A stretch of 63,720 nucleotides of DNA from Eggerthellaceae bacterium. GTDB lineage: Bacteria > Actinomycetota > Coriobacteriia > Coriobacteriales > Eggerthellaceae. Shown piece by piece: positions 1 to 63,720 of this stretch. Under the pieces are notes generated by a model. That model made no database searches. It saw only the letters and a program-made list of their open reading frames with translations, and was not told where the DNA came from. The stretch lies in the NCBI GenBank assembly GCA_017511465.1, contig JAFWJU010000098.1:1-63720 (forward strand). Reading direction: 5' to 3'. Position 1 is the first letter of the stretch. Each line of letters starts with the position of its first letter. A program made the translations under genes and the position numbers.

Positions 1-66
1 GCCGCAGCGAATGCATTTCGAAGTGTCGACCGTGAATTGCGTTTGTTCGTCTGCTCCCAATCCCAT
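1..66 (-). CDS. N-terminus of a [4Fe-4S] ferredoxin-domain protein (partial)
   Basis: Reading leftwards from an ATG at 66, the first 22 codons give a short lead followed by FTVDTSKCIRCG, the usual opening of a bacterial 2[4Fe-4S] ferredoxin domain (CxxC start). A strong GAGGGGG ribosome-binding site lies just upstream of the ATG. The gene is cut by the window edge, so the full product is unknown; such an N-terminus is common in nitroreductase-ferredoxin fusions and in stand-alone ferredoxins. It starts 45 bases beyond the macrodomain gene on the same strand and is probably its operon partner. Confidence 0.55.
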   Translation of the reverse strand, partial: MGLGADEQTQFTVDTSKCIRCG

Positions 67-111
67 TGCCCCCTCGATTGGAATGGCTTGTCGTTGAAGG
101 CGGGTTATTGC

Positions 112-897
112 TTAGCACTTCAAGAGGTCTCGGTAAATATGCTCGTCCCGCTCGCCGAACACGTTGAACACGACGGCTATGTTCGAGTCAGCGTTGTCGA
201 GCCATTCGCGCACGGTTGACACGGCGATCGAAGCGGCTTCTCGTTGAGGGAAACCAAACGCGCCGGTGCTGATGCAGCAAAATGCAACGGAGCATGCGTT
301 TTTCGCCGCCGCGGCATCCAGGCAACTTGTATAGCACGATGCAAGCTGCTTTTTGTGCCGGTTGGTGGGATGGCCTTTGGCGATGGGGCCGACCGTGTGG
401 ATGACGTATTTCGAAGGTAGGTTGTAGGCTGCGGTAACTTTGGCTCGGCCCGTTGGCTCCTCGTGCCCCTGCGCTTCCATGATGCTATTGCATTCCGCCC
501 GCAACTGCACGCCGGCATACGTGTGAATCGCGTTGTCGATGCAATAATGGCCGGGAACCCAGCATCCGAGCATTTGCGAGTTCGCTGCGTTCACGATGGC
601 GTCAGCGGCAAGCGTTGTGATGTCGCCGCGCCATAGGCGCAAGCGCGGGTCTATTGGCGACTTCGCCGCCTCTTCGACGCCGTGAATGCCTGCCTCGGCG
701 ATGAGGCCACACAACAGTTCGTCTTGCTTCGCGAGGAACCCTTCGGCAGCGGGCCATGGCGGGCGCGTGTTCACGAGTGCGCGGAATGTGCGCCACAACT
801 CTTCGGCGTCCTGCGTTCGCGGAGATTCGACGTCCCGTTCGGCGCAGAGCATTTCTACTAAGCTTTTCATGAGCCTGATCTTGCGTGACTGGAACAT
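112..897 (-). CDS. Zinc-dependent macrodomain protein-ADP-ribose hydrolase
   Basis: 261 residues. The C-terminal two thirds is a macrodomain: GDITTLAADAIVNAANSQML at about residues 91-110 is the ADP-ribose-binding start, and STGAFGFP near the C-terminus is the second phosphate loop. Between them GCWVPGHYCIDNAIH supplies C112, H117 and C119, the zinc ligands typical of the macrodomain class encoded next to class M sirtuins. In characterised homologues this enzyme removes ADP-ribose placed by the sirtuin. An N-terminal helical region of about 80 residues is also typical. It starts 5 bases after the sirtuin stop, so the two are surely co-transcribed. Confidence 0.85.
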   Translation of the reverse strand: MFQSRKIRLMKSLVEMLCAERDVESPRTQDAEELWRTFRALVNTRPPWPAAEGFLAKQDELLCGLIAEAGIHGVEEAAKSPIDPRLRLWRGDITTLAADAIVNAANSQMLGCWVPGHYCIDNAIHTYAGVQLRAECNSIMEAQGHEEPTGRAKVTAAYNLPSKYVIHTVGPIAKGHPTNRHKKQLASCYTSCLDAAAAKNACSVAFCCISTGAFGFPQREAASIAVSTVREWLDNADSNIAVVFNVFGERDEHIYRDLLKC

Positions 898-902
898 GGC
901 GC

Positions 903-1763
903 CTACTTCTTTCTATTTTTCAACAGTTCATCCAAGACGAGGTCGATGTCGGCGTCGATCAAGATAGACCGATCTTGAATCGAGCTATGCGCGTACGCCT
1001 CCCCGTAGTTCACGCTGGCATACGTTGCCTGGGGATTCGCGTTAGTGTAGCGCCAGAAGGGGTACTTGATGATGGCCGGCGTGTTGCCGCCGACGCCCAG
1101 CTCCAAGTAGAGTACGTTGCCTTCCTGATGAGCCTCCAAAAACTCGCGAAAGCGGTTTGCCGCTGCATGCCAGCCGGCATCTTCCACAAACGTGTCATCG
1201 GCGCGCAGGTTCATGGCCATGGGCTTTCCGCATTTGGGACAGTAGGGAACAAGCTCGCTCGGCACGCGCATGTCGCGTTGCTCCTCGACCATGCGCTTTA
1301 CCGTTTCGTAGTTGTCGTAGGTCTCGCTGTGGCACGGTTCGCTGCACTGCCAAAGCCCGTAATCGCCCTGCGTGTAGAAGAGGCGTTCTTTGGGAAACCC
1401 CGCCGCTTGAAACTGATGGTCGACGTTGGTGGTGATCACGAAGAAATCCTTATCGCCAATGAGGCGCAGCAGTTTGCCATAGGTGTCCTTCGGGGCAGGT
1501 TCGTACCGGTTGCACCAGATGTGACGGCTCCACCACGCCCAGCGTTCCTCAGGTGTGCGAAACGGGAAGAATCCGCCCGAGTACATGTCGCGGATGCCGT
1601 ACTTCTCGATGAAGTCGCCGAACAGCCGATGGAACCGTTCTCCCGAATACGTGAGGCCTGCGGCGGTCGAGAGCCCCGCTCCCGCACCAACCACGATGGC
1701 GTCGGCCTCGTCGAAGGCTACTCGCAGCTCGTCGAGCTCATGTGCGTGATCCTGGATGTCCAT
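903..1763 (-). CDS. Class M sirtuin (SirTM), probable protein ADP-ribosyltransferase
   Basis: 286 residues from an ATG at 1763 preceded by GAGGAG; further upstream in-frame starts would add about 150 unrelated residues and are rejected. Sir2 fold: NAD-binding GAGAGLSTAAGL at about 26-37, TTNVDHQFQAAG at 111-122, and a zinc module C140, C144, C175, C178. Ordinary deacylase sirtuins have a catalytic His in an HG motif; here the corresponding position reads TQGD, giving Gln132 with Asn113 nearby. This is the class M arrangement, which in streptococcal and staphylococcal homologues is an ADP-ribosyltransferase acting on a lipoylated GcvH-like carrier. The usual GcvH-L and LplA2 genes are not in the visible part. 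Confidence 0.82.
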   Translation of the reverse strand: MDIQDHAHELDELRVAFDEADAIVVGAGAGLSTAAGLTYSGERFHRLFGDFIEKYGIRDMYSGGFFPFRTPEERWAWWSRHIWCNRYEPAPKDTYGKLLRLIGDKDFFVITTNVDHQFQAAGFPKERLFYTQGDYGLWQCSEPCHSETYDNYETVKRMVEEQRDMRVPSELVPYCPKCGKPMAMNLRADDTFVEDAGWHAAANRFREFLEAHQEGNVLYLELGVGGNTPAIIKYPFWRYTNANPQATYASVNYGEAYAHSSIQDRSILIDADIDLVLDELLKNRKK

Positions 1764-1988
1764 TGCGCTCCTCACTTGCGTGCCGTCGTTTTCTTCTCTT
1801 TCGACGATACCCAATCCGACGCGCATCGGGAAGTGGACATCGGCAAGTTTGAGCCGTTGGGCGGGTAATGGAGCTGTTGCCACGACCCAGTTGCCCCGAA
1901 TGGTCGTGTACAATTGTCGTGCCTGATAAGGTGGGGATAACGAGCCAAGCTCGATTCCCGTTGAACGCACGTGCAGTTGGAAGGCCAC

Positions 1989-3257
1989 ATGAAACGTCGC
2001 CCGTTCTCGCCTGCAAGGGGCGTGTCGAACATTGAGCTGTTCTACGACCTCATCTTCGTGTATTGCATCAGCGTGCTTACATCCACGATGCACCACGTGC
2101 ATGGTGGCTTTTTCGATTTGGAGCAATGGCTCGATTTCACCTTCTCGTACCTTGTCGTATTGCAGGTGTGGTTCTTCACGACGTTCCTCATGAATCGGTA
2201 TGGCGACCATTCAGCGGGCGACAACATATGCCTGTTCGTCAACATGTTCTTGCTGTACTTCCTGGCCAACGGCATCGCCGCCGGATGGGAGAACTCCGTG
2301 TTCACATTCAACGCCGCATGGGCGCTCGTCTTGGCGAACCTCATCGTCCATTGGGTGCTGAAGCGTTTGCGTTACGACAACCTCGACGCCGATGACAAGG
2401 CCATCATGGACCGGACCATAGTTGTCTTGGCAATCGAGTTAGTGATGGTTGCCGCGGCCATTTTCGTACCGGTTGAGATGGGCGTCCGACTGTCTTGGAT
2501 CGCGCTCGCGTTTGGCGGTGCCGTCTTCTTCCAATCGAAGGCGTACGACCGCAAATCCGCACGGTTCTCGCATTTGGTGGAACGTTGCAGCCTTTTGACG
2601 ATAATCGCGTTCGGCGAGACCATCGTGGCTATCGCGGTGTTCATGTCGGGTTTTGCGAGCATCTGGTATTCGATTCTCGTGTTTGCGTTGGTCGTGGGCT
2701 TGTTCCTCATCTACATCTTCGAGCGCGACCATATGACCGACCACCACAAGAATACGAATGGCATGGTGTACCTGACCATCACGGGATGGATCATCCTCGT
2801 CATCGGCAACATCACGGTGGGGCTCGAGTACATGCCGATGGAAGAAGTCGACATGGGACAGAAGAGCGCCTATCTCGCAGCGGGCCTCGTGCTGTACCTC
2901 TTGACCTCGTTTTTGCTAGGCCACTTCAACAAGTCGGAATACACATACTCTGCCGCGTATACCGCGGGTCGCTTGGGAACGTGCGCTTTCATCGTCATCG
3001 TTGCGCTCGTGACGAATTTTGACCCGATGGTGAACCTCGTGTGCTCGACGCTCGCCGTGTACTTCGCCCTTTGGCATGAATGGTTGCTGTACCACAACAG
3101 GTCGAAGATCGTCGCATTTGGCAAATCGCTCGGTTACACACTTGAGGACATGGAAGATGCCGGCATGACGTTCAAGACGGTGGAAGGCCGTCGGGCTATT
3201 GTCGAAGCCGTTCGCAGCGCGCATGATGAAAGCGACGAACACAACGAGCGTTTGTAA
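1989..3257 (+). CDS. LtrA-family integral membrane protein
   Basis: About 422 residues with roughly a dozen hydrophobic helices. The N-terminus SNIELFYDLIFVYCIS is the signature opening of the low temperature requirement protein A family, and FGETIVAIA near residue 210 is also conserved there. The molecular function of LtrA proteins is not established. I take the ATG at 1989, which has GGAAGG five bases upstream, over a GTG at 1971. It is divergent from the sirtuin operon across about 225 bases in which I see no convincing promoter. The C-terminal tail is hydrophilic. Confidence 0.75.
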   Translation: MKRRPFSPARGVSNIELFYDLIFVYCISVLTSTMHHVHGGFFDLEQWLDFTFSYLVVLQVWFFTTFLMNRYGDHSAGDNICLFVNMFLLYFLANGIAAGWENSVFTFNAAWALVLANLIVHWVLKRLRYDNLDADDKAIMDRTIVVLAIELVMVAAAIFVPVEMGVRLSWIALAFGGAVFFQSKAYDRKSARFSHLVERCSLLTIIAFGETIVAIAVFMSGFASIWYSILVFALVVGLFLIYIFERDHMTDHHKNTNGMVYLTITGWIILVIGNITVGLEYMPMEEVDMGQKSAYLAAGLVLYLLTSFLLGHFNKSEYTYSAAYTAGRLGTCAFIVIVALVTNFDPMVNLVCSTLAVYFALWHEWLLYHNRSKIVAFGKSLGYTLEDMEDAGMTFKTVEGRRAIVEAVRSAHDESDEHNERL

Positions 3258-3382
3258 AGGGTGATTTCGTTCTTTTCGAAGCGCTTTGACGGAACACATG
3301 CAAGCATTGGCTATATTCGTTGTCGTGAAGGCGAAACCGTATCTGAGACAACTGGTCGTCAAACTCGAAGAGGAGATCATTG

Positions 3383-3679
3383 ATGCTCGACGGAACGTAT
3401 AAGATAAAAGTGGATGTTCCTTTTGGCCGCAAGAACGGAACAATCAGCCTGCGTACAGAAGGCGATACCGTTATCGCGGATATCGATGCACCGCTCGTTG
3501 GCAAACAGCATTTGGAAGGGCGCGCTGAAGGCAACACGTTCACAGCAGAGGGCTCGAAGAAGATCAAGCTAATGGGTGCGATCGACTATACGCTTAAAGG
3601 CGAGGTCGACGGGGATGCCTTGCATATTTACATCAAGACGAACAAAGGCGATGCGCAACTGGAAGGGATCCGCGTCTAA
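3383..3679 (+). CDS. Small beta-rich hypothetical protein
   Basis: 98 residues with alternating polar and hydrophobic residues (DGTYKIKVDVPFGRKNGTI, KGEVDGDALHIYIKTNKGDA), suggesting a small all-beta barrel or sandwich. There is no signal peptide, membrane segment, Cys or metal motif. The start is the ATG at 3383 preceded by AGAGGAG; a TTG directly before it is too close to the ribosome site. I do not recognise the family. It sits 24 bases before the phosphatase gene on the same strand and may be co-transcribed. Confidence 0.6.
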   Translation: MLDGTYKIKVDVPFGRKNGTISLRTEGDTVIADIDAPLVGKQHLEGRAEGNTFTAEGSKKIKLMGAIDYTLKGEVDGDALHIYIKTNKGDAQLEGIRV

Positions 3680-3703
3680 ACTGCGGCGAAAGGCTATTTC
3701 ATT

Positions 3704-5335
3704 ATGAAATACTCCGGTCTCGGCATTCGCGGGTTGTTCAGGATTTCGATTCTCATAGTCGTCGTGCTCGCCTATCTTGTCTTTGCGTCATATAGCTACT
3801 CGCGTATTACTGCTGACGAAAGCAAGAAGGCGGAGGCATCGATCCGCAGCGAGGCGAACTACCTGTGCCTTCAACTTGAATCGCTTGGCGCCCGCACGGA
3901 TGCGTTTGGTCGAGTTACCGAATCGGTGGGAACAGGCGCTGAAGAGCTGCAATCGCAGAATCCCGATGACTATCAGCTATTGTCTGATCCGGTTGGAGAC
4001 GTGCTGAAGGGATACACACTCGCCGAAACCGGAACCGTCTTCATCATATCCGACGGCATGGTCGTCGCAAGCGATGACGTACGTATTCCAATTGGAAGCG
4101 ATGCGGGCGAACTCTTCGAAAGCGGGGTGCTTGACGGCATTGGCGCAAGCCTCGATAGCGATCAGATGCAAACCATTCCTTATCGTGGCGCGTTCGACGA
4201 AGCTGTTGGCGAGTATGGATATGGCGACGAAGACGAGGAGGCCTATCTGCTCGCTCGGCAACAGGGCATCTATACTGTGGTGATCATTGAGCCGACAAGC
4301 ATGGTCTATCGAAATCGCGAATCCATCATGGGTCGCGAGGCTGCTACCGGCCTCATGCTTCTCATCGTGGTTTCGATAATCGTTGACCGTCTGCTCAGCT
4401 TCGTGGTCGCTCGCCGTATCGACAAGACAAACGAGGCACTCGAGCGAATCACCGCAGGCGATTTGGAAACCCGCGTGGAGGGGAAGGGCACACGCGAGTT
4501 CAAGTCGCTGGCATATGGCATTAACACCACCGTCGAAGCATTGCAGGGATGGATAGCCGAGGCCGAGACGCGCATGGATTCCGAGCTCGCCGCCGCGCGG
4601 GCCATCCAGGAGTCTGTCCTTCCGACCACGTTCCCGCCGTATCCCGAAATACCGAAATTCGACGTGTACGCGCTCATGAATGCCGCGAGGGAAGTCGGCG
4701 GTGACTTCTACGACTTCTTCCTTATTGACGACAGCGGGCCTGATTCCGGAAAGCTTGCCTTCTTAGTTGCCGATGTGTCTGGCAAGGGCGTTCCGGCGGC
4801 GCTGTTCATGATGAGGGCCAAGGCGCAAATCCAACGCGAGTTGAAGGGCGGCTTGGAATTGAGTCAGGCCATCCAGAACGTCAACGCCGAGCTCGCTGCC
4901 GGAAACGATGCCTGCATGTTCGTGACGATGTGGGTCGGCGTGCTCGATTATGAAACGGGTCACGTGGACTACGTGAACGCTGGGCACAACCCGCCGCTGC
5001 TTTGGCGGGAGGGGTCCGGCTTGGTCTGGCTGAGGGATCGGTCCGGTTTGCCGCTTGGCCTCATGGACTTTGGCACTTACGGCACGTACTCGTTCGATTG
5101 CAGCATAGGTGACAAGATCCTGCTTTACTCCGACGGCGTGACCGAGGCCATGAGCAAGGATGGCGAGCTTTACGGCGAGGAGCGTCTTGAAACCGCCGCG
5201 AACGCGAACATCGGCAATCGTCCCGAGGCCCTGGTCAAGGCAGTGCGAGATGATGTGGGCTCCTTCGCGCAGGATGCGGAGCAGTCTGACGACATCACCA
5301 TCCTGGTGCTCGAAGCCGGTATGCGCAAGGAGTAA
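3704..5335 (+). CDS. Membrane sensor PP2C-type serine phosphatase (SpoIIE/RsbU class)
   Basis: 543 residues. TM1 at about 12-30, an extracytoplasmic sensor of about 180 residues with AETGTVFIISDGMVVAS (dCache/PAS-like), TM2 at about 212-232, then a HAMP linker (VARRIDKTNEALERITAGDL). The C-terminal half is a PPM/SpoIIE phosphatase: AREVGGDFYDFF and FLVADVSGKGVPAALFM carry metal-binding Asp residues, followed by NAGHNPPLLW and a final SDDITILVL. Such proteins dephosphorylate anti-anti-sigma factors in partner-switching stress pathways. No anti-sigma or STAS gene is adjacent, so the target is unknown. Confidence 0.85.
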   Translation: MKYSGLGIRGLFRISILIVVVLAYLVFASYSYSRITADESKKAEASIRSEANYLCLQLESLGARTDAFGRVTESVGTGAEELQSQNPDDYQLLSDPVGDVLKGYTLAETGTVFIISDGMVVASDDVRIPIGSDAGELFESGVLDGIGASLDSDQMQTIPYRGAFDEAVGEYGYGDEDEEAYLLARQQGIYTVVIIEPTSMVYRNRESIMGREAATGLMLLIVVSIIVDRLLSFVVARRIDKTNEALERITAGDLETRVEGKGTREFKSLAYGINTTVEALQGWIAEAETRMDSELAAARAIQESVLPTTFPPYPEIPKFDVYALMNAAREVGGDFYDFFLIDDSGPDSGKLAFLVADVSGKGVPAALFMMRAKAQIQRELKGGLELSQAIQNVNAELAAGNDACMFVTMWVGVLDYETGHVDYVNAGHNPPLLWREGSGLVWLRDRSGLPLGLMDFGTYGTYSFDCSIGDKILLYSDGVTEAMSKDGELYGEERLETAANANIGNRPEALVKAVRDDVGSFAQDAEQSDDITILVLEAGMRKE

Positions 5336-5516
5336 ATGCGGAGGCTCTTTTGCGCTTGCCGCATCGCCCGCCATCACCTGCCCCTCTCGATGATTTGCTC
5401 CATTCGAATTCGTCGTCACGCCACTTCATTCATCTCTCGGTGGCGTGCAATGCGTTACGATACGAGTGTTGAGCGCAATGGTATGTGCTTGCCTCGCACG
5501 TGAAAGGACGGGGTAT

Positions 5517-7274
5517 ATGCTCGAACAAGTTGACCTCAAGGCGAAGGAAATATCGAAAGCGGAATACAAGCCGGCTCATGACGAGCTGATTGACAAGTTG
5601 GTGGTCTTGCAGCAACAAGCGCGCTCCAAAGGCGTGGGATTGGTCGTGCTCGTAGAGGGCTGGAGCGGCGCTGGCAAAGGAAGCCGCATTTCCGAGCTTG
5701 TCTACGAACTTGATGCACGTGCCACGAAAGTGCACGTGACCGAAGGCATCAACGTGAAGGAAGCGCGCAAGTTTCCAGGCAGCGAATGGGGCGTCATGGG
5801 CGAAGACCCCATCATGAAACAGTTTTGGGAAGCGCTGCGCGAGCGAGGGGAAATAACGTTTTATGACCGCGGCTGGTACGCGAGTATTGTAGAGAGGTCG
5901 CTGTTCGGATTGACCAAAGCCGATTCGAAGACTGTCAAGAGGCTGTTCAGGAAGGTGAGAAGACTCCCAGTAGAGGAACGGGCTGCTGCTATCTCTCACA
6001 GCGCATTGGCTCAAGACGCGTACGGCACTTACGAGAACATAGCGAGCAATTTCGAGAAAATGCTCGTCGATGACGGCTACGTTGTCGTGAAGTTGTTCAT
6101 TCACATTTCCAAAGAAGTTCAGAAGGAACGTCTTAAGGCATTGTTGAGCAATCCCGATACCGCTTGGCGCGTGAGCAAGACCAAGCTCTTGTTAACGGAT
6201 CACTACGACGAAGCTTACGGACTATACGACAACCTGTTGGAGAGCAGCAATTTCGACTTCGCTCCGTGGACGGTCGTCAACGGCCAGAACAGGCGGAACG
6301 CAAACCTGCAGATTGCTCAGGCGCTCGTCGACGCGCTTGAGAAAGCGCTGGCTGCCGGTCCCGACGAGGCGGCAGAGGCGGCGAAGCTCAAAGCCTCCGA
6401 GAACTCCGAACGCGTTGTCGACACCGCCGTTGAGAGCGGCGCCGATAGCGCTGACACGGAAGACAATGCTGCAAAACTGGCGGCTGCCGAAGCAGAGGCG
6501 ACTGCCCAGAGCGCGCTGGCGCCGGAAAGCACCGATTACGCTATCGTGGCGGATTATCCTCAAATCGATCATTCAAAGGAAAAGCCGCGTCTCGAAAGCG
6601 ACAAGGAGTATCGCAAGCAACTGAAAGAAGAGCAGGCGCGTTTTAACGCACTCGACCTGGAGATGTTCCAGAAGCGCGTGCCGCTGATGCTCATGTACGA
6701 GGGTTGGGACGCTGCCGGCAAGGGCGGCAACATCAAGCGCGTGGCGAAAGCCATCGACGCACGCGCCTACGAAATCTACCCGTCGCCGGCGCCGACGAAA
6801 CCCGAATTGGCGCATCCGCACTTGTGGCGTTATTGGACGCGCCTCCCGAAAGCGGGCCATGTGGGAATCTACGACCGCAGCTGGTATGGCCGCGTGCTTG
6901 TCGAGCGCGTCGAGGGCTATGCGTGTCCCGAGCAATGGGCGCGTGCCTATGACGAGATAAACGCCTTCGAGTTCGAAATGGTGCAATGGGGTGCCATCCT
7001 GCTGAAGTTCTGGGTGGATATCACGCCTGACGAGCAGCTGAAGCGTTTCGAGGCACGAGCAGCCGATCCAACCAAGACATGGAAGATAACCGACGAGGAT
7101 TGGCGCAACCGCGAAAAATACCCGCAATACAAGGCTGCCATCAACGACATGTTCCGGCTGACGTCTACCGAGTTCGCGCCCTGGATCGTGCTCGAAAGCG
7201 ATGACAAGCACTATGCGCGCGTCCAAGCGCTACGCGCTATCAACGACGCGCTCGAAGCCCGTTTGCACAAGTAA
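5517..7274 (+). CDS. pap: Polyphosphate:AMP phosphotransferase (two-domain PPK2)
   Basis: 585 residues with two PPK2 domains. Domain 1 has Walker A EGWSGAGKG at about 47-55 and YDRGWYAS; domain 2 has YEGWDAAGKGGN near 393-404 and YDRSWYGR. Two-domain (class II) PPK2 enzymes phosphorylate AMP to ADP with polyphosphate. The domains are joined by an Ala/Glu-rich linker (about 295-365). The ATG at 5517 has AAAGGACGGGG upstream; an in-frame start at 5445 is rejected. The acetyltransferase gene starts 3 bases downstream, indicating an operon. Confidence 0.88.
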   Translation: MLEQVDLKAKEISKAEYKPAHDELIDKLVVLQQQARSKGVGLVVLVEGWSGAGKGSRISELVYELDARATKVHVTEGINVKEARKFPGSEWGVMGEDPIMKQFWEALRERGEITFYDRGWYASIVERSLFGLTKADSKTVKRLFRKVRRLPVEERAAAISHSALAQDAYGTYENIASNFEKMLVDDGYVVVKLFIHISKEVQKERLKALLSNPDTAWRVSKTKLLLTDHYDEAYGLYDNLLESSNFDFAPWTVVNGQNRRNANLQIAQALVDALEKALAAGPDEAAEAAKLKASENSERVVDTAVESGADSADTEDNAAKLAAAEAEATAQSALAPESTDYAIVADYPQIDHSKEKPRLESDKEYRKQLKEEQARFNALDLEMFQKRVPLMLMYEGWDAAGKGGNIKRVAKAIDARAYEIYPSPAPTKPELAHPHLWRYWTRLPKAGHVGIYDRSWYGRVLVERVEGYACPEQWARAYDEINAFEFEMVQWGAILLKFWVDITPDEQLKRFEARAADPTKTWKITDEDWRNREKYPQYKAAINDMFRLTSTEFAPWIVLESDDKHYARVQALRAINDALEARLHK

Positions 7275-7277
7275 CCG

Positions 7278-8021
7278 ATGGATAGCAGCAAAGGCAAGGC
7301 CATGGAGGAAAGCCCGAAAACGGTCCGCGCGTCTGCGAAGAGCGAGCGCCTGAATAGAGCGCGTCGGCAACATAGCGACCGCATGCAGCAGTTCGCGGAA
7401 TACTTGGAGGGGAAGAAGCGCGGGGAAACCGCCGCCGAAGCTATTGTCATAGCCGGCGTAGAGCGATCGATGGAGCCTCGCAAGAAGCTGTTCAGCGAGA
7501 TTCCCAGCATCGAAGGCGAGCGCATCGTGATTGATCGCGTCGTCGACGCGGATGCCGACGCGCTGCGCGACCTTATCGACAATCCTCATGCGCAGCGCTA
7601 CCTGCCGACGTACTTGTTCGAGAAGCAGTGCGATGACGTCCATGAGGTCATCCGCATGCTTTACGAAGATCTTTTCTCGAACAAGGAGTCGCTCATCTTG
7701 GCAATCCGCATAAAGGAGACGGGAGAGCTTGCCGGTTTGGCCGAGTTCTACGGTTTGCGCGATTCGCTGCATAAGGTAAGCGTGGGTTGCCGGCTGCGCG
7801 AACGTTGGTGGGGCAACGGCATTGCCACCGAAGCCACACGCCTTATGGTTGATTATCTGTACGGCGAGACCGACATCGAGATAATCACGGCGAGCACCAT
7901 GGTCGAAAACAAGGGGTCAGCTCACGTGCTCGAGAAGGCGGATTTCATTCGCACTGCGCGGGGCGTCGAGGAAGATTGGGGTTTTCCCGAGCCCACCATT
8001 GTCGACAAGTGGTTCTGCTAA
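7278..8021 (+). CDS. GNAT-family N-acetyltransferase with basic N-terminal extension
   Basis: 247 residues. The C-terminal 165 residues are a RimJ/RimL-type GNAT domain: ERIVIDRVVDADADALRDLI at its start, then LAGLAEFYGLRDSLHKVSVG and GNGIATEATRLMVDYL, the acetyl-CoA-binding segment. The first 75 residues are charged and helical with many Lys and Arg, and are not part of the usual fold. The substrate cannot be told. It lies 3 bases after the polyphosphate:AMP phosphotransferase, so the pair is probably co-transcribed. Confidence 0.75.
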   Translation: MDSSKGKAMEESPKTVRASAKSERLNRARRQHSDRMQQFAEYLEGKKRGETAAEAIVIAGVERSMEPRKKLFSEIPSIEGERIVIDRVVDADADALRDLIDNPHAQRYLPTYLFEKQCDDVHEVIRMLYEDLFSNKESLILAIRIKETGELAGLAEFYGLRDSLHKVSVGCRLRERWWGNGIATEATRLMVDYLYGETDIEIITASTMVENKGSAHVLEKADFIRTARGVEEDWGFPEPTIVDKWFC

Positions 8022-8050
8022 GAAAGAGCATCGGAAACGAGGAACGTAAA

Positions 8051-8082
8051 ACGGGCCAGGTGGTTGCCACCTGGCCCGTTCA
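8051..8082. terminator. Bidirectional rho-independent terminator
   Basis: Perfect 13-base arms (ACGGGCCAGGTGG, 8051-8063, and its complement, 8067-8079) around a 3-base loop, between convergent genes. Read leftwards the stem is followed by TTTTACG, so it fits best as the end of the lipoprotein transcript; rightwards it has only a weak T run. Confidence 0.8.
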
Positions 8083-8107
8083 TTCGTGTCCCATCAGGAA
8101 GCAGTGA

Positions 8108-9085
8108 TTACTTGGCCTCGTTTTGGAACTCGCTGGTCAAGTCAAGCTCGTCGTAGAGAGCTTCGAATTTGGCGTCGATGTCCGCTTCCATCTCCTCGTA
8201 CGTCTTGTCGGCTTCGGGCATCGGCTCGACGACGGTGCTGTCGAAGTCGGAAAGCGTCAAAGTCAAGTCAGAGGCATTGGCCACGTACGTGATCACCTTG
8301 TGTATCGAAACGATGTGGCCCTCTTGATCGAAGCCAAGGGCGAACACGGCCTCTACAACCGAGTCGCCGTTTTCTGCCATCAAGGAAAGGATTTCGTCAG
8401 ACTTGATGTACTTCTCGGGATCGAGGGTCAGCGTGTAAACGGTGACGTCGTCTTGCTGTTCCTTCGTCACGGTGGCGGCGCAGTCGATAACGGTGTTCAG
8501 GTCGCCGGTCGCGTCCTTAAGGTATGCCGCAACGCCATTGAAATGCGTCGAGTCAAATTGCGCGGTAGTGCCGGAATAAACCGGTCCGTCGGTTACGCAC
8601 ACGGCATCTTCGCCGTCAGAGTAGTACTGCAGCGTGATGCCTTCGATTTCGGCCGTCATGCTGGTCTTCAGCTTGTCGCCGCTTTCATCGAATTTGTAAA
8701 CGGCCTTCGACTCGATGGTTTCGTCAGAGGTCGCCTCATCTGCGGAAGCGCTTTCAGAAGAAGCGGCTTCACCCGATGCCGCAGCTTCGCTATCGGCGGA
8801 ATCGCTCGATGCGGAAGCGTCGGTTTCAACGGCTTCGGGAACATTGAAGAAGGTTGCCTTGGACAATTCGGTCAGCGTAACCGATTTGTATGCAGGCTCG
8901 TTAGCGACAGCGCTTTTCAGCTCGGCGATAATCGCGTCTTGCGACTGCTCCGCTGCCGAAGCCGATGCGGATGCCGAGCCAGACGCCGTTGCCGACGAAG
9001 CGGGCTGGCTGCTGCAGCCTGCTACGACTCCTGCCGCGAGGGCTGCAACGAGCGCTGCTGCAACAATACTGGTAATACGTTTCAT
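8108..9085 (-). CDS. Secreted lipoprotein, unknown function
   Basis: 325 residues. A signal peptide ending VVAGC is a clear lipobox, followed by a Ser/Ala-rich tether. The mature part (AVYKFDESGDKLKTSMTAEI, LTLDPEKYIKSDEILSLMAENGDS) has the alternating pattern of LppX/LolA-like beta folds found in Gram-positive lipoproteins. A Ser/Ala/Asp/Glu-rich stretch of about 40 residues interrupts it near residues 88-128. The ATG at 9085 has better GGAG spacing than the adjacent ATG at 9088. No neighbour suggests a substrate. Confidence 0.7.
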   Translation of the reverse strand: MKRITSIVAAALVAALAAGVVAGCSSQPASSATASGSASASASAAEQSQDAIIAELKSAVANEPAYKSVTLTELSKATFFNVPEAVETDASASSDSADSEAAASGEAASSESASADEATSDETIESKAVYKFDESGDKLKTSMTAEIEGITLQYYSDGEDAVCVTDGPVYSGTTAQFDSTHFNGVAAYLKDATGDLNTVIDCAATVTKEQQDDVTVYTLTLDPEKYIKSDEILSLMAENGDSVVEAVFALGFDQEGHIVSIHKVITYVANASDLTLTLSDFDSTVVEPMPEADKTYEEMEADIDAKFEALYDELDLTSEFQNEAK

Positions 9086-9242
9086 CATGCCTCCAATCCT
9101 TGCGATTGTTCGCGTAGTGTATCATTGCCAAGGAGAAGCTTTCTGCGGCAAACTACTTAATTGATTAATAAACAAATAAGCAGTACAGCATGACGACAAC
9201 GGCTTCACGGCTGGACAAAATAACAACATTGGAGAGCGAATA

Positions 9243-10463
9243 ATGGACAATTCAGCACTGCAAGTTTACAAGGCAATCGGCAGGGTGCAGAACATTATTG
9301 CAAACGCATCCACGCTCGATGAGGCGCTGCAGGAAAGCTTGAAGGCGATTGTCGAACATGCGGGTGCCGATGGTGGCGCCATTTGGTATGCCGACAAGAC
9401 TGACGAGAACAAGCTCCGCCCGTTTTTCTGGATTGGGCCAGTCGACTTGACGAGTCGCTCTCATGTCCTCGGTGATGGTTCGGTTGGCCGCGTATTCGAG
9501 TCGCAGAAAGCCGAGCGCCTCTTCGAATTCGACCCGATGCAGGATGTCGAGACCGCCATCGACTTCAAGGGCATGCCCGTTGGCTCTATGGTGTGCGTGC
9601 CGTTTTCCAATAACGTCGAGGACCTTGGGGTCATCCAGTTCGTTAATGGCGTCGAAAGCGGTTCGTTTACGGACGAAGGCGCCGACGTTATGGAAATCAT
9701 GGCCATGATGGCAGCCATCGCCATCGAGGATAACGAGGCGCTTGCCGAGCCCTGGGAACCAGGCAAGGTCGTCATGGAGCTGCGGGACATCACGCGCGAG
9801 TTCCAAAACGGCGACATCGTCACAAAAGTGCTGAAAGGCGTCAACCTCGATGTCTACGAAGGCGAGTTCCTGGTGCTTCTGGGTGAGTCTGGATGCGGCA
9901 AATCGACGTTGTTGAACATCATCGGAGGCATGGACTCGGCCACGTCCGGAACGTTCGAGTACCTCGGGCAGGACCTCTCCAATGCCACGCAGGAAGAGCT
10001 TACCGATTTCCGCCGCGACAACATCGGATTCATTTTCCAGTCGTACAACCTCATGCCCAATCTGACGGCATTGCAGAACCTGAAGCTCATCGCCGAGCTC
10101 GTCAACGAACCCATGGATTCCGATGAGGCATTGGAAATCGTGGGGCTCGAAGAACGCAAGAAGAACTACCCCTCGCAGATGTCGGGCGGACAACAGCAGC
10201 GCGTTTCGATTGCACGCGCCCTGGTCAAGAATCCGAAGATCATCCTCGCTGACGAGCCCACGGCTGCTTTGGACTACGCGACTTCAATCGAGGTACTGCA
10301 GGTGCTGGAAGAGGTCGTCAAAGGCGGCACGACCATGGTCATGGTCACGCATAACGAGGAAATCACCCGCATGGCCGATCGCGTCGTGCGCATGCGCGAT
10401 GGACGCATGCACGAGGTGACGATCAACCGTCGTCCGGCGCACGCAACCGACCTGGTTTGGTAG
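9243..10463 (+). CDS. GAF domain-ABC ATPase fusion (LolD/MacB-type)
   Basis: 406 residues. Residues 1-155 form a GAF domain (DEALQESLKAIVEHAGADGG, GSMVCVPFSNNVEDLGVIQF); 175-400 are an ABC ATPase with Walker A GESGCGKST (about 214-222), signature SGGQQQRVSIARAL (about 313) and Walker B ILADEPTAALD (about 333). The ATPase is closest in style to LolD/FtsE proteins that power FtsX-like permeases. The fused GAF domain could gate transport by binding a small ligand or sensing redox (inference). The stop codon abuts the permease gene, so the two form one transporter unit. Confidence 0.85.
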   Translation: MDNSALQVYKAIGRVQNIIANASTLDEALQESLKAIVEHAGADGGAIWYADKTDENKLRPFFWIGPVDLTSRSHVLGDGSVGRVFESQKAERLFEFDPMQDVETAIDFKGMPVGSMVCVPFSNNVEDLGVIQFVNGVESGSFTDEGADVMEIMAMMAAIAIEDNEALAEPWEPGKVVMELRDITREFQNGDIVTKVLKGVNLDVYEGEFLVLLGESGCGKSTLLNIIGGMDSATSGTFEYLGQDLSNATQEELTDFRRDNIGFIFQSYNLMPNLTALQNLKLIAELVNEPMDSDEALEIVGLEERKKNYPSQMSGGQQQRVSIARALVKNPKIILADEPTAALDYATSIEVLQVLEEVVKGGTTMVMVTHNEEITRMADRVVRMRDGRMHEVTINRRPAHATDLVW

Positions 10464-13400
10464 GTGCTTTCCGTGAAGCCGATGCAAATCACAGACCTGC
10501 TCGCCAACATCAAGAGCACGTTCGTATCTTTTTTCAGCATCTTCATGTTCGCGGCTCTGGGCGTGGGCGTGTTCTTGGGCATCAGCTGGGCTGGTCCGGC
10601 GCTCGAAAACGCTGCTTTCGGCATGCACAACGAGGGCTCGTTCCACAATTTCCAGATTCAGTTCCCTTATGGCTTGACGAAAGACGATATCGCCCAGCTC
10701 GCCGAAACCGAAGGCGTCACGCAGGTCGAGCCGGAGCGGCAGTCGTTCCAGACCATGCGCAAAGACGGACGCAAATACACGGTGAAGGTGCAGTCCCTCG
10801 GGCAAGACATCGACGTGCCCATCATCGTCGAAGGAGAGCTTCCAACCCGTTCGGGCGAGATTGCGTTCCATGCCGAATCAGCCAAGCAACTTGGCGTGAA
10901 CATCGGAGACACCATCACGTTCGAAAAAGATGCTGGCGCGAGCAACGATGTGCTGGGTAGCGAGGAAACAGAGAACACCAGCGGAATGAAGTACCTGGTG
11001 AGAGACTCGTTCACGGTTACCGCCATCGTGAACAACGCCGACTACGTGGCGAAATCATCCGCGACGTACGGCTTCTCGTCGTCGCCATCGGGCGCGGTTG
11101 ATGCCCTTGCATGGGTTAACGGCAGCGTGTTCGACGCGTCGGCGTTCCAGAACGGGTATCCAATTGTGAACGTGCGCTGCGATAGCCTTGCGGGCATGAA
11201 CTCTTTCAGCGATGGCTACATACAGGCATCGAAAGCGATACAAGAGCCCATCGAAGCCCTTGGCACGACGCTGGCGACAGCGCGTTACGACGATTTGCAT
11301 AGCCAAGTCCAGAAGAAGATCGATGAAGGCCAGGCTAAGCTCGACGAGGCCGAAGCGAAGATTGCCCAAGGCGAAAAGGAAATCGCCGATGGCGAACAGC
11401 AACTGATAGCCGGAAGGGAAGAGCTGCAACAAAAGCAGGCCGAAGGCGAGGCGAAGCTGGCCGACGCTTATCAGAAGCTCGTGAGCGGTGAAGCCGAATA
11501 CCAGTCGGGGTTGGCAGACTACGACATGTACAGGTCGGCTTATAACGCGATTGACTCGAAACTAGCGGAAGCCAAAAACGAAGCCAGCGAGATGCTCGTC
11601 GAGTACAACCAAACCGAAAGCGATTACGCGAGCGGCAAGATCACGGAACAAGAGTACAACAAGCGTCTCGATGCGCTCGTAACGAAATCCAACAATGCGC
11701 TTGAACCTGCTCGGGAATACATCGAGGGCCTACCGACAGTTAATCGGAGCAATCTTGGCAGCGTGCTCTCCTATGCCTCTTCCACGCTGAACGACTACCG
11801 GAACATTTCCGTCACCATCGACGGAAGAGCGATGACGCTGAACGAAGCGCAGGTGGAACTCGATGCAGCTAAGGCGAAGCTCGACGCCGCTCAATCCGAG
11901 CTCAGCTCTGGGTGGAATCTGTATTACGAAGGCCAAGCAACACTCGAGCGCGAGGTTGCGCAAGGCCAGCAGAAACTTGTCGACGGCGAAGCGAAAATCG
12001 AGGACGCCAAGCGGCAGGTAGAAGACGGCAAGCAACAAGTGGCTGCGAACAAGCCGAAATTGGAAGAGGCGAAGGCGCAACTTGCCGATATGGCGAAGTA
12101 CAACTGGACGGTCATGCCGCGCGCATACAACACGGGTTCGCATGAGGTTTCCACCTTCAGCGGGGTTACGAACAATTTGAGCATATCGATGGCCGCGTTG
12201 TTCATCATCGTGGGCTTGCTCGTCTCTTACTTTGCCGTCAGCCGCATCGTGCACGAGCAGGTGACCCAGATCGGCACGAAGAAGGCGCTCGGTTTCCGCC
12301 AGCGGGAGATAACGAACGGTTTCCTGTGGTATTCGGGCATTGCCGTCTTGGCCGGCGCCATCGTCGGTTCTATCGTGGGGTTCGTCGTGGTCGAGGGGAT
12401 TATCGGCGGCGTGTTAAGCGGAATGTTCGCGTTCGGGAAGTACCCGGCGTATTTCGGATGGGGGCTGTTCTTGGCCATCACGGCAGTCGAGCTGTTGCTG
12501 GTGCTCGGCGCAACCTACCTTGCCTGTCGCAAGATCTTGAAGGAACATGCCGTCGACCTTCTGCGCGGCGAAAAGCCTCCCGAGGGCAAAACGCGTTTCT
12601 ACGAGAAATGGGGCATATGGGACAATTTGCCGCTGCTCATCCAGACCATCGTCAACAATTGCGTGAATGACAAGCGTCGCGTCTTAAGCACGATTGTCGG
12701 CGTAGCCGGGTGCACAGCGCTCATAGTGACCGCGTTGACGCTCAACAACGACGTGATGAAGAGTTACGACCGCCATTACGAGAACGTCTACGGATTCAAC
12801 GCTATCGTGTATGCGGAAAACGAGCCTGAGGGGGCAATTGCAAACCTGGAGGCTGCTATTCAGGATAGTGGCTGCACGACTGCTCAAGTGTCCATGAAGA
12901 GCTATCTTTTGATGCAGCCGAACGGCGAGAGCGGTGCGGTGCGCATTGTCGTGCCCGTCGACGAGGATGCCTTTGCGCAGTTGTACCACGTGCATCCCAT
13001 CAGTGGTAGCGAATTTGACCCATCGGGTGAAGGAGCTTGGATTTCCCAGGCGTATGCCGAGCATTTTGGAGCCAAGGTCGGCGACATCGTCACCATCGAT
13101 GGGGGAGATGGCATGCATCACGAGGTGCCCATCGTGGGAATCAGCGAGTTCTGGTTGACGTACAACGAGATTGTCATGGGCAAAGGCTTTTTCGAAAAGG
13201 AATTCGGTTCCGTTAAGCCAAACGTCGTGCTAAGCCAAACTGGCGACATCGCGGTTGCAGATGTGCAGAAGGCTATCTCTTCCATCGAGGGCTTCGATTC
13301 GATTGTCGATGACGCGACGTATCAATACGGCAACTTCGCGACGTTCTCGTCCGTGTCGTCTGCCGTCGTCCTCATCTACATCATCCTCGCATTGCTCATG

Positions 13401-13751
13401 GCCATTGTCGTGCTGTTGAACCTGAACGTCATGTTCATCGCGGAGAAGAAGCGAGAGCTTATCGTGCTCATGATCAACGGCTTCAGCGTGAAGGACGCCA
13501 GACACTACATATCCTACGATTCCATCGTGCTCACCGCGCTTGGCATAATCGCGGGAATCATACTCGGCTGCATCATGGGTTCGGTGACCGTCATGTCCAT
13601 AGAGCCGATAACGGCCGTGTTCGTGAAGGCGCCCGACGCCATGGCCATCCTCATCGGCATCGTGGGCAGTGCGCTATTGGCCATCGTCATGGCCCTCATA
13701 GCCTTGCGCCGCATCAACAACTTCGAGTTGACGGACATCAACAGGTTCTAG
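10464..13751 (+). CDS. Large FtsX-like ABC transporter permease with extracellular coiled coil
   Basis: 1,095 residues. TM1 lies near residues 15-45; then an extracellular MacB-like region; then a long coiled coil (about 275-550) with repeated KLDEAEAKIAQGEKEIADG-like segments; an FtsX domain with three helices (about 570-690); a second extracellular region; and three final helices (about 955-1085). The layout matches large FtsX permeases that move or extract envelope lipids or peptides. Translation may start at the GTG right after the ATPase stop or at the GTG at 10473, which has AGGTG upstream. Confidence 0.82.
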   Translation: MLSVKPMQITDLLANIKSTFVSFFSIFMFAALGVGVFLGISWAGPALENAAFGMHNEGSFHNFQIQFPYGLTKDDIAQLAETEGVTQVEPERQSFQTMRKDGRKYTVKVQSLGQDIDVPIIVEGELPTRSGEIAFHAESAKQLGVNIGDTITFEKDAGASNDVLGSEETENTSGMKYLVRDSFTVTAIVNNADYVAKSSATYGFSSSPSGAVDALAWVNGSVFDASAFQNGYPIVNVRCDSLAGMNSFSDGYIQASKAIQEPIEALGTTLATARYDDLHSQVQKKIDEGQAKLDEAEAKIAQGEKEIADGEQQLIAGREELQQKQAEGEAKLADAYQKLVSGEAEYQSGLADYDMYRSAYNAIDSKLAEAKNEASEMLVEYNQTESDYASGKITEQEYNKRLDALVTKSNNALEPAREYIEGLPTVNRSNLGSVLSYASSTLNDYRNISVTIDGRAMTLNEAQVELDAAKAKLDAAQSELSSGWNLYYEGQATLEREVAQGQQKLVDGEAKIEDAKRQVEDGKQQVAANKPKLEEAKAQLADMAKYNWTVMPRAYNTGSHEVSTFSGVTNNLSISMAALFIIVGLLVSYFAVSRIVHEQVTQIGTKKALGFRQREITNGFLWYSGIAVLAGAIVGSIVGFVVVEGIIGGVLSGMFAFGKYPAYFGWGLFLAITAVELLLVLGATYLACRKILKEHAVDLLRGEKPPEGKTRFYEKWGIWDNLPLLIQTIVNNCVNDKRRVLSTIVGVAGCTALIVTALTLNNDVMKSYDRHYENVYGFNAIVYAENEPEGAIANLEAAIQDSGCTTAQVSMKSYLLMQPNGESGAVRIVVPVDEDAFAQLYHVHPISGSEFDPSGEGAWISQAYAEHFGAKVGDIVTIDGGDGMHHEVPIVGISEFWLTYNEIVMGKGFFEKEFGSVKPNVVLSQTGDIAVADVQKAISSIEGFDSIVDDATYQYGNFATFSSVSSAVVLIYIILALLMAIVVLLNLNVMFIAEKKRELIVLMINGFSVKDARHYISYDSIVLTALGIIAGIILGCIMGSVTVMSIEPITAVFVKAPDAMAILIGIVGSALLAIVMALIALRRINNFELTDINRF

Positions 13752-13787
13752 GGTTTGCGTCCTAACGGGAGCTTCGGCCTGGCAGGT

Positions 13788-14429
13788 TTACATGCCGTAG
13801 GCGATTTGATCGGCTACGCGCAACAAGTCTGCCATGGTGCTGACGGCTTCTCGCAGCGTGCTAGCCGCATCGTTGATCTTGTCGATATGGGATTCGGGCA
13901 GGGCATTCAAGCGCCGTTCGCACTCGTACACCACGTCAGTGGCGTGGTTGAGTGTGCCGCTCGCTTCGCCGAGGCGTTCTGACAGCCCCGTCATCGCCTC
14001 CTCGTCGCCCGCGAGGGCGCCAGCTGCGATGACGAGAAAGTCTTCGCCCCACATGGATTCGAGTTGATCGAGGGTGGGTAATGCGGCTTCATCGATAAGC
14101 AGGCCCCCGACGTCGGCAAGCTCTCTGGCCACGCGCACATCGTCTCCCACAATCGGCAAAGCGGCGGCGATGCTCCATTGGACACCCTCAAGCTCGTCGG
14201 AAAGATCGCTCAGGCTGTCCAAGGTAGAACGGGCCGAAGAATATGCCGCAACGAAATCGCCTTCGCTGATGCTGGTCCTGGCAGACTCGTACGATTGGCG
14301 CGCCTGAGAATAGCTGTCCATGACCCGGCTGACGCTGACCGCCATTACCGCCGCATACACGACAATCGCAGCCAAGATGATGACGAGAACGGCTATAAGC
14401 GCCTTCTTCGGTCCCTTCGATGCCATCAC
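13788..14429 (-). CDS. Membrane-anchored helical protein, unknown function
   Basis: 213 residues. One N-terminal transmembrane helix (ALIAVLVIILAAIVVYAAVM) is followed by an extracytoplasmic, mostly helical region with Ser/Ala/Asp heptads. LPIVGDDVRVARELADVGG resembles a motif in the N-terminal part of DUF4012 proteins, but the rest of that family is missing. It converges with the ABC permease gene, and a 36-base gap separates them. No signal for a specific function. Confidence 0.55.
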   Translation of the reverse strand: MMASKGPKKALIAVLVIILAAIVVYAAVMAVSVSRVMDSYSQARQSYESARTSISEGDFVAAYSSARSTLDSLSDLSDELEGVQWSIAAALPIVGDDVRVARELADVGGLLIDEAALPTLDQLESMWGEDFLVIAAGALAGDEEAMTGLSERLGEASGTLNHATDVVYECERRLNALPESHIDKINDAASTLREAVSTMADLLRVADQIAYGM

Positions 14430-14474
14430 AGGTTTACCTCCGTTTTTCGAATCCCATCTTCGCGGGCTTTGCCC

Positions 14475-14654
14475 CTACGAAGGGTCGGTGCCTTCCAGTC
14501 CTGCTAGTTCGAAATGCGCAGCCTCGGCTTCGAGCTCCTTTTGGCGAAGGGCCTCTTGATAGCCCTTCAACGGGTCGAAGGGCACGAAAATCTTCGCGCG
14601 CTGTTCAAGGGGCATACGCGGGCGTGGAAGCTTCGGTGCCTCGGGCGTTTTCAT
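14475..14654 (-). CDS. YolD-like small protein, Y-family polymerase partner
   Basis: 59 residues. RAKIFVPFDPLKGYQEALRQ closely resembles the RAKQFxPFxALKGFxEAL signature of YolD-like proteins, which in Firmicutes are encoded with Y-family polymerases such as YqjW/UvrX. The ATG at 14654 follows the polymerase stop by one base and has GGAG upstream. The role of YolD proteins is not established; they may modulate translesion synthesis. Confidence 0.6.
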   Translation of the reverse strand: MKTPEAPKLPRPRMPLEQRAKIFVPFDPLKGYQEALRQKELEAEAAHFELAGLEGTDPS

Positions 14655-14655
14655 G

Positions 14656-15963
14656 TCATTCTCCACTCTTGTGGCCTCCCAGCTGCCGGTTGCGGTCCCG
14701 TTGCGTCGCCTGTGGCAACAAGTCGATGCCCTTCACCAGCGCGTTCTTGCCAAACTTGCGCTTGACGTCGAGGATCGCCTCTTGGCGGCTGCGTTCTTCG
14801 ACGCAGCGGTTCTCGGCGAACAACGACAGCTGCCCTTCGCCTTCGGGTTCGACGCCGTTGAAGTTCAACATGATCTTCTGCGTTCGCTGATTGCGGTCGA
14901 CCTTTTCCTCAAACAGGGTGACGACAGCCTTCACGATGGCATCGCGCGAATTCGTGGGTTCGGCAAACCTGAACGTGCCGTTGGCATCGGGAGTGTAGTT
15001 GCGCCTATCGGCGGGGTCGTAGACGCCTTCGCGCCGTACGGCGGCATCGCGGGCGTAGCGCACCCACAATGTGACCGAGCCGGCAACCGCGTGCCTATCC
15101 ACTAAGTCGAGCGCAGATGCGTCAGCCATTTCCTTGGCTACGAGCAAGGCATCGTCGAAGCCATACGGGCTTCCGAGCACCTGCCCGTTCGTGACGGACC
15201 TGCTCTTTGGCTCGTAGGCTTGAATGTCGGCAATGGTTACGGGCTCGTAACCCCAGGCATGGTCGATGAGTATCTCGGCGTCGATGCCGAACACGTCGTA
15301 GAGGCGGTCCAGGTCGGGGTACAGCGCCAGTTGACCCATCGTGTGTATGCCAAGCTCGTTCAAGCGGCGTGCCGTGCCTCGTCCGATGCGCCAGAAATCC
15401 GTGAGCGGCTCATGGTCCCAGAGCTGTTCTTTGAACGAATCGGCGTCAAGCTCCCCGAAGAAATCGGGCGAGTGCTTGGCGGTGATGTCGAGCGCCAGTT
15501 TGGCCAGGTACAGGTTGGGTCCGATGCCGCATGTGGCTGGGATACCCACCTCGTCGAGCACCTCGGCGCGTATGCGCTCGCCAAGCTCGCGGGCTGAGCA
15601 CCCGTATAAAGACAGATAGCCCGTCACGTCCATGAACGCTTCGTCGATTGAGTACACGTGGATGTCGTTCTTGCTGAAATAACGCAGGTAGATGCCGTAT
15701 ATCCGAGCAGAGTACTCGACGTACTTGGCCATGCGCGGCGGCGCCATGATGTAATCGAAGGATTCGGGAATCTCGAACACGCGGGCGCGCCCCGAAACGC
15801 CCCGTGCCTTGAGTGCGGGCGAGACGGCCAGGCATATGGTCTTCTCGGTGCGGTCGGGATCCGCTACGACCAAGCTCGTGGTCATGGGGTCGAGACCGCG
15901 CTCGACGCATTCCACCGAAGCGTAAAACGATTTCAGGTCTATGCACAGGTACTGTCGGTCCAT
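14656..15963 (-). CDS. Y-family DNA polymerase (UmuC/UvrX type)
   Basis: 435 residues. The palm starts with CIDLKSFYASVE (Asp9) and has YSIDEAFMDV (Asp107, Glu108), the catalytic acidic residues. ATCGIGPNLYLAKLA is the conserved finger/palm segment, and a thumb and little finger follow. Near residue 380, QLSLF is a beta-clamp-binding motif, so the enzyme should work at replication forks during translesion synthesis. It is distinct from the DinB-type enzyme at 48187-49470. No LexA box was recognised upstream. Confidence 0.88.
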   Translation of the reverse strand: MDRQYLCIDLKSFYASVECVERGLDPMTTSLVVADPDRTEKTICLAVSPALKARGVSGRARVFEIPESFDYIMAPPRMAKYVEYSARIYGIYLRYFSKNDIHVYSIDEAFMDVTGYLSLYGCSARELGERIRAEVLDEVGIPATCGIGPNLYLAKLALDITAKHSPDFFGELDADSFKEQLWDHEPLTDFWRIGRGTARRLNELGIHTMGQLALYPDLDRLYDVFGIDAEILIDHAWGYEPVTIADIQAYEPKSRSVTNGQVLGSPYGFDDALLVAKEMADASALDLVDRHAVAGSVTLWVRYARDAAVRREGVYDPADRRNYTPDANGTFRFAEPTNSRDAIVKAVVTLFEEKVDRNQRTQKIMLNFNGVEPEGEGQLSLFAENRCVEERSRQEAILDVKRKFGKNALVKGIDLLPQATQRDRNRQLGGHKSGE

Positions 15964-16089
15964 GGTTGAACTTTACCATTGGAAGTTCGATGCAGCCAAA
16001 CGGCGTGGTGACGGTTTGCCGGAGGCATGGTCATGGTTGTTGGCATACGTGCTGGTACAATCAGCACGCAGGATGTGATGGGAGGATGC

Positions 16090-16983
16090 ATGCATTACAC
16101 GGGGCCTACGTATCGGCCGCCCTACGAGGCGAACTCGCTGCTCTTGCAGGTGACATCCGGATGCTCTCATAATGCGTGCACGTTTTGCAGCATGTACCGG
16201 GACGTGCCGTTCGAAGCGTCCCCGATTGAGGAAATCGAAGAAGACCTGCGCTACGTTGCACAGGGCTTTGCGCCCTTCAACCGCGTGTTCTTGGTGAATG
16301 GCGATGCGTTTTGCCTGAGCGCGGACCGCCTTGCCGAAATCGCCGAGCTCATTCACCTGTACCTGCCTCACATAGAGAGCATCGGCGGGTACGCCTCGAT
16401 AAACAACGTCCTGTCCAAAAGCGAAGACGAGCTGCGCATGTTGGCTGGCCTCGGTTACGCCGATTTCAATATCGGGCTCGAATCGGGTCTCGACGACGTG
16501 CTCGCCTACATGAACAAGGGCTATACGCTCGCGCAAGCGCGCGAGGCGCTTTCGCGTTTGAATGCGGCGGGGATGCCCTTCAACCTGAATATCATCACCG
16601 CGGCAGCGGGGAAGGGGCGCACGGTCGAGCATGCCGAAGCCAACGCGGCTATCGTGAACGAGGCGAATCCCACGCTCATATTCGTATCCCCGTTGCATGT
16701 CGACCCAGGAGCGCGCCTAGAACAGCTCGTCGCTGAGGGCGATTTCGAGGAGTGCACGCTGGGGGATTACATCGACGAGGAAATCGAGTTCCTCAAGCGC
16801 CTCGAGGTGAGCGATTGCGTCTTCTTCGGGTTGCACGTTTCGAACCCCGTGCGCGCGTCGGGCATCTTGCCACGCGATAAGGACTATCTCATCAACGAGC
16901 TGAAGTTGGGGCGAGAGTATTATCCCAAATGGCGGTTGCAATCGGTGCCCGCGAAGGGCGCCGAGGGGCGCATGGTCAATTAA
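16090..16983 (+). CDS. Radical SAM protein with CX4CX2C cluster motif
   Basis: 297 residues. Near the N-terminus TSGCSHNACTFCSMYRDVPF binds the [4Fe-4S] cluster, with four rather than three residues between the first two Cys. The family (GCSHNxCxFCxMY) is common in anaerobic gut bacteria and is uncharacterised in detail. LGYADFNIGLESGLDDVL and FNLNIITAAAG mark the later barrel strands. There is no B12 domain and no second Cys cluster. I chose the ATG at 16090, four bases after GGAGG. Its end overlaps the convergent gene by 8 bases. Confidence 0.8.
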   Translation: MHYTGPTYRPPYEANSLLLQVTSGCSHNACTFCSMYRDVPFEASPIEEIEEDLRYVAQGFAPFNRVFLVNGDAFCLSADRLAEIAELIHLYLPHIESIGGYASINNVLSKSEDELRMLAGLGYADFNIGLESGLDDVLAYMNKGYTLAQAREALSRLNAAGMPFNLNIITAAAGKGRTVEHAEANAAIVNEANPTLIFVSPLHVDPGARLEQLVAEGDFEECTLGDYIDEEIEFLKRLEVSDCVFFGLHVSNPVRASGILPRDKDYLINELKLGREYYPKWRLQSVPAKGAEGRMVN

Positions 16984-17695
16984 CGCGCTTATAACAGGCA
17001 GGACCGAAAAACACCTCGTCGAAGAAACGGCGCGTGTTCTCGGGGCCGATCGCCTGCGTGAACAAATCGGTCGACACGCCTCCTTCGTCAATCAGCCGAT
17101 CGGAGTAATCCTTCATGATGCTCCATTTCGCTGCTCGATCTTCGGCAGAAAGGGGCGGCAGCGCCTGGTCCATGCTCATGAACAGTTCAAGCGCCTCGAC
17201 GAATCGGCTTAGGGCTAGGTGGTCCTGATCGACCGCTGGGGCTTTTGCAATGCATACGGGGCGGATGTCGTCGTACCAGCACGGCTTGGTTGGGAAGTCC
17301 GGCATGTCGGACCACTTCGAAACGCATGAGGACAAGGTCGAGATAAAAGCGTCGTATGTCTCGCTGTGTTGAAGGGTCAGGTCGTAAACCTCGACGAGGA
17401 AGAATCGCTTCTCACCGGAATACACGAAGTCGGTCGAGAACAGCGGTAGGTCCTTGGCGTACGGAGTGATGACGAACGAGCTCAGTTGGTTTTCATGCGA
17501 CTCCGTCACGGTCATGGCAAGCAGGTTGCCCATGCCCTCGATGTCGAAGCGGCGGGCATGGTGCGGCCTTCCGGCAATCACCGGGTTAGCCAGCACGGGG
17601 TCGACTTCGCACTCCGTTACCGTATGATGCTCTCGAAGCTTCTGAAGTCCCATGCCGATTCGCTCGTTGATGAGGTTGGTGTTCGCTTGCTTCAT
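16976..17695 (-). CDS. Unknown protein, possibly bilin-reductase (FDBR/RCCR) fold
   Basis: 239 soluble residues with no signal peptide or cofactor motif. The segment FVITPYAKDLPLFSTDFVYS resembles the central strands of ferredoxin-dependent bilin reductases (a DLPxFGxDLV pattern), and FTQAIGPENTRRFFDEVFFG near the C-terminus resembles their last helix. The similarity is faint and read by eye. If right, the substrate would be a linear tetrapyrrole or a related compound. It lies 7 bases after the LRR gene on the same strand, so the two may form an operon. Confidence 0.35.
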   Translation of the reverse strand: MKQANTNLINERIGMGLQKLREHHTVTECEVDPVLANPVIAGRPHHARRFDIEGMGNLLAMTVTESHENQLSSFVITPYAKDLPLFSTDFVYSGEKRFFLVEVYDLTLQHSETYDAFISTLSSCVSKWSDMPDFPTKPCWYDDIRPVCIAKAPAVDQDHLALSRFVEALELFMSMDQALPPLSAEDRAAKWSIMKDYSDRLIDEGGVSTDLFTQAIGPENTRRFFDEVFFGPACYKRVN

Positions 17696-17702
17696 AGCCG
17701 AC

Positions 17703-18650
17703 CTACGCCTCCTTGAAACGCGCCGTCAGCTGACGAGAATTGCCGTACTCGTCGTCGAAGTCGGCTTCAGTTGAAATGCACGCGCCCTTTTCATCGAACC
17801 ATCCCGCAAATGCGAACCCGTTGTCGGGGTAGGCGTGGTAGCTTTGTTCCCATTCGCCCGTCTCCTTCCATTGGGCGTTGTAAATCGGGTTGAACGAAAG
17901 GCCAACGCATCCTCCGCTGCTGGCGAAAAGGCTTAACGGCAGCAATCCATCTGTGCCTGGAGCCATTGCGTGGATGCTCTTGAGGGGATTGCCCGTGGCG
18001 TACAGGTGCCTAAGCAACGGATTGCGCGTCACGTCGAGCGACGTGAGCCGGTTGTTCTGACAGCGGAGGTATTTCAGTTTGGGATTACGCGATGTGTCGA
18101 GTTTCTCGAGCTCGTTATCGTTCACGTAGAGCTCGACTAACTCGGGGTTGCGAGAGACGTCGATGTTTTCCAGGCGGTTGAAGCCCGCATCGATGCCCTG
18201 GCATGCAGGCAGTCCCGTGGGATCGAGGAAGGCGATCTTGTTATCCTGCAAGCCCAAGATGCGCAAAGCCGGCATATCTGAAACGTCGACCGACGAGATG
18301 CGATTGTGATACAGGTCCACGAACACCACGTCTTTGCAGCCTGATAAATCCAAGCTGCCGACGAGGTCGCAGCCTCTCAGGTAAATCTCGAAGCTCTTCA
18401 GCGGGTACACGTCCTCGTTTAGGATGTGTATGCCGAATCCTATGAGCTTGCCATCGACTTCGACCACGCCGACGGGAAGGTCTCCTTCGCGCTGCGCAGC
18501 GTCGGCTTCCTCGTAGCTGCGGTCCTTCGGGGTTGTGTCGACGCGCCGAATCACATGGCTGCGGGTTCGGGCTTTCTCCTCGTTTGAGATGCCGTTTTCG
18601 TCTGTCTGGTCAAAGAAAGCCCTGATGGCCTCATGGTCGCGATTGTTCAT
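17703..18650 (-). CDS. Leucine-rich repeat protein
   Basis: 315 residues. After an acidic N-terminal region of about 85 residues come about six repeats of roughly 21-22 residues (LDVSDMPALRILGLQDNKI, VSRNPELVELYVNDNELEKL, TSRNPKLKYLRCQNNRLTSL). The C-terminal 70 residues (GFAFAGWFDEKGACI, LTARF) look like the small beta module that follows LRRs in internalin-like proteins. No signal peptide is visible, so it may be cytoplasmic. It probably binds a protein partner. Confidence 0.7.
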   Translation of the reverse strand: MNNRDHEAIRAFFDQTDENGISNEEKARTRSHVIRRVDTTPKDRSYEEADAAQREGDLPVGVVEVDGKLIGFGIHILNEDVYPLKSFEIYLRGCDLVGSLDLSGCKDVVFVDLYHNRISSVDVSDMPALRILGLQDNKIAFLDPTGLPACQGIDAGFNRLENIDVSRNPELVELYVNDNELEKLDTSRNPKLKYLRCQNNRLTSLDVTRNPLLRHLYATGNPLKSIHAMAPGTDGLLPLSLFASSGGCVGLSFNPIYNAQWKETGEWEQSYHAYPDNGFAFAGWFDEKGACISTEADFDDEYGNSRQLTARFKEA

Positions 18651-18765
18651 ACCTGCCTCCTTGCCTCACCATGATACGCGTTGTTCAAAGGCGAGTAAGG
18701 CAGTGGTTACGCAAATTGTTCCGCTATACTGCACCATAACGGGTTAGTCTAGCGAAAGGACCAAC

Positions 18766-19191
18766 ATGGCATACGAAGGCAACAACAACCAGCAACACAC
18801 TCAGCAAATGCCCGGCCAGCACGCTCGACAGGCTCAGCAGCAACAGCAGTACCAACAGCAGGCATATCAACAACAGGCCTACCAACCGGCGCAGTACCGG
18901 CCTCAGTATCAGCCTCAAATGCGCATGATGCCCGCCGACAGCACGACGACTGGCCAATGGGTGCTTAACCTGTTCCTCGTGTGCATCCCCATAATCGGCC
19001 TTATCTTGCTGTTCGTGTGGGCATTCGGGTCGAAGACGGCTCCTTCTAAGAAGAATTGGGCGCGTGCCAACCTCGTCTGGATCCTCATCGGCATCATCCT
19101 GTCGGTCGCCATCATCATCGTCGCGATGGTCTTGAATATTCCCGTTGCGGACTACATGCAACAGTACTGGCAAAGCTACCTGAACAGGTAA
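18766..19191 (+). CDS. Gln-rich two-helix membrane protein
   Basis: 141 residues. The first 50 residues are low-complexity Gln/Tyr/Pro/Ala (QQQQQYQQQAYQQQAYQPAQ). Two transmembrane helices follow (WVLNLFLVCIPIIGLILLFVW and LVWILIGIILSVAIIIVAMVL) joined by a basic loop (KTAPSKKNWARAN). Similar short membrane proteins with a disordered Gln/Pro-rich tail are widespread in Actinobacteria, without a known role. AAAGGACC precedes the ATG. It is divergent from the LRR gene. Confidence 0.65.
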   Translation: MAYEGNNNQQHTQQMPGQHARQAQQQQQYQQQAYQQQAYQPAQYRPQYQPQMRMMPADSTTTGQWVLNLFLVCIPIIGLILLFVWAFGSKTAPSKKNWARANLVWILIGIILSVAIIIVAMVLNIPVADYMQQYWQSYLNR

Positions 19192-19213
19192 CCTCAGTTT
19201 CGGTTGTCGACAC

Positions 19214-20293
19214 CTAATCGAGTTTCATGTCGCCGGGGGCGATGAGGCCCGCTTTGCGCATGATGAAGGCCACGAGCCAGCTGATAACGGCAGGTAATAC
19301 GAAGCAGACCAGCAGCATGCCAAGCCATTCGAATGCGCCGGGCATGATTCCATCGGCAATCCAGCCGCTATACAGGCCTATGGGCCCAACGAGACCGCAG
19401 GTTCCCATGCCCGATGCGATAGCGGGGCCGTTTTGCTGCATCGAGAACACGCACGTGGCGACTGGCCCGCAGATGGCGGCCGCAACGATGGGCGGCACCC
19501 AGATGAGCGGCTTACGCATGATGTTGCCCATTTGCAGCATCGACGTGCCGATGCCCTGCGAGACGACGCCTCCCCAGCCGTTGTCGGCAAAGCTGATAAC
19601 GGCGAATCCGACCATTTGCGCGCAGCATCCTGCCAATGCTGCTCCGCCGGCAAGGCCCGTCAAGCCAAGGGCGGCGCAAATTGCCGCCGACGAAATCGGC
19701 AGCGTTAACGCGATGCCGACGACGACCGCCACGAGTATGCCCATGAAGAAGGGCTGAAGCTCTGTTGCCCACATGATGAAACTGCCGATTGCCGTGGCGA
19801 CCGCACCGATGGCGGGACCCGCTAGCATGGCAAGCGCGCATCCAAGGCCCACAGTCACGGCAGGCGTGACCAAGATGTCGACTTTTGTCTCCTTAGACAC
19901 GGCCTTGCCCAATTCGGCTGCGATGATTGCCACCACCAGCACGGCAAGCGGTCCGCCCGCGCCTCCTGCGGAATTGGCCGCATAGCCCACGACAGCCAGC
20001 GAGTACAGCACGAGCGGCGGGCTCTTCAGGGCATGGCCGATGGCGATGGCCATGGCCGGACCGGCGACGGCCGTTGCGAAGGCGCCGATATCGTTGAACA
20101 CGGTGACGCCCGAAAGGTTCCCGATGGTGTTGAAGATCGTGCCGATGAGCAACGAAGCGAACAGGCCCTGCGCCATTGCCGACAGCGCATCGATGGCATA
20201 GCGCTGGAAGCTGATCTCGATGTCCTTGCGCGCAAGGAAACCCGCAAGACCCTTCTTGCCAGCATCTTCGTTGTTCGGGATGTCGTTCGCCAT
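19214..20293 (-). CDS. PTS IIC-like membrane transporter (PfoR/EIIC_2 family)
   Basis: 359 residues with about nine hydrophobic helices. The N-terminus FLARKDIEISFQRYAIDALS and the Gly-rich segments (NSAGGAGGPLAVLVV, LGLTGLAGGAALAG) match the PTS_EIIC_2/PfoR family. No EIIA, EIIB, HPr or sugar enzyme is encoded nearby, so phosphotransfer is doubtful; some members are thought to be PTS-independent. The substrate is unknown. The start is the ATG at 20293, preceded by GGGAGGC. Confidence 0.75.
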   Translation of the reverse strand: MANDIPNNEDAGKKGLAGFLARKDIEISFQRYAIDALSAMAQGLFASLLIGTIFNTIGNLSGVTVFNDIGAFATAVAGPAMAIAIGHALKSPPLVLYSLAVVGYAANSAGGAGGPLAVLVVAIIAAELGKAVSKETKVDILVTPAVTVGLGCALAMLAGPAIGAVATAIGSFIMWATELQPFFMGILVAVVVGIALTLPISSAAICAALGLTGLAGGAALAGCCAQMVGFAVISFADNGWGGVVSQGIGTSMLQMGNIMRKPLIWVPPIVAAAICGPVATCVFSMQQNGPAIASGMGTCGLVGPIGLYSGWIADGIMPGAFEWLGMLLVCFVLPAVISWLVAFIMRKAGLIAPGDMKLD

Positions 20294-20417
20294 GCATGCC
20301 TCCCATGTGATTCACCTTATAATGGGATAAGAAACGCCATTTTGAGTCCCTTGTTGGCGTGCAAGGTGGTTTTCTTTGACCGAATGGCGCTAAAGGCGGC
20401 GAGTTCTGGAGTACCGG

Positions 20418-20990
20418 TTGGCAAAATCGATCGCACGCAATGTCCGAGGACCATTCGCCCTCACCATCGTGATGGCGATAATCATTGCCGCATCCGTTCT
20501 TGTCGGATGCAAAGAAGAGCCGAAACCTCCTGCCGATTTCCAGAAGGGGACCATCGAGTATGTGGTCGATGGCGATACGGTTGACGTAATCATCGACGGC
20601 GAAGAGAGGCGAGTGCGCTTGGCGGCCATCGACGCACCCGAGTCGGCATCGCACGACGAGGCCGTCAACACCGAAGAGGGCACGCTCGCAACAGAGTACC
20701 TTCGGACGCTCTTGCCGGAAGGGCGCACGGTCTACTTGCAAAAAGACTCATCCGAGACCGACAAATACGGTCGGCTCATCCGTTACATATGGCTCGAGGT
20801 TCCCGTAGATCCGTATAGCGACGGAGAGATCGCCGCCAAGATGGCCAATTCGCTTGTCATCGAAGCCGGTTTCGCCGAGGCTGTGCGCATATGGCCTGAC
20901 ATCTCGTATTACGATCAGCTGAAAGCCGCTCAGGAACGCGCCGAGGCGGCGGGCGCAGGCGTATCGTACTTGTGGGTTGAGAACCAGTAG
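20418..20990 (+). CDS. Lipoprotein thermonuclease (SNase-like)
   Basis: 190 residues. A signal peptide ending VLVGC is a lipobox, so the enzyme should be anchored outside the membrane. The domain is a staphylococcal nuclease fold: YVVDGDTVDVIIDGEERRVRLAAIDAPE contains the calcium and phosphate-binding residues, and KYGRLIRYIW carries the second conserved Arg. It probably degrades extracellular nucleic acid. Translation starts at a TTG at 20418 with TGGAG six bases upstream. It is divergent from the PTS IIC gene. Confidence 0.82.
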   Translation: MAKSIARNVRGPFALTIVMAIIIAASVLVGCKEEPKPPADFQKGTIEYVVDGDTVDVIIDGEERRVRLAAIDAPESASHDEAVNTEEGTLATEYLRTLLPEGRTVYLQKDSSETDKYGRLIRYIWLEVPVDPYSDGEIAAKMANSLVIEAGFAEAVRIWPDISYYDQLKAAQERAEAAGAGVSYLWVENQ

Positions 20991-21082
20991 CGGCAAGGTC
21001 AGGGTTTATAATCTGATTAAGTCAACCCATATAGGGCGCTTTCCCGTTTTGTGAGAGATCCGAGGTGACGAGAGGGGTCCCG

Positions 21083-22255
21083 ATGCACGACGTTTTCATC
21101 AGCTATTCCCACGAGGATGTGCAGGTTGCCGACGCCGTTTGTCATAAGCTCGAATCGGAGGGAATCCGATGCTGGTACGCGCCGCGCAATATTGCCCCCG
21201 GTGCCACGTGGGCTGACGCGATCATCGAGGCTATCGAAGGCTGCGAAGTAATGGTCCTCGTTTTCACGGATTACTCCAATGCGTCGAACCAAGTACATCG
21301 CGAGCTGGATACCGCCGTTAGTTTGGGCAAGGCGATCATCCCCTTTAGGAGCACTGATACGCTGCCGACGGGGACCATGCGCTACTACCTTTCGACCCTC
21401 CATTGGCTCGATGCGTTCGACGCGCCCCTCGAACAAGGTGTGACCACGCTGGCGGAGCGCGTGAAAGGGCTGCTGGGAAAGAGCGAAGAGGAGCCGGCGG
21501 CCAGCCCGGCATCTCAGGACGAGAAGGCATCGGGCCAGGTTGCTCCGGCGGCTGTTTCTGATGCGCAGCCTTCGAAGGAGGACACGCCATCTTCCCCTTC
21601 GGTCGGTGGCAAAAAGACGGCTCTCATCATAGGCGCCATCGTGGCGGTGCTCACAATTGCGGTTATCGCGTTCGGAGTGATGGGCGTGTCCCAGAACGGC
21701 CAGCAGGCGCAACAGAGCCAAACCGCTCAAACTGCTGACGAGGGCTCCAGTCAATCGGCGGCAGATGATCAGGCAAAAACCACCTCTTCTGGATCGGCTC
21801 AAACCGCAACCTCGAACGGTGCGTCATCTGCGGCGTCCGCGGTTGCCCCGACAACGCCCGCCCTCACCCCGGAAGCGCCTGAGGGCACGACGGAAATGGC
21901 CATCAACTTGCTTCCTGCGAAGATTTTCGATAGCGACGATTATTCGGTAACGCTGACGAGCATGAAAAACGACAGATATGGCGCGCGCATCCCGTACGAT
22001 TACCGGAACAAGTCGAAAACCGAGGAATACGGTTTCACGTGCTTAAACGACTGGCAGTTGAACGGCAGGGCAGTGCGCTGTTCGGTGGGCAACAACATCC
22101 ATGGAAGCGGGCAAGTGGTCTCGGACTTCGGGTTCTTCGACAAGGAAACCGATGAACGCTTGTATGAGGATATCGAGTCGTTCGGTGGCACTGTCGTCAT
22201 GATTGACAGCAAGGGCAACGAGCTCGAGCGCGTTTACCTCAGCTATACAGGGTAG
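21083..22255 (+). CDS. Membrane-anchored TIR-domain protein
   Basis: 390 residues. Residues 1-130 are a TIR domain (HDVFISYSHEDVQVADAV, LESEGIRCWYAPRNI) with Glu74 in VHRELDTAV at the place of the NADase catalytic Glu. A low-complexity linker leads to one transmembrane helix at about 177-200, a Gln/Ser/Thr-rich spacer and a C-terminal beta-rich domain (about 265-390) that should be outside the cell. The ATG at 21083 follows GAGGGG. There is no adjacent effector or Thoeris-like gene, so a signalling role is as likely as defence. Confidence 0.78.
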   Translation: MHDVFISYSHEDVQVADAVCHKLESEGIRCWYAPRNIAPGATWADAIIEAIEGCEVMVLVFTDYSNASNQVHRELDTAVSLGKAIIPFRSTDTLPTGTMRYYLSTLHWLDAFDAPLEQGVTTLAERVKGLLGKSEEEPAASPASQDEKASGQVAPAAVSDAQPSKEDTPSSPSVGGKKTALIIGAIVAVLTIAVIAFGVMGVSQNGQQAQQSQTAQTADEGSSQSAADDQAKTTSSGSAQTATSNGASSAASAVAPTTPALTPEAPEGTTEMAINLLPAKIFDSDDYSVTLTSMKNDRYGARIPYDYRNKSKTEEYGFTCLNDWQLNGRAVRCSVGNNIHGSGQVVSDFGFFDKETDERLYEDIESFGGTVVMIDSKGNELERVYLSYTG

Positions 22256-22261
22256 CCTGAT

Positions 22262-23344
22262 TCAGCTGGCCGATTCCAGGCGAACGCTCAGGAACGAGTT
22301 GACTTCATCGATGAGCCCCGGGTCGGCAGTATTGGCCTTCAGCTTGTCGACGCTTTCCACGAAAGCCACGACTTCCGGGCTGGTCGGGTCGTCTCCGTTC
22401 TCGTCTAGGAGCACCTGCAGTTGTTCAGCGCATTCGTTCAGGTAGCGCTGGCTTTCGCGTGAATAGAAGTAATCGTTGTGCCCGCTGCGTCCCGGCTCGG
22501 CTCGCGTGGCGGCCGCAACGTTTCGCGGAAAGGTCCAGGCGCTTAACGTGTTGCTCATGACGCTCACGTCGTCATAGGGGACGACTTGGTCGTTGGACCC
22601 GTGGATGATGAGCGTCGGTGTGCCCGAGTCGAGGATAGCCCGGCTTGCCCTGCGGTTCGCGTCGCTGCCGAAAGCCAAGTAGTTGTTCAGCCATAACGTA
22701 GGGAATTGCGTGTACGCGAAGGGGCCGAACGCTTGCTGCGCACTGGAGTTGATGATCCCGATCGGCTCGTCGAAACCCGACATGGTGATGCAGGCGTCTA
22801 CGTCAACCCGGTCGAGGGCGGCTGCGACGCCGTATCCGCCCCAGCTGTGCCCCCAGAGGGCTATCTTCATCCCGTCGGCCATGCCGCTTTCCCGTGCGTA
22901 TTCGACGGCGGCGGCCACGTCCAACGGGCTTTGCGCGAATCCCAACACGCTGTCTCCATCGCTGACGCCACAGCCGATGGCGTCGTACGCGAACACCTTC
23001 CAGCCTTCGTCGACTATGCCGACGATCAGCGGTAGGTAGTCCTCATGTTGGCTGAAAATGCCATGGCGGAAGATTACGAGCCCGCGGGTGTTCTCGGGGC
23101 CGTACACGTATCCCCGCAGCGTGTATCCGTCAAGCTCGAAGCTGACAGGCTCGCGCGCATAGGTTTCGTCATAGTCATCATAGGTGGCGAGCAGGTTCGG
23201 CTGAGACCGGTAGACACGCGCATACGTTTGGTCGAGGATGGCCTTGTCGACGAAAAACGAGACGACCCCGAATGCAAGCACAACCACGATGACGGCGCAT
23301 ATGACCACCCGAATACGAGTCGATGTGGGCATGCGCGACGTCAT
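22262..23344 (-). CDS. Membrane-anchored alpha/beta hydrolase
   Basis: 360 residues. An N-terminal membrane anchor (VVICAVIVVVLAFGVVSFFV) is followed by an alpha/beta hydrolase domain: VIFRHGIFSQHEDY (oxyanion region), YDAIGCGVSDG, and the nucleophile elbow GHSWGGYG. TPTLIIHGSNDQVVPYDD supplies the Asp, and SGHNDYFY the probable catalytic His. The fold suits an esterase, thioesterase or peptidase; the substrate is unknown. It overlaps the acetyltransferase stop by 4 bases, so the two are co-transcribed. Confidence 0.82.
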   Translation of the reverse strand: MTSRMPTSTRIRVVICAVIVVVLAFGVVSFFVDKAILDQTYARVYRSQPNLLATYDDYDETYAREPVSFELDGYTLRGYVYGPENTRGLVIFRHGIFSQHEDYLPLIVGIVDEGWKVFAYDAIGCGVSDGDSVLGFAQSPLDVAAAVEYARESGMADGMKIALWGHSWGGYGVAAALDRVDVDACITMSGFDEPIGIINSSAQQAFGPFAYTQFPTLWLNNYLAFGSDANRRASRAILDSGTPTLIIHGSNDQVVPYDDVSVMSNTLSAWTFPRNVAAATRAEPGRSGHNDYFYSRESQRYLNECAEQLQVLLDENGDDPTSPEVVAFVESVDKLKANTADPGLIDEVNSFLSVRLESAS

Positions 23345-23907
23345 GCTTGCGATTTCCAGTTAACGGGCGAGGGGTTGGGCGCGTGGTCGCCTATCGGCTT
23401 GTACATCCATACGATGTCATACCAGCGGCCGAACTTGCAGGCAACTTGCGAGAACCGTGCCGCAAGCGAGAACCCCATGCGCTCGTGGAAGCGCATGCTT
23501 CCGAACGAGACGTACTCGTCCTCGCATTCGGCTGTAGCGATGCAAGCGTACAGGTTGACGATGCCCATGTCGCGCAGCTCTTCGGCGATGGCCGTGTAAA
23601 GCGCCCGGCCGATGCCGCTGCGGCGGCTGTCGCGCTCGACGTAGATCGAAAGCTCGACTGACCAGTCGTACGCGGAACGGCCCTTGAAAGGCGACGCATA
23701 AGCGTAACCGACGGGAACGCCGTCGTGTTCCGCAACCAGGTAGGGGTAGCGCTTAATCGTGGATGCGATGCGCGCGGTGAAATCCTCGACCGAAGGCGGA
23801 TCGCATTCGAAGGTCACGGCAGTTTCGCGCACGTACGGCGCGTAGATGTCGAGCAGCGCCGCAGCGTCTGCAGGAGTCGCGTTGCGAATTGTAACGTTTG
23901 TAGTCAT
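23341..23907 (-). CDS. GNAT acetyltransferase (phosphinothricin acetyltransferase-like)
   Basis: 188 residues. IRNATPADAAALLDIYAPYV and TFECDPPSVEDFTARI at the N-terminus and VERDSRRSGIGRALYTAIAE (acetyl-CoA loop) are typical of the PAT/Bar family, as is the ending FHERMGFSLAARFSQVACKF. Members acetylate small amines such as methionine sulfoximine; the substrate here is not predictable. The ATG at 23907 gives the standard family length; the ribosome site is weak. First gene of a two-gene operon with the hydrolase. Confidence 0.78.
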   Translation of the reverse strand: MTTNVTIRNATPADAAALLDIYAPYVRETAVTFECDPPSVEDFTARIASTIKRYPYLVAEHDGVPVGYAYASPFKGRSAYDWSVELSIYVERDSRRSGIGRALYTAIAEELRDMGIVNLYACIATAECEDEYVSFGSMRFHERMGFSLAARFSQVACKFGRWYDIVWMYKPIGDHAPNPSPVNWKSQA

Positions 23908-23988
23908 GCTTTTCGCTTCAGTCCAATGGGGCGAGAACATTCGCCATTCGATTATATCGGAAGCAGGTCGATTCCGAAGACATGTGTA

Positions 23989-24017
23989 TTCAAAGATATT
24001 CGACGTAGTCTTATAAT
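23989..24017 (+). promoter_or_regulatory. Sigma-70-type promoter for the amidohydrolase-pepC operon
   Basis: TTCAAA at 23989-23994 and a perfect TATAAT at 24012-24017, 17 bases apart. Transcription would begin near 24024, about 26 bases before the ATG at 24050, leaving room for the AAAGGAG site. Confidence 0.55.
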
Positions 24018-24049
24018 CAATGCATTCTCAGAAGAAAGGAGACCATCGC

Positions 24050-25345
24050 ATGTTGTTTGCGAATATCGGCATCATCGACGAGAACTTCGATTACGCGGAA
24101 AACCAGTGGGTGGGTGTGCTTGACGGGCGCATCGACTACATCGGCGGGGAAGAGCCTGCAGATGCCGCCAAATACGGTGAGCTGTACGACGGCACGGGCA
24201 AGCTGCTGATGCCCGGAATGTACAACGCCCATGCGCATGCTCCTATGACCCTGCTGAGAGGCTATGCCGAAAACCTTCCGTTGCAAGCTTGGCTCGAGCA
24301 GAAGTGCTGGCCCTTCGAGGGAAAGATGAACGGCGAAGACAACTACTGGGCGACGCTTCTGGCGGGCGCAGAGATGCTGCGCTATGGCACGGTCAGCTTC
24401 TCGGACATGTACTACTACACTCCCGAACGCGCCCATGCCGTCGCCGATTTGGGCATGAAGGCCAACCTGTGCACGTCGCCGCTCGCGTTCGAGCCTAAGC
24501 CAATCCAGGAGTTCCCGGTGTTCGCCGAGATGGAAGACGGCATCAACAACATCGACGGTATGGCGGACGGCCGCATCAAGTTCGAGGGCTGCATTCACGC
24601 CGAGTATACGAACAACGATGTGACGGCTAAGACCGTGTTCGATTGGGCTCGCGAGCATGGCACGCGTATGCACGTGCATGTTTCCGAGACGGAATCGGAG
24701 GTCAATGGCTGCCGCGAGCGTCACGACGGCATGTCGCCCGTGCAATGGCTCGAGTCCCTCGGCGCGTTCGATGTTCCGGCAATTGCGGCGCACTGCGTGT
24801 GGGTCGACGATGACGACATCGCCATCATGGTAGCGCACGGCGTGACCGTTGCGCATAATCCCGCATCCAACATGAAGCTGGCAAGCGGGTTCGCGCCTGT
24901 GGCCAAGATGCTCGAGGCGGGCGTGAACGTTGCGTTGGGCACCGACGGCATGGCGTCCAACAACAACCATGACATGTTCCAGGATATGTACCTGATGGCC
25001 ATGCTGCCGAAGGGCGCAGGCCTTGACCCAACGGCCATCACGCCCAAGCAAGCCGCATTCGCTGCCACGCGTGCGGGCGCCTTGGCGCAAGGACGCGAGG
25101 ATTGCGGTTTGGTGAAGCAAGGTTTTGCGGCTGACCTGTGCGTGCTCGACGTGTCCGGTCCATCATGGTGCCCTGTCAATGATATGCTGACCAATGTCGT
25201 GTACGCAGGTCATGGTTCCGATGTGGTCCTGACCATGTGCGACGGCAAGGTCGTGTACCGCGATGGGGCATGGCCGACTATCGACATCGATCGCGTGAAG
25301 GCCGAAGTTGCCGAGCGCACCCAACGTATTCAAAAGGAGCTGTAG
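24050..25345 (+). CDS. SAH/MTA deaminase-type amidohydrolase
   Basis: 431 residues. Metal-dependent hydrolase motifs are all present: NAHAHAPMTLLRG (His61, His63), HVHVSETESEV, AAHCVWVDDDDI and LGTDGMASNNNHDMF. This set is typical of the S-adenosylhomocysteine / 5'-methylthioadenosine deaminase group, which deaminates the adenine of SAM by-products; related guanine or hydroxyatrazine-type activities cannot be excluded. The ATG at 24050 follows AAAGGAG. Its stop touches the ATG of the aminopeptidase gene. Confidence 0.8.
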   Translation: MLFANIGIIDENFDYAENQWVGVLDGRIDYIGGEEPADAAKYGELYDGTGKLLMPGMYNAHAHAPMTLLRGYAENLPLQAWLEQKCWPFEGKMNGEDNYWATLLAGAEMLRYGTVSFSDMYYYTPERAHAVADLGMKANLCTSPLAFEPKPIQEFPVFAEMEDGINNIDGMADGRIKFEGCIHAEYTNNDVTAKTVFDWAREHGTRMHVHVSETESEVNGCRERHDGMSPVQWLESLGAFDVPAIAAHCVWVDDDDIAIMVAHGVTVAHNPASNMKLASGFAPVAKMLEAGVNVALGTDGMASNNNHDMFQDMYLMAMLPKGAGLDPTAITPKQAAFAATRAGALAQGREDCGLVKQGFAADLCVLDVSGPSWCPVNDMLTNVVYAGHGSDVVLTMCDGKVVYRDGAWPTIDIDRVKAEVAERTQRIQKEL

Positions 25346-26695
25346 ATGAACGAGGCCATCAGCATCACGTTCGACGATATCGCGCAAGCAAGCGAGTCGT
25401 TCTTCGCCGAGCGGGCGAACGTCGTGGCGAAAAACGCCGTCACGGCCCAAGGCGTGCGCGGCGTGGCCAAAGTGCCAGAGCAAGCGGCGCTTTCGACCGG
25501 CACGTTCGACATCGAGGTGAAGCAAGGCGAGCGCACGAACCAGGAGCGTTCGGGTCGTTGCTGGATGTTCGCATCGCTTAACACGTTCCGCATCCACACC
25601 ATGCGCAAGTTCAATCTGAAGAACTTCGAGTTCTCGCAGTCTTACCCGCTGTTCTGGGACAAGCTCGAGAAAGCGAACTGGTTTTTCGAGAACATCATCG
25701 ACACGGTCGACGAGTCGCGCGAAGGGCGCCTCGTGCAGTTCTTGCTGGCGGATCCGGTCGGCGATGGCGGGCAGTGGGACATGTTTCGGGCGCTCGTGAA
25801 GAAGTACGGCGTCGTGCCCAAGGAGGCCATGCCCGAAACAGCATGCTCGAAGAACACGGGCGATCTCGACAATTACCTGACGCGCTATTTGCGCAAGTGC
25901 GCCTACGAGCTGCGCAGCGCACACGAGGCCGGCTCGACAGCCGATGACCTGCGCGCGTACAAGAAGGACATGATGGCCAATGTGCAAAGCATGCTGATCA
26001 CGTGCTTGGGCGAGCCCCCAGCCGTCTTCGACGTGCGCTTGCGCGACAAGGACGACAAGCTGGTGCTTTCGGGAACGTACACCCCGCAGGAGTTCTTCGA
26101 CGAGGCGGTCGGCCTTGACCTTGACGATTACGTGTCGCTGATTTCGGCGCCGACAGCTGACAAGCCGTTTGGCCGCACGTACACGGTGGCGCGTTTGGGC
26201 AATGTCATCGAGGCAGGTGGGGTGCGCTACCTGAACCTGACGCCTGCCGAGCTGAAGGAAGCGGCGATTGCCCAGCTGAAAGACGACCTGCCCGTGTGGT
26301 TCGGGTGCGATGTCGACCAATCGTTCCTGCGCGCTGACGGCATCATGGATTTGCGCGCGCTCGACATCGACGGGTTGTTCGGGTTCGACATCGTGGAAGG
26401 GTTCGATAAGGCGGCGCGCCTCGATTACGGCGAGTCGATGATGACCCACGCCATGGTGCTCGAAGGCGTCAATTTCGACGCTGAAGGCGCTTCGACGTTG
26501 TGGAAAGTCGAGAACAGTTGGGGCAAGGACCGTGCCAAAGACGGTTTCGACTCGCTGACCGACGAATGGTTTGACGAATACGTGTATCAAGTCGTCGTCG
26601 ACAAGAAGTACTTGTCGGCTGCGCAACGCGATGCGTTCGAAAAGCTTGATCCTATCGAGCTAGAACCTTGGGATCCCATGGGTTCGCTCGCATAG
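25346..26695 (+). CDS. pepC: Aminopeptidase C (bleomycin hydrolase family, C1)
   Basis: 449 residues, normal for PepC. Catalytic Cys72 in RSGRCWMFASLNTFR, His in MMTHAMVLEGV (about 368) and Asn in KVENSWGKD (about 390) are the papain-type triad. Homologues form self-compartmentalised hexamers that trim peptides in the cytoplasm. The ATG follows the amidohydrolase stop directly, with AAAGGAG inside the upstream gene, so translation is probably coupled. Confidence 0.92.
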   Translation: MNEAISITFDDIAQASESFFAERANVVAKNAVTAQGVRGVAKVPEQAALSTGTFDIEVKQGERTNQERSGRCWMFASLNTFRIHTMRKFNLKNFEFSQSYPLFWDKLEKANWFFENIIDTVDESREGRLVQFLLADPVGDGGQWDMFRALVKKYGVVPKEAMPETACSKNTGDLDNYLTRYLRKCAYELRSAHEAGSTADDLRAYKKDMMANVQSMLITCLGEPPAVFDVRLRDKDDKLVLSGTYTPQEFFDEAVGLDLDDYVSLISAPTADKPFGRTYTVARLGNVIEAGGVRYLNLTPAELKEAAIAQLKDDLPVWFGCDVDQSFLRADGIMDLRALDIDGLFGFDIVEGFDKAARLDYGESMMTHAMVLEGVNFDAEGASTLWKVENSWGKDRAKDGFDSLTDEWFDEYVYQVVVDKKYLSAAQRDAFEKLDPIELEPWDPMGSLA

Positions 26696-26760
26696 ATTTG
26701 ATACACTATTCCAACGTGTGTAAAACGGGCTTAGCCCTTGGATGAAAGATGGTGGTTCGT

Positions 26761-28830
26761 ATGGCTGCTCCAACACCCGAACATGTGCGAAACATTGCGC
26801 TTGTAGGCCAAGATGGGGCCGGAAAGACGTCGCTGGCCGAGGCGATGCTGTTCGTGTCTGGTCGCACCCAGCGCATGGGCACGACTCACGACGGTAAGTC
26901 CTATCTCGATTTCGATGACGAGGAGATTCGCCGCCGGTTCACCATCAGCACGTCCGTGGCCCCCGTTCCTTATAAGGACTACAAGATCAACCTGCTCGAC
27001 ACGTCTGGTCACCCCGACTTCATCGGCGATACCATCGCAACGATGTACGCGGCCGAGATGGCCATGTTCGTCGTTGACGCCGTCGACGGTCCGCAGGTCA
27101 TGACCACGAAGCTGTGGAAAGAAGCCGAGAAGATGAACATCTCGCGCTCGGTCTTCATCAACCACATCGACCGCGAGAACGCCGACTTCGGCGCTGCCAT
27201 GGCGCAGCTGCATGCGCGTTTCGGTAAGCGCCTTTCGCCTGTCACGCTGCCGCTTGGCCAGGGCGCTGACTTCCAGGGCGTCATCGACATCGTGCGCATG
27301 AAGGCGCGTTACTTCGACAAGGACGGTACCGGCGAGCGCGTCGAGGACATCCCGGCAGACTTCCAAGAGCGCGCCGATTCCGCACGTGAGCGCTTGGTCG
27401 ACGCCGTGGCCGAAGCCGACGAGGAAATCATGATGAAGTACCTCGAAGGCGAAGAGCTGACGCAAGAGGAAATCGAGAAGAGCATCCACGATGCCATCAA
27501 CCAAGGCGTTTTCGTGCCCGTCTACACTGGTTCCACCATCATCAAGCAGGGCATCCAGGGCCTCATGGAAGACATCGCCACGTTCTTCCCGCATCCGCGC
27601 GAGCATGCCGCCTATGTCCTGACCGACGGCGACAAGATCACAATCGACGAAAGTGGCGAGCCCTGCGGCTTCGTGTTCAAGACCACGGCCGACGCGTTCG
27701 TAGGCCGCTTGTCCTACATCAAGGTGCTCACCGGTGTCATCGAGCCCGGTCAGGACCTCATCAATGCCCGCACGGGCGACAAGGACCGCGTTGGCAAGCT
27801 GCTCGTCATGATGGGCAAGGAGTCCACCGAGGTTAAATCCGCCAAGGCTAGCGACATCATCGTCGTGCCGAAGCTCGACGATGCCCGTCCGTCCGACACG
27901 TACTCCGCATCCGGCAAGGTCGCCATTGCGCCCATCCCGTTCCCGACGCCGCTGTACCCGGTCGCCATCGAGGCCGTCAACAAGAAGGAAGAGGACAAGC
28001 TGGGCACGTTCCTGGCCCGCGCGGCCGACACCGATCCCACCATCCAGATCCGCCGCGATGAGGAAACCCACCAGACCATCATCAACGCCATGGGCGACGA
28101 GCAGATCAATACGCTGCTCATCCGCATGAAGGATTCCGCCAACGTCGACGCCAAGCTGGTTCCGGTGCGCATCCCGTACCGCGAGACCATCCGCGGAAAA
28201 GCCGAGGCACAGGGTCGCCACAAGAAGCAGACCGGCGGTTCCGGGCAGTTCGGCGATTGCTGGCTGCGCCTCGAGCCCAACCCCGGCATGGGTTACGAGT
28301 TCGTCGACGAAATCAAGGGCGGCGCCATCCCTGGTGGCCTGATTCCGGCTGTCGACAAGGGTGTTCAGGATGCCATGGTAGAAGGCTTCCTCGCCGGTTA
28401 CCCGATGGAAGACATCAAGTGCACGGTCTTCGACGGTTCGTACCACTCCGTCGACTCCAACGAGATGGCGTTCAAGACCGCCGCTCGCATCGGCTTCCGC
28501 GCGTGCTGCGAAAAGGCCAACCCCGTCATCCTCGAGCCGATGGCCGACATGCGCGTCACCGTGACTGACGAGTATGCGGGCGCCGTCATGGGCGACATTT
28601 CCACGCGTCGCGGCCGCATCGTGGGCACCGAGGCCGGAGATGCCGGCGAGACGGTCATTATCATGCGCGCTCCGTATGCCGAGGTTGTCAACTACACGCG
28701 CGACCTGCGTTCGATGACGCGTGGCCAGGGCAGCTACACCATCGAGATCAACGGTTACGAGCAGGTGCCCGGCGACGTGCAGAAAAAGCTCGTCGACGAG
28801 TACCAAGCTGCTCGCGCTGCAGGCAACTAG
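26761..28830 (+). CDS. EF-G paralogue (EF-G2-like GTPase)
   Basis: 689 residues with the full EF-G domain order. G1 is GQDGAGKTS (about 16-24), G3 DTSGHPDF, domain IV GRHKKQTGGSGQFGDCWLRL. The G4 motif reads NHID (134-137) instead of NKxD, and the effector region reads RRRFTIS instead of RGITI. These mark it as a divergent EF-G-like protein, not the housekeeping fusA, which normally lies in the str operon. Paralogues of this kind act in ribosome handling but roles vary. The ATG at 26761 has GGTGG upstream; an in-frame ATG at 26749 is possible. Confidence 0.82.
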   Translation: MAAPTPEHVRNIALVGQDGAGKTSLAEAMLFVSGRTQRMGTTHDGKSYLDFDDEEIRRRFTISTSVAPVPYKDYKINLLDTSGHPDFIGDTIATMYAAEMAMFVVDAVDGPQVMTTKLWKEAEKMNISRSVFINHIDRENADFGAAMAQLHARFGKRLSPVTLPLGQGADFQGVIDIVRMKARYFDKDGTGERVEDIPADFQERADSARERLVDAVAEADEEIMMKYLEGEELTQEEIEKSIHDAINQGVFVPVYTGSTIIKQGIQGLMEDIATFFPHPREHAAYVLTDGDKITIDESGEPCGFVFKTTADAFVGRLSYIKVLTGVIEPGQDLINARTGDKDRVGKLLVMMGKESTEVKSAKASDIIVVPKLDDARPSDTYSASGKVAIAPIPFPTPLYPVAIEAVNKKEEDKLGTFLARAADTDPTIQIRRDEETHQTIINAMGDEQINTLLIRMKDSANVDAKLVPVRIPYRETIRGKAEAQGRHKKQTGGSGQFGDCWLRLEPNPGMGYEFVDEIKGGAIPGGLIPAVDKGVQDAMVEGFLAGYPMEDIKCTVFDGSYHSVDSNEMAFKTAARIGFRACCEKANPVILEPMADMRVTVTDEYAGAVMGDISTRRGRIVGTEAGDAGETVIIMRAPYAEVVNYTRDLRSMTRGQGSYTIEINGYEQVPGDVQKKLVDEYQAARAAGN

Positions 28831-29622
28831 TTAGATAAGAAACGAGAGACCATCGGAGGCCGGGGCAACCCGGCCTCCGTATTGTTTCAGGTAGTCTTCA
28901 AGCTGGACTAGGGTTACGGGCTCGCTGTAGTGCATGCACAAATGCGTGAGGTAAATCATCTTCGCATCGAGTTCCAAGCCTTCCTCGATGCATTCCTGCA
29001 CGCTGTGATGGTTTTGAGGGTACCCGTTTTCCTTCCAGTACGTCGCATCCATCGCCAAGATGTCGACACCTTGAATGCGCTCTGCAGTCTCGGGCGGCAG
29101 CTTGCCGGTGTCGCTGGCGTAGAACAGGCGGGTTTCATCGGTTTCGATAAGGTAGCCGTATGTGCCAGGTGCATGCGTGACGGGCAGCGGCGTGTACTTG
29201 ACGCCGTCGAGCTCGAGTTCTTCGAACGGGTTTAGCTCGCAGCGCGCGAGGCAGTACATCATATACTCGAACTCGCGCCCGATGCTTTCGAGCGTGTAGG
29301 GGCTCGCAAACGTGGGTAGGGCCGTTTTCGTAAGCAGTTGGACCATGTATTCAAGCTCGCCGAGGCCGCCAACATGGTCGTAATGCCAGTGCGTGAAGAT
29401 GAGGTTATCGATGTAGCGCACGCCCTCGCGATTGAAGTAGTGACGAATGTCGGGCGGCGTGTCGATCAGCGTGCGCTGCGTGCCCGTGATCATGACGCCG
29501 CAATCGCCACGCTGAGCGCGAGGGTTGGCACGTGCTTCCTCGCAAGCCGGGCAGTCGCAGAAAAAAGCGGGCACGCCGCATCCGGCGCCTGTGCCCATAA
29601 ACGTGAACGTGTGCTGCTTCAT
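28831..29622 (-). CDS. PhnP-like metallo-beta-lactamase-fold phosphodiesterase
   Basis: 263 residues. GTGAGCGVPAFFCDCPAC near the N-terminus is the PhnP-type structural zinc segment, and THWHYDHVGG the catalytic HxHxDH. VTHAPGTYGYLIE, FYASDTG and YLTHLCMHY complete the metal site. PhnP cleaves cyclic ribose phosphates; members outside phn operons have unknown physiological substrates, and no phn genes are here. The ATG at 29622 has TTGGAG upstream. It is convergent with the EF-G-like gene with no intergenic bases. Confidence 0.82.
   Translation of the reverse strand: MKQHTFTFMGTGAGCGVPAFFCDCPACEEARANPRAQRGDCGVMITGTQRTLIDTPPDIRHYFNREGVRYIDNLIFTHWHYDHVGGLGELEYMVQLLTKTALPTFASPYTLESIGREFEYMMYCLARCELNPFEELELDGVKYTPLPVTHAPGTYGYLIETDETRLFYASDTGKLPPETAERIQGVDILAMDATYWKENGYPQNHHSVQECIEEGLELDAKMIYLTHLCMHYSEPVTLVQLEDYLKQYGGRVAPASDGLSFLI
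28855..28878. terminator. Strong hairpin inside the 3' end of the metallohydrolase gene
   Basis: GGAGGCCGGG, loop GCAA, CCCGGCCTCC: ten perfect pairs just after the EF-G-like stop, lying inside the last codons of the convergent gene. It could terminate the EF-G-like transcript, but the following T run is poor. Confidence 0.4.
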
Positions 29623-29723
29623 GGAGTGTCTCCAATCGTTTGTCTTCCTGCCATGATAGCGGAACGCGACGATCAACTCGGCTAAAATGCGGGGCAGGGC
29701 ATTCGCATCGAGTGGAGGCGCAC

Positions 29724-30533
29724 ATGGACGGGCAGAACGGCCAAAACATGCAAGGTTCCGAACCGCGGGAGAAGATCAGCTACAGCGGCCCTGACGGCAT
29801 CGAGATCGAAGTGCCCATCTACCGCGCGGGCATGCCCGAGGTGTTCATCGCATTGAAACCGCCGAATGCCCAGCCCTACGTCATGGCAGCACGTGACATG
29901 GAAGCCCAGAAGATAGTGGATTTCTTCGTGGCACATGTTCAAGAAGTTGAAGAACTGCGCGTCGACATGCTCAAGCGCTTCGAGAAGTCGTCGTCTGAAA
30001 AATGCCGCTACATGACCGGCGACGTGGCATACGTCATGGGCCGTCCATTCCAATTGCGCGTGTACCCGCTGAACAATACGAAGATGAAGAAGGCTGCACG
30101 AGGGCGCGCCACGGCAAAGTACTCGATAAACCAGGCGATAAGCCTTCTGACGTTGTACGTCGTTCATCCGCGTAATTACGACGAAGCCAAGAAAGCCTTC
30201 AACGGGTATGCCGAAACCGTCATCATGCGCAACGCGAGGAGTTTGACAAGCGATTTCGCCGAGGTCTTGATGCCGGGTTCGAAAGTGCCGCCCGTGCGCT
30301 TACGCGCCATGCGCGACCGCTGGTCAAGTGATGAGGCTGGCGCCTTGTGGCTGTCGTCCGACCTTATTCCGTATCCGCCCGATTGCCTGGTGTACGTGAT
30401 CTTACGCGAGCTCGAGAAGAAGGCCACCATTCCCGAAGACGAGGTTCGCGAGCATTTCGAGCGCATCCTGCCAGGATGGCGCAATGCCCAGAAGCTGCTC
30501 GCCGAACGCGCAAAGCCGTATTCCAACCAGTGA
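29724..30533 (+). CDS. Degenerate YgjP/DUF45-like protein lacking HExxH
   Basis: 269 residues. The C-terminal part follows the YgjP metallopeptidase-like pattern: VRLRAMRDRWSSDEAGALWL, then PDCLVYVILRELEKK and a final HFERILPGWRNAQKLL. In active members the middle segment is YVVxHELxH; here the first His is Arg (about 228) and the second position is Lys, so the zinc site is broken. The fold is probably kept with a non-catalytic role. The ATG at 29724 follows GGAGG. A terminator follows the gene. Confidence 0.6.
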   Translation: MDGQNGQNMQGSEPREKISYSGPDGIEIEVPIYRAGMPEVFIALKPPNAQPYVMAARDMEAQKIVDFFVAHVQEVEELRVDMLKRFEKSSSEKCRYMTGDVAYVMGRPFQLRVYPLNNTKMKKAARGRATAKYSINQAISLLTLYVVHPRNYDEAKKAFNGYAETVIMRNARSLTSDFAEVLMPGSKVPPVRLRAMRDRWSSDEAGALWLSSDLIPYPPDCLVYVILRELEKKATIPEDEVREHFERILPGWRNAQKLLAERAKPYSNQ

Positions 30534-30545
30534 CGAGCAATGGGA

Positions 30546-30588
30546 AAAGACAAGGGCGAGGACTGCATGGTCCTCGCCGTCTTTTTTC
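30546..30588 (+). terminator. Rho-independent terminator
   Basis: GGCGAGGAC, loop TGCATG, GTCCTCGCC, followed by GTCTTTTTTC. It closes the YgjP-like gene and marks the left limit of the lower-G+C patch. Confidence 0.88.
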
Positions 30589-30775
30589 GAAGGGCCGGCG
30601 GCCTATCTCGTCCAATCATTTCATGAAATGCTTAACTGGGCCTGTTGGAAAACCCATTGCAGAAGCTGCTCTCGGCGCCCATGTAAGCGCTATCGGTTGT
30701 CTGTAAGCTTACGTTATTCGCCAATCGGTCAATTTCGCCTCAATATCAGACAGAGCATGAGACTGGTTGGCAGAC

Positions 30776-31003
30776 ATGATCGACGTGCAACATGCTACCG
30801 CCGAAAATCCATCGCTCCAAAAGGCAAGGGACGGGAAGAACAAGCCTCAAAGCAAGATTTACGACGGATGGATCTTCCCGACATTATTCGGCTCGGCCAA
30901 ACACGAAAACTGGAAGACCGGTTTGGACACCATGTTCGTCCTGAAAAAGGCCGATATAGAAAGCAACCCACAAGTGACGGTTCCATCAGCCAATACCAAT
31001 TAA
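30776..31003 (+). CDS. Small unknown protein upstream of C11 protease
   Basis: 75 residues, hydrophilic, with KIYDGWIFPTLFGSAKHENW in the middle. No signal peptide, membrane helix, Cys or recognised domain. Third codon positions in this frame are mostly G or C while overlapping frames are not, which supports real coding. It ends 13 bases before the protease start and may be co-transcribed. The ribosome site is weak, so the exact start is uncertain. I do not recognise the family. Confidence 0.4.
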   Translation: MIDVQHATAENPSLQKARDGKNKPQSKIYDGWIFPTLFGSAKHENWKTGLDTMFVLKKADIESNPQVTVPSANTN

Positions 31004-31016
31004 ACGATCGAACCTC

Positions 31017-32897
31017 TTGAAGAAGGTGCGACGTACTCTTTTACATAGCCTTATGGTGCTGCTCCTAACGTTCTACGTGTTGGGAGCAGCCGTTGTTGCT
31101 AGCGGTTGCTCGCCAGCCAACCAGGAGAGCTGGACGCTGTGCGTGTATCTTTGCGGATCGAATCTGGAATCCAAGCACTCGCGCGCCACGCAAACGCTCG
31201 ATGAATTGAAGAGCGCAAACATTCCCGCCAACGTAACGGTTGTTTTGGAAACAGGGGGTGCGAGGTCTTGGCATACGGACGACATGCGCAATGGCGGCAT
31301 ACAGCGCTTTGTGCTCGAGGAGCACCAGCTGAAGAACGTGGAGTCCCTGCCAGGTGATTCCATGGGAAGCCCCGAGACGCTTGCCTCCTTCTTGGAATAC
31401 TGCGCCACCGAATATCCTTCTGACCACTCGATGGTTGTGCTGTGGGACCATGGGGGAGGTCCGAATAGGGGAGTGTGCTTCGACGAGATGTACGGTTACG
31501 ATGCGCTTACGCTAGCCGACATCGGCAAGGCTTTCTCCTGGGGCGTTGAGGCTCGCAATGGAGCGCCGTACGACATAGTAGGTCTGGACGCGTGCCTGAT
31601 GGCCTCCTTGGAAACGGCCGCAATGCTCAAAGACGACGCGGCCTACATGGTGGCATCTCAAAACATAGAGCCGGGCGCAGGATGGGACTACACGCAACTT
31701 CCCCAGCAACTGGCTGCAACTGACAAGGACGGTATTACCTCCACCTGCACCGCTATCTGCGATGGGTACCGCAACAAGTGCGTACGCAACGGCAAGGGCG
31801 ACTCGATTACGCTCTCTGCAGTCGACCTGTCCAAAATCAACAGGGTCGAAACCGCCCTCAACGCCGTCGTATCCGCAGAAACGCAGGACCCCGGTGACTT
31901 GCGAGCCTTGCTGAACCAGCTCGTTATGGCTGCAAGGTCCGCTGAGTCGTTTGGCGCTGAAACCGATAGGGAAGGCGGAGCATCCAACCTGTACGACTTG
32001 GCTGAGATGGCCCAAAAGGGCTCAGCGTCGAAAGGATCGTCAAGCAAGGCGTTCGAGGAGCTTTCCCTTGCGGTAAAAGACGCGGTAATCTGCTCGGTGT
32101 ACGGTGTGGCGACAGCGGACGCCGCAGGTCTTTCCATTTATTACCCTGCCGACTACAACAAGAGCGCCCTGGCTTCTTACTGCGCCTCGACCCCACTCGA
32201 GGATTACGCCAAGCAGCTGGAACAACTCTACAGTGTCGCCGATGTAAAGGTCGAGTTCTCGGATCGCGGTTCCCTCAACGACGAGAACCAGTTTTGCGTA
32301 AGCATACCGCCTGACCTTATAGGCGGCATTTACGAGCTGCACATTGTTGTTCGCGGCACCGAGGGAGAGCCGCATGATGAGGAGAACATGGACATCGAAA
32401 GCGACTGGGAGTCCGGTACGTTTGCCCACGGAATGGACGACAGCATGTTTGCACTTGGCGGTGTTCCGCTTGACAGCCAGATGGTTGAATTCGACCGTGA
32501 GGACGGTCACATAATCTATACAGCTCCCATCAGCCTTAATGGGCAGCAAACAAACCTGCGCTTCGCCGAATTACTGGCTGACGATGGAACGTGGAACGTG
32601 AAGATGCTCGGCGTTTGGAGTGGCGTGGACCACGTGACGGGCCTTTCGGATCGATTGCTTTCCTCGTTGAAGCCATCGGATGTCGTGAGCTGCCTCTCGT
32701 CACGAACGGGAAGGACGATAGGCGAGGTTAAGGTTGACGAAACAACCGACATTACCCTGGAGCCTCTATCTCCCGGAGTGTACGATTGCTGGTATGTGGC
32801 TATTGACTTATACGGAAACGAGATAAAATCCGACGTGCTGACCTATCGCGTGTCCGACATGCAGACAACCGAGTTCATCTCCATCGAGCAAAAGTGA
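31017..32897 (+). CDS. Clostripain-type (C11) cysteine protease lipoprotein
   Basis: 626 residues. A signal peptide ending VVASGC (Cys31) is a lipobox, so the enzyme should be tethered outside the cell. The caspase-like C11 domain has catalytic His145 in VLWDHGGG and Cys193 in GLDACLMAS, with SIYYPADY near residue 380. The C-terminal 230 residues are beta-rich and probably extracellular. Clostripains cleave after Arg or Lys and are often self-activated. The start is a TTG with no clear ribosome site. It is the largest gene of the patch that also holds two precursor-like peptides. Confidence 0.85.
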   Translation: MKKVRRTLLHSLMVLLLTFYVLGAAVVASGCSPANQESWTLCVYLCGSNLESKHSRATQTLDELKSANIPANVTVVLETGGARSWHTDDMRNGGIQRFVLEEHQLKNVESLPGDSMGSPETLASFLEYCATEYPSDHSMVVLWDHGGGPNRGVCFDEMYGYDALTLADIGKAFSWGVEARNGAPYDIVGLDACLMASLETAAMLKDDAAYMVASQNIEPGAGWDYTQLPQQLAATDKDGITSTCTAICDGYRNKCVRNGKGDSITLSAVDLSKINRVETALNAVVSAETQDPGDLRALLNQLVMAARSAESFGAETDREGGASNLYDLAEMAQKGSASKGSSSKAFEELSLAVKDAVICSVYGVATADAAGLSIYYPADYNKSALASYCASTPLEDYAKQLEQLYSVADVKVEFSDRGSLNDENQFCVSIPPDLIGGIYELHIVVRGTEGEPHDEENMDIESDWESGTFAHGMDDSMFALGGVPLDSQMVEFDREDGHIIYTAPISLNGQQTNLRFAELLADDGTWNVKMLGVWSGVDHVTGLSDRLLSSLKPSDVVSCLSSRTGRTIGEVKVDETTDITLEPLSPGVYDCWYVAIDLYGNEIKSDVLTYRVSDMQTTEFISIEQK

Positions 32898-33058
32898 TGC
32901 TATTGACCTCAATGAACGTTGTGCGCTCCTCGGGAGTTTGGCTTTTCGCCTGATTGAGCAGCCGCGGCGGCGTGATAAGCCACATGGCAAGCAGGCAATC
33001 CGGTATACGGAAGCCTTCGCGCCGCATCGGCTTGAAAGTCTTCGATACCTAGTAGAGG
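32898..33058. other. Intergenic stretch after the C11 protease
   Basis: 161 bases between the convergent protease and the leftward precursor peptide gene. I see no open frame with a ribosome site and no clear terminator hairpin. Confidence 0.4.
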
Positions 33059-33289
33059 CTATTTTGATTTCCGATAGAGGTCATCGCATAAGCCTTTACA
33101 CAGAGTGCAGTTTACGTCGCTGCAGTCATCCCAAGTGCAGTCTGAATATAGGATACCGCCATTGATAGCCTTCAATTCCTCATCGGACAACTCATATCCC
33201 TCTTCTGCAACCAGCGCTAGCAGTTCCTCTGGGGTCTTGCATGCCTCGGCGCGTTTTCTGATGCTCTCAGGTACGTTTTCGAAATCCAT
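33059..33289 (-). CDS. RiPP-like precursor peptide 1: Nif11-type leader, five-Cys core
   Basis: 76 residues from an ATG at 33289 with AGGAAAG upstream. Residues 1-45 form an acidic leader with ACKTPEELLALVAEEGYELS and LKAINGG, matching Nif11-like / double-glycine RiPP leaders. The predicted core (46-76) has Cys at 51, 56, 61, 64 and 68 (CX4CX4CX2CX3C) plus many Asp, Ser and Thr. Such cores are normally crosslinked by a lanthipeptide synthetase or radical SAM enzyme, or folded with disulfides. Neither enzyme type nor an exporter is encoded within several kilobases. Confidence 0.72.
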   Translation of the reverse strand: MDFENVPESIRKRAEACKTPEELLALVAEEGYELSDEELKAINGGILYSDCTWDDCSDVNCTLCKGLCDDLYRKSK

Positions 33290-33321
33290 GTTCTTTCCTA
33301 TCCCGTATATGGGCTCTCCTG

Positions 33322-33334
33322 ATGATGACATCAT
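33322..33334. promoter_or_regulatory. Palindrome in the divergent precursor intergenic region
   Basis: ATGATG, one base, CATCAT: a perfect 6+1+6 dyad 33 bases upstream of precursor 1. Read leftwards it overlaps a TATGAT that could serve as a -10 element. It may be an operator; no regulator gene is adjacent. Confidence 0.3.
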
Positions 33335-33552
33335 ACGCTTTTCGGGTTGACCAATAGAGTCACCGTCGGCATTGCGTTGATGCTGGTGACGCTACTTGAA
33401 GTTCTCCAATCCCTGTCGCATCTAGACGTTTTGCATGCAGCTGGCCGAGTACCTCGTTGAATTTTGGATAGTAGGACAATCGCGCGATAGCCCATGTTTC
33501 AGTGATAAAACTATTCCGGCCCGACATGATGGCCAAAACAGAAAGAGGGAAA

Positions 33553-33750
33553 ATGGACATTGAGTTTGACGACCTGACTGATGAGCAGAAGGCACGAGTA
33601 ATGGCCTGCAAGACTGCCGAGGAGCTAGCTGCGCTTGCCGAGGCGGAGGGCGTGGAGCTCAGCGATGAGCAGCTTAATAGCGTTGCGGGAGGCGATAGCT
33701 TCTGGTGCCCCACTGCCACAAGCTGTCCGAATTATGAAGTCATGAGATAG
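33553..33750 (+). CDS. RiPP-like precursor peptide 2: Nif11-type leader, two-Cys core
   Basis: 65 residues from an ATG at 33553 with AGAGGGA upstream. The leader (1-47) has ACKTAEELAALAEAEGVELS and LNSVAGG, clearly homologous to that of precursor 1. The 18-residue core (48-65) is DSFWCPTATSCPNYEVMR: two Cys in CX5C, each followed by Pro, and a C-terminal Arg. It is not similar to the core of precursor 1. The gene is divergent from precursor 1 across 263 bases and has its own terminator. Confidence 0.72.
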   Translation: MDIEFDDLTDEQKARVMACKTAEELAALAEAEGVELSDEQLNSVAGGDSFWCPTATSCPNYEVMR

Positions 33751-33776
33751 GCTGCCACCTCGTCAGCGCATGGGCA

Positions 33777-33799
33777 GGATGCGCTCGCATCCGCTTTTT
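33777..33799 (+). terminator. Rho-independent terminator of precursor 2
   Basis: GGATGC, loop GCTC, GCATCC, then GCTTTTT. It is short but well placed, 27 bases after the stop codon. Confidence 0.55.
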
Positions 33800-33832
33800 G
33801 CGTGCATCATGGTGGACGTATGGTGGGCACAA

Positions 33833-33866
33833 GCAAAGAGGCCAGAAGCATAAGCTTCTGGCCTCA
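33833..33866 (-). terminator. Terminator of tRNA-Val
   Basis: Perfect 12-base arms (GAGGCCAGAAGC at 33838-33849 and its complement at 33854-33865) around ATAA. Leftwards it is followed by TTTGCTT, just after the tRNA 3' end. Confidence 0.8.
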
Positions 33867-33873
33867 TCGTTTA

Positions 33874-33948
33874 TGGTGGGCGTTACAAGATTTGAACTTG
33901 TGGCCTCTTCCGTGTCAGGGAAGCGCTCTCCCCCTGAGCTAAACGCCC
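33874..33948 (-). tRNA. tRNA-Val (GAC)
   Basis: 75 bases including an encoded CCA. The acceptor stem starts GGGCGTT and ends AACGCCC; the anticodon stem CTTCC/GGAAG encloses CTGACAC, anticodon GAC; the T arm has GTTCAAATC. Confidence 0.93.
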
Positions 33949-33985
33949 TTGCTCTAGGGCCGATGCATCGCATCAGCAAGCAGAT

Positions 33986-34013
33986 ATAGTAGCAGATTAA
34001 GAAGTTCTGTCAA
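33986..34013 (-). promoter_or_regulatory. Promoter of tRNA-Val
   Basis: On the minus strand TTGACA (34013-34008), 16 bases, then TACTAT (33991-33986). Initiation would fall near 33979, giving a leader of about 30 bases. Confidence 0.6.
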
Positions 34014-34079
34014 AAGGGAATTCTCGTAAGTGCGGGCATTCATGAATTCATCACGCTTCGATGAATTTCAAAATTTTCC

Positions 34080-34108
34080 TTGCGTGCACCTGGGCGTTGG
34101 GCTAGTAT
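34080..34108 (+). promoter_or_regulatory. Promoter of tRNA-Gly
   Basis: TTGCGT at 34080-34085 and TAGTAT at 34103-34108 with a 17-base spacer. Initiation near 34115 would be a few bases before the tRNA. Confidence 0.5.
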
Positions 34109-34121
34109 ATTTCCTTGCGAC

Positions 34122-34197
34122 GCGGACATGGCTCAGCTGGTAGAGCACCACCTTGCCAAGGTGGGGGTCGCGGGTTCGAACCCCGTTGTCCGCTCCA
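34122..34197 (+). tRNA. tRNA-Gly (GCC)
   Basis: 76 bases with encoded CCA. Acceptor GCGGACA/TGTCCGC; anticodon loop TTGCCAA, anticodon GCC; T arm GTTCGAACC. Confidence 0.94.
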
Positions 34198-34204
34198 GAA
34201 TGCA

Positions 34205-34237
34205 ACAGGCCGGTCATAACATGGCCGGCCTTTTTAA
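34205..34237 (+). terminator. Terminator-like hairpin between two tRNA genes
   Basis: AGGCCGG and CCGGCCT arms around an 11-base loop, followed by TTTTT. It lies between tRNA-Gly and tRNA-Cys on the same strand, where read-through would be needed if they share a promoter. Confidence 0.65.
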
Positions 34238-34240
34238 ACT

Positions 34241-34314
34241 GGCGACGTGGCCAAGTGGTAAGGCAGAGGCCTGCAAAGCCTTCACCCCCGGTTCGAATCC
34301 GGGCGTCGCCTCCA
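34241..34314 (+). tRNA. tRNA-Cys (GCA)
   Basis: 74 bases with encoded CCA. Acceptor GGCGACG/CGTCGCC; anticodon loop CTGCAAA, anticodon GCA; T arm GTTCGAATC. Confidence 0.94.
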
Positions 34315-34322
34315 GAAAACTA

Positions 34323-34348
34323 AAGCCGCCCTACCGGGCGGCTTTTTT
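34323..34348 (+). terminator. Terminator of tRNA-Cys
   Basis: AAGCCGCCC, loop, GGGCGGCTT with a run of six T at 34343-34348. Confidence 0.88.
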
Positions 34349-34375
34349 CATGATTAAAGGGGGAGTGCGATGTGG

Positions 34376-35179
34376 CTATTGCACGGTGACGCGCACGCCC
34401 ACATAGCATGCGTCTTCAGGAAGGCCCTGGACGGAGTACATATCGGAAAGGGGTAGGGCGGAAATCTTCCACGTGCAAGCAGTGCCGTCTGCGTCGAGCG
34501 TGCCCATGCTGTACGTGTTGCCAGATTCATCTTCGCCCGAATCCGACACGCTTTCGGGATCGAAGCCTTCCTTGGCAAGGGCGTTTTGCACGGCGCGTGC
34601 AGGATCGCCAGTGGAGAAATCGGCGTAGCGAACGACCATGGTGGTGCCGCCGTTGCGATCGGCGGAGAAGTACCACGATCCGTTAAGCAGCTTGGAAGAC
34701 TGCGTCGGCGTTAGGTTGCTGATGCCCTTGGCGTACATGGCGGCAGCGTCCTCGACGGTGACATCGCTCGGCAGCTTGTAAAGGATCATGCTCGTGTCAT
34801 CTTCGGGATCGGACGCATCGTAGACGGTGTAGCCAGCTTCTTGGAATCGTGCGCGGATGTCGTCATCACCGAGCACGACGAGCTCGTTCATCTTGGGAAG
34901 CGTTTCAATGGAAGCTTCACGGGCAAGGTTGTTCGTGACGTTCTGCTCGGATTGCAGGGTTTCGCGCAAGTTCTCGAGGACCGTGCTGTTGACGAAGAAC
35001 GCGCCGATGACGATTGCAATGACGATGATGACGGCAGCGATGATGCGCTGAGTCTTGGGCATTGCGAACGGGCGTCGCAGCGGTGCGCCGTCAAGGTAGG
35101 CGACATCGCCTTCGACGTGAGTGTAATCGCGGCGGTTCTCGTAGTGGATATGGTCGACGAGCGATTGCAGATCTGCCAT
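34376..35179 (-). CDS. Single-pass membrane protein, unknown function
   Basis: 267 residues. A cytoplasmic N-terminus of about 42 residues (YENRRDYTHVEGDVAYLDG), one helix at about 44-66 (IIAAVIIVIAIVIGAFFVNS) and an extracellular domain of about 200 residues with mixed alpha/beta pattern (EAGYTVYDASDPEDDTSMIL, TCTWKISALPLSDMYSV). No motif I can name. The ATG at 35179 follows GGGAGCAG. It is divergent from terC. Confidence 0.6.
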   Translation of the reverse strand: MADLQSLVDHIHYENRRDYTHVEGDVAYLDGAPLRRPFAMPKTQRIIAAVIIVIAIVIGAFFVNSTVLENLRETLQSEQNVTNNLAREASIETLPKMNELVVLGDDDIRARFQEAGYTVYDASDPEDDTSMILYKLPSDVTVEDAAAMYAKGISNLTPTQSSKLLNGSWYFSADRNGGTTMVVRYADFSTGDPARAVQNALAKEGFDPESVSDSGEDESGNTYSMGTLDADGTACTWKISALPLSDMYSVQGLPEDACYVGVRVTVQ

Positions 35180-35267
35180 GTTCTGCTCCCAATGCGGTTG
35201 TGTGCTTCTGGCATTATATCATTGGCCTCCGACTCGCTGATGATAGGATGGCTCATCAGGAGGTTTC

Positions 35268-36074
35268 ATGTTCGATTTGTCCATATTCACAACTTACGAG
35301 GCATGGATTTCGCTTATAACGCTCACGTTCTTGGAAGTCGTGCTCGGCGTTGACAACATCGTTTTCATATCCATTACGACCGATCGCCTGCCGTCCGAAA
35401 AGCAACACATCGGCCGTAAGCTGGGTCTTGCAGGCGCCATGGTCATGCGCATCCTCTTCTTGTGCGTGGCTTCATATTTCGTGCACTTGGTTTCTCCTCT
35501 TTTCACCATAGACCTTGGCTTTTGGCATCACGACGTGTCGATACGCGACATCGTGCTGTTCGCCGGCGGCGTCTACCTCATTTACAAGGGCGTTACCGAG
35601 TTGCATAGCACCATCAGCATTGAAAGCGTGAAAGAGGAAGAGCGTACGGGCAGGCCGGCTGGCAAGCGCATCGGGTTGCTGCAAGCCGTTGCCACCATCA
35701 TGGTGATGGATATCGTTTTCTCGATAGACTCGGTCATCACGGCTGTCGGATTAGCCGATCACCTCATCATCATGATCATAGCCGTCATTTTCGCCGTGCT
35801 GGTCATGATGGTGTTCATCGATCCCATCTCGAATTTCATCAACCGTAATCCCGAGATGAAGATTCTGGCACTCGCGTTCATCACATTGATTGGCGTGTTG
35901 CTCGTTTCCGAGTCGCTTGGCTTCAGCACGGGCATCGAGGTTCTCGGCATTCACTTGGAGAAATTCATTGCGTATCTTGCCATGCTGTTTGCCTTTATAA
36001 CCGTGTTATTGCGGTTGAAACACAAGGAGAACCTCAGGAAGTTCAACGAGCATTCCGAAGGTTTCGAGGACTAA
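35268..36074 (+). CDS. terC: TerC-family membrane protein, probable Mn(2+) exporter
   Basis: 268 residues with about seven transmembrane helices. VVLGVDNIVFISITTDRLP and VMDIVFSIDSVITAVGLADH carry the paired Asp residues diagnostic of TerC. Family members export manganese and have been linked to metalation of exported proteins; a tellurite role is historical. AGGAGGT precedes the ATG. There is no sign of a yybP-ykoY manganese riboswitch in the short leader. Confidence 0.85.
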   Translation: MFDLSIFTTYEAWISLITLTFLEVVLGVDNIVFISITTDRLPSEKQHIGRKLGLAGAMVMRILFLCVASYFVHLVSPLFTIDLGFWHHDVSIRDIVLFAGGVYLIYKGVTELHSTISIESVKEEERTGRPAGKRIGLLQAVATIMVMDIVFSIDSVITAVGLADHLIIMIIAVIFAVLVMMVFIDPISNFINRNPEMKILALAFITLIGVLLVSESLGFSTGIEVLGIHLEKFIAYLAMLFAFITVLLRLKHKENLRKFNEHSEGFED

Positions 36075-36076
36075 GC

Positions 36077-36985
36077 CTATTTCGAAAACTCTGCCAACGC
36101 GGCGTCGGACACGATGAAGCGCGCGGCTTTGTCGAGGATGCGCGCCTTGAACGGTGTCGTCAGCCCGGGCACTTCGCCGTCGTATTGAATCTGCAAAGGC
36201 GGGTCGGCATACGCCTCGACGCGGCGTCCGCTGTGGATTTCAAGGGAATCGGTCCTGCCGGGTGTGCTGCCATCGCGGTCCATGATGCCCGCGATAAGAG
36301 CCGGGATAAGCCCAAAGGCGTTTTCGGCTTTGAGGATGGCGATATCGAACGACCCGTCACGGGCATCGGTGCCGTGCGTGATGGGAATCTCGAACTGGAT
36401 GCGCGGGAAGTTGACAAGCAGGATGCCCAGGCCCTCGGTCTCGATGGTCTTGCCGTCGATAACGAGCTTGATGTGCGATTTTTGCGGCAATGCGTTGGTA
36501 ATCGCAGCTTGGAAGTAGGCAATGGGCCCCAACAGCTTCTTCGAGGGTTGCGCGTCGTGCATGATCGTCGCGTCGTAACCGGCGCCCGCCATGATGCCGA
36601 AACCGTGGCATTTGCCGTTGACCTCGATTTCGCCCAAATCGAAGTCGAGCGTGTTCATATCGTGGGTCATCTTGGCAAGCGCGTGGGGCTCGTACGGCGC
36701 ATACAGGTTGTTCGCGAGCAGGTTGCCCGTGCCAGCGGGGAAGGGCAGAATGGGTATGCCAGTCGATGCCAGGGCATACGAGATTGCCGCTATGGTACCG
36801 TCGCCGCCTGCAGCCACCACGGCGTCGAAGCGAATGGCATCACGCACCAAGTCGGCAACGTCGGTCGTGCCATCGGTGAAGCGAACGCTGAACTCGTCGC
36901 CGTCGCTCGAGGCCATACGCATGTAATCGTAAATGGCACCGTCGCCATAGCCCGATGATGTGTTGTTTACGATAAGCAGCCTCAT
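36077..36985 (-). CDS. Diacylglycerol kinase-like lipid kinase (DagK/YegS family)
   Basis: 302 residues. LLIVNNTSSGYG opens the fold, VVAAGGDGTIAAISYAL is the nucleotide-binding GGDGT motif, and PFPAGTGNLLANNLY the conserved PxGTGN segment. ILKAENAFGLIPALIAG and LQIQYDGEVPGLTTPF form the C-terminal beta domain. It probably phosphorylates a membrane lipid such as diacylglycerol. The ATG at 36985 gives the usual length. Convergent with terC. Confidence 0.83.
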   Translation of the reverse strand: MRLLIVNNTSSGYGDGAIYDYMRMASSDGDEFSVRFTDGTTDVADLVRDAIRFDAVVAAGGDGTIAAISYALASTGIPILPFPAGTGNLLANNLYAPYEPHALAKMTHDMNTLDFDLGEIEVNGKCHGFGIMAGAGYDATIMHDAQPSKKLLGPIAYFQAAITNALPQKSHIKLVIDGKTIETEGLGILLVNFPRIQFEIPITHGTDARDGSFDIAILKAENAFGLIPALIAGIMDRDGSTPGRTDSLEIHSGRRVEAYADPPLQIQYDGEVPGLTTPFKARILDKAARFIVSDAALAEFSK

Positions 36986-37070
36986 GCCTCGGTCCTGTTC
37001 ATCATCTCGATAATGCCCGATGGTATGATAGTAGCGCAAAAACCGAAAACTCCTAGGTGGGATTTACTGC

Positions 37071-38213
37071 ATGTACATTGACTCTCAGGCCGAACTCGAG
37101 GCCTTCGTCGAGCGTGCGCGCTCTTCTAGCATTCTGGCCATCGATACCGAATTCCTGCGCGAGAAAACGTATTATCCCAAACTGTGCCTGCTGCAAATGG
37201 CAACTGACGACGAGAGCGTCATCGTCGACCCGTTTACGGTTGACGATTTGGCTGTGCTGCGCGAGCTGCTCGAAAACGAATCCATCGTCAAGGTGTTTCA
37301 TGCCGGGCACCAGGACATCGAGATCATCCTGTACGACATCGGATGCGTTCCCCATCCGCTGTTCGACACGCAAGTTGCAGCGGCGCTGTTGGGGCAAAAC
37401 CAGCAAATCGGCTATGGGGCGCTCGTGCAGGCCATGTGCGGCGTGAAGCTGAAGAAGGTCGATTCCTTCACGGATTGGTCGGTTCGCCCGCTTTCCGAGT
37501 CGCAGTTGAGCTACGCCGAGGATGACGTGTTGTACTTGCCGCAGATATACGAGGCGCAGTGCAATGCGCTCAAGAAGAAGGGAAGACTCGGCTGGTTGCA
37601 AGATGAGTTCCGCGCGATGCAGCAGCCCGAGACGTACATGCCCGACGAGGGCGAGCGTTTCAGGCGTTTAAAGCATATAACGCAGTTGTCGCGCAGGCAG
37701 ATGGCGGCTGCACGCGAAGTGGCGGCATGGCGCGAAATCGAGGCGCGCAAGCGCAACGTACCGCGAAAGTGGGTGCTTACAGACGAGCAGATCGTCGAGT
37801 CATGCAAGCGAGAGCCCCGTACCATCGATGATTTGTTCATGGTCCGCGGTATGCGCGAGCGCCTGACGACCCGTGACGCTCGCACGGTCATCGAGCTTGT
37901 CGTGGCTGCACTTGATTCGGCGCCCGATACATGGCCCGAGATACAGTCCTCGGGCCGAAGCGAGCCGAATGTCGATGTGCAAGTCGACATGCTCATGGCT
38001 GTCGTGCGCACTCGTGCCCGCGAAAACGGCATTGCCGTTCCGACGCTTGCAAGTCATGCGGAGCTCACCGAGATTGCTCGCGGCCATTACGACGATGTCG
38101 AGCTGTTGCGCGGTTGGCGCCGAGACATTGTGGGCGCCGAACTCGTTGACCTGCTCGAGGGAAGGCTTGCGCTTTGCATCGAGGATGGCCAGGTCGTCAT
38201 CAAGCCGAACTAA
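37071..38213 (+). CDS. rnd: Ribonuclease D
   Basis: 380 residues. The DEDD exonuclease begins AIDTEFLREKTYYPKLCLLQ, then FHAGHQDIEIILYD and ending LSYAEDDVLYL, giving the DnaQ-type acidic residues. One HRDC domain is clear (RKRNVPRKWVLTDEQIVESC), with a second in the C-terminal part. It trims tRNA and other RNA 3' ends. A GGTGGG site lies upstream of the ATG. Confidence 0.9.
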   Translation: MYIDSQAELEAFVERARSSSILAIDTEFLREKTYYPKLCLLQMATDDESVIVDPFTVDDLAVLRELLENESIVKVFHAGHQDIEIILYDIGCVPHPLFDTQVAAALLGQNQQIGYGALVQAMCGVKLKKVDSFTDWSVRPLSESQLSYAEDDVLYLPQIYEAQCNALKKKGRLGWLQDEFRAMQQPETYMPDEGERFRRLKHITQLSRRQMAAAREVAAWREIEARKRNVPRKWVLTDEQIVESCKREPRTIDDLFMVRGMRERLTTRDARTVIELVVAALDSAPDTWPEIQSSGRSEPNVDVQVDMLMAVVRTRARENGIAVPTLASHAELTEIARGHYDDVELLRGWRRDIVGAELVDLLEGRLALCIEDGQVVIKPN

Positions 38214-38333
38214 CCGGAGGCAATTCGAACACCGCGAAGCCAGCTCAATTGTCAGGGCGGTTACATCGCCTTCGCTGCGCGCGTGTTCACGGTATAATCT
38301 TGCTGTACAAGAACCGTTCGAAAGGGGCGGAAG

Positions 38334-38990
38334 ATGGCGTATTGGATGCTCATCATCGTGACACTTGCCATCGGCATGGCAGCGTCGGGTTACGTTAACT
38401 CCCAATTAAAGAAATACCAGCAAGTGCGGTCTTCAAGCGGTCTGACTGGTCGTGAGGCTGCCGAGCGCATGCTCGCAGCCAATGGCGTGACTGGTGTGCT
38501 GGTGAAATGCGGAAACGAAGGCCAGGACCACTTCGATCCGCGGACGAATTCGATCACGCTTTCGCCGAGCGTGTACAACAACAGCACGGTGACGGCTTAT
38601 GCGACCGCATGCCACGAGGTCGGCCATGCCTGCCAGTTTGCCCAGGGGTATACGCCGCTGCGCATCCGCAGCGCTATCTGGCCAGTCGCCAACTTCGCTT
38701 CCAACGCTTGGATCGTCGTGTTGTTGATTGGCATCTTGCTGGTCATGAACTCGCTTATCGACGTCGCCATCATCATGTACGCATGCGTCGTGTTGTTCCA
38801 GCTTGTTACGTTGCCTGTCGAATTCAACGCTTCAAGTCGAGCGTTAAAGTACATGCAGGGCATTGGTTTGCCCCAATCCGAGGTCGCCGGCTCCACTTCG
38901 GTGTTGCGCGCTTGCGCCCTGACGTATGTCGCCGCCGCGCTCGCGTCGCTATTGCAGTTGGTGTACCTGCTTGGCATGCGCAACAACTAG
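38334..38990 (+). CDS. Membrane zinc metallopeptidase (YugP family)
   Basis: 218 residues. TAYATACHEVGHACQFAQ contains HExGH, the zinc site, and DPRTNSITLSPSVYN is the conserved segment before it. Helices at the N-terminus and in the C-terminal half place it in the membrane. Substrates of the family are unknown. It ends 8 bases before xseA. Confidence 0.85.
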   Translation: MAYWMLIIVTLAIGMAASGYVNSQLKKYQQVRSSSGLTGREAAERMLAANGVTGVLVKCGNEGQDHFDPRTNSITLSPSVYNNSTVTAYATACHEVGHACQFAQGYTPLRIRSAIWPVANFASNAWIVVLLIGILLVMNSLIDVAIIMYACVVLFQLVTLPVEFNASSRALKYMQGIGLPQSEVAGSTSVLRACALTYVAAALASLLQLVYLLGMRNN

Positions 38991-38998
38991 AGTCTTCC

Positions 38999-40336
38999 AT
39001 GGGATACGAGGGTTACTGGGAAGACGCGGAGCCTGCCACGCAAGATGGCAGCCAAGCTGCTTCTGCCATGACCGTGTCTGCCGCGATGGCGCTCGCCAAG
39101 CGGTCGCTCGAAGACATTACGGTCACCATCGTCGGTGAGGTTTCCGAGGTCTCCGTGAAGGCGGGCTACAAGGCCGCGTACTTCACCGTGAAGGACTCTG
39201 AGGCGTCGCTGCCATGCATGATGTGGAACAACCGCTATCGCGCGGCGGGCGTGCAATTAGCCGTTGGCCAGCTCGTGCAGATGACGGGTCGTTTCACGCT
39301 GTATGCCGCCAAGGGGCGCATGAACTTCGACGTGTTCTCCATTGCGCTGGCGGGTGAAGGCGATTTGCGTTTGCGCGTGGCCAACATCGCGCGCAAGCTA
39401 CAGGCCGAAGGCCTCACCGATCCCGCTCGCAAGCGCGCTTTACCCGCATATCCCGATAGGATAGGGCTCGTCACGTCTCCACGTAGTGCTGCCGTCCATG
39501 ACGTGTTGCGCACGCTTCGCCGCCGCTATCCCGTTGCCCGCGTGCTGCTCGCCGGCGTTCCAGTCGAGGGGGCAGGTGCGCCTGCAGGCATAATCGAGGG
39601 CTTGCGCGCTGTTGTGGGCGCTGGCGCGCAGGTCGTGTTGGTCGTGCGCGGTGGCGGCTCGTTCGAGGACATGATGCCGTTCAACGACGAGGCACTCGCA
39701 CGAGCCATCGCCGCATGCCCCGTGCCCGTCGTGACGGGTATCGGGCACGAGGTCGATACGTCAATCGCCGACATGGTTTCGGACCTTCGCGCCTCGACGC
39801 CGACTGCGGCAGCCGAAGCTGTCAGTCCCTCGCGCGAGAGCCTTGATGCGCTGTTCGCTTCTCGTGCGGAATCGCTGCGCGCAGGGTCGACGTTCATGTT
39901 GGGTCAGTTGCGGGCGCGTGTGTCGCGGATGGCCGACCGCCCGGTATTCAGCGATCCCATGCAGCTCTTCGCAACTGATGCCCAGGCGCTCGACGCGGCA
40001 GCGGACCGGCTGTCACGGGCGCTTCCCAATTCCATTGCGCACAGCAGGCAAGCACTTACGGCTAGCTGTTCGCGACTCGAGTCCGTCGGTCCCAATTTGG
40101 TTACCAGGTTCGACAGCCAGATGCGCGCGGGCGCGGCGCGGCTGCACGACCTTTCGCCAGTGGCTGTGTTGGGCAGAGGGTATTCCATTACCAGGACGGC
40201 TGACGGCGAAGTGGTCCGATCTGTTCTACAGGCGCCTGCTGGCTCGCTTGTGAAGGTATCGGTTGCAGATGGCAGCCTCGAATGCGAAGTGAAGGATTCA
40301 ACGAAGGCCGAGATAGACGGCTTGGACGAAAGGTGA
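38999..40336 (+). CDS. xseA: Exodeoxyribonuclease VII large subunit
   Basis: 445 residues from the ATG at 38999; an open frame continues upstream through the peptidase gene but is not coding. An OB-fold (VTIVGEVSEVSVKAGYKAAY) is followed by the catalytic domain with IGLVTSPRSAAVHDVL, VVLVVRGGGSFEDMMPFND and TGIGHEVDTSIAD. A helical region and a short C-terminal beta segment (LGRGYSITRTADGEVV) complete it. With XseB it degrades single-stranded DNA in repair. Confidence 0.92.
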   Translation: MGYEGYWEDAEPATQDGSQAASAMTVSAAMALAKRSLEDITVTIVGEVSEVSVKAGYKAAYFTVKDSEASLPCMMWNNRYRAAGVQLAVGQLVQMTGRFTLYAAKGRMNFDVFSIALAGEGDLRLRVANIARKLQAEGLTDPARKRALPAYPDRIGLVTSPRSAAVHDVLRTLRRRYPVARVLLAGVPVEGAGAPAGIIEGLRAVVGAGAQVVLVVRGGGSFEDMMPFNDEALARAIAACPVPVVTGIGHEVDTSIADMVSDLRASTPTAAAEAVSPSRESLDALFASRAESLRAGSTFMLGQLRARVSRMADRPVFSDPMQLFATDAQALDAAADRLSRALPNSIAHSRQALTASCSRLESVGPNLVTRFDSQMRAGAARLHDLSPVAVLGRGYSITRTADGEVVRSVLQAPAGSLVKVSVADGSLECEVKDSTKAEIDGLDER

Positions 40337-40340
40337 TGTG

Positions 40341-40592
40341 ATGAGCGCCGACGAAAAGAAAATCGAAGAGATGACGTTCCGCGAGGCCATGGACGAGCTT
40401 GATGGCATCGTCAGGCGACTCGAGAGCAACACCATGGAACTCGAGGACAGCCTGAAGGCGTATGAGCGCGGCGTGGCACTCATCGCCGATTTGCAGAAGC
40501 GCCTGGCAGACGCAGAGCAAAAAGTCGATATGCTCATGGGCGAGCTTTCGGGCGAGCAGGACGACGCGGTTCGCGATACCACGCTTTCATAA
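40341..40592 (+). CDS. xseB: Exodeoxyribonuclease VII small subunit
   Basis: 83 residues. MTFREAMDELDGIVRRLESN and MELEDSLKAYERGVALI are the standard XseB helices that bind the large subunit. The ATG at 40341 follows AAGGTGAT; a GTG directly before it is in frame but less well spaced. It lies 4 bases after xseA. Confidence 0.92.
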   Translation: MSADEKKIEEMTFREAMDELDGIVRRLESNTMELEDSLKAYERGVALIADLQKRLADAEQKVDMLMGELSGEQDDAVRDTTLS

Positions 40593-40729
40593 GCGCCAAC
40601 ATAGGACAGCGGTCAAACCCCTGTCGACCGTGGTAGCCGCTTGCCGAATGGCGGGGCAGCGCACGTGCAGTTCAACGAGCCCACCCGATACAATTACCGC
40701 AACATAAACGCAGCCATAGGAGGAACTAC

Positions 40730-41971
40730 GTGAACGTACTCGTCATCAACGCCGGATCCTCTTCCCTCAAATACCAGCTCATCAACGTCGAATCGCAGAC
40801 CGTGCTCGCGAAGGGTCTGTGCGACCGCGTTGGGTACGAGGATTCCATGCACAAGCATGGGCTTGCCGGCAACGAGTACTGCGACAGCGTTCCCATGCTT
40901 GACCACGATGCCGCTGTAAGCGTCGTGCTCGAAGCGCTTTTATCAGGGCCCACTGCCGCCGCCGACTCGCTCGACGAGATTGACGCCGTCGGCCATCGCA
41001 TCGTTCAGGGCGGCAAGTACTTCGACCGCTCCGTCGTCATAGACGAAGACGTCATCGAGAAGATTGATGAAATGGCCGAGCTGGCGCCCCTGCACAACAA
41101 GGCTGCCATTCAGGGTATACGCGCATGTCAGCATCATATGCCCGATACGCCGATGGTCGCGGTGTTCGACACGTCGTTCTACCAGTCGTTGCCTGCCAAG
41201 GCGTTCATGTACCCCATTCCGTACGAGTACTACGAGAAATATGCCATCCGCAAGTACGGCGCGCATGGCACGTCACACCGCTACATCGCCGAACGCGCGG
41301 CTGACCTGCTTGAAGAAGACCTGCAAGACCTGAAGCTGATCACGTGCCATCTGGGCAACGGCTGTTCCATAACGGCAGTCGACCACGGCTATGCCGTTGA
41401 CACGTCCATGGGCTTGACACCGCTCGACGGCTTGATGATGGGCACACGCTGCGGCACCATCGACCCCGCCATCGTCACGTACCTCATGGACCACGAGAAC
41501 CTTTCTCCTTCCGAGATGGATGACATCCTCAACAAGAAGTCGGGCCTTTACGGCATCTCGGGCATCAGCAACGACTTGCGTTTCGTCGACGAGTGCTCCG
41601 AACGCGGTGACGAGCGCGCGCTTCTGGCCATCGAGATGTACGCGAATTCGGCCAAGAAGTTCATCGGCCAGTACATCGCCGTCATGGGCGGTGTCGACTG
41701 CATCGTGCTGACCGGCGGGGTGGGCGAGAACAGCGTGAAGATGCGCCGCATGATCTTCGCTGGCATGCAGACCATGGGCATCAAGCTCGACTACGAGCGC
41801 AACCGCACGGGCCCGCGCGAGCGCGAGATCTCCGCAGACGATTCCGACGTGCTGATCGTCATCATCCCGACCGACGAGGAGCTTATGATCGCCCGCGACA
41901 CGTACGAGCTCGTCCACGACCTCATCGACGATCCGTACATCGACTACAACCCCGAGATGCTCCTGTTCTAG
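40730..41971 (+). CDS. ackA: Acetate kinase
   Basis: 413 residues, starting with GTG after AGGAGGAAC. VLVINAGSSSLKYQLI is the N-terminal phosphate-binding strand, AHGTSHRYI, THLGNGCS-like CHLGNGCSITAV and LTGGVGENS are family signatures. It converts acetyl phosphate and ADP to acetate and ATP, the energy-yielding step of acetate fermentation. The partner pta is not adjacent but lies 4.2 kb downstream. Confidence 0.95.
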   Translation: MNVLVINAGSSSLKYQLINVESQTVLAKGLCDRVGYEDSMHKHGLAGNEYCDSVPMLDHDAAVSVVLEALLSGPTAAADSLDEIDAVGHRIVQGGKYFDRSVVIDEDVIEKIDEMAELAPLHNKAAIQGIRACQHHMPDTPMVAVFDTSFYQSLPAKAFMYPIPYEYYEKYAIRKYGAHGTSHRYIAERAADLLEEDLQDLKLITCHLGNGCSITAVDHGYAVDTSMGLTPLDGLMMGTRCGTIDPAIVTYLMDHENLSPSEMDDILNKKSGLYGISGISNDLRFVDECSERGDERALLAIEMYANSAKKFIGQYIAVMGGVDCIVLTGGVGENSVKMRRMIFAGMQTMGIKLDYERNRTGPREREISADDSDVLIVIIPTDEELMIARDTYELVHDLIDDPYIDYNPEMLLF

Positions 41972-42022
41972 CAGGAAAAACGGTTTTCCGTGGGCTTTAT
42001 CCATCCTGGTTCCTTTGTGATA

Positions 42023-42043
42023 ATATACCCCCTAGGGGTATAT
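42023..42043. promoter_or_regulatory. CsoR operator of the copper operon
   Basis: A 21-base near-perfect palindrome with TATACCCC and GGGGTATA arms around CTA, matching the classic CsoR site. It lies just downstream of a -10-like GATAAT, so CsoR binding would block the promoter of its own operon; copper should release it. Confidence 0.85.
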
Positions 42044-42057
42044 GAAAGGAACCGCGC

Positions 42058-42375
42058 ATGGTCGAAATGGACAAGCAGGAATGCACGTGCAGGCATAAGA
42101 ACACGCCGCGCGATGAAGACTTTCAGGCGAATCTGCAGAAAAGGCTAAACCGTGCCATCGGGCAATTGGGTGGCGTAAAGGCCATGCTTGACGATAACCG
42201 CTATTGCGGCGACGTGCTTGTGCAGTTGGCTGCCGCCGAGAAGGCGGTTCATCGCGTGAGCGAGCTCGTGCTCGAAAATCACCTGCACACATGCGTTGTC
42301 GAGCAGGTGCGCGAGGGCAATGAGGACGTTGTCGACGAGGCCATGGACCTCATCCGGAAGTTTGGGAGCCGCTAG
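42058..42375 (+). CDS. csoR: Copper-sensing repressor CsoR
   Basis: 105 residues. A DUF156 helical repressor: RLNRAIGQLGGVKAMLDDNR, then Cys50, and NHLHTCV with His75 and Cys79, the C-H-C copper(I) site of CsoR. The N-terminus also holds CTCRHK. It should repress csoR-copA-copZ in the absence of copper. The stop overlaps the copA start by one base (TAGTG). Confidence 0.9.
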   Translation: MVEMDKQECTCRHKNTPRDEDFQANLQKRLNRAIGQLGGVKAMLDDNRYCGDVLVQLAAAEKAVHRVSELVLENHLHTCVVEQVREGNEDVVDEAMDLIRKFGSR

Positions 42376-44678
42376 TGGCGACGCAACGTTTCGACGTGAC
42401 GGGAATGACGTGCGCAGCGTGCTCGGCTCGTGTCGAGCAGGCCGCATCGGCCGTGCCCGGCGTGGAAAAGGCCGTCGTCAACTTGTTGAAGAACAGCATG
42501 GACGTGACCTACGACGGCAATCCCGATACCCTCGTCGCTATCGGCAGTGCCGTCGACAAGGCCGGATATGGGGCATTCCCCCGCACAGGCGGATCGGGAC
42601 CGTCGGCCACAGGGCCGACCACGCAAACGCGTCCTGCGAACGCCGCCGCCCAAGAGGCCAAGACAGTGCGCATGCGCCTTATAGTGAGCTTCATCTTTTG
42701 CATTCCGCTGTTCTACTTGGATATGGGCCATATGTGGGGTTGGCCCTTGCCGTCGTGTTTCCTCGGTGCTGAAAACTCCATGACCTTGGGATTGACGCAG
42801 CTACTGCTGACGATTCCCATCGTGTTCGTCAACTTCAAGTTCTTCCGCAACGGGTTCAAGGGACTCGCGCATCGCTCGCCGAACATGGACACGCTCGTGG
42901 CGCTCGGCGCCACGGCTTCGCTCGTGTACAGCATCGCGCAGCTCTATCACGTGGGGCTGGCATTGGGTGCGGGCGATTTGCACGAGGCGCATATGGCCGC
43001 CATGGACCTGTATTTCGAAGGCGCTGGCATGATACTGACCCTCATAACGCTGGGGAAGTATTTCGAGGCGCGATCGAAAGGACGCACGACCGATGCAATC
43101 TCTGCGCTCGTCGATTTGGCGCCGAAGACCGCCACGCTGGTCTTGGACGACGGATCTGAACAGGAAATCCCCATCGAAAACGTGAAGCCAGGTGACATCC
43201 TGGCTGTTCGCGCGGGGCAGGGGGTGCCGGTTGACGGCGTGGTAGTCGAAGGTTACGGCGTTGTGGACGAGTCGGCGCTCACCGGCGAGAGCGTGCCAAT
43301 CGACAAGCAGGTTGGCGCCGCTGTCACGGGAGCGACGGTGAACACCGCAGGTTACTTCAAGATGCGCGCCGTTCACGTTGGCAATGACACGGCCCTTGCG
43401 CGCATCATCGCGCTTGTCGATGATGCGACGAGCACCAAGGCTCCTATCGAGCGACTGGCCGACCGCATCAGCTCGGTGTTCGTGCCGGCGGTCATCGGCA
43501 TTGCGGTGGTCGTGTTCGTCGTTTGGCTTGCGATATCGGGCATGGACGTGTCGAAAGCCGTGGTTCATGGCATTGCCGTGCTGGTCATAAGCTGCCCCTG
43601 CGCTTTGGGTTTGGCGACGCCGACGGCCGTCATGGTGGGCACGGGCCGTGGTGCAGCACAGGGCATCCTCATCAAGAGTGCCGAGGCCCTCGAAAACGCG
43701 CATGACATCGCGACGGTGGTGCTCGACAAGACGGGCACCATCACGAAAGGCGCGCCCGAGGTAACCGATGTCATGGTTGCCGATGGCATCGATGAGGGTG
43801 ACCTCCTGATGCTGGCGTACGGCCTCGAGAAGAAGAGCGAGCACCCCTTGGCTGGGGCGATATGCGAGTACGCCGCCGCAAACGATAGCGATCAGTTGCC
43901 CATTAAGGATTTCCGTCAGGTCCCTGGCCGCGGGCTTGTCGGCACGACCGAAGGCGCCGAGGCCCTTGGCGGAAATGCTGCAATGATGGCCGATGCCGGC
44001 ATCGTGCTCGGTGCGCTTTCCGCGCACGCCGAAAAGCTCGCGCAAGAGGGCAAGACCCCGCTGTTCTTCGCATGGGGCGGGCAATTGCTTGGCCTTATCG
44101 CCGTTGCCGACCAGGTGAAGCCGACGAGTGCCACCGCTGTGCGCGAACTTGAGGCGATGGGCGTGCGCACGATCATGCTCACCGGCGACAACGAGCGCAC
44201 AGCAGGGGCGATACAGCGTCAGGTGGGCGTCGATGCCGTGGTGGCAGGCGTGCTGCCCGATGGCAAGGATGCGGAGATTCGCAAGCTCGCGGAAGCGGGG
44301 AAGGTGGCCATGGTGGGTGACGGCGTCAATGACGCTCCTGCGCTCGCCCGCGCCGATGTGGGCATTGCCATCGGAGCGGGAACCGACGTTGCCATCGAAA
44401 GCGCCGACATGGTGCTCGTGCGCAACGACCTCATGGACGTTGCGGCTGCCATACAGCTATCGCGTGCGACGATGCGCAATATCAAGCAGAACCTGTTCTG
44501 GGCGCTGTTCTACAACGTCATCTGCATCCCCGTCGCGGCAGGCGTGTTATCGCCATTCGGAATTACGCTAACGCCCGACATCGCTGCAGCAGCCATGAGC
44601 CTGAGCAGCATTTTCGTCGTTACAAACGCCCTTCGCTTGCGCGCATGGCAGCCCAAATGGACCACAGTGCGCGGATAG
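42375..44678 (+). CDS. copA: Copper-exporting P1B-type ATPase
   Basis: 767 residues. One N-terminal heavy-metal domain with GMTCAACSARVEQA; membrane helices; the TGES phosphatase loop (ALTGESVP); the transport motif SCPCALGLATP; phosphorylation site DKTGTITKG; HP motif EHPLAGAI; hinge GDGVNDAPAL. The CPC motif and CsoR context indicate Cu(I) export. It starts at a GTG overlapping the csoR stop, so translation is coupled. Confidence 0.94.
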   Translation: MATQRFDVTGMTCAACSARVEQAASAVPGVEKAVVNLLKNSMDVTYDGNPDTLVAIGSAVDKAGYGAFPRTGGSGPSATGPTTQTRPANAAAQEAKTVRMRLIVSFIFCIPLFYLDMGHMWGWPLPSCFLGAENSMTLGLTQLLLTIPIVFVNFKFFRNGFKGLAHRSPNMDTLVALGATASLVYSIAQLYHVGLALGAGDLHEAHMAAMDLYFEGAGMILTLITLGKYFEARSKGRTTDAISALVDLAPKTATLVLDDGSEQEIPIENVKPGDILAVRAGQGVPVDGVVVEGYGVVDESALTGESVPIDKQVGAAVTGATVNTAGYFKMRAVHVGNDTALARIIALVDDATSTKAPIERLADRISSVFVPAVIGIAVVVFVVWLAISGMDVSKAVVHGIAVLVISCPCALGLATPTAVMVGTGRGAAQGILIKSAEALENAHDIATVVLDKTGTITKGAPEVTDVMVADGIDEGDLLMLAYGLEKKSEHPLAGAICEYAAANDSDQLPIKDFRQVPGRGLVGTTEGAEALGGNAAMMADAGIVLGALSAHAEKLAQEGKTPLFFAWGGQLLGLIAVADQVKPTSATAVRELEAMGVRTIMLTGDNERTAGAIQRQVGVDAVVAGVLPDGKDAEIRKLAEAGKVAMVGDGVNDAPALARADVGIAIGAGTDVAIESADMVLVRNDLMDVAAAIQLSRATMRNIKQNLFWALFYNVICIPVAAGVLSPFGITLTPDIAAAAMSLSSIFVVTNALRLRAWQPKWTTVRG

Positions 44679-44711
44679 GGCTATTAAGAAGCACATTGGA
44701 AGGAGAAGATC

Positions 44712-44939
44712 ATGAGCCTGTTCAGTAAGAAGGAAACCGTGAATCTGGACGTCACCGGCATGCATTGCGAGAAATGCGTTGCCCGTGTCAAGGACGCGCT
44801 CGAAGGCGTGGAAGGCGTAACGGGTGCCGATGTGAGCCTTGAAGCCAACGCGGCAACGGTCGAAGGCCATGGCTTTGACGCCGCTGAGCTCGTCGCGGCG
44901 GTCGAGGAAGTGGGCTTCGGGGCGTCGTTGGCTGAATAA
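44712..44939 (+). CDS. copZ: Copper chaperone (heavy-metal-associated domain)
   Basis: 75 residues. A single HMA fold with GMHCEKCVARVKDAL (CxxC) and an ending VEEVGFGASL. It should ferry Cu(I) to CopA and CsoR. AAGGAGAAG precedes the ATG. It lies 33 bases after copA and is the third gene of the operon. Confidence 0.9.
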   Translation: MSLFSKKETVNLDVTGMHCEKCVARVKDALEGVEGVTGADVSLEANAATVEGHGFDAAELVAAVEEVGFGASLAE

Positions 44940-44954
44940 CGCCGGGCGTTCTTT

Positions 44955-45986
44955 CTAGTTGAATTTGAAAATCTTCTGGGCAAGGTGATAGCCGCCAAGG
45001 CCGAACCTGCGCCCGATTTCGCTTGGGATGTTCGTGCTGAGGTTCAACACGTTCTTGCGGATGCGCGGGTAGGTCTTGGGGCGGCGCTCTTTCAGATATG
45101 CCCAGATATCAAGGCGTTTCTGATTCGATTCGGGCGTGTTGATCATGCGCAGGAACACCGAGCAGATGCACATCATCATCGACAGGTAGTTTTCCATGTA
45201 GCGACGCAACTTGCGCTGCACGACGTCTTCGTTGAGGTCGACGGCGTCGATCATGAAGCGCGTGATGCGCAGCTGCTGGTCGATACGGGCCATCATCGTG
45301 TCCTCGTTGACCGATTGGCCCTCGCGGCCGATGAAATAGCGGTACATGTCGACGTCGAAATAGCGGATGGTGTACACAGCTGGAAGCGGCACGTACACGA
45401 AGATGTTATCGACGTAGAAGCAGTGCTCGGGTAATACGAGCCCGACGTCGCGAAGCAGGTCGGACCGGTAGATGACCGAGTGCATGAGCAGATACTGGCT
45501 TGGCTTGAAATGCTTGATCTCGTCCCAGGTGAATTCGCGGTCGGTGGGGAAGACGTTGCCGTAATCCATGACCGTGCGCGTGCCCTCGTACACCTTCTCG
45601 TACACGTAATTGCCAATGACCAGGTCGCAGGCATCGCGCAGCTCGCTTTGCGCCCTGAGGTAGGGCATTATGGTGCGCATGGCTGCCTCGTCGAGCCAGT
45701 CGTCGGAATCGACGACCTTGAAGTAACGTCCACGGGCATTGGCCAATCCCACGTTGACTGCGGAGCCATGGCCGCCGTTTTCCTTATGGATGGCGTAAAT
45801 CGTTTCAGGGTATTGTTCGTGCCATTCATCGGCTTTGGCTGCCGTGTCGTCCTTCGTCGATCCGTCATCGACGATGAGGATTTCGATGTCGCCGAGTCCG
45901 TCGTCGAAAGCGAGGATCGATTCAATGCACTTGTCCATGTATTCTGCCGAGTTGTAACACGGTATTGCAAACGTGATTGTCTTCAC
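44955..45986 (-). CDS. Family 2 glycosyltransferase
   Basis: 343 residues from a GTG at 45986 with AAAGGAAC upstream. GT-A fold: TFAIPCYNSAEYMDKCIESI, ILIVDDGSTKDDTA, ENGGHGSAVNVGLANARG and the DxD region VVDSDDWLDE. The C-terminal 130 residues are helical (YMENYLSMMMCICSVFLRM). It probably adds a sugar to a cell-surface glycan or lipid; no other glycan genes are adjacent, so the acceptor is unknown. Confidence 0.85.
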   Translation of the reverse strand: MKTITFAIPCYNSAEYMDKCIESILAFDDGLGDIEILIVDDGSTKDDTAAKADEWHEQYPETIYAIHKENGGHGSAVNVGLANARGRYFKVVDSDDWLDEAAMRTIMPYLRAQSELRDACDLVIGNYVYEKVYEGTRTVMDYGNVFPTDREFTWDEIKHFKPSQYLLMHSVIYRSDLLRDVGLVLPEHCFYVDNIFVYVPLPAVYTIRYFDVDMYRYFIGREGQSVNEDTMMARIDQQLRITRFMIDAVDLNEDVVQRKLRRYMENYLSMMMCICSVFLRMINTPESNQKRLDIWAYLKERRPKTYPRIRKNVLNLSTNIPSEIGRRFGLGGYHLAQKIFKFN

Positions 45987-46123
45987 GTTGTTCCTTTCAA
46001 TCAGCAAAGCAGTCGGCTAAACCGACAAAAACAACCGCGAACCATTTTAACGACGGCACAGAGGGTGCCTGACATTACCATACAAATCAGATAATTCCCT
46101 CAGCAGTTGACGAAAACCCGAGG

Positions 46124-46148
46124 TGCGAGCGGGGCTGCTTCGCTCGCA
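46124..46148 (+). promoter_or_regulatory. Hairpin in the pta leader
   Basis: TGCGAGCG and CGCTCGCA arms around a 9-base loop, ending just before the GGAG ribosome site of pta. It could affect translation or RNA stability; no known riboswitch is recognised. Confidence 0.35.
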
Positions 46149-46168
46149 AACAGAGAACGGAGACCGTT

Positions 46169-47155
46169 ATGAGCGCATTCCTCGATTCGATAATCGCACG
46201 AGCAAAATCCGACAAGAAGACGATCGTGCTGCCCGAAGGCGACGATCCGCGGATGCTCGAAGCGGCTGAGCGCATTCTGGCCGAGGGCGTTGCGAACCTC
46301 ATCATTTTAGGCGATGTCGCCGCCATTGCCGCGAGCAGGCGAAACCTCGATGGCGCCGACATCATCGACATCGCCACGTTCGAAGGGAAAGAAGAGCTTG
46401 CCTCGCAGCTATACGAGATCCGCAAGGCCAAGGGGATGACACCCGAGCAAGCACGCGAGAAGATGGATGACGTGTTGTATCTCGGCGTCATGTTCGTTAA
46501 AAGCGGTCGCGCCGATGGCATGGTGGCGGGCGCGTGCCATTCGACGGGTGACGTGCTGCGCCCCAGCCTGCAGATTCTGAAAACCGCTCCCGGAGCAAAA
46601 CTCGTAAGCTCGTTCTTCGTCATGTGCGTGCCGGATTGCGCATTTGGCTCGAAGGGCACGTTCGTGTTCTCTGATTGCGGTCTTGAAGTTCAGCCTGATG
46701 CAGAGCGCCTTGCCAACATAGCCGTGTGTTCCGCCGATTCCTTCAAGGTGCTTGTTGGAGAGGAGCCCGTCGTTGCCATGCTATCGCATTCATCGTATGG
46801 CTCGGCGAAGAACGACGATGCAGCCAAGGTGGTCGAAGCCACGCGCATCGCCAAGGAACTCGCTCCCGAGTTGACGCTTGACGGCGAGTTGCAGCTGGAT
46901 GCCGCCATCGTGCCCGAAGTCGGCGCTTCGAAAGCCCCCGACTCTTCGGTGGCAGGTCGCGCGAACGTGCTCGTGTTCCCCGATTTGGATGCGGGCAATA
47001 TAGGTTACAAGCTTGTTCAGCGCCTTGCGAAAGCCGAGGCATATGGTCCCGTGACGCAGGGAATCGCCGCTCCCGTCAACGACCTTTCGCGCGGTTGCAA
47101 TGCCGCTGACATTTTCGGCGTCGTCGCCATCACGTGCGTGCAGGCGCAAGCTTAG
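46169..47155 (+). CDS. pta: Phosphate acetyltransferase
   Basis: 328 residues, the short Pta form. KTIVLPEGDDPRMLEAAERI opens the fold, ADGMVAGACHSTGDVLRPSL and MLSHSSYGSAKNDDAAKV are signature segments, and NVLVFPDLDAGNIGYKLVQR the C-terminal one. It interconverts acetyl-CoA and acetyl phosphate, feeding the acetate kinase encoded 4 kb upstream. Confidence 0.93.
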   Translation: MSAFLDSIIARAKSDKKTIVLPEGDDPRMLEAAERILAEGVANLIILGDVAAIAASRRNLDGADIIDIATFEGKEELASQLYEIRKAKGMTPEQAREKMDDVLYLGVMFVKSGRADGMVAGACHSTGDVLRPSLQILKTAPGAKLVSSFFVMCVPDCAFGSKGTFVFSDCGLEVQPDAERLANIAVCSADSFKVLVGEEPVVAMLSHSSYGSAKNDDAAKVVEATRIAKELAPELTLDGELQLDAAIVPEVGASKAPDSSVAGRANVLVFPDLDAGNIGYKLVQRLAKAEAYGPVTQGIAAPVNDLSRGCNAADIFGVVAITCVQAQA

Positions 47156-47262
47156 CTGCCCATACGCTTGGCTTGACAGGGTGACAAGTCGAATTTTTCA
47201 ACGCCATGAAGAAACTTGTGTACAATAATCAGGCGTTTTGTAATTAGAGGGGAAGGAACGTC

Positions 47263-48135
47263 ATGCAATTCGAAATCGTCACGGATTCAAGCTGCAACCT
47301 CAGCGATTCCATGATTCGGGAATTCGGGCTTCATATTCTGCCCCTGACCTTCATGTCCGATGGAAAGCAATATCAAAGCTACACTGCGGGTCGTGATAGC
47401 GACCTCAAGAGCTTTTTCAAGATGATGCGCGAAGGCACGGTATTCACCACCTCGTTACCCAACTTGCAGGATACGTCAACGCTGCTCAAGGGCTTGCTTG
47501 ATGAGGGCAAGGACATCCTCTACATCGGCTTCTCAAGCGGTCTTTCGGGTACCTATCAGGCAACGGCTGCTTTGCTGGATGAGTTGAAGACGGAATATCC
47601 CGATCAAAAGATCTATTACACCGATACGTTGGCAGCTGCCATGGGCGAAGGCCTCATCGTGTACAAGGCCGTCAAGATGGCCCAAGCCGGAGCCACGATC
47701 GAAGAGGTGCATGCATGGGTCGAGGAAAACAAGTTGAACCTTGCCCATTGGTTCACCGTCGACGACCTCATGTTCCTGTTCCGCGGTGGTCGCGTATCGC
47801 GCACGAGCGCTTGGGCGGGCACGTTGCTGAACATAAAGCCAGTGTTGCATGTCGACGACGAAGGTCACCTGATTCCCATGGAAAAGGTTCGCGGCCGCAA
47901 GAAGTCAATTCAGGCGCTCGTCGACCACATGGAGGAATCTGCATTAGAGCCCGTTGAAGGGCAGGAGATCTTCATCAGCCACGGAGATTGCCAGGAAGAT
48001 GCCGACTACCTCGTCGAGCTTATCAAGGACCGCTTCGGTTGCACGAAGTTCGAAGTCAACCTGCTCGATCCCGTCATCGGCGCCCATTCGGGTCCCGGTA
48101 CGCTCGCGTTGTTCTTCTTCGCCAACAAGCGCTAA
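47263..48135 (+). CDS. DegV-family fatty acid-binding protein
   Basis: 290 residues. The N-terminus EIVTDSSCNLSDSMIREFGL and the TSLPN, GFSSGLSGTYQAT and DTLAAAMGEGL segments are diagnostic of DegV. Members bind a fatty acid and some (FakB) present it to the kinase FakA for phosphorylation. No fakA is in the window. A terminator follows. Confidence 0.9.
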   Translation: MQFEIVTDSSCNLSDSMIREFGLHILPLTFMSDGKQYQSYTAGRDSDLKSFFKMMREGTVFTTSLPNLQDTSTLLKGLLDEGKDILYIGFSSGLSGTYQATAALLDELKTEYPDQKIYYTDTLAAAMGEGLIVYKAVKMAQAGATIEEVHAWVEENKLNLAHWFTVDDLMFLFRGGRVSRTSAWAGTLLNIKPVLHVDDEGHLIPMEKVRGRKKSIQALVDHMEESALEPVEGQEIFISHGDCQEDADYLVELIKDRFGCTKFEVNLLDPVIGAHSGPGTLALFFFANKR

Positions 48136-48157
48136 AGTCGGCAGCCAAGATTCTGTT

Positions 48158-48187
48158 AAGGTACCATGCTCGGCATGGTGCCTTTCC
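48158..48187. terminator. Terminator between degV-like gene and dinB
   Basis: AAGG.ACCATGC and GCATGGT.CCTT arms around a 3-base loop, followed by T-rich TTTCCTATTT. It sits between convergent genes and may work for both. Confidence 0.7.
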
Positions 48188-49470
48188 TATTTGTAGTCAG
48201 CGGGGTTCTTCGAAGAAGAGCCGGTGCCGGTGCCGTGCATGCGCAGCTCGCGGCCATAGCGAAGCGCCCCTTCGCCGAATCGCTCCTTCACCTTGTCCGT
48301 TGCTGTTTGCAAGTCCTTATGTGATTTCGAAACCGTTTCCCCTGCGTCGTCATCGAACAGCTTCAGCTGATCGGCATCGTGGCCGTCATCATCGAACCCG
48401 GTGACGGCAACGCCTACAAGGCGCAACGCCATACCTTGTTGCCAGAGCTCGTCGAGCATGTCGGAAAGCATATGCCGAAACAAGAACTCGTCATCGCTCG
48501 GGGCGGGTAGGGGGCGTTGCACGCTGCGAACCGAGAAGTCAGCGTAACGGACCTTCAATGCCAGCGTGGTTCCCGCGAGGCCCTTGCGCCTCAAGCGCCG
48601 TCCGACTTTGGCGGCCATCGTGGCGATTGCCGCTTCGATATCGGTGCGCTCAGTCAAGTCGTGCGCGAACGAAGTCTCGTTCGATACCGATTTCACCTCG
48701 TCATCGTTCTCGATTGGGGCGTTTTCGAGTCCTCGGGCCCGTTCCAGCATCACGGCGCCGGTCTTTCCGAGCAACTTGATTATCTCGTCATCGTCAGTTG
48801 CAGCCAAATCGCCCAAGGTCTCGAATCCATGCTCGCGCAGTTTCTTTTCGGCTGAAGCGCCTATACCGCTCAGCGCACGGACGGGCATGGGCGCCATGAA
48901 GTTGGCCTCACTTCCCGGCGTGACGACGGTTAATCCACGGGGTTTGTCCATGTCGGACGCTAGTTTGGCGACGGCCTTCGTCGTGCCTATGCCGATTGAG
49001 CACGAAACGCCGAGCGCCTCGACCCGTTCCTGGATGCGGCGTGCGATCAGAATGGGATGCTCGCGGTTTACACCAGTGGGCGTAACGTCCATGAACGCCT
49101 CGTCGATGCTCACCTGCTGCACGTGAGGGGTCTCGTCGTGCAGGATGGCCATGACCTTGTTCGACATCTCGCGATAGCGGTCGAAATGCCCTTCGGTCCA
49201 AACAGCGTCGGGGCAGAGGCGCCTGGCGGTGGAAGAGGGCATAGCCGAATGGACGCCGTACTTGCGTGCTTCATAGGAAGCCGTTGAAACGACGCCGCGC
49301 TTGTCCGGATCCCCTCCGACGATGACGGGCTTGCCGCGCCATGCAGGATGGTCAAGTTGCTCGACCGACGCGAAGAACGCGTCAAGGTCGACGAGCAAGA
49401 TGGCGCGACCGTCCCAGGGAACCGATGCGAGGGCATCGAAAGACGTGTCATGTGATGTGGGCTGGCTCAT
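48187..49470 (-). CDS. dinB: DNA polymerase IV
   Basis: 427 residues. AILLVDLDAFFASVEQ (Asp28, Asp30) and VSIDEAFMDV (Asp123, Glu124) form the active site; SIGIGTTKAVAKLASDMDKP is typical of DinB. QLKLF near residue 373 is a clamp-binding motif, and the Lys/Glu-rich tail follows. It is the second Y-family polymerase in the window. Confidence 0.93.
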   Translation of the reverse strand: MSQPTSHDTSFDALASVPWDGRAILLVDLDAFFASVEQLDHPAWRGKPVIVGGDPDKRGVVSTASYEARKYGVHSAMPSSTARRLCPDAVWTEGHFDRYREMSNKVMAILHDETPHVQQVSIDEAFMDVTPTGVNREHPILIARRIQERVEALGVSCSIGIGTTKAVAKLASDMDKPRGLTVVTPGSEANFMAPMPVRALSGIGASAEKKLREHGFETLGDLAATDDDEIIKLLGKTGAVMLERARGLENAPIENDDEVKSVSNETSFAHDLTERTDIEAAIATMAAKVGRRLRRKGLAGTTLALKVRYADFSVRSVQRPLPAPSDDEFLFRHMLSDMLDELWQQGMALRLVGVAVTGFDDDGHDADQLKLFDDDAGETVSKSHKDLQTATDKVKERFGEGALRYGRELRMHGTGTGSSSKNPADYK

Positions 49471-49651
49471 GGTGTAAGTCTAACATGTCGATAAATACTT
49501 GAGCCTATGCGTCACCTTTTGTGATAGCATAGAAAACCCGCATTCACCTGCGGTAACAGTGAAAAATCGAACGGCGGCGCACATACACAATATCTGCCAC
49601 CCGAGCCCTCCCGTTCCAACAACATGATGCGATTTTGGAAGGGCTCGAAAC

Positions 49652-50782
49652 ATGTCGTTCGCCTCGGAGATAACTCGTGCGCAACATAGCGCCCTCGAGG
49701 GTATTCCCGAACCGGCGCTGTGCCCTCCGTATGACGTCCGCGGCGAAATCACCTGGATCGACTTTTCGGGAACCGAGAATCCGTTTGGCACCCCTTCGTC
49801 TTTCGTGCACGCCATTCGCAACGCGATGGCTGACGGATGGATGTCGTATTCGCCCGATTGCGAGGCCCATGTGCTGAGAAGCGCGCTCGCCCGCATTTTC
49901 GGCATGCCTGTTGAGTCGTTCCTCGTGGGCACGACGGTTTCGAACATGGTCCGCGCCGTCGCGCAGGCGTTCGAGCCGTGCGTCGTCGGCATTCCCATGC
50001 CGTGCCCGATTGAAAACGTGCTCGCGCTTTCGAACACGGGGCACGAGGTCGTCAACATTTCGTCTCCTGCCAGTTTCGTGACGCCGCCGGCCGACATGAT
50101 GGGCATTCGCGATATCGAGCTGGATGCCGCGTTGCTTTCGAATCCAAGCTGGCCGACTAGCCGCCTTCTGTCTAAATCAACCTTGTTGTCGTACCTCGAC
50201 ACGTGCGACTGGGTTGTCGTCGACGAACGCTCCATCGAGCTCACGTTCGGCGGCGAGACCATGGCCCCGCTCGTCCACGAGTACAAGAACCTCATCGTCA
50301 TCCAGTCGTTCTCGGAACAATACTGCATGCCCGGTTCGCATATCAGCTACTGCATCGCGCATCCCGACACGATTGCCGAGATCAGCCGTTTTTACGACAA
50401 CACCTGCGTGACGATGCTCGCCGAGGTGCTGGCAGAGCCGAGCATGGTCGAGCATCCACGCCTGGATGGCGTGCGCGGGTTCCTGTACAGCGAGATCCCG
50501 TGGATGCAGTGCATGCTGTCACTCGTGCCGGGCATCGACATTTTCCCCGCCGAGGCCAATTACGTCATGTGCTCGTATCACAACGGCGGCGACCTGAAGC
50601 TAGCCGTGCGCGATATCGACGAGTTGAGCGCCCGCCTTCAACTTGAAGGATTCCTCGTACGCAAGCTCGCCGGCACTCCCGGCCTTGTGAATAACGGCTA
50701 TTTCTGCGTTGCCGTGCGCACGCGCCAAGACAACGAAAAGCTCATCGCCGCATTGCGCCGCATCGTTTCGCCCTCGAGTTAG
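49652..50782 (+). CDS. Aminotransferase-fold protein lacking the PLP lysine
   Basis: 376 residues with a fold type I (HisC/CobD-like) plan: IDFSGTENPFGTPSSFVHAI, LVGTTVSNMVRAVAQAF, WVVVDERSIELTF and a C-terminal FCVAVRTRQDNEKLI. The position of the Schiff-base Lys reads QSFSEQYCMPGSHISY, that is Glu222 instead of Lys, and the phosphate-binding Arg that follows is His. The NPxNPTG loop reads NPSWPTS. The protein is therefore unlikely to be a classical aminotransferase. The surrounding genes give no hint. Confidence 0.7.
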   Translation: MSFASEITRAQHSALEGIPEPALCPPYDVRGEITWIDFSGTENPFGTPSSFVHAIRNAMADGWMSYSPDCEAHVLRSALARIFGMPVESFLVGTTVSNMVRAVAQAFEPCVVGIPMPCPIENVLALSNTGHEVVNISSPASFVTPPADMMGIRDIELDAALLSNPSWPTSRLLSKSTLLSYLDTCDWVVVDERSIELTFGGETMAPLVHEYKNLIVIQSFSEQYCMPGSHISYCIAHPDTIAEISRFYDNTCVTMLAEVLAEPSMVEHPRLDGVRGFLYSEIPWMQCMLSLVPGIDIFPAEANYVMCSYHNGGDLKLAVRDIDELSARLQLEGFLVRKLAGTPGLVNNGYFCVAVRTRQDNEKLIAALRRIVSPSS

Positions 50783-50858
50783 GCGAGGTGCTCGGCACTG
50801 TTTCGAGCCTTAATCCACGCCATATGCGCAAGCTGTCACATTATGTGAATAAACGCTT

Positions 50859-50888
50859 TTGAGCCGCCATTTACCCTATACTTATAGA
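50859..50888 (+). promoter_or_regulatory. Possible promoter of ileS
   Basis: TTGAGC at 50859-50864 and TATAGA at 50883-50888 with an 18-base spacer, about 32 bases before the GTG start. A nearby TATACT is spaced too closely. No T-box leader is seen. Confidence 0.35.
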
Positions 50889-50919
50889 GTTTGAGTCTCA
50901 ACAGCTGAAAGAGGGAATT

Positions 50920-53763
<2,844 letters not shown>

Positions 53764-53780
53764 CCACCGCAAGACCAACC

Positions 53781-53807
53781 AGGGGGCGTGCGCTTGCGCG
53801 CCCCTTT
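53781..53807 (+). terminator. Imperfect hairpin between ileS and lspA
   Basis: A G+C-rich inverted repeat with bulges (AGGGGGCG ... GCGCCCCT-like arms) followed by TTTG. It could attenuate read-through into lspA. Confidence 0.35.
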
Positions 53808-53813
53808 GAGTAT

Positions 53814-54311
53814 ATGGAGCAAAAACTGACCGTTAAAGGGAAAACAATCTTGCTTGTCGCCATCGTCATCGTATGGGTGGCGCTTGACCAGCTCACGAAA
53901 TCGCTCGTGGCGGGTCAGACGCTCGGCGAGCAATTCGCAGGGCCTTTCCTGGGCCTCGTGGATTTCAAGCTGGTTCATAACACGGGTGGCGCTTGGGGCA
54001 TATTCGAGGGAAACCCGTATGCCCTCGGCGTGTTCTCGATCGCCGTGTGCGTGATGCTGCTGGCGTACTTCGTCTGGCAGCGGCGCGAGGCAAACGCGGC
54101 GCAAGTCATCGCCATCGGCTTGATCGTCGCGGGCGGAATCGGGAACGTTATCGACCGGTTCGTCCAGGGTTACGTGACGGATTTCATCGAGTTCAGCTTC
54201 TTCGATTTCCCGGTGTTCAACGTTGCGGACATAGGCGTGACGTGCGGATTCGTGTTGCTGTTCGTGGGGTTGGCGATTTCGTGGCACGAGGAATCGAAGG
54301 GCGTGTCATGA
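53814..54311 (+). CDS. lspA: Lipoprotein signal peptidase (signal peptidase II)
   Basis: 165 residues with four transmembrane helices. LVHNTGGAWGIFEGN, IGNVIDRFVQGYVTDFIEF and FNVADIGV supply the conserved Asn and two catalytic Asp residues. It removes the signal peptide of lipoproteins, several of which are encoded in this window. The ATG at 53814 begins 51 bases after ileS. The end overlaps rluD by four bases. Confidence 0.92.
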   Translation: MEQKLTVKGKTILLVAIVIVWVALDQLTKSLVAGQTLGEQFAGPFLGLVDFKLVHNTGGAWGIFEGNPYALGVFSIAVCVMLLAYFVWQRREANAAQVIAIGLIVAGGIGNVIDRFVQGYVTDFIEFSFFDFPVFNVADIGVTCGFVLLFVGLAISWHEESKGVS

Positions 54312-55282
54312 GTATTTCACGCATGTACATGGCCACGGAAGCCGACGAGGGCATGCGGCTGGATGCCCTGATGGGCGAACGCGGCCTGTACCCAAGCAGG
54401 TCTGCAGCCGCACACGCTATCGAGGATGGCAAGGTGCTCGTTGCAGGCGAGCCCGCCTCCAAGAAGCAAGCGGTCAAAGCCGGTCAGCCCATTGTGTACG
54501 AAGTCGCCGAACAGGCCATCGATACGCCGCTCATGGGCGAGCCGATACCGCTTGACATCCGATACGAAGACGACGACATCATCGTCTTGTCGAAGCAGGC
54601 GGGTTTGGTGTGCCATCCATCAGAGGACCATTTGGACGGCACGCTCGTCAACGCCCTCATCTACCATTGCGGAGCCGATCACCTATGCAACGTGCAGGGC
54701 GAGAAAGACCGCTTGGGAATCGTGCACCGGCTCGACATGGACACGACCGGCCTCATGATGGCTGCCAAGACCAACGCCGCGGGCGAGGCGCTCATGGCCG
54801 CCATCCAAGACCACGTGGTCGACAGGCGCTACCTGGCTCTCGTTCATGGCGTCATACCCCATGAGACGGGCATGATCGACGCGCCCATTGCGCGCCATCC
54901 CAAGGATCGCACGCGCATGTGCATCCGCGACGTGCCGAGCGCCCGCGAGGCCATCACGACGTTTACCGTGCTCGATCGCTACGAGGCAGGTCCTCGCGAC
55001 AACGGCTACACGCTCGTGGACTGCAAGCTGTTCACGGGACGCACGCACCAGATTCGCGTGCATATGGAATACGCGAAGCACCCGCTGGTGGGCGATACCA
55101 TGTACACGGCCAACAGCCCACGACACGAATCGGCCAACCGGGGGCTTGCGCGACAGTTCTTGCATTCGTTCAAGTTAACGTTCAGTCATCCGATTACCGG
55201 TCAACCCTTGCATTTCGAGGACGAATTGCCCCAAGATTTGGCCAACGTGCTCGAAGGGCTCGAAGAGAGAAGGTGCTGCTGA
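54308..55282 (+). CDS. rluD: RluA-family rRNA pseudouridine synthase
   Basis: 324 residues. An N-terminal S4 domain (GMRLDALMGERGLYPSRSAA) and a catalytic domain with HRLDMDTTGLMM (catalytic Asp) and LFTGRTHQIRVHM. RluD type is the best guess from position after lspA and the S4 domain, but RluC cannot be excluded. The start overlaps lspA (ATGA). Confidence 0.85.
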   Translation: MSISRMYMATEADEGMRLDALMGERGLYPSRSAAAHAIEDGKVLVAGEPASKKQAVKAGQPIVYEVAEQAIDTPLMGEPIPLDIRYEDDDIIVLSKQAGLVCHPSEDHLDGTLVNALIYHCGADHLCNVQGEKDRLGIVHRLDMDTTGLMMAAKTNAAGEALMAAIQDHVVDRRYLALVHGVIPHETGMIDAPIARHPKDRTRMCIRDVPSAREAITTFTVLDRYEAGPRDNGYTLVDCKLFTGRTHQIRVHMEYAKHPLVGDTMYTANSPRHESANRGLARQFLHSFKLTFSHPITGQPLHFEDELPQDLANVLEGLEERRCC

Positions 55283-55283
55283 C

Positions 55284-56471
55284 ATGAAGAAGACAGTGCT
55301 CATCGGCGTGACGGCATGCGTTGCCATCTACAAGACGTGCGAGATCATCCGCGGTTTGCAGAAAGCGGGCGTTCGCGCGAAGGTCGTCATGACCGAGCAT
55401 TCGACGAATTTCATCAACCCGACGTTGTTCCGGTCCCTCACGCGCGAGCCGGTTGCCGTCGGGCTGTTCGACGACAGGCCCGGAGATCCCATTCACCACA
55501 TCTCGCTTTCGAAGGAAGCCGACCTGTTCCTCATCGCGCCGTGCACGGCCAACGTCATCGCCAAGTTGGCTCATGGCATCGCCGATGACCTGCTGACGAC
55601 GACGGCGCTTGCAACCAAGGCGCCCATCGTCATTGCTCCGGCTATGAACGTGAACATGTACGAGAACGTGGCGACTCAGGAGAACATGGAAACGCTGCGT
55701 TCGCGCGGCATCGCGTTCATCGACGCGGAAAGCGGATACCTGGCATGCGGCGATGTGGGGAAGGGCCGTCTTGCCGACCCGTCCGTCATCGTTTCGGCCG
55801 TTCTCGAGATGCTCGAGGTCAAACGCGATCTCGAGGGGAAACGCGTGTTGGTCACGGCCGGTCCCACGGTCGAGCCCATCGATGCAGTCCGCTTCATATC
55901 GAACCCCTCATCGGGTAAGACGGGTTTCGCCATCGCCGAGGCCGCTGTCAGGCGTGGCGCGGATGTCACCCTCGTCACCGGCCCCGTTGACCTCGACGAC
56001 GTCGAGGGTGCCAAGACGGTGCGCGTCCGCACGGCATGCGAGATGTTCCTCGAGGTCGATACCGTGTTCGACGATGCCGATATCGCCGTGTTCACGGCGG
56101 CAGTGAGCGATTTCCGTCCTTCGATCGTTGCGGACGGGAAACTGAAGAAGGGCATCGATGACGAAGCGCTTACGCGTATCGAGCTTGTCGAGAACCCCGA
56201 CATCCTTGCCACGATGGGCAAGCGAAAGCGCGCAGGTCAGGTTGTCGTGGGCTTCGCCGCCGAGACCGGCGATGTCGAGGCGAACGCGCGCGAGAAGCTC
56301 GTTCGCAAGAACGCCGACTTCATCGTCGGAAACGACGTTTCCGAAGGCAAGGCGTTCGGTGCGGATGAAAACCAGGTGTTGCTCGTGACGAAAGACGACG
56401 CGAAGCCTTTGCCGCTCATGTCGAAAGCCGATCTTGCCAACGTGATTCTCGACGCGGCATTGGAGCAGTAG
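55284..56471 (+). CDS. coaBC: Bifunctional CoaBC (phosphopantothenoylcysteine synthase/decarboxylase)
   Basis: 395 residues. The CoaC half has a flavoprotein start (VLIGVTACVAIYKTCEIIRG), IHHISLSKEADL with the active-site His, PAMNVNMYEN, and LACGDVGKGRLAD with the catalytic Cys. The CoaB half has VLVTAGPTVEPIDAVRFISN, SSGKTG and FTAAVSDFRP. It makes 4'-phosphopantetheine for coenzyme A. One base separates it from rluD. A strong terminator follows. Confidence 0.93.
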   Translation: MKKTVLIGVTACVAIYKTCEIIRGLQKAGVRAKVVMTEHSTNFINPTLFRSLTREPVAVGLFDDRPGDPIHHISLSKEADLFLIAPCTANVIAKLAHGIADDLLTTTALATKAPIVIAPAMNVNMYENVATQENMETLRSRGIAFIDAESGYLACGDVGKGRLADPSVIVSAVLEMLEVKRDLEGKRVLVTAGPTVEPIDAVRFISNPSSGKTGFAIAEAAVRRGADVTLVTGPVDLDDVEGAKTVRVRTACEMFLEVDTVFDDADIAVFTAAVSDFRPSIVADGKLKKGIDDEALTRIELVENPDILATMGKRKRAGQVVVGFAAETGDVEANAREKLVRKNADFIVGNDVSEGKAFGADENQVLLVTKDDAKPLPLMSKADLANVILDAALEQ

Positions 56472-56500
56472 AGCGCAGCGATAACGCATTGCAATCGACA

Positions 56501-56536
56501 AAAGAAGGGCCCTTCCACATGGAAGGGCCCTTTTGC
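56501..56536. terminator. Terminator after coaBC
   Basis: GGGCCCTTCC, loop ACAT, GGAAGGGCCC, then TTTTG; AAAAG precedes it, so it can work in both directions between convergent genes. Confidence 0.85.
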
Positions 56537-56559
56537 TACGAAAAGAACGGTGCAAGCTG

Positions 56560-58299
56560 CTAGAGGAGCTTCTTCAAGGTGCCCAGCAGGCCACGGCCGA
56601 CGCCGCTGCCGGCAGCACGGGCTGCAGACGTGAGTGCCGCGTCGATGAGTTTCGTCTTGGCCTTGCGATCGGCTTCCTCCTGCTTCAGGCGGGCCTTCTC
56701 CTCGGCTTCGGCTTTCTTGGCAGCTTCGCGCGCTTCGCGTTCTGCCTGTTGCTGGGCAAGCCTGACTTGGCGCTCGGCTTCCTTCTCGGCCGCGATGCGC
56801 TGCCGTTCGGCTTCCTTTTCCTCGGCGATGCGCTGGCGCTCTGCCGCTTTCTCCTCGGCAATCCGCTGACGCTCCGCCTCCTTTTCCTCGGCGATGCGCC
56901 GGCGTTCGGCTTCCTTTTCCTCTGCAAGGCGTTGCTTCTCAGCGGCAGCATCCAATTCCGCTTGCAGGCGCGCATCCTCTTCGGCGATCCTTGCCGCTTC
57001 GGCGGCGCGTTGAGCGGCGAGGAAGCTGGCGTTCAGGATCTCGTATGCGCTGTCACGGTCATAGGTCCTGCCGTATCTGCTGCGGAGCGCATCGTTCGAG
57101 ATGATGTAGTCCTTCGCATCGTCAGGCGCGGCATCCATCGAGCATGTGGGCGCGATGACCTTGCAACGCTGCACGACCATGGGCGTGCCATCTTCTTGCA
57201 GGAAGCTGATAAGCGCTTCGCCTGTGCCGAGTTCGGTAATGGCCTCTGCCGTATCGAAGTCAGGGTTGATGCGGAAACTCTCGGCTGCAGCCTTGATGGC
57301 TTTCTGCTCGGCGGGCGTGTAAGCACGCAGCGCATGCTGCACCTTGTTCGACAGCTGCGCGAGCACCGGGTTGGGGATGTCGGAGGGGTTCTGCGTCACG
57401 AAGTACACGCCGACGCCCTTCGAGCGGACGAGTTTGACGATTTGCTCGACCTTGTCGAGAAGCGCTCGCGGCGCCTCATTGAACAGCATGTGGGCTTCGT
57501 CGAAGAAGAAGCACACTTTGGGTTTGTCGAGGTCGCCGACTTCGGGCAGCATCTCGTACAGCTCGGAGAGCATCCAAAGCAGGAATGTCGAGTACATGAG
57601 CGGGGATTGCACCAAGCGGACGCAATGCAGCACGTTGATGTACCCCTTGCCGTCTGCATCGGTTGCAAGCCAGTCAATGATATCGAGTGCGGGCTCGCCG
57701 AAGAAGATGTTTCCGCCGGCATCCTCCAGCTGCAGGAGCGCCCGTTGAATGGCTCCGATGGACTGCGTGGAAATCTGGCCGTACGACAGCGTGTAATCCT
57801 TTGCATGCTCGCCGACGTAGTTGACCATCGTGCGCAGGTCTTTAAGGTCGAGCAACAGCAAACCTTCATCATCGGCCACATGGAAGACGATGTTCATAAC
57901 GCCTTCCTGAACTTCGGAAAGCCCCAGCAGGCGGGAAAGCAACACGGGACCCATTTCCAGGATGGTGGTACGGCAGGGAACGCCGCCTTCGCCGTACACG
58001 TCCCAGAAACGAGTCGGGCAGCCATGGAAATCGTAATCGTACACGCCAAGGGCGGCGAGGCGGTCCACCAGCTTCTCGGTGGCTTCGCCGGCAACGGCGA
58101 CGCCGGACACGTCGCCTTTCACGTCCGCGAGGAACACGGGGATGCCCGCATCGCTCATCGATTGGGCGATTGTCTTCATTGTAACCGTCTTGCCCGTGCC
58201 CGTGGCGCCCGTGATGAGACCATGCCTGTTTGCAAGCCCAGGCAGCAAGTACACAGGTTCAGTCCCCTTGGCAATTAACAGCTTGCCATCGATAAACAT
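56560..58299 (-). CDS. HerA-like / DUF853 ATPase with C-terminal charged repeats
   Basis: 579 residues. Walker A GATGTGKT near residue 31, VFLADVKGDVSG, Walker B-like KVCFFFDEAHMLF and VYFVTQNPSDIP are typical of HerA/FtsK-related DUF853 ATPases. The C-terminal 160 residues are a charged helix with five 11-residue repeats (EEKEAERQRIA) and a short Gly/Ala tail. DUF853 function is unproven; DNA or membrane-associated motor activity is inferred. Confidence 0.85.
   Translation of the reverse strand: MFIDGKLLIAKGTEPVYLLPGLANRHGLITGATGTGKTVTMKTIAQSMSDAGIPVFLADVKGDVSGVAVAGEATEKLVDRLAALGVYDYDFHGCPTRFWDVYGEGGVPCRTTILEMGPVLLSRLLGLSEVQEGVMNIVFHVADDEGLLLLDLKDLRTMVNYVGEHAKDYTLSYGQISTQSIGAIQRALLQLEDAGGNIFFGEPALDIIDWLATDADGKGYINVLHCVRLVQSPLMYSTFLLWMLSELYEMLPEVGDLDKPKVCFFFDEAHMLFNEAPRALLDKVEQIVKLVRSKGVGVYFVTQNPSDIPNPVLAQLSNKVQHALRAYTPAEQKAIKAAAESFRINPDFDTAEAITELGTGEALISFLQEDGTPMVVQRCKVIAPTCSMDAAPDDAKDYIISNDALRSRYGRTYDRDSAYEILNASFLAAQRAAEAARIAEEDARLQAELDAAAEKQRLAEEKEAERRRIAEEKEAERQRIAEEKAAERQRIAEEKEAERQRIAAEKEAERQVRLAQQQAEREAREAAKKAEAEEKARLKQEEADRKAKTKLIDAALTSAARAAGSGVGRGLLGTLKKLL
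56781..56942 (-). repeat. 33-base tandem repeat coding for 11-residue helix repeats
   Basis: About five copies of a 33-base unit inside the DUF853 gene, each coding EEKEAERQRIA or a close variant. Hendecad spacing predicts a long right-handed coiled coil. Copy number may vary between strains through slippage. Confidence 0.75.
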
Positions 58300-58329
58300 G
58301 GACGTTCCTTTCTCGGTTTGCGAGCAATC

Positions 58330-58710
58330 CTACAGGGCGAATTTCCAAAGGCCGTGCAAGTTGCAGTACTCGTACACCTCGATGGGCTTTTGGCCGCCAA
58401 GGACGATTTCGGCATGGGGAGCCTCGCCGGGCTTCAGGCACTTGGCGAGCACGCCTTCCTCGGTGACAACGTAAATCCACTGGATGAAGTGCTCTTCGAG
58501 CATGGGATGGTCGACGCTGCCGACGTTGACGATGATCTTGTCGCCGTCGAGGGTGACGTCGGGAACATGCTTTTCTTTGGCGGCGTCAGTGGTGTTGGCC
58601 TCGATGACGACCATGGGCTGACCGCAGCACGAAAGCGTCCCGCCGCCTTCGGCAACCTTCACAACGATGTTTCCGCAAACCGGGCACTTGTAAAACGTCG
58701 ATCTTTTCAT
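58330..58710 (-). CDS. dfx: Superoxide reductase (desulfoferrodoxin)
   Basis: 126 residues from an ATG at 58710 with AAAGGCGG upstream. N-terminal desulforedoxin centre with Cys9, Cys12, Cys28 and Cys29; the catalytic iron site has His48 (in EKHVP, with Glu46 and Lys47), His68, His74, Cys116 and His119 (YCNLHGLW). It reduces superoxide to peroxide without producing oxygen, as expected for an anaerobe. Confidence 0.95.
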   Translation of the reverse strand: MKRSTFYKCPVCGNIVVKVAEGGGTLSCCGQPMVVIEANTTDAAKEKHVPDVTLDGDKIIVNVGSVDHPMLEEHFIQWIYVVTEEGVLAKCLKPGEAPHAEIVLGGQKPIEVYEYCNLHGLWKFAL

Positions 58711-58827
58711 GGGAAACCGCCTTTCGTTTGAATGTTCTACTGGCATCTCAATGATAAATGAAAACGACTGAACGATATGCCGCATATCGCCGCTTTTGAC
58801 GATTTATGTGATGAGGATGATTGAACC

Positions 58828-58856
58828 TTGCAAAGCAACCGAGTTAGTTTTAAGAT
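58828..58856 (+). promoter_or_regulatory. Promoter of tRNA-Pro
   Basis: TTGCAA at 58828-58833 and TAAGAT at 58851-58856 with a 17-base spacer. Initiation near 58863 falls just before the tRNA. Confidence 0.6.
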
Positions 58857-58869
58857 AGCGTCTCGCTGA

Positions 58870-58946
<77 letters not shown>

Positions 58947-58953
58947 GGAAATC

Positions 58954-58982
58954 AACGGTCCCTAACAGGGACCGTTTTCTTT
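58954..58982 (+). terminator. Terminator of tRNA-Pro
   Basis: AACGGTCCCT, loop AAC, AGGGACCGTT followed by TTCTTTT. Confidence 0.85.
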
Positions 58983-58983
58983 T

Positions 58984-59006
58984 GGGTGGACAGGATTTGA
59001 ACCTGC
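58984..59006 (-). repeat. Inverted copy of the tRNA-Pro 3' part
   Basis: 23 bases exactly reverse-complementary to 58919-58941, which covers the T arm and the 3' acceptor strand of tRNA-Pro. It lies just beyond the tRNA terminator. The rest of a tRNA is not present on that side. Confidence 0.8.
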
Positions 59007-59222
59007 GTGGCAGTTGAACAGCCCAGTGGGCTGTTCAAGCCTGAGCGTCGCGGAATCTAAGACTCACCCTCGGGGGTGGGCGGCGCTCCTTTCGGGGTGG
59101 GCGGCTGGTGTTTCGCCTTTCACCGAAGTCGAGGGGCTGCATTCGCACTCGAAATCGGCGCGATACATGCCATTTCATAAAATATATGCATTATTTCAGA
59201 CGGGAATAAAGGGGAGATTGCT
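59007..59222. other. Repeat-bearing non-coding stretch between tRNA-Pro and echA
   Basis: Contains a 12+1+12 perfect palindrome at 59014-59038 (arm TTGAACAGCCCA) and two copies of GGGGTGGGCGGC (59073-59084, 59094-59105). An A+T-rich tract follows at about 59168-59200, where the ech promoter probably lies. No coding frame with a ribosome site is seen until GGGGAG before the GTG at 59223. Confidence 0.6.
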
Positions 59223-61175
59223 GTGCAACTCATATCATTCTTGATTTTGTTTCCATTGATAATCGCGGCGGTGCTGCTTGTCGCGAAAGGCGATATGCTG
59301 CGCAACGTCATCGTGGTGGCGTCTGCGATCATAATCGCCGCCGGCTCGATTGTGTTGGCAGTGCAGTACCTCGGCGCACCGTGGATCGGCTTCGAATTCG
59401 AATCGCCGATCGTCGATTACATCGGAACGGCCATCGGCGTCGTCATCGCCGCTGCCGTCATTGCATTCGGCGTCAAGTACAAGAACTACCTCGCCATTGC
59501 CCTTGCGGTAATCCAAGTGGTTGGCTCGCTTGTATTCGAGCTGGGCTTCGCGCATGGCGCCTCTTCCCGAATCGGGCTCTACATTGACTCGCTCTCGATC
59601 GTAATGGCGCTGATCATAGGCATCATCGGCAGCGGCATTTGCGTGTACGCGCTCGGTTACATGATCGATTTCCAAAAGCACCTCGATGAGCACGGCGAGG
59701 CGGAGGGGCTCACCGAATTACAGCGCAAGGACCGTCGCCCCGAATTCTTCGCCCTCATGTTCTTGTTCCTGTCTGCTATGTACGTCATCGTCTTCTCGAA
59801 CAACATGGCCTGGATGTTCACAGGCTGGGAGGTCACGACGTTGTGTTCGTTCCTGTTGATTGCCTATACCCGTACTGAAGAGGCCGTCAACAACGCGTTC
59901 CGCCAGATAATCATGAACATACTCGGCGGTATCGGGTTTTTGGTGGCGCTGTACCTGGCAGTTGCCTTCACCGGCACGCTATCGCTCGAGCGTTTCATCG
60001 CGATCGGCATGATGCGTCCCGCGCTCGTTGTAGTCGCTGTGGGGGCTTTGGCGTTTGCCGGCCTCACGAAAGCGGCTCAAATGCCGTTCCACACGTGGCT
60101 GCTCGGCGCCATGGTAGCGCCGACGCCCACGTCCGCGTTGCTCCATTCGTCGACGATGGTCAAGGCCGGCGTGTTCCTGCTCATCAAGCTGTCGCCGCTG
60201 TTCGCCGTCTGCATTGTTCCCGCCACCATGGTCGTGCTCGTGGGCGGCTTCACGTTCATGCTGTGCTCGTTCATGGCAATATCTCAGACCAACGCCAAGC
60301 GCGTGCTCGCCTATTCGACCATCGCCAACTTGGGATTGATCGTCGCCTGCGCGGGTGTTGCCACCCCCGAAGCCGTCTGGGCGGCCACGTTGCTCGTCAT
60401 CTTCCATGCAGCAGCCAAATCGCTGCTGTTCCTGTGCGTCGGTACAGCCGAACATCACATCGGCAGCCGCGACATCGAGGACATGGACCTGCTGTTCGAC
60501 CGCATGCCGCGCCTGGCGCGTTTCATGATGCTCGGCATCATGTGCATGTTCATCGCCCCGTTCGGCATGCTTATCGCCAAGTGGGCGACGCTCGTCTCGT
60601 TCGTCGATTCAAACCAGATCATCCTCATCCTGTTGCTGGCGTTCGGGTCGGCTGCCACATTTATGTTCTGGGCCAAATGGCTCGGCAAGCTGTCGGGTAT
60701 CGCCGGGTCTCCCGAGAACGTCGAGTTGACGGTGCATCCTTCTGAATGGGTCTCGCTCATCATCATGGCGTGCATAGCGGTCGTCGCCTGCGTGGCGTTG
60801 CCGTTTGTATCCAACATCTTCGTCGAGCCGTATGTCGTCGGCGTGTTCGGCGTGCTCGGCCGTGATGTCGCAGTCGACAACCTGTGGCTATCGTCAATCC
60901 TGGCCATCTTCGTGTTCGCCGTGCTGTTCGGCGGCATAGGCGCCTCGAAGAAGAAGCGCGTCGGCGTGTACCTCGCCGGCGTTTCGGTCGATTCGGATAC
61001 CCGCACGTATCGCAACAGCCTGTCAGGCGAGTCGATCGCCACTTCGCGCAACATGTACCTGAACTCGTTCTTCGGCGAGCAGAAGCTTCGCCCCGTCGGC
61101 GAGGTCCTGTGCTCGTTCATCATAGTCGTGGCGCTTTTGGCTAGCGGCATCATCCCGCCGGTCCTGTTCCTGTAA
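59223..61175 (+). CDS. echA: Ech-type hydrogenase membrane subunit A (proton-pumping antiporter-like)
   Basis: 650 residues, about 16 transmembrane helices. NuoL/Mrp-like core: WMFTGWEVTTLCSFLLIAYT with the conserved Glu, GLTKAAQMPFHTWLLGAMVA with the Lys/Pro signature, APTPTSALLHSSTMVKAG, and later His/Lys residues in VIFHAAAKSLLFL. A loop and C-terminal helices (SKKKRVGVYLAGVSVDS) match the Ech/Hyf group rather than NuoL. It couples electron transfer to ion pumping. Confidence 0.85.
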   Translation: MQLISFLILFPLIIAAVLLVAKGDMLRNVIVVASAIIIAAGSIVLAVQYLGAPWIGFEFESPIVDYIGTAIGVVIAAAVIAFGVKYKNYLAIALAVIQVVGSLVFELGFAHGASSRIGLYIDSLSIVMALIIGIIGSGICVYALGYMIDFQKHLDEHGEAEGLTELQRKDRRPEFFALMFLFLSAMYVIVFSNNMAWMFTGWEVTTLCSFLLIAYTRTEEAVNNAFRQIIMNILGGIGFLVALYLAVAFTGTLSLERFIAIGMMRPALVVVAVGALAFAGLTKAAQMPFHTWLLGAMVAPTPTSALLHSSTMVKAGVFLLIKLSPLFAVCIVPATMVVLVGGFTFMLCSFMAISQTNAKRVLAYSTIANLGLIVACAGVATPEAVWAATLLVIFHAAAKSLLFLCVGTAEHHIGSRDIEDMDLLFDRMPRLARFMMLGIMCMFIAPFGMLIAKWATLVSFVDSNQIILILLLAFGSAATFMFWAKWLGKLSGIAGSPENVELTVHPSEWVSLIIMACIAVVACVALPFVSNIFVEPYVVGVFGVLGRDVAVDNLWLSSILAIFVFAVLFGGIGASKKKRVGVYLAGVSVDSDTRTYRNSLSGESIATSRNMYLNSFFGEQKLRPVGEVLCSFIIVVALLASGIIPPVLFL

Positions 61176-61193
61176 AGAGAGGTGCCAGGAAAC

Positions 61194-62075
61194 ATGTTCA
61201 TCACCGAATCCTTCATCTTCACCCTGATAGGCACTGTGGCATTCGTCGTGCTTGCGCCCATCATCGGTTGTTTCCTCGCGGGACTCGACCGCATCATATC
61301 GGCGCGCATGCAAGGCCGTGTGGGACCACCTCTGCTGCAGCCTTATTACGACGTGCGCAAGCTGATCGCCAAAGATGACGTCACCGTTTCGGGTGTCGAC
61401 GGCGTGTACATGACCTGCGCGCTCGTGTTCACTGCGTTTGCGGGTGGCATTTTCTTCAGCGGCGGCAACCTGCTGATGAGCGCGTTTGTCATCACGATGG
61501 CTGCCTTGTTCTTCATCATGGCGGCGTACTCGTCGCGCAGCCCGTATGCCGAGCTCGGCGCCGGCCGCGAGACCGTGCAGGTCATGGCATACGAGCCCAT
61601 GGTCCTGCTCATGGCAGTGTGCTTCTTCATGGCTGCCGGCTCGTTCAACGTGGGCGCAATCTTCAATCAGCCGTTGCCGGTTATCTGCTTGACGATTCCC
61701 GCGTTCATAGGCTTCTTGTTCATCCTCACCATCAAGTTGCGCAAGTCGCCGTTCGACCTGTCCACATCGCATCATGCGCATCAAGAGCTCGTCCGCGGCA
61801 CGACGACCGAGATGAGCGGCAAGACGCTTGCCAAGGTCGAGGTCATGCACTGGTGCGAGACCGTGCTGTTCCTCGGCTGGACGGGCATGTTCTTCATCTG
61901 GGGAACCCCGCTATCCATCATCTTGGGCGTGGTCGTGGCCCTGGCGGCGTGGTTCTTCGAGATTTGGATTGACAACAACTTCGCGCGCGTCAAGTGGCAG
62001 GCCATGCTGAAGTGGGCGTGGATCGTGGCGCTTGTCTGCGGCGGAATCAACATCGTCATTCTGGCGTTCATCTAG
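61194..62075 (+). CDS. echB: Ech hydrogenase membrane subunit B (NuoH-like)
   Basis: 293 residues, about eight helices. LDRIISARMQGRVGPPLLQPYYD is the NuoH/HycD signature, and KLRKSPFDLSTSHHAHQELVRG the second. It anchors the soluble arm to the membrane. I take the ATG at 61194 with AGGAA upstream; a GTG at 61182 is in frame. Confidence 0.9.
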   Translation: MFITESFIFTLIGTVAFVVLAPIIGCFLAGLDRIISARMQGRVGPPLLQPYYDVRKLIAKDDVTVSGVDGVYMTCALVFTAFAGGIFFSGGNLLMSAFVITMAALFFIMAAYSSRSPYAELGAGRETVQVMAYEPMVLLMAVCFFMAAGSFNVGAIFNQPLPVICLTIPAFIGFLFILTIKLRKSPFDLSTSHHAHQELVRGTTTEMSGKTLAKVEVMHWCETVLFLGWTGMFFIWGTPLSIILGVVVALAAWFFEIWIDNNFARVKWQAMLKWAWIVALVCGGINIVILAFI

Positions 62076-62088
62076 GAAGGGGAACAAC

Positions 62089-62532
62089 GTGGGTTACGCA
62101 TCAAAATCCCCCTGGGTCATCCATTACGACGCTTCAAGCTGCAACGGGTGCGATATCGAGGTGCTCGCGGCGTTGTGCCCCGGCTATGACGTGGAGCGGT
62201 TCGGCATCATCAACACGGGCAACCCCAAGCATGCCGACATCTTCTTGGTCACCGGATCGGTTAACAGCCGCAACATCGACGTGGTGAAGCAAATTTACGA
62301 CCAGATGGTCGAGCCGAAGGTTGTCGTCGCATGTGGCATTTGCGCGTGCACGGGCGGCATTTTCCACGATTGCTATAACGTGCTCGGCGGCGTGGACAAG
62401 GCCATACCAGTCGACGTGTACGCTCCGGGCTGCGCCGTTCGCCCCGAAGCCATCATCGACGCGGTCGTCCAGGCAATCGGCATCCTCGAGGAGAAGTCGA
62501 AGGCCCTGCAAGCTGCGAAGAAGGGAGCATAG
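62089..62532 (+). CDS. echC: Ech hydrogenase small subunit (NuoB-like)
   Basis: 147 residues from a GTG at 62089 with AGGAAGGGG upstream. SSCNGCDIEVLAALCPGYD, ACGICACTGGIF and VYAPGCAVRPEAI supply the four Cys for the proximal [4Fe-4S] cluster next to the NiFe site. Confidence 0.93.
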   Translation: MGYASKSPWVIHYDASSCNGCDIEVLAALCPGYDVERFGIINTGNPKHADIFLVTGSVNSRNIDVVKQIYDQMVEPKVVVACGICACTGGIFHDCYNVLGGVDKAIPVDVYAPGCAVRPEAIIDAVVQAIGILEEKSKALQAAKKGA

Positions 62533-62534
62533 CC

Positions 62535-63437
62535 ATGACGTTCGTGCAGGAGTTCATTCCGCTTCAGCTCGACCAGCTCCACCGCGAAGCGGCCGTCATG
62601 AAGGTCGAAGGCTGGCGTTTCATACAAACCCATGCCGTCAACACCGATGACGGCATCGACCTGTATTACTCGTTCATGAAAGACGGAGTCACGCGCAATT
62701 ACCATATTGCAGGCGTGACGAAGGACCAGCCCGTTCCGACCATTACCGACCTGTTCCTCGCGGCGTTCGTGTTCGAGAACGAAGCGCGTGAGCTGTTCGG
62801 CGTAGACATGCGCGACATCGCCATCGACTTCGCAGGAAACCTTTACGCGCCTGCAGAGTTCGAGCCGATGACGTTCTTGTCGCCGGAACAGAAGGCGGCT
62901 CGTGAGAAGGCGAAGAAAGCGGCAGCCGATAAGGCGGCAAAAGTAACGGGTGCTGCAGGCGATGAGGCTGCAACGGCACCAGCCAAGAGCGGTTTCGTCA
63001 TGACGCCCGAGCGTCAAGCGCGCTTGGACGCCAAGATGGCGACCATGTCTCCCGAAAAGAAGGCAAAGGTCGAAGCTGCCCTCGCGAGAATCGCGGCAGC
63101 CGATTCGGCTCCTGCCCCTGCGGCAGAGCCTGCGTCAGCCGAGGTTCCGAAGGTTGCAGAATCCGTCGTGGCAGAACCTGCGCCCGAAAAGGCCGAAGCC
63201 AAGGACGCGGCTCTCGAGGAGAAGCTCGCGAACATGGATCCCGAGAAAGCCGCAAAGGTGCGCGCGGCGCTTGCCAAGAAGGGTGCGCCAGCCGAATCGG
63301 CAGCTGTGCAGGAACCTGCAGAAGAGGCATCTGCCAAGGAATTCGCAGACGAGCAGCTTGCCGCGTTGATCAGCCTCATGGACGAATCAAAGGCGTCGAT
63401 TGTGCGAGCGGCGCTCAACATGAAGGGAGGGGAGTAG
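62535..63437 (+). CDS. echD: Ech hydrogenase subunit D (NuoC-like) with repeat-bearing extension
   Basis: 300 residues. The first 110 match the short EchD/NuoC fold (RELFGVDMRDIAID). The rest is an Ala/Lys/Glu/Pro-rich extension with four related helical motifs (about 112-133, 164-187, 227-250, 275-298), such as MSPEKKAKVEAALARIA and MDPEKAAKVRAALAKKG, joined by Pro/Ala linkers. EchD is normally about 120-150 residues, so the tail is unusual. It starts 3 bases after echC. Confidence 0.85.
   Translation: MTFVQEFIPLQLDQLHREAAVMKVEGWRFIQTHAVNTDDGIDLYYSFMKDGVTRNYHIAGVTKDQPVPTITDLFLAAFVFENEARELFGVDMRDIAIDFAGNLYAPAEFEPMTFLSPEQKAAREKAKKAAADKAAKVTGAAGDEAATAPAKSGFVMTPERQARLDAKMATMSPEKKAKVEAALARIAAADSAPAPAAEPASAEVPKVAESVVAEPAPEKAEAKDAALEEKLANMDPEKAAKVRAALAKKGAPAESAAVQEPAEEASAKEFADEQLAALISLMDESKASIVRAALNMKGGE
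62868..63428 (+). repeat. Four degenerate helical repeats in the EchD tail
   Basis: Units at 62868-62933, 63024-63095, 63213-63284 and 63357-63428 encode variants of MxPEKxAKVxAALxxK. The DNA is diverged; the similarity is at protein level. The first unit is the weakest. Confidence 0.6.
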
Positions 63438-63438
63438 C

Positions 63439-63720
63439 GTGGGCAAGAAATCCGTCATCCCGTTTGGACCCCAGCATCCCGTACTGCCCGAGCCACTGCA
63501 TCTGGACCTGGTTGTCGAGGACGAGGTCGTCCTCGAGGCGACTCCGCAGATCGGATTCATCCACCGCGGCCTCGAGCGGCTCGTGCAGACGAAGGACTAC
63601 AACCAGTTCATCTACGTAGCCGAACGCATCTGCGGTATTTGCGCATTCGGCCATTCCATGGGATACGCCGAGACGATAGAGCGCCTCATGGGCGTAGAAG
63701 TCCCAAAACGTGCAGAGTAC
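63439..63720 (+). CDS. echE: Ech hydrogenase large subunit, N-terminal part (partial)
   Basis: The first 94 codons from a GTG at 63439 (GGAGGGGAG upstream) give a NuoD/HycE-type N-terminus: IPFGPQHPVLPEPLHLDL, IGFIHRGLERLVQTKDY and the nickel-binding RICGICAFGHS (first CxxC). The presence of this CxxC shows a true [NiFe] hydrogenase, not complex I. The gene is cut by the window edge; echF should follow. Confidence 0.93.
   Translation, partial: MGKKSVIPFGPQHPVLPEPLHLDLVVEDEVVLEATPQIGFIHRGLERLVQTKDYNQFIYVAERICGICAFGHSMGYAETIERLMGVEVPKRAEY

Follow-up and report, generated by a model that had tools for sequence, protein, structure and literature searches.

The locus described here raises the question of how two small peptide precursors with related leaders and dissimilar cores might be matured and exported when nothing in their surroundings appears able to do either. 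The window, which is the whole stretch of DNA analysed (63,720 nucleotides), corresponds to contig C85 in a draft genome of 1.89 Mb, approximately 90% complete. P1 (33059..33289, minus strand) encodes a precursor of 76 amino acids, recognised from its open reading frame, a Pfam Nif11 match above cut-off, the leader profile described below and an orthologue at loci L147 and L187. Its 45-residue leader ends in AINGG (33155..33289, minus strand), where the leader-profile match also ends, and is followed by a 31-residue core, ILYSDCTWDDCSDVNCTLCKGLCDDLYRKSK (33062..33154, minus strand; compared with L147), with a tryptophan at position 8 and five cysteines spaced CX4CX4CX2CX3C. P2 (33553..33750, plus strand) encodes 65 amino acids and is recognised from its reading frame, the leader profile and six relatives with the same core. 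A 47-residue leader ending in SVAGG (33553..33693, plus strand; from the sequence, leader profile and a motif count) precedes the 18-residue core DSFWCPTATSCPNYEVMR (33694..33747, plus strand; compared with the cores of relatives), which has a tryptophan at position 4 and two cysteines spaced CX5C. The earlier note on this DNA had credited both genes with good ribosome-binding sites and with quite different cores; both descriptions hold, AGGAAAG for P1 (33293..33299, minus strand) and AGAGGG for P2 (33544..33549, plus strand, three bases before the ATG) standing at plausible positions.

The two genes are divergent, head to head, and separated by 263 bp (33290..33552, no strand assigned) in which a simple promoter scan detected no sigma-70-like site. 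A terminator-like hairpin lies 3' of P2 (33777..33792, plus strand), and the region holds five terminator-like sites against 0.7 ± 0.8 in shuffled sequence. A gene for a clostripain-family C11 peptidase (31017-32897) is convergent with P1, whilst three tRNA genes, for Val, Gly and Cys, adjoin P2 (33874-34314), the first at a distance of 124 bp. Proximity to tRNA genes was considered as a trait of the family and rejected, the density around 158 precursor copies being only slightly above background; a plasmid origin for P2 was dropped also, no match having been found. Profile searches for C39, LanC, YcaO, SPASM, the prenyltransferase-like family and the radical SAM clade discussed below gave no match anywhere on the 63.7-kb contig, extending to its full length the earlier observation that neither maturation enzymes nor a C39 transporter lie near the precursors.

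The leaders place the two genes in a common family. They are 47% identical and, as the earlier note proposed, homologous and terminated by Gly-Gly. P1 matches the Pfam Nif11 model PF07862 above its cut-off (29.3 bits against 23.8, E 1.1e-6), whilst P2 falls below it (17.3 bits, E 0.006), and both are under the curated cut-off of 32.3 bits for TIGR03798 (24.7 bits for P1, 14.3 for P2); the Nif11/TIGR03798 search advised in the earlier note is thus borne out for P1 against Pfam and not otherwise. Judged by sequence, the leaders are of Nif11 type yet outside strict TIGR03798, being under its cut-off and shorter at 45-47 residues. C39 peptidases recognise a motif at positions -12, -8 and -7 of double-Gly leaders (PMC6363468). 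P1 carries the published residues L(-12), E(-8) and L(-7), and P2 has L(-12), Q(-8) and L(-7); positions -12 and -7 are hydrophobic in 141 of 141 relatives. A profile built from four leaders of this genome, those of P1, P2 and two other copies, recovers P1 and P2, themselves part of the profile, with E-values of 4.5e-26 and 3.8e-25, and the Nif11/double-Gly leaders support the view that these are RiPP-like precursors.

The same profile finds the further leader copies that the earlier note had suggested looking for: eight in this genome, namely P1, P2 and six others on contigs C57, C90, C99, C83 and C6, with a second copy on C83 interrupted by a stop. Those on C99, C83 and C6, together with the stop-bearing copy, form a subgroup with zinc-ribbon-like cores. 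More than 140 matches were found over 14 of 15 congeneric genomes, and none in the remaining one, G014. Leader-bearing relatives are metagenome-assembled genomes labelled Coriobacteriaceae, Eggerthellaceae or Atopobiaceae, many bearing labels that point to the rumen or ruminant gut, with more distant ones in Bacillota. In Lachnospiraceae and Erysipelotrichaceae (L238, L242, L254, L255, L257, L264) Nif11-leader genes stand in rows, as many as about ten within 6 kb, and their cores are zinc-ribbon-like (CPxCGS...CxxCGxxW); an AF2 model of one such Bacillota precursor is weak (pLDDT 66).

If the precursors are dispersed, the means of export might be sought elsewhere in the genome. A search of the remaining contigs for C39 genes, also advised in the earlier note, located exporters of the NHLM type on C99 and C71, away from P1 and P2. 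Both exceed the cut-off of 853 bits for NHLM ABC1 (TIGR03796), at 940 and 936 bits respectively; for ABC2 (TIGR03797) C99 is above the cut-off and C71 scores 709.3 against 709.4. ABC1 is above cut-off in 13 of the 14 leader-bearing congeners and partial in G012, and the leaderless G014 gave only background ABC transporter scores. NHLM operons in the genus comprise genes for an ECF sigma factor, an HlyD-like protein, ABC1, ABC2, a STAS protein and a SpoIIE-type protein, mostly with no obvious modification enzyme. At L007 (G000:C71:20000-28600) and other NHLM loci an ECF sigma factor, a STAS protein and a HAMP-SpoIIE-HATPase protein accompany the exporter. The sigma factor and the latter two, which are partner-switching proteins, suggest by their placement beside the exporters that secretion may be regulated.

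The cores reveal a pattern which the two genes considered alone would not. Amongst 141 precursors with a clear Gly-Gly, 105 have short cores (median 19 residues) and 36 have two CxxC motifs. Leaders share a mean pairwise identity of 54%, whereas short cores share 24%, against 21% for shuffled cores. Tryptophan is almost absent from the leaders, yet 78 of 92 non-redundant short cores contain it at one of their first eight positions (41 ± 4 in shuffles). It lies within the first five in 45 of 57 Coriobacteriia cores and in only 2 of 83 from Bacillota (P = 5e-23), 73 of the latter being zinc-ribbon-like with two CxxC motifs. Another short core that is conserved, [AST]WY[ND]CMNETW, was noted 3' of a tandem pair of the genes described below in other genera (L326, L334) and within the present genus (L135, L156).

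The P2 core is itself conserved. The pattern DS[FW]WCPTATSCPNYE[VI]MR recurs in six further Coriobacteriales loci, unchanged from P2 in L215/L316 (RUG11205) and L335 and differing at one or two positions in L318/L221, L326, L330 and L332. Over the seven copies the pooled pN/pS is 0.085 for the core and 0.345 for the leader, so that the core is under the tighter constraint. The earlier picture of a conserved leader with hypervariable cores consequently stands between lineages and fails within them: since the P2 core recurs and is more conserved than its leader, the cores of the family do not vary freely. The orthologue of P1 in G008 (L147) has the core ILFSDCTWDDCGDVDCKLCKGLSK, which retains four of the cysteines and the tryptophan, and L187 (RUG12446) encodes the same peptide; the P1 core has been conserved whilst synonymous change is saturated. 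The frames and the Gly-Gly are maintained in both sets of relatives, L147 and L187 for P1 and the six loci for P2. DNA matches of P2 to L215 and L221 (85-88%) do not reach beyond the gene and its edges, which suggests that it may move as a unit; a second match of the region in L215 corresponds to the tRNA-Val gene of the window.

A candidate partner for P2 emerges from its relatives. A gene for a protein of about 340 residues was noticed as the common downstream neighbour of the P2 relatives L215 and L221, and it lies downstream on the same strand in all six loci with a P2-type precursor. The protein matches no Pfam (E 0.1) or NCBIfam model. Of the 14 congeners with precursors 13 encode it (E < 1e-5; only a fragment in G012, none in G003), as do 63 of 397 genomes searched across Coriobacteriales, often as tandem pairs. 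Within the genus, among the matches listed and with random placement assumed for the expectations, a leader stands no more than 500 bp from 12 of 37 copies (0.4 expected, P = 4e-15), and an NHLM gene no more than 8 kb from 9 of 37 (P = 2e-8). Outside the genus a leader is found within 1.5 kb in 7 of 22 loci, and six of these seven leaders are of P2 type, upstream and on the same strand. About half of all copies have no leader match within 6 kb, the precursors adjoining the enzyme at L104 and L148 lack an early tryptophan, that of P1 comes only at position 8, and no such gene was found next to the orthologue of P1, all of which weigh against the prenylation reading. In tandem pairs (L318, L326, L330 and others) two subtypes can be told apart, scoring about 480-510 and 310-375 bits, and perhaps represent a heterodimer or two specificities.

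An AF2 model of one member (pLDDT 89.3, pTM 0.87) shows a repeated helix/beta-hairpin pattern, and a Foldseek comparison with the PDB points to a predicted ABBA-type barrel. All 50 of the matches listed are aromatic or peptide/amino-acid prenyltransferases, mostly acting on tryptophan, including DMATS1, 5-DMATS from S. coelicolor, PriB, IptA, CymD, MpnD and FgaPT2, and DciF, which prenylates arginine, ranks lower; the best match has an E-value of 1.2e-6 and a probability of 1.00, with TM-scores only about 0.5. No homology to the Trp_DMAT sequence profile was detected (hhalign 0.5%), and searches of PDB sequences with the profile of the family, and with P2, gave no meaningful match. Of candidates for the catalytic Glu and the Arg, Lys and Tyr residues that bind diphosphate, E56, R178, K318, K330 and Y332 are invariant in 15 sequences of the family, so that the catalytic set of DMATS enzymes is conserved only in part. 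Several residues of the fungal enzyme FgaPT2 which we take to bind diphosphate are not conserved. The family is likely to consist of tryptophan prenyltransferases of DMATS fold, although a fold in a model does not prove activity.

In the organism of the window this partner may have been lost. Its gene (G000:C71:33205-34212) contains one in-frame TAG and the neighbouring copy is degenerate (L306:4206-5625, equivalent to G000:C71:33205-34624), so that, if the stop is not a fault of the assembly, P2 may be left here with no functional partner. In-frame stops were observed in copies from other genomes also. The broken enzyme would suit an account in which P1 and P2 are unmodified disulfide-bonded peptides, akin to class II bacteriocins and only cut and exported by NHLM; the scarcity of modification enzymes in the NHLM operons agrees with it, but an odd number of cysteines (one, three or five) in 47 of 92 short cores, the strong early-tryptophan bias and the modification enzymes beside related precursors render it unlikely. 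That P1 and P2 are non-functional remnants of horizontally moved genes has in its favour the want of a nearby partner, the P2-like matches that end at the gene edges, and the broken enzyme and C83 leader copies in the same genome. Yet the frames and ribosome-binding sites are intact, the P2 core is identical to that of L215 despite a core pS of 0.62, and the P1 core has outlasted saturation at synonymous sites, and we regard decay as quite improbable.

A second candidate maturase has an intact copy in this genome. The genome encodes three SPASM proteins, on C10, C31 and C99. Members of one radical SAM/SPASM clade are encoded 7-170 bp away from precursors at several loci in G005-G008, and others adjoin precursors in Atopobiaceae/Olsenella loci; again on random placement and for the matches listed, 12 of 80 SPASM matches fall within 2 kb of a precursor against 1.65 expected. 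The enzyme is thus encoded with the precursor in relatives, there is none beside P1 or P2, and the copy of this genome is the intact one on C10, 72-75% identical to four precursor-linked members. The nearest profiles are the TIGR04463, Clo7bot, CefB, geopeptide and PapB maturases, and no clade member reaches a curated NCBIfam cut-off; scores of 163-219 bits against 525 for TIGR04463, and values below all other cut-offs, mark a separate subfamily. A zinc-ribbon-like Nif11 precursor was also seen 8 bp from a TIGR04053-like radical SAM/SPASM protein in the NHLM operons of L006 (G000:C99) and L146 (G008:C2). It is conceivable that the main change is a radical SAM thioether or other cysteine crosslink of sactipeptide or ranthipeptide kind, installed in trans by the C10 enzyme, with the prenyltransferase-fold proteins relevant only in other species. 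The intact clade member, the adjacency in relatives, the kinship with TIGR04463, Clo7bot, PapB and geopeptide maturases and the five cysteines of P1 all speak for this, whereas the relatives of P2 adjoin the prenyltransferase-like gene and no clade enzyme was detected in their loci; nor can the product chemistry be read from sequence. We hold it as a tentative alternative.

Other routes have less to commend them. No LanC-like domain was found in this draft genome, in answer to the suggestion that a LanM-like gene be sought, and LanC occurs in only one of 15 congeners; YcaO is absent from this genome and from all 15. Lanthipeptide and thiazole (LAP/TOMM) routes are for this reason disfavoured and were rejected as general schemes. 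A prochlorosin-like system, in which a LanM encoded far away matures the lanthipeptides, would share the layout of many scattered Nif11 precursors and few enzymes (PMC2887384, PMC3140520), but given the distribution of LanC it is highly improbable here. The earlier conjecture that enzymes act from another locus is supported by exporters and candidate maturases on other contigs; that no maturation enzymes are visible no longer applies, since relatives bring into view the TIGR04463-like radical SAM/SPASM proteins, the ~340-residue family and the NHLM C39 exporters.

On balance we favour P1 and P2 as Nif11-type double-Gly precursors exported by NHLM, with cores modified by enzymes encoded elsewhere and with P2 belonging to a probably tryptophan-prenylated lineage. 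They would be stand-alone genes of a peptide family dispersed through Coriobacteriales, P2 an orphan copy of a peptide encoded elsewhere just upstream of a prenyltransferase-like gene and P1 its cysteine-rich sibling. Before export the cores would be modified by enzymes common to the whole genome: the near-invariant early tryptophan would be a likely target of the DMATS-fold family, and the cysteines of the TIGR04463-like maturase, the thioether type being suggested by relatives. The leader would dock on the NHLM peptidase-ABC exporter from C71 or C99, which would cleave after the Gly-Gly and secrete the core, perhaps as a signal or antagonist. In this organism P2 may be secreted unprenylated, one clade radical SAM enzyme being intact and the prenyltransferase-like gene apparently broken; prenylation may have been lost, or the TAG may be an assembly error.

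It is an evenly balanced proposition that ruminant-gut Coriobacteriales share an order-wide set of secreted, tryptophan-prenylated and partly radical SAM-crosslinked Nif11-leader peptides, made through an undescribed DMATS-fold family often present as tandem pairs, with the P2 core conserved across genera and perhaps serving as a ComX-like signal or antagonist. Orphan precursors which cluster-based mining would fail to connect with their enzymes are here tied to an exporter and candidate enzymes elsewhere, and a family with no database model gains a concrete and testable function. If prenylation is true, it would add a family of tryptophan prenyltransferases for Nif11-leader peptides, of use for attaching lipids to peptides, and the rumen community would contain a conserved lipopeptide.

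A number of parallels can be drawn with known systems. The literature covered, mainly open access, gave no description of dispersed short cores marked by tryptophan, of the prenyltransferase-like family or of a link between them. Nif11 precursors adjoining NHLM transporters have been reported for the coriobacterium Eggerthella lenta (Elen_2949/2953/2954), and clusters of this kind have been described as including radical SAM proteins; those genes are clustered, with 71-residue leaders and cores of 50-59 residues, and the available portions of the sources describe for them neither short Trp/Cys cores, nor dispersal, nor a prenyltransferase-like family (PMC4289311, PMC2887384). Prochlorosins and cyanobacterial N11P peptides resemble the present family in their large dispersed sets of Nif11 paralogues, diverse cores and NHLM C39 exporter (Haft 2010, PMC2887384; PMC3140520), but they rely on a LanM maturase, whereas here LanC is absent from 14 of 15 genomes and the cores are marked by tryptophan. 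A precedent is MppE, a Nif11-leader lanthipeptide whose core tryptophan is geranylated by MppC, a beta-barrel prenyltransferase that needs the leader (JACS 2025, PMC12715784). MppE is matured with a LanM, in contrast to the scattered precursors, missing LanC and radical SAM neighbours seen here and to a prenyltransferase-like family for which Pfam and NCBIfam have no model. Tryptophan prenylation of ribosomal peptides is common also to ComX/ComQ, PalQ and the cyanobactin enzyme KgpF; ComQ and PalQ are trans-IDS-like (PMC13290415), whereas the ~340-residue family models closest to DMATS.
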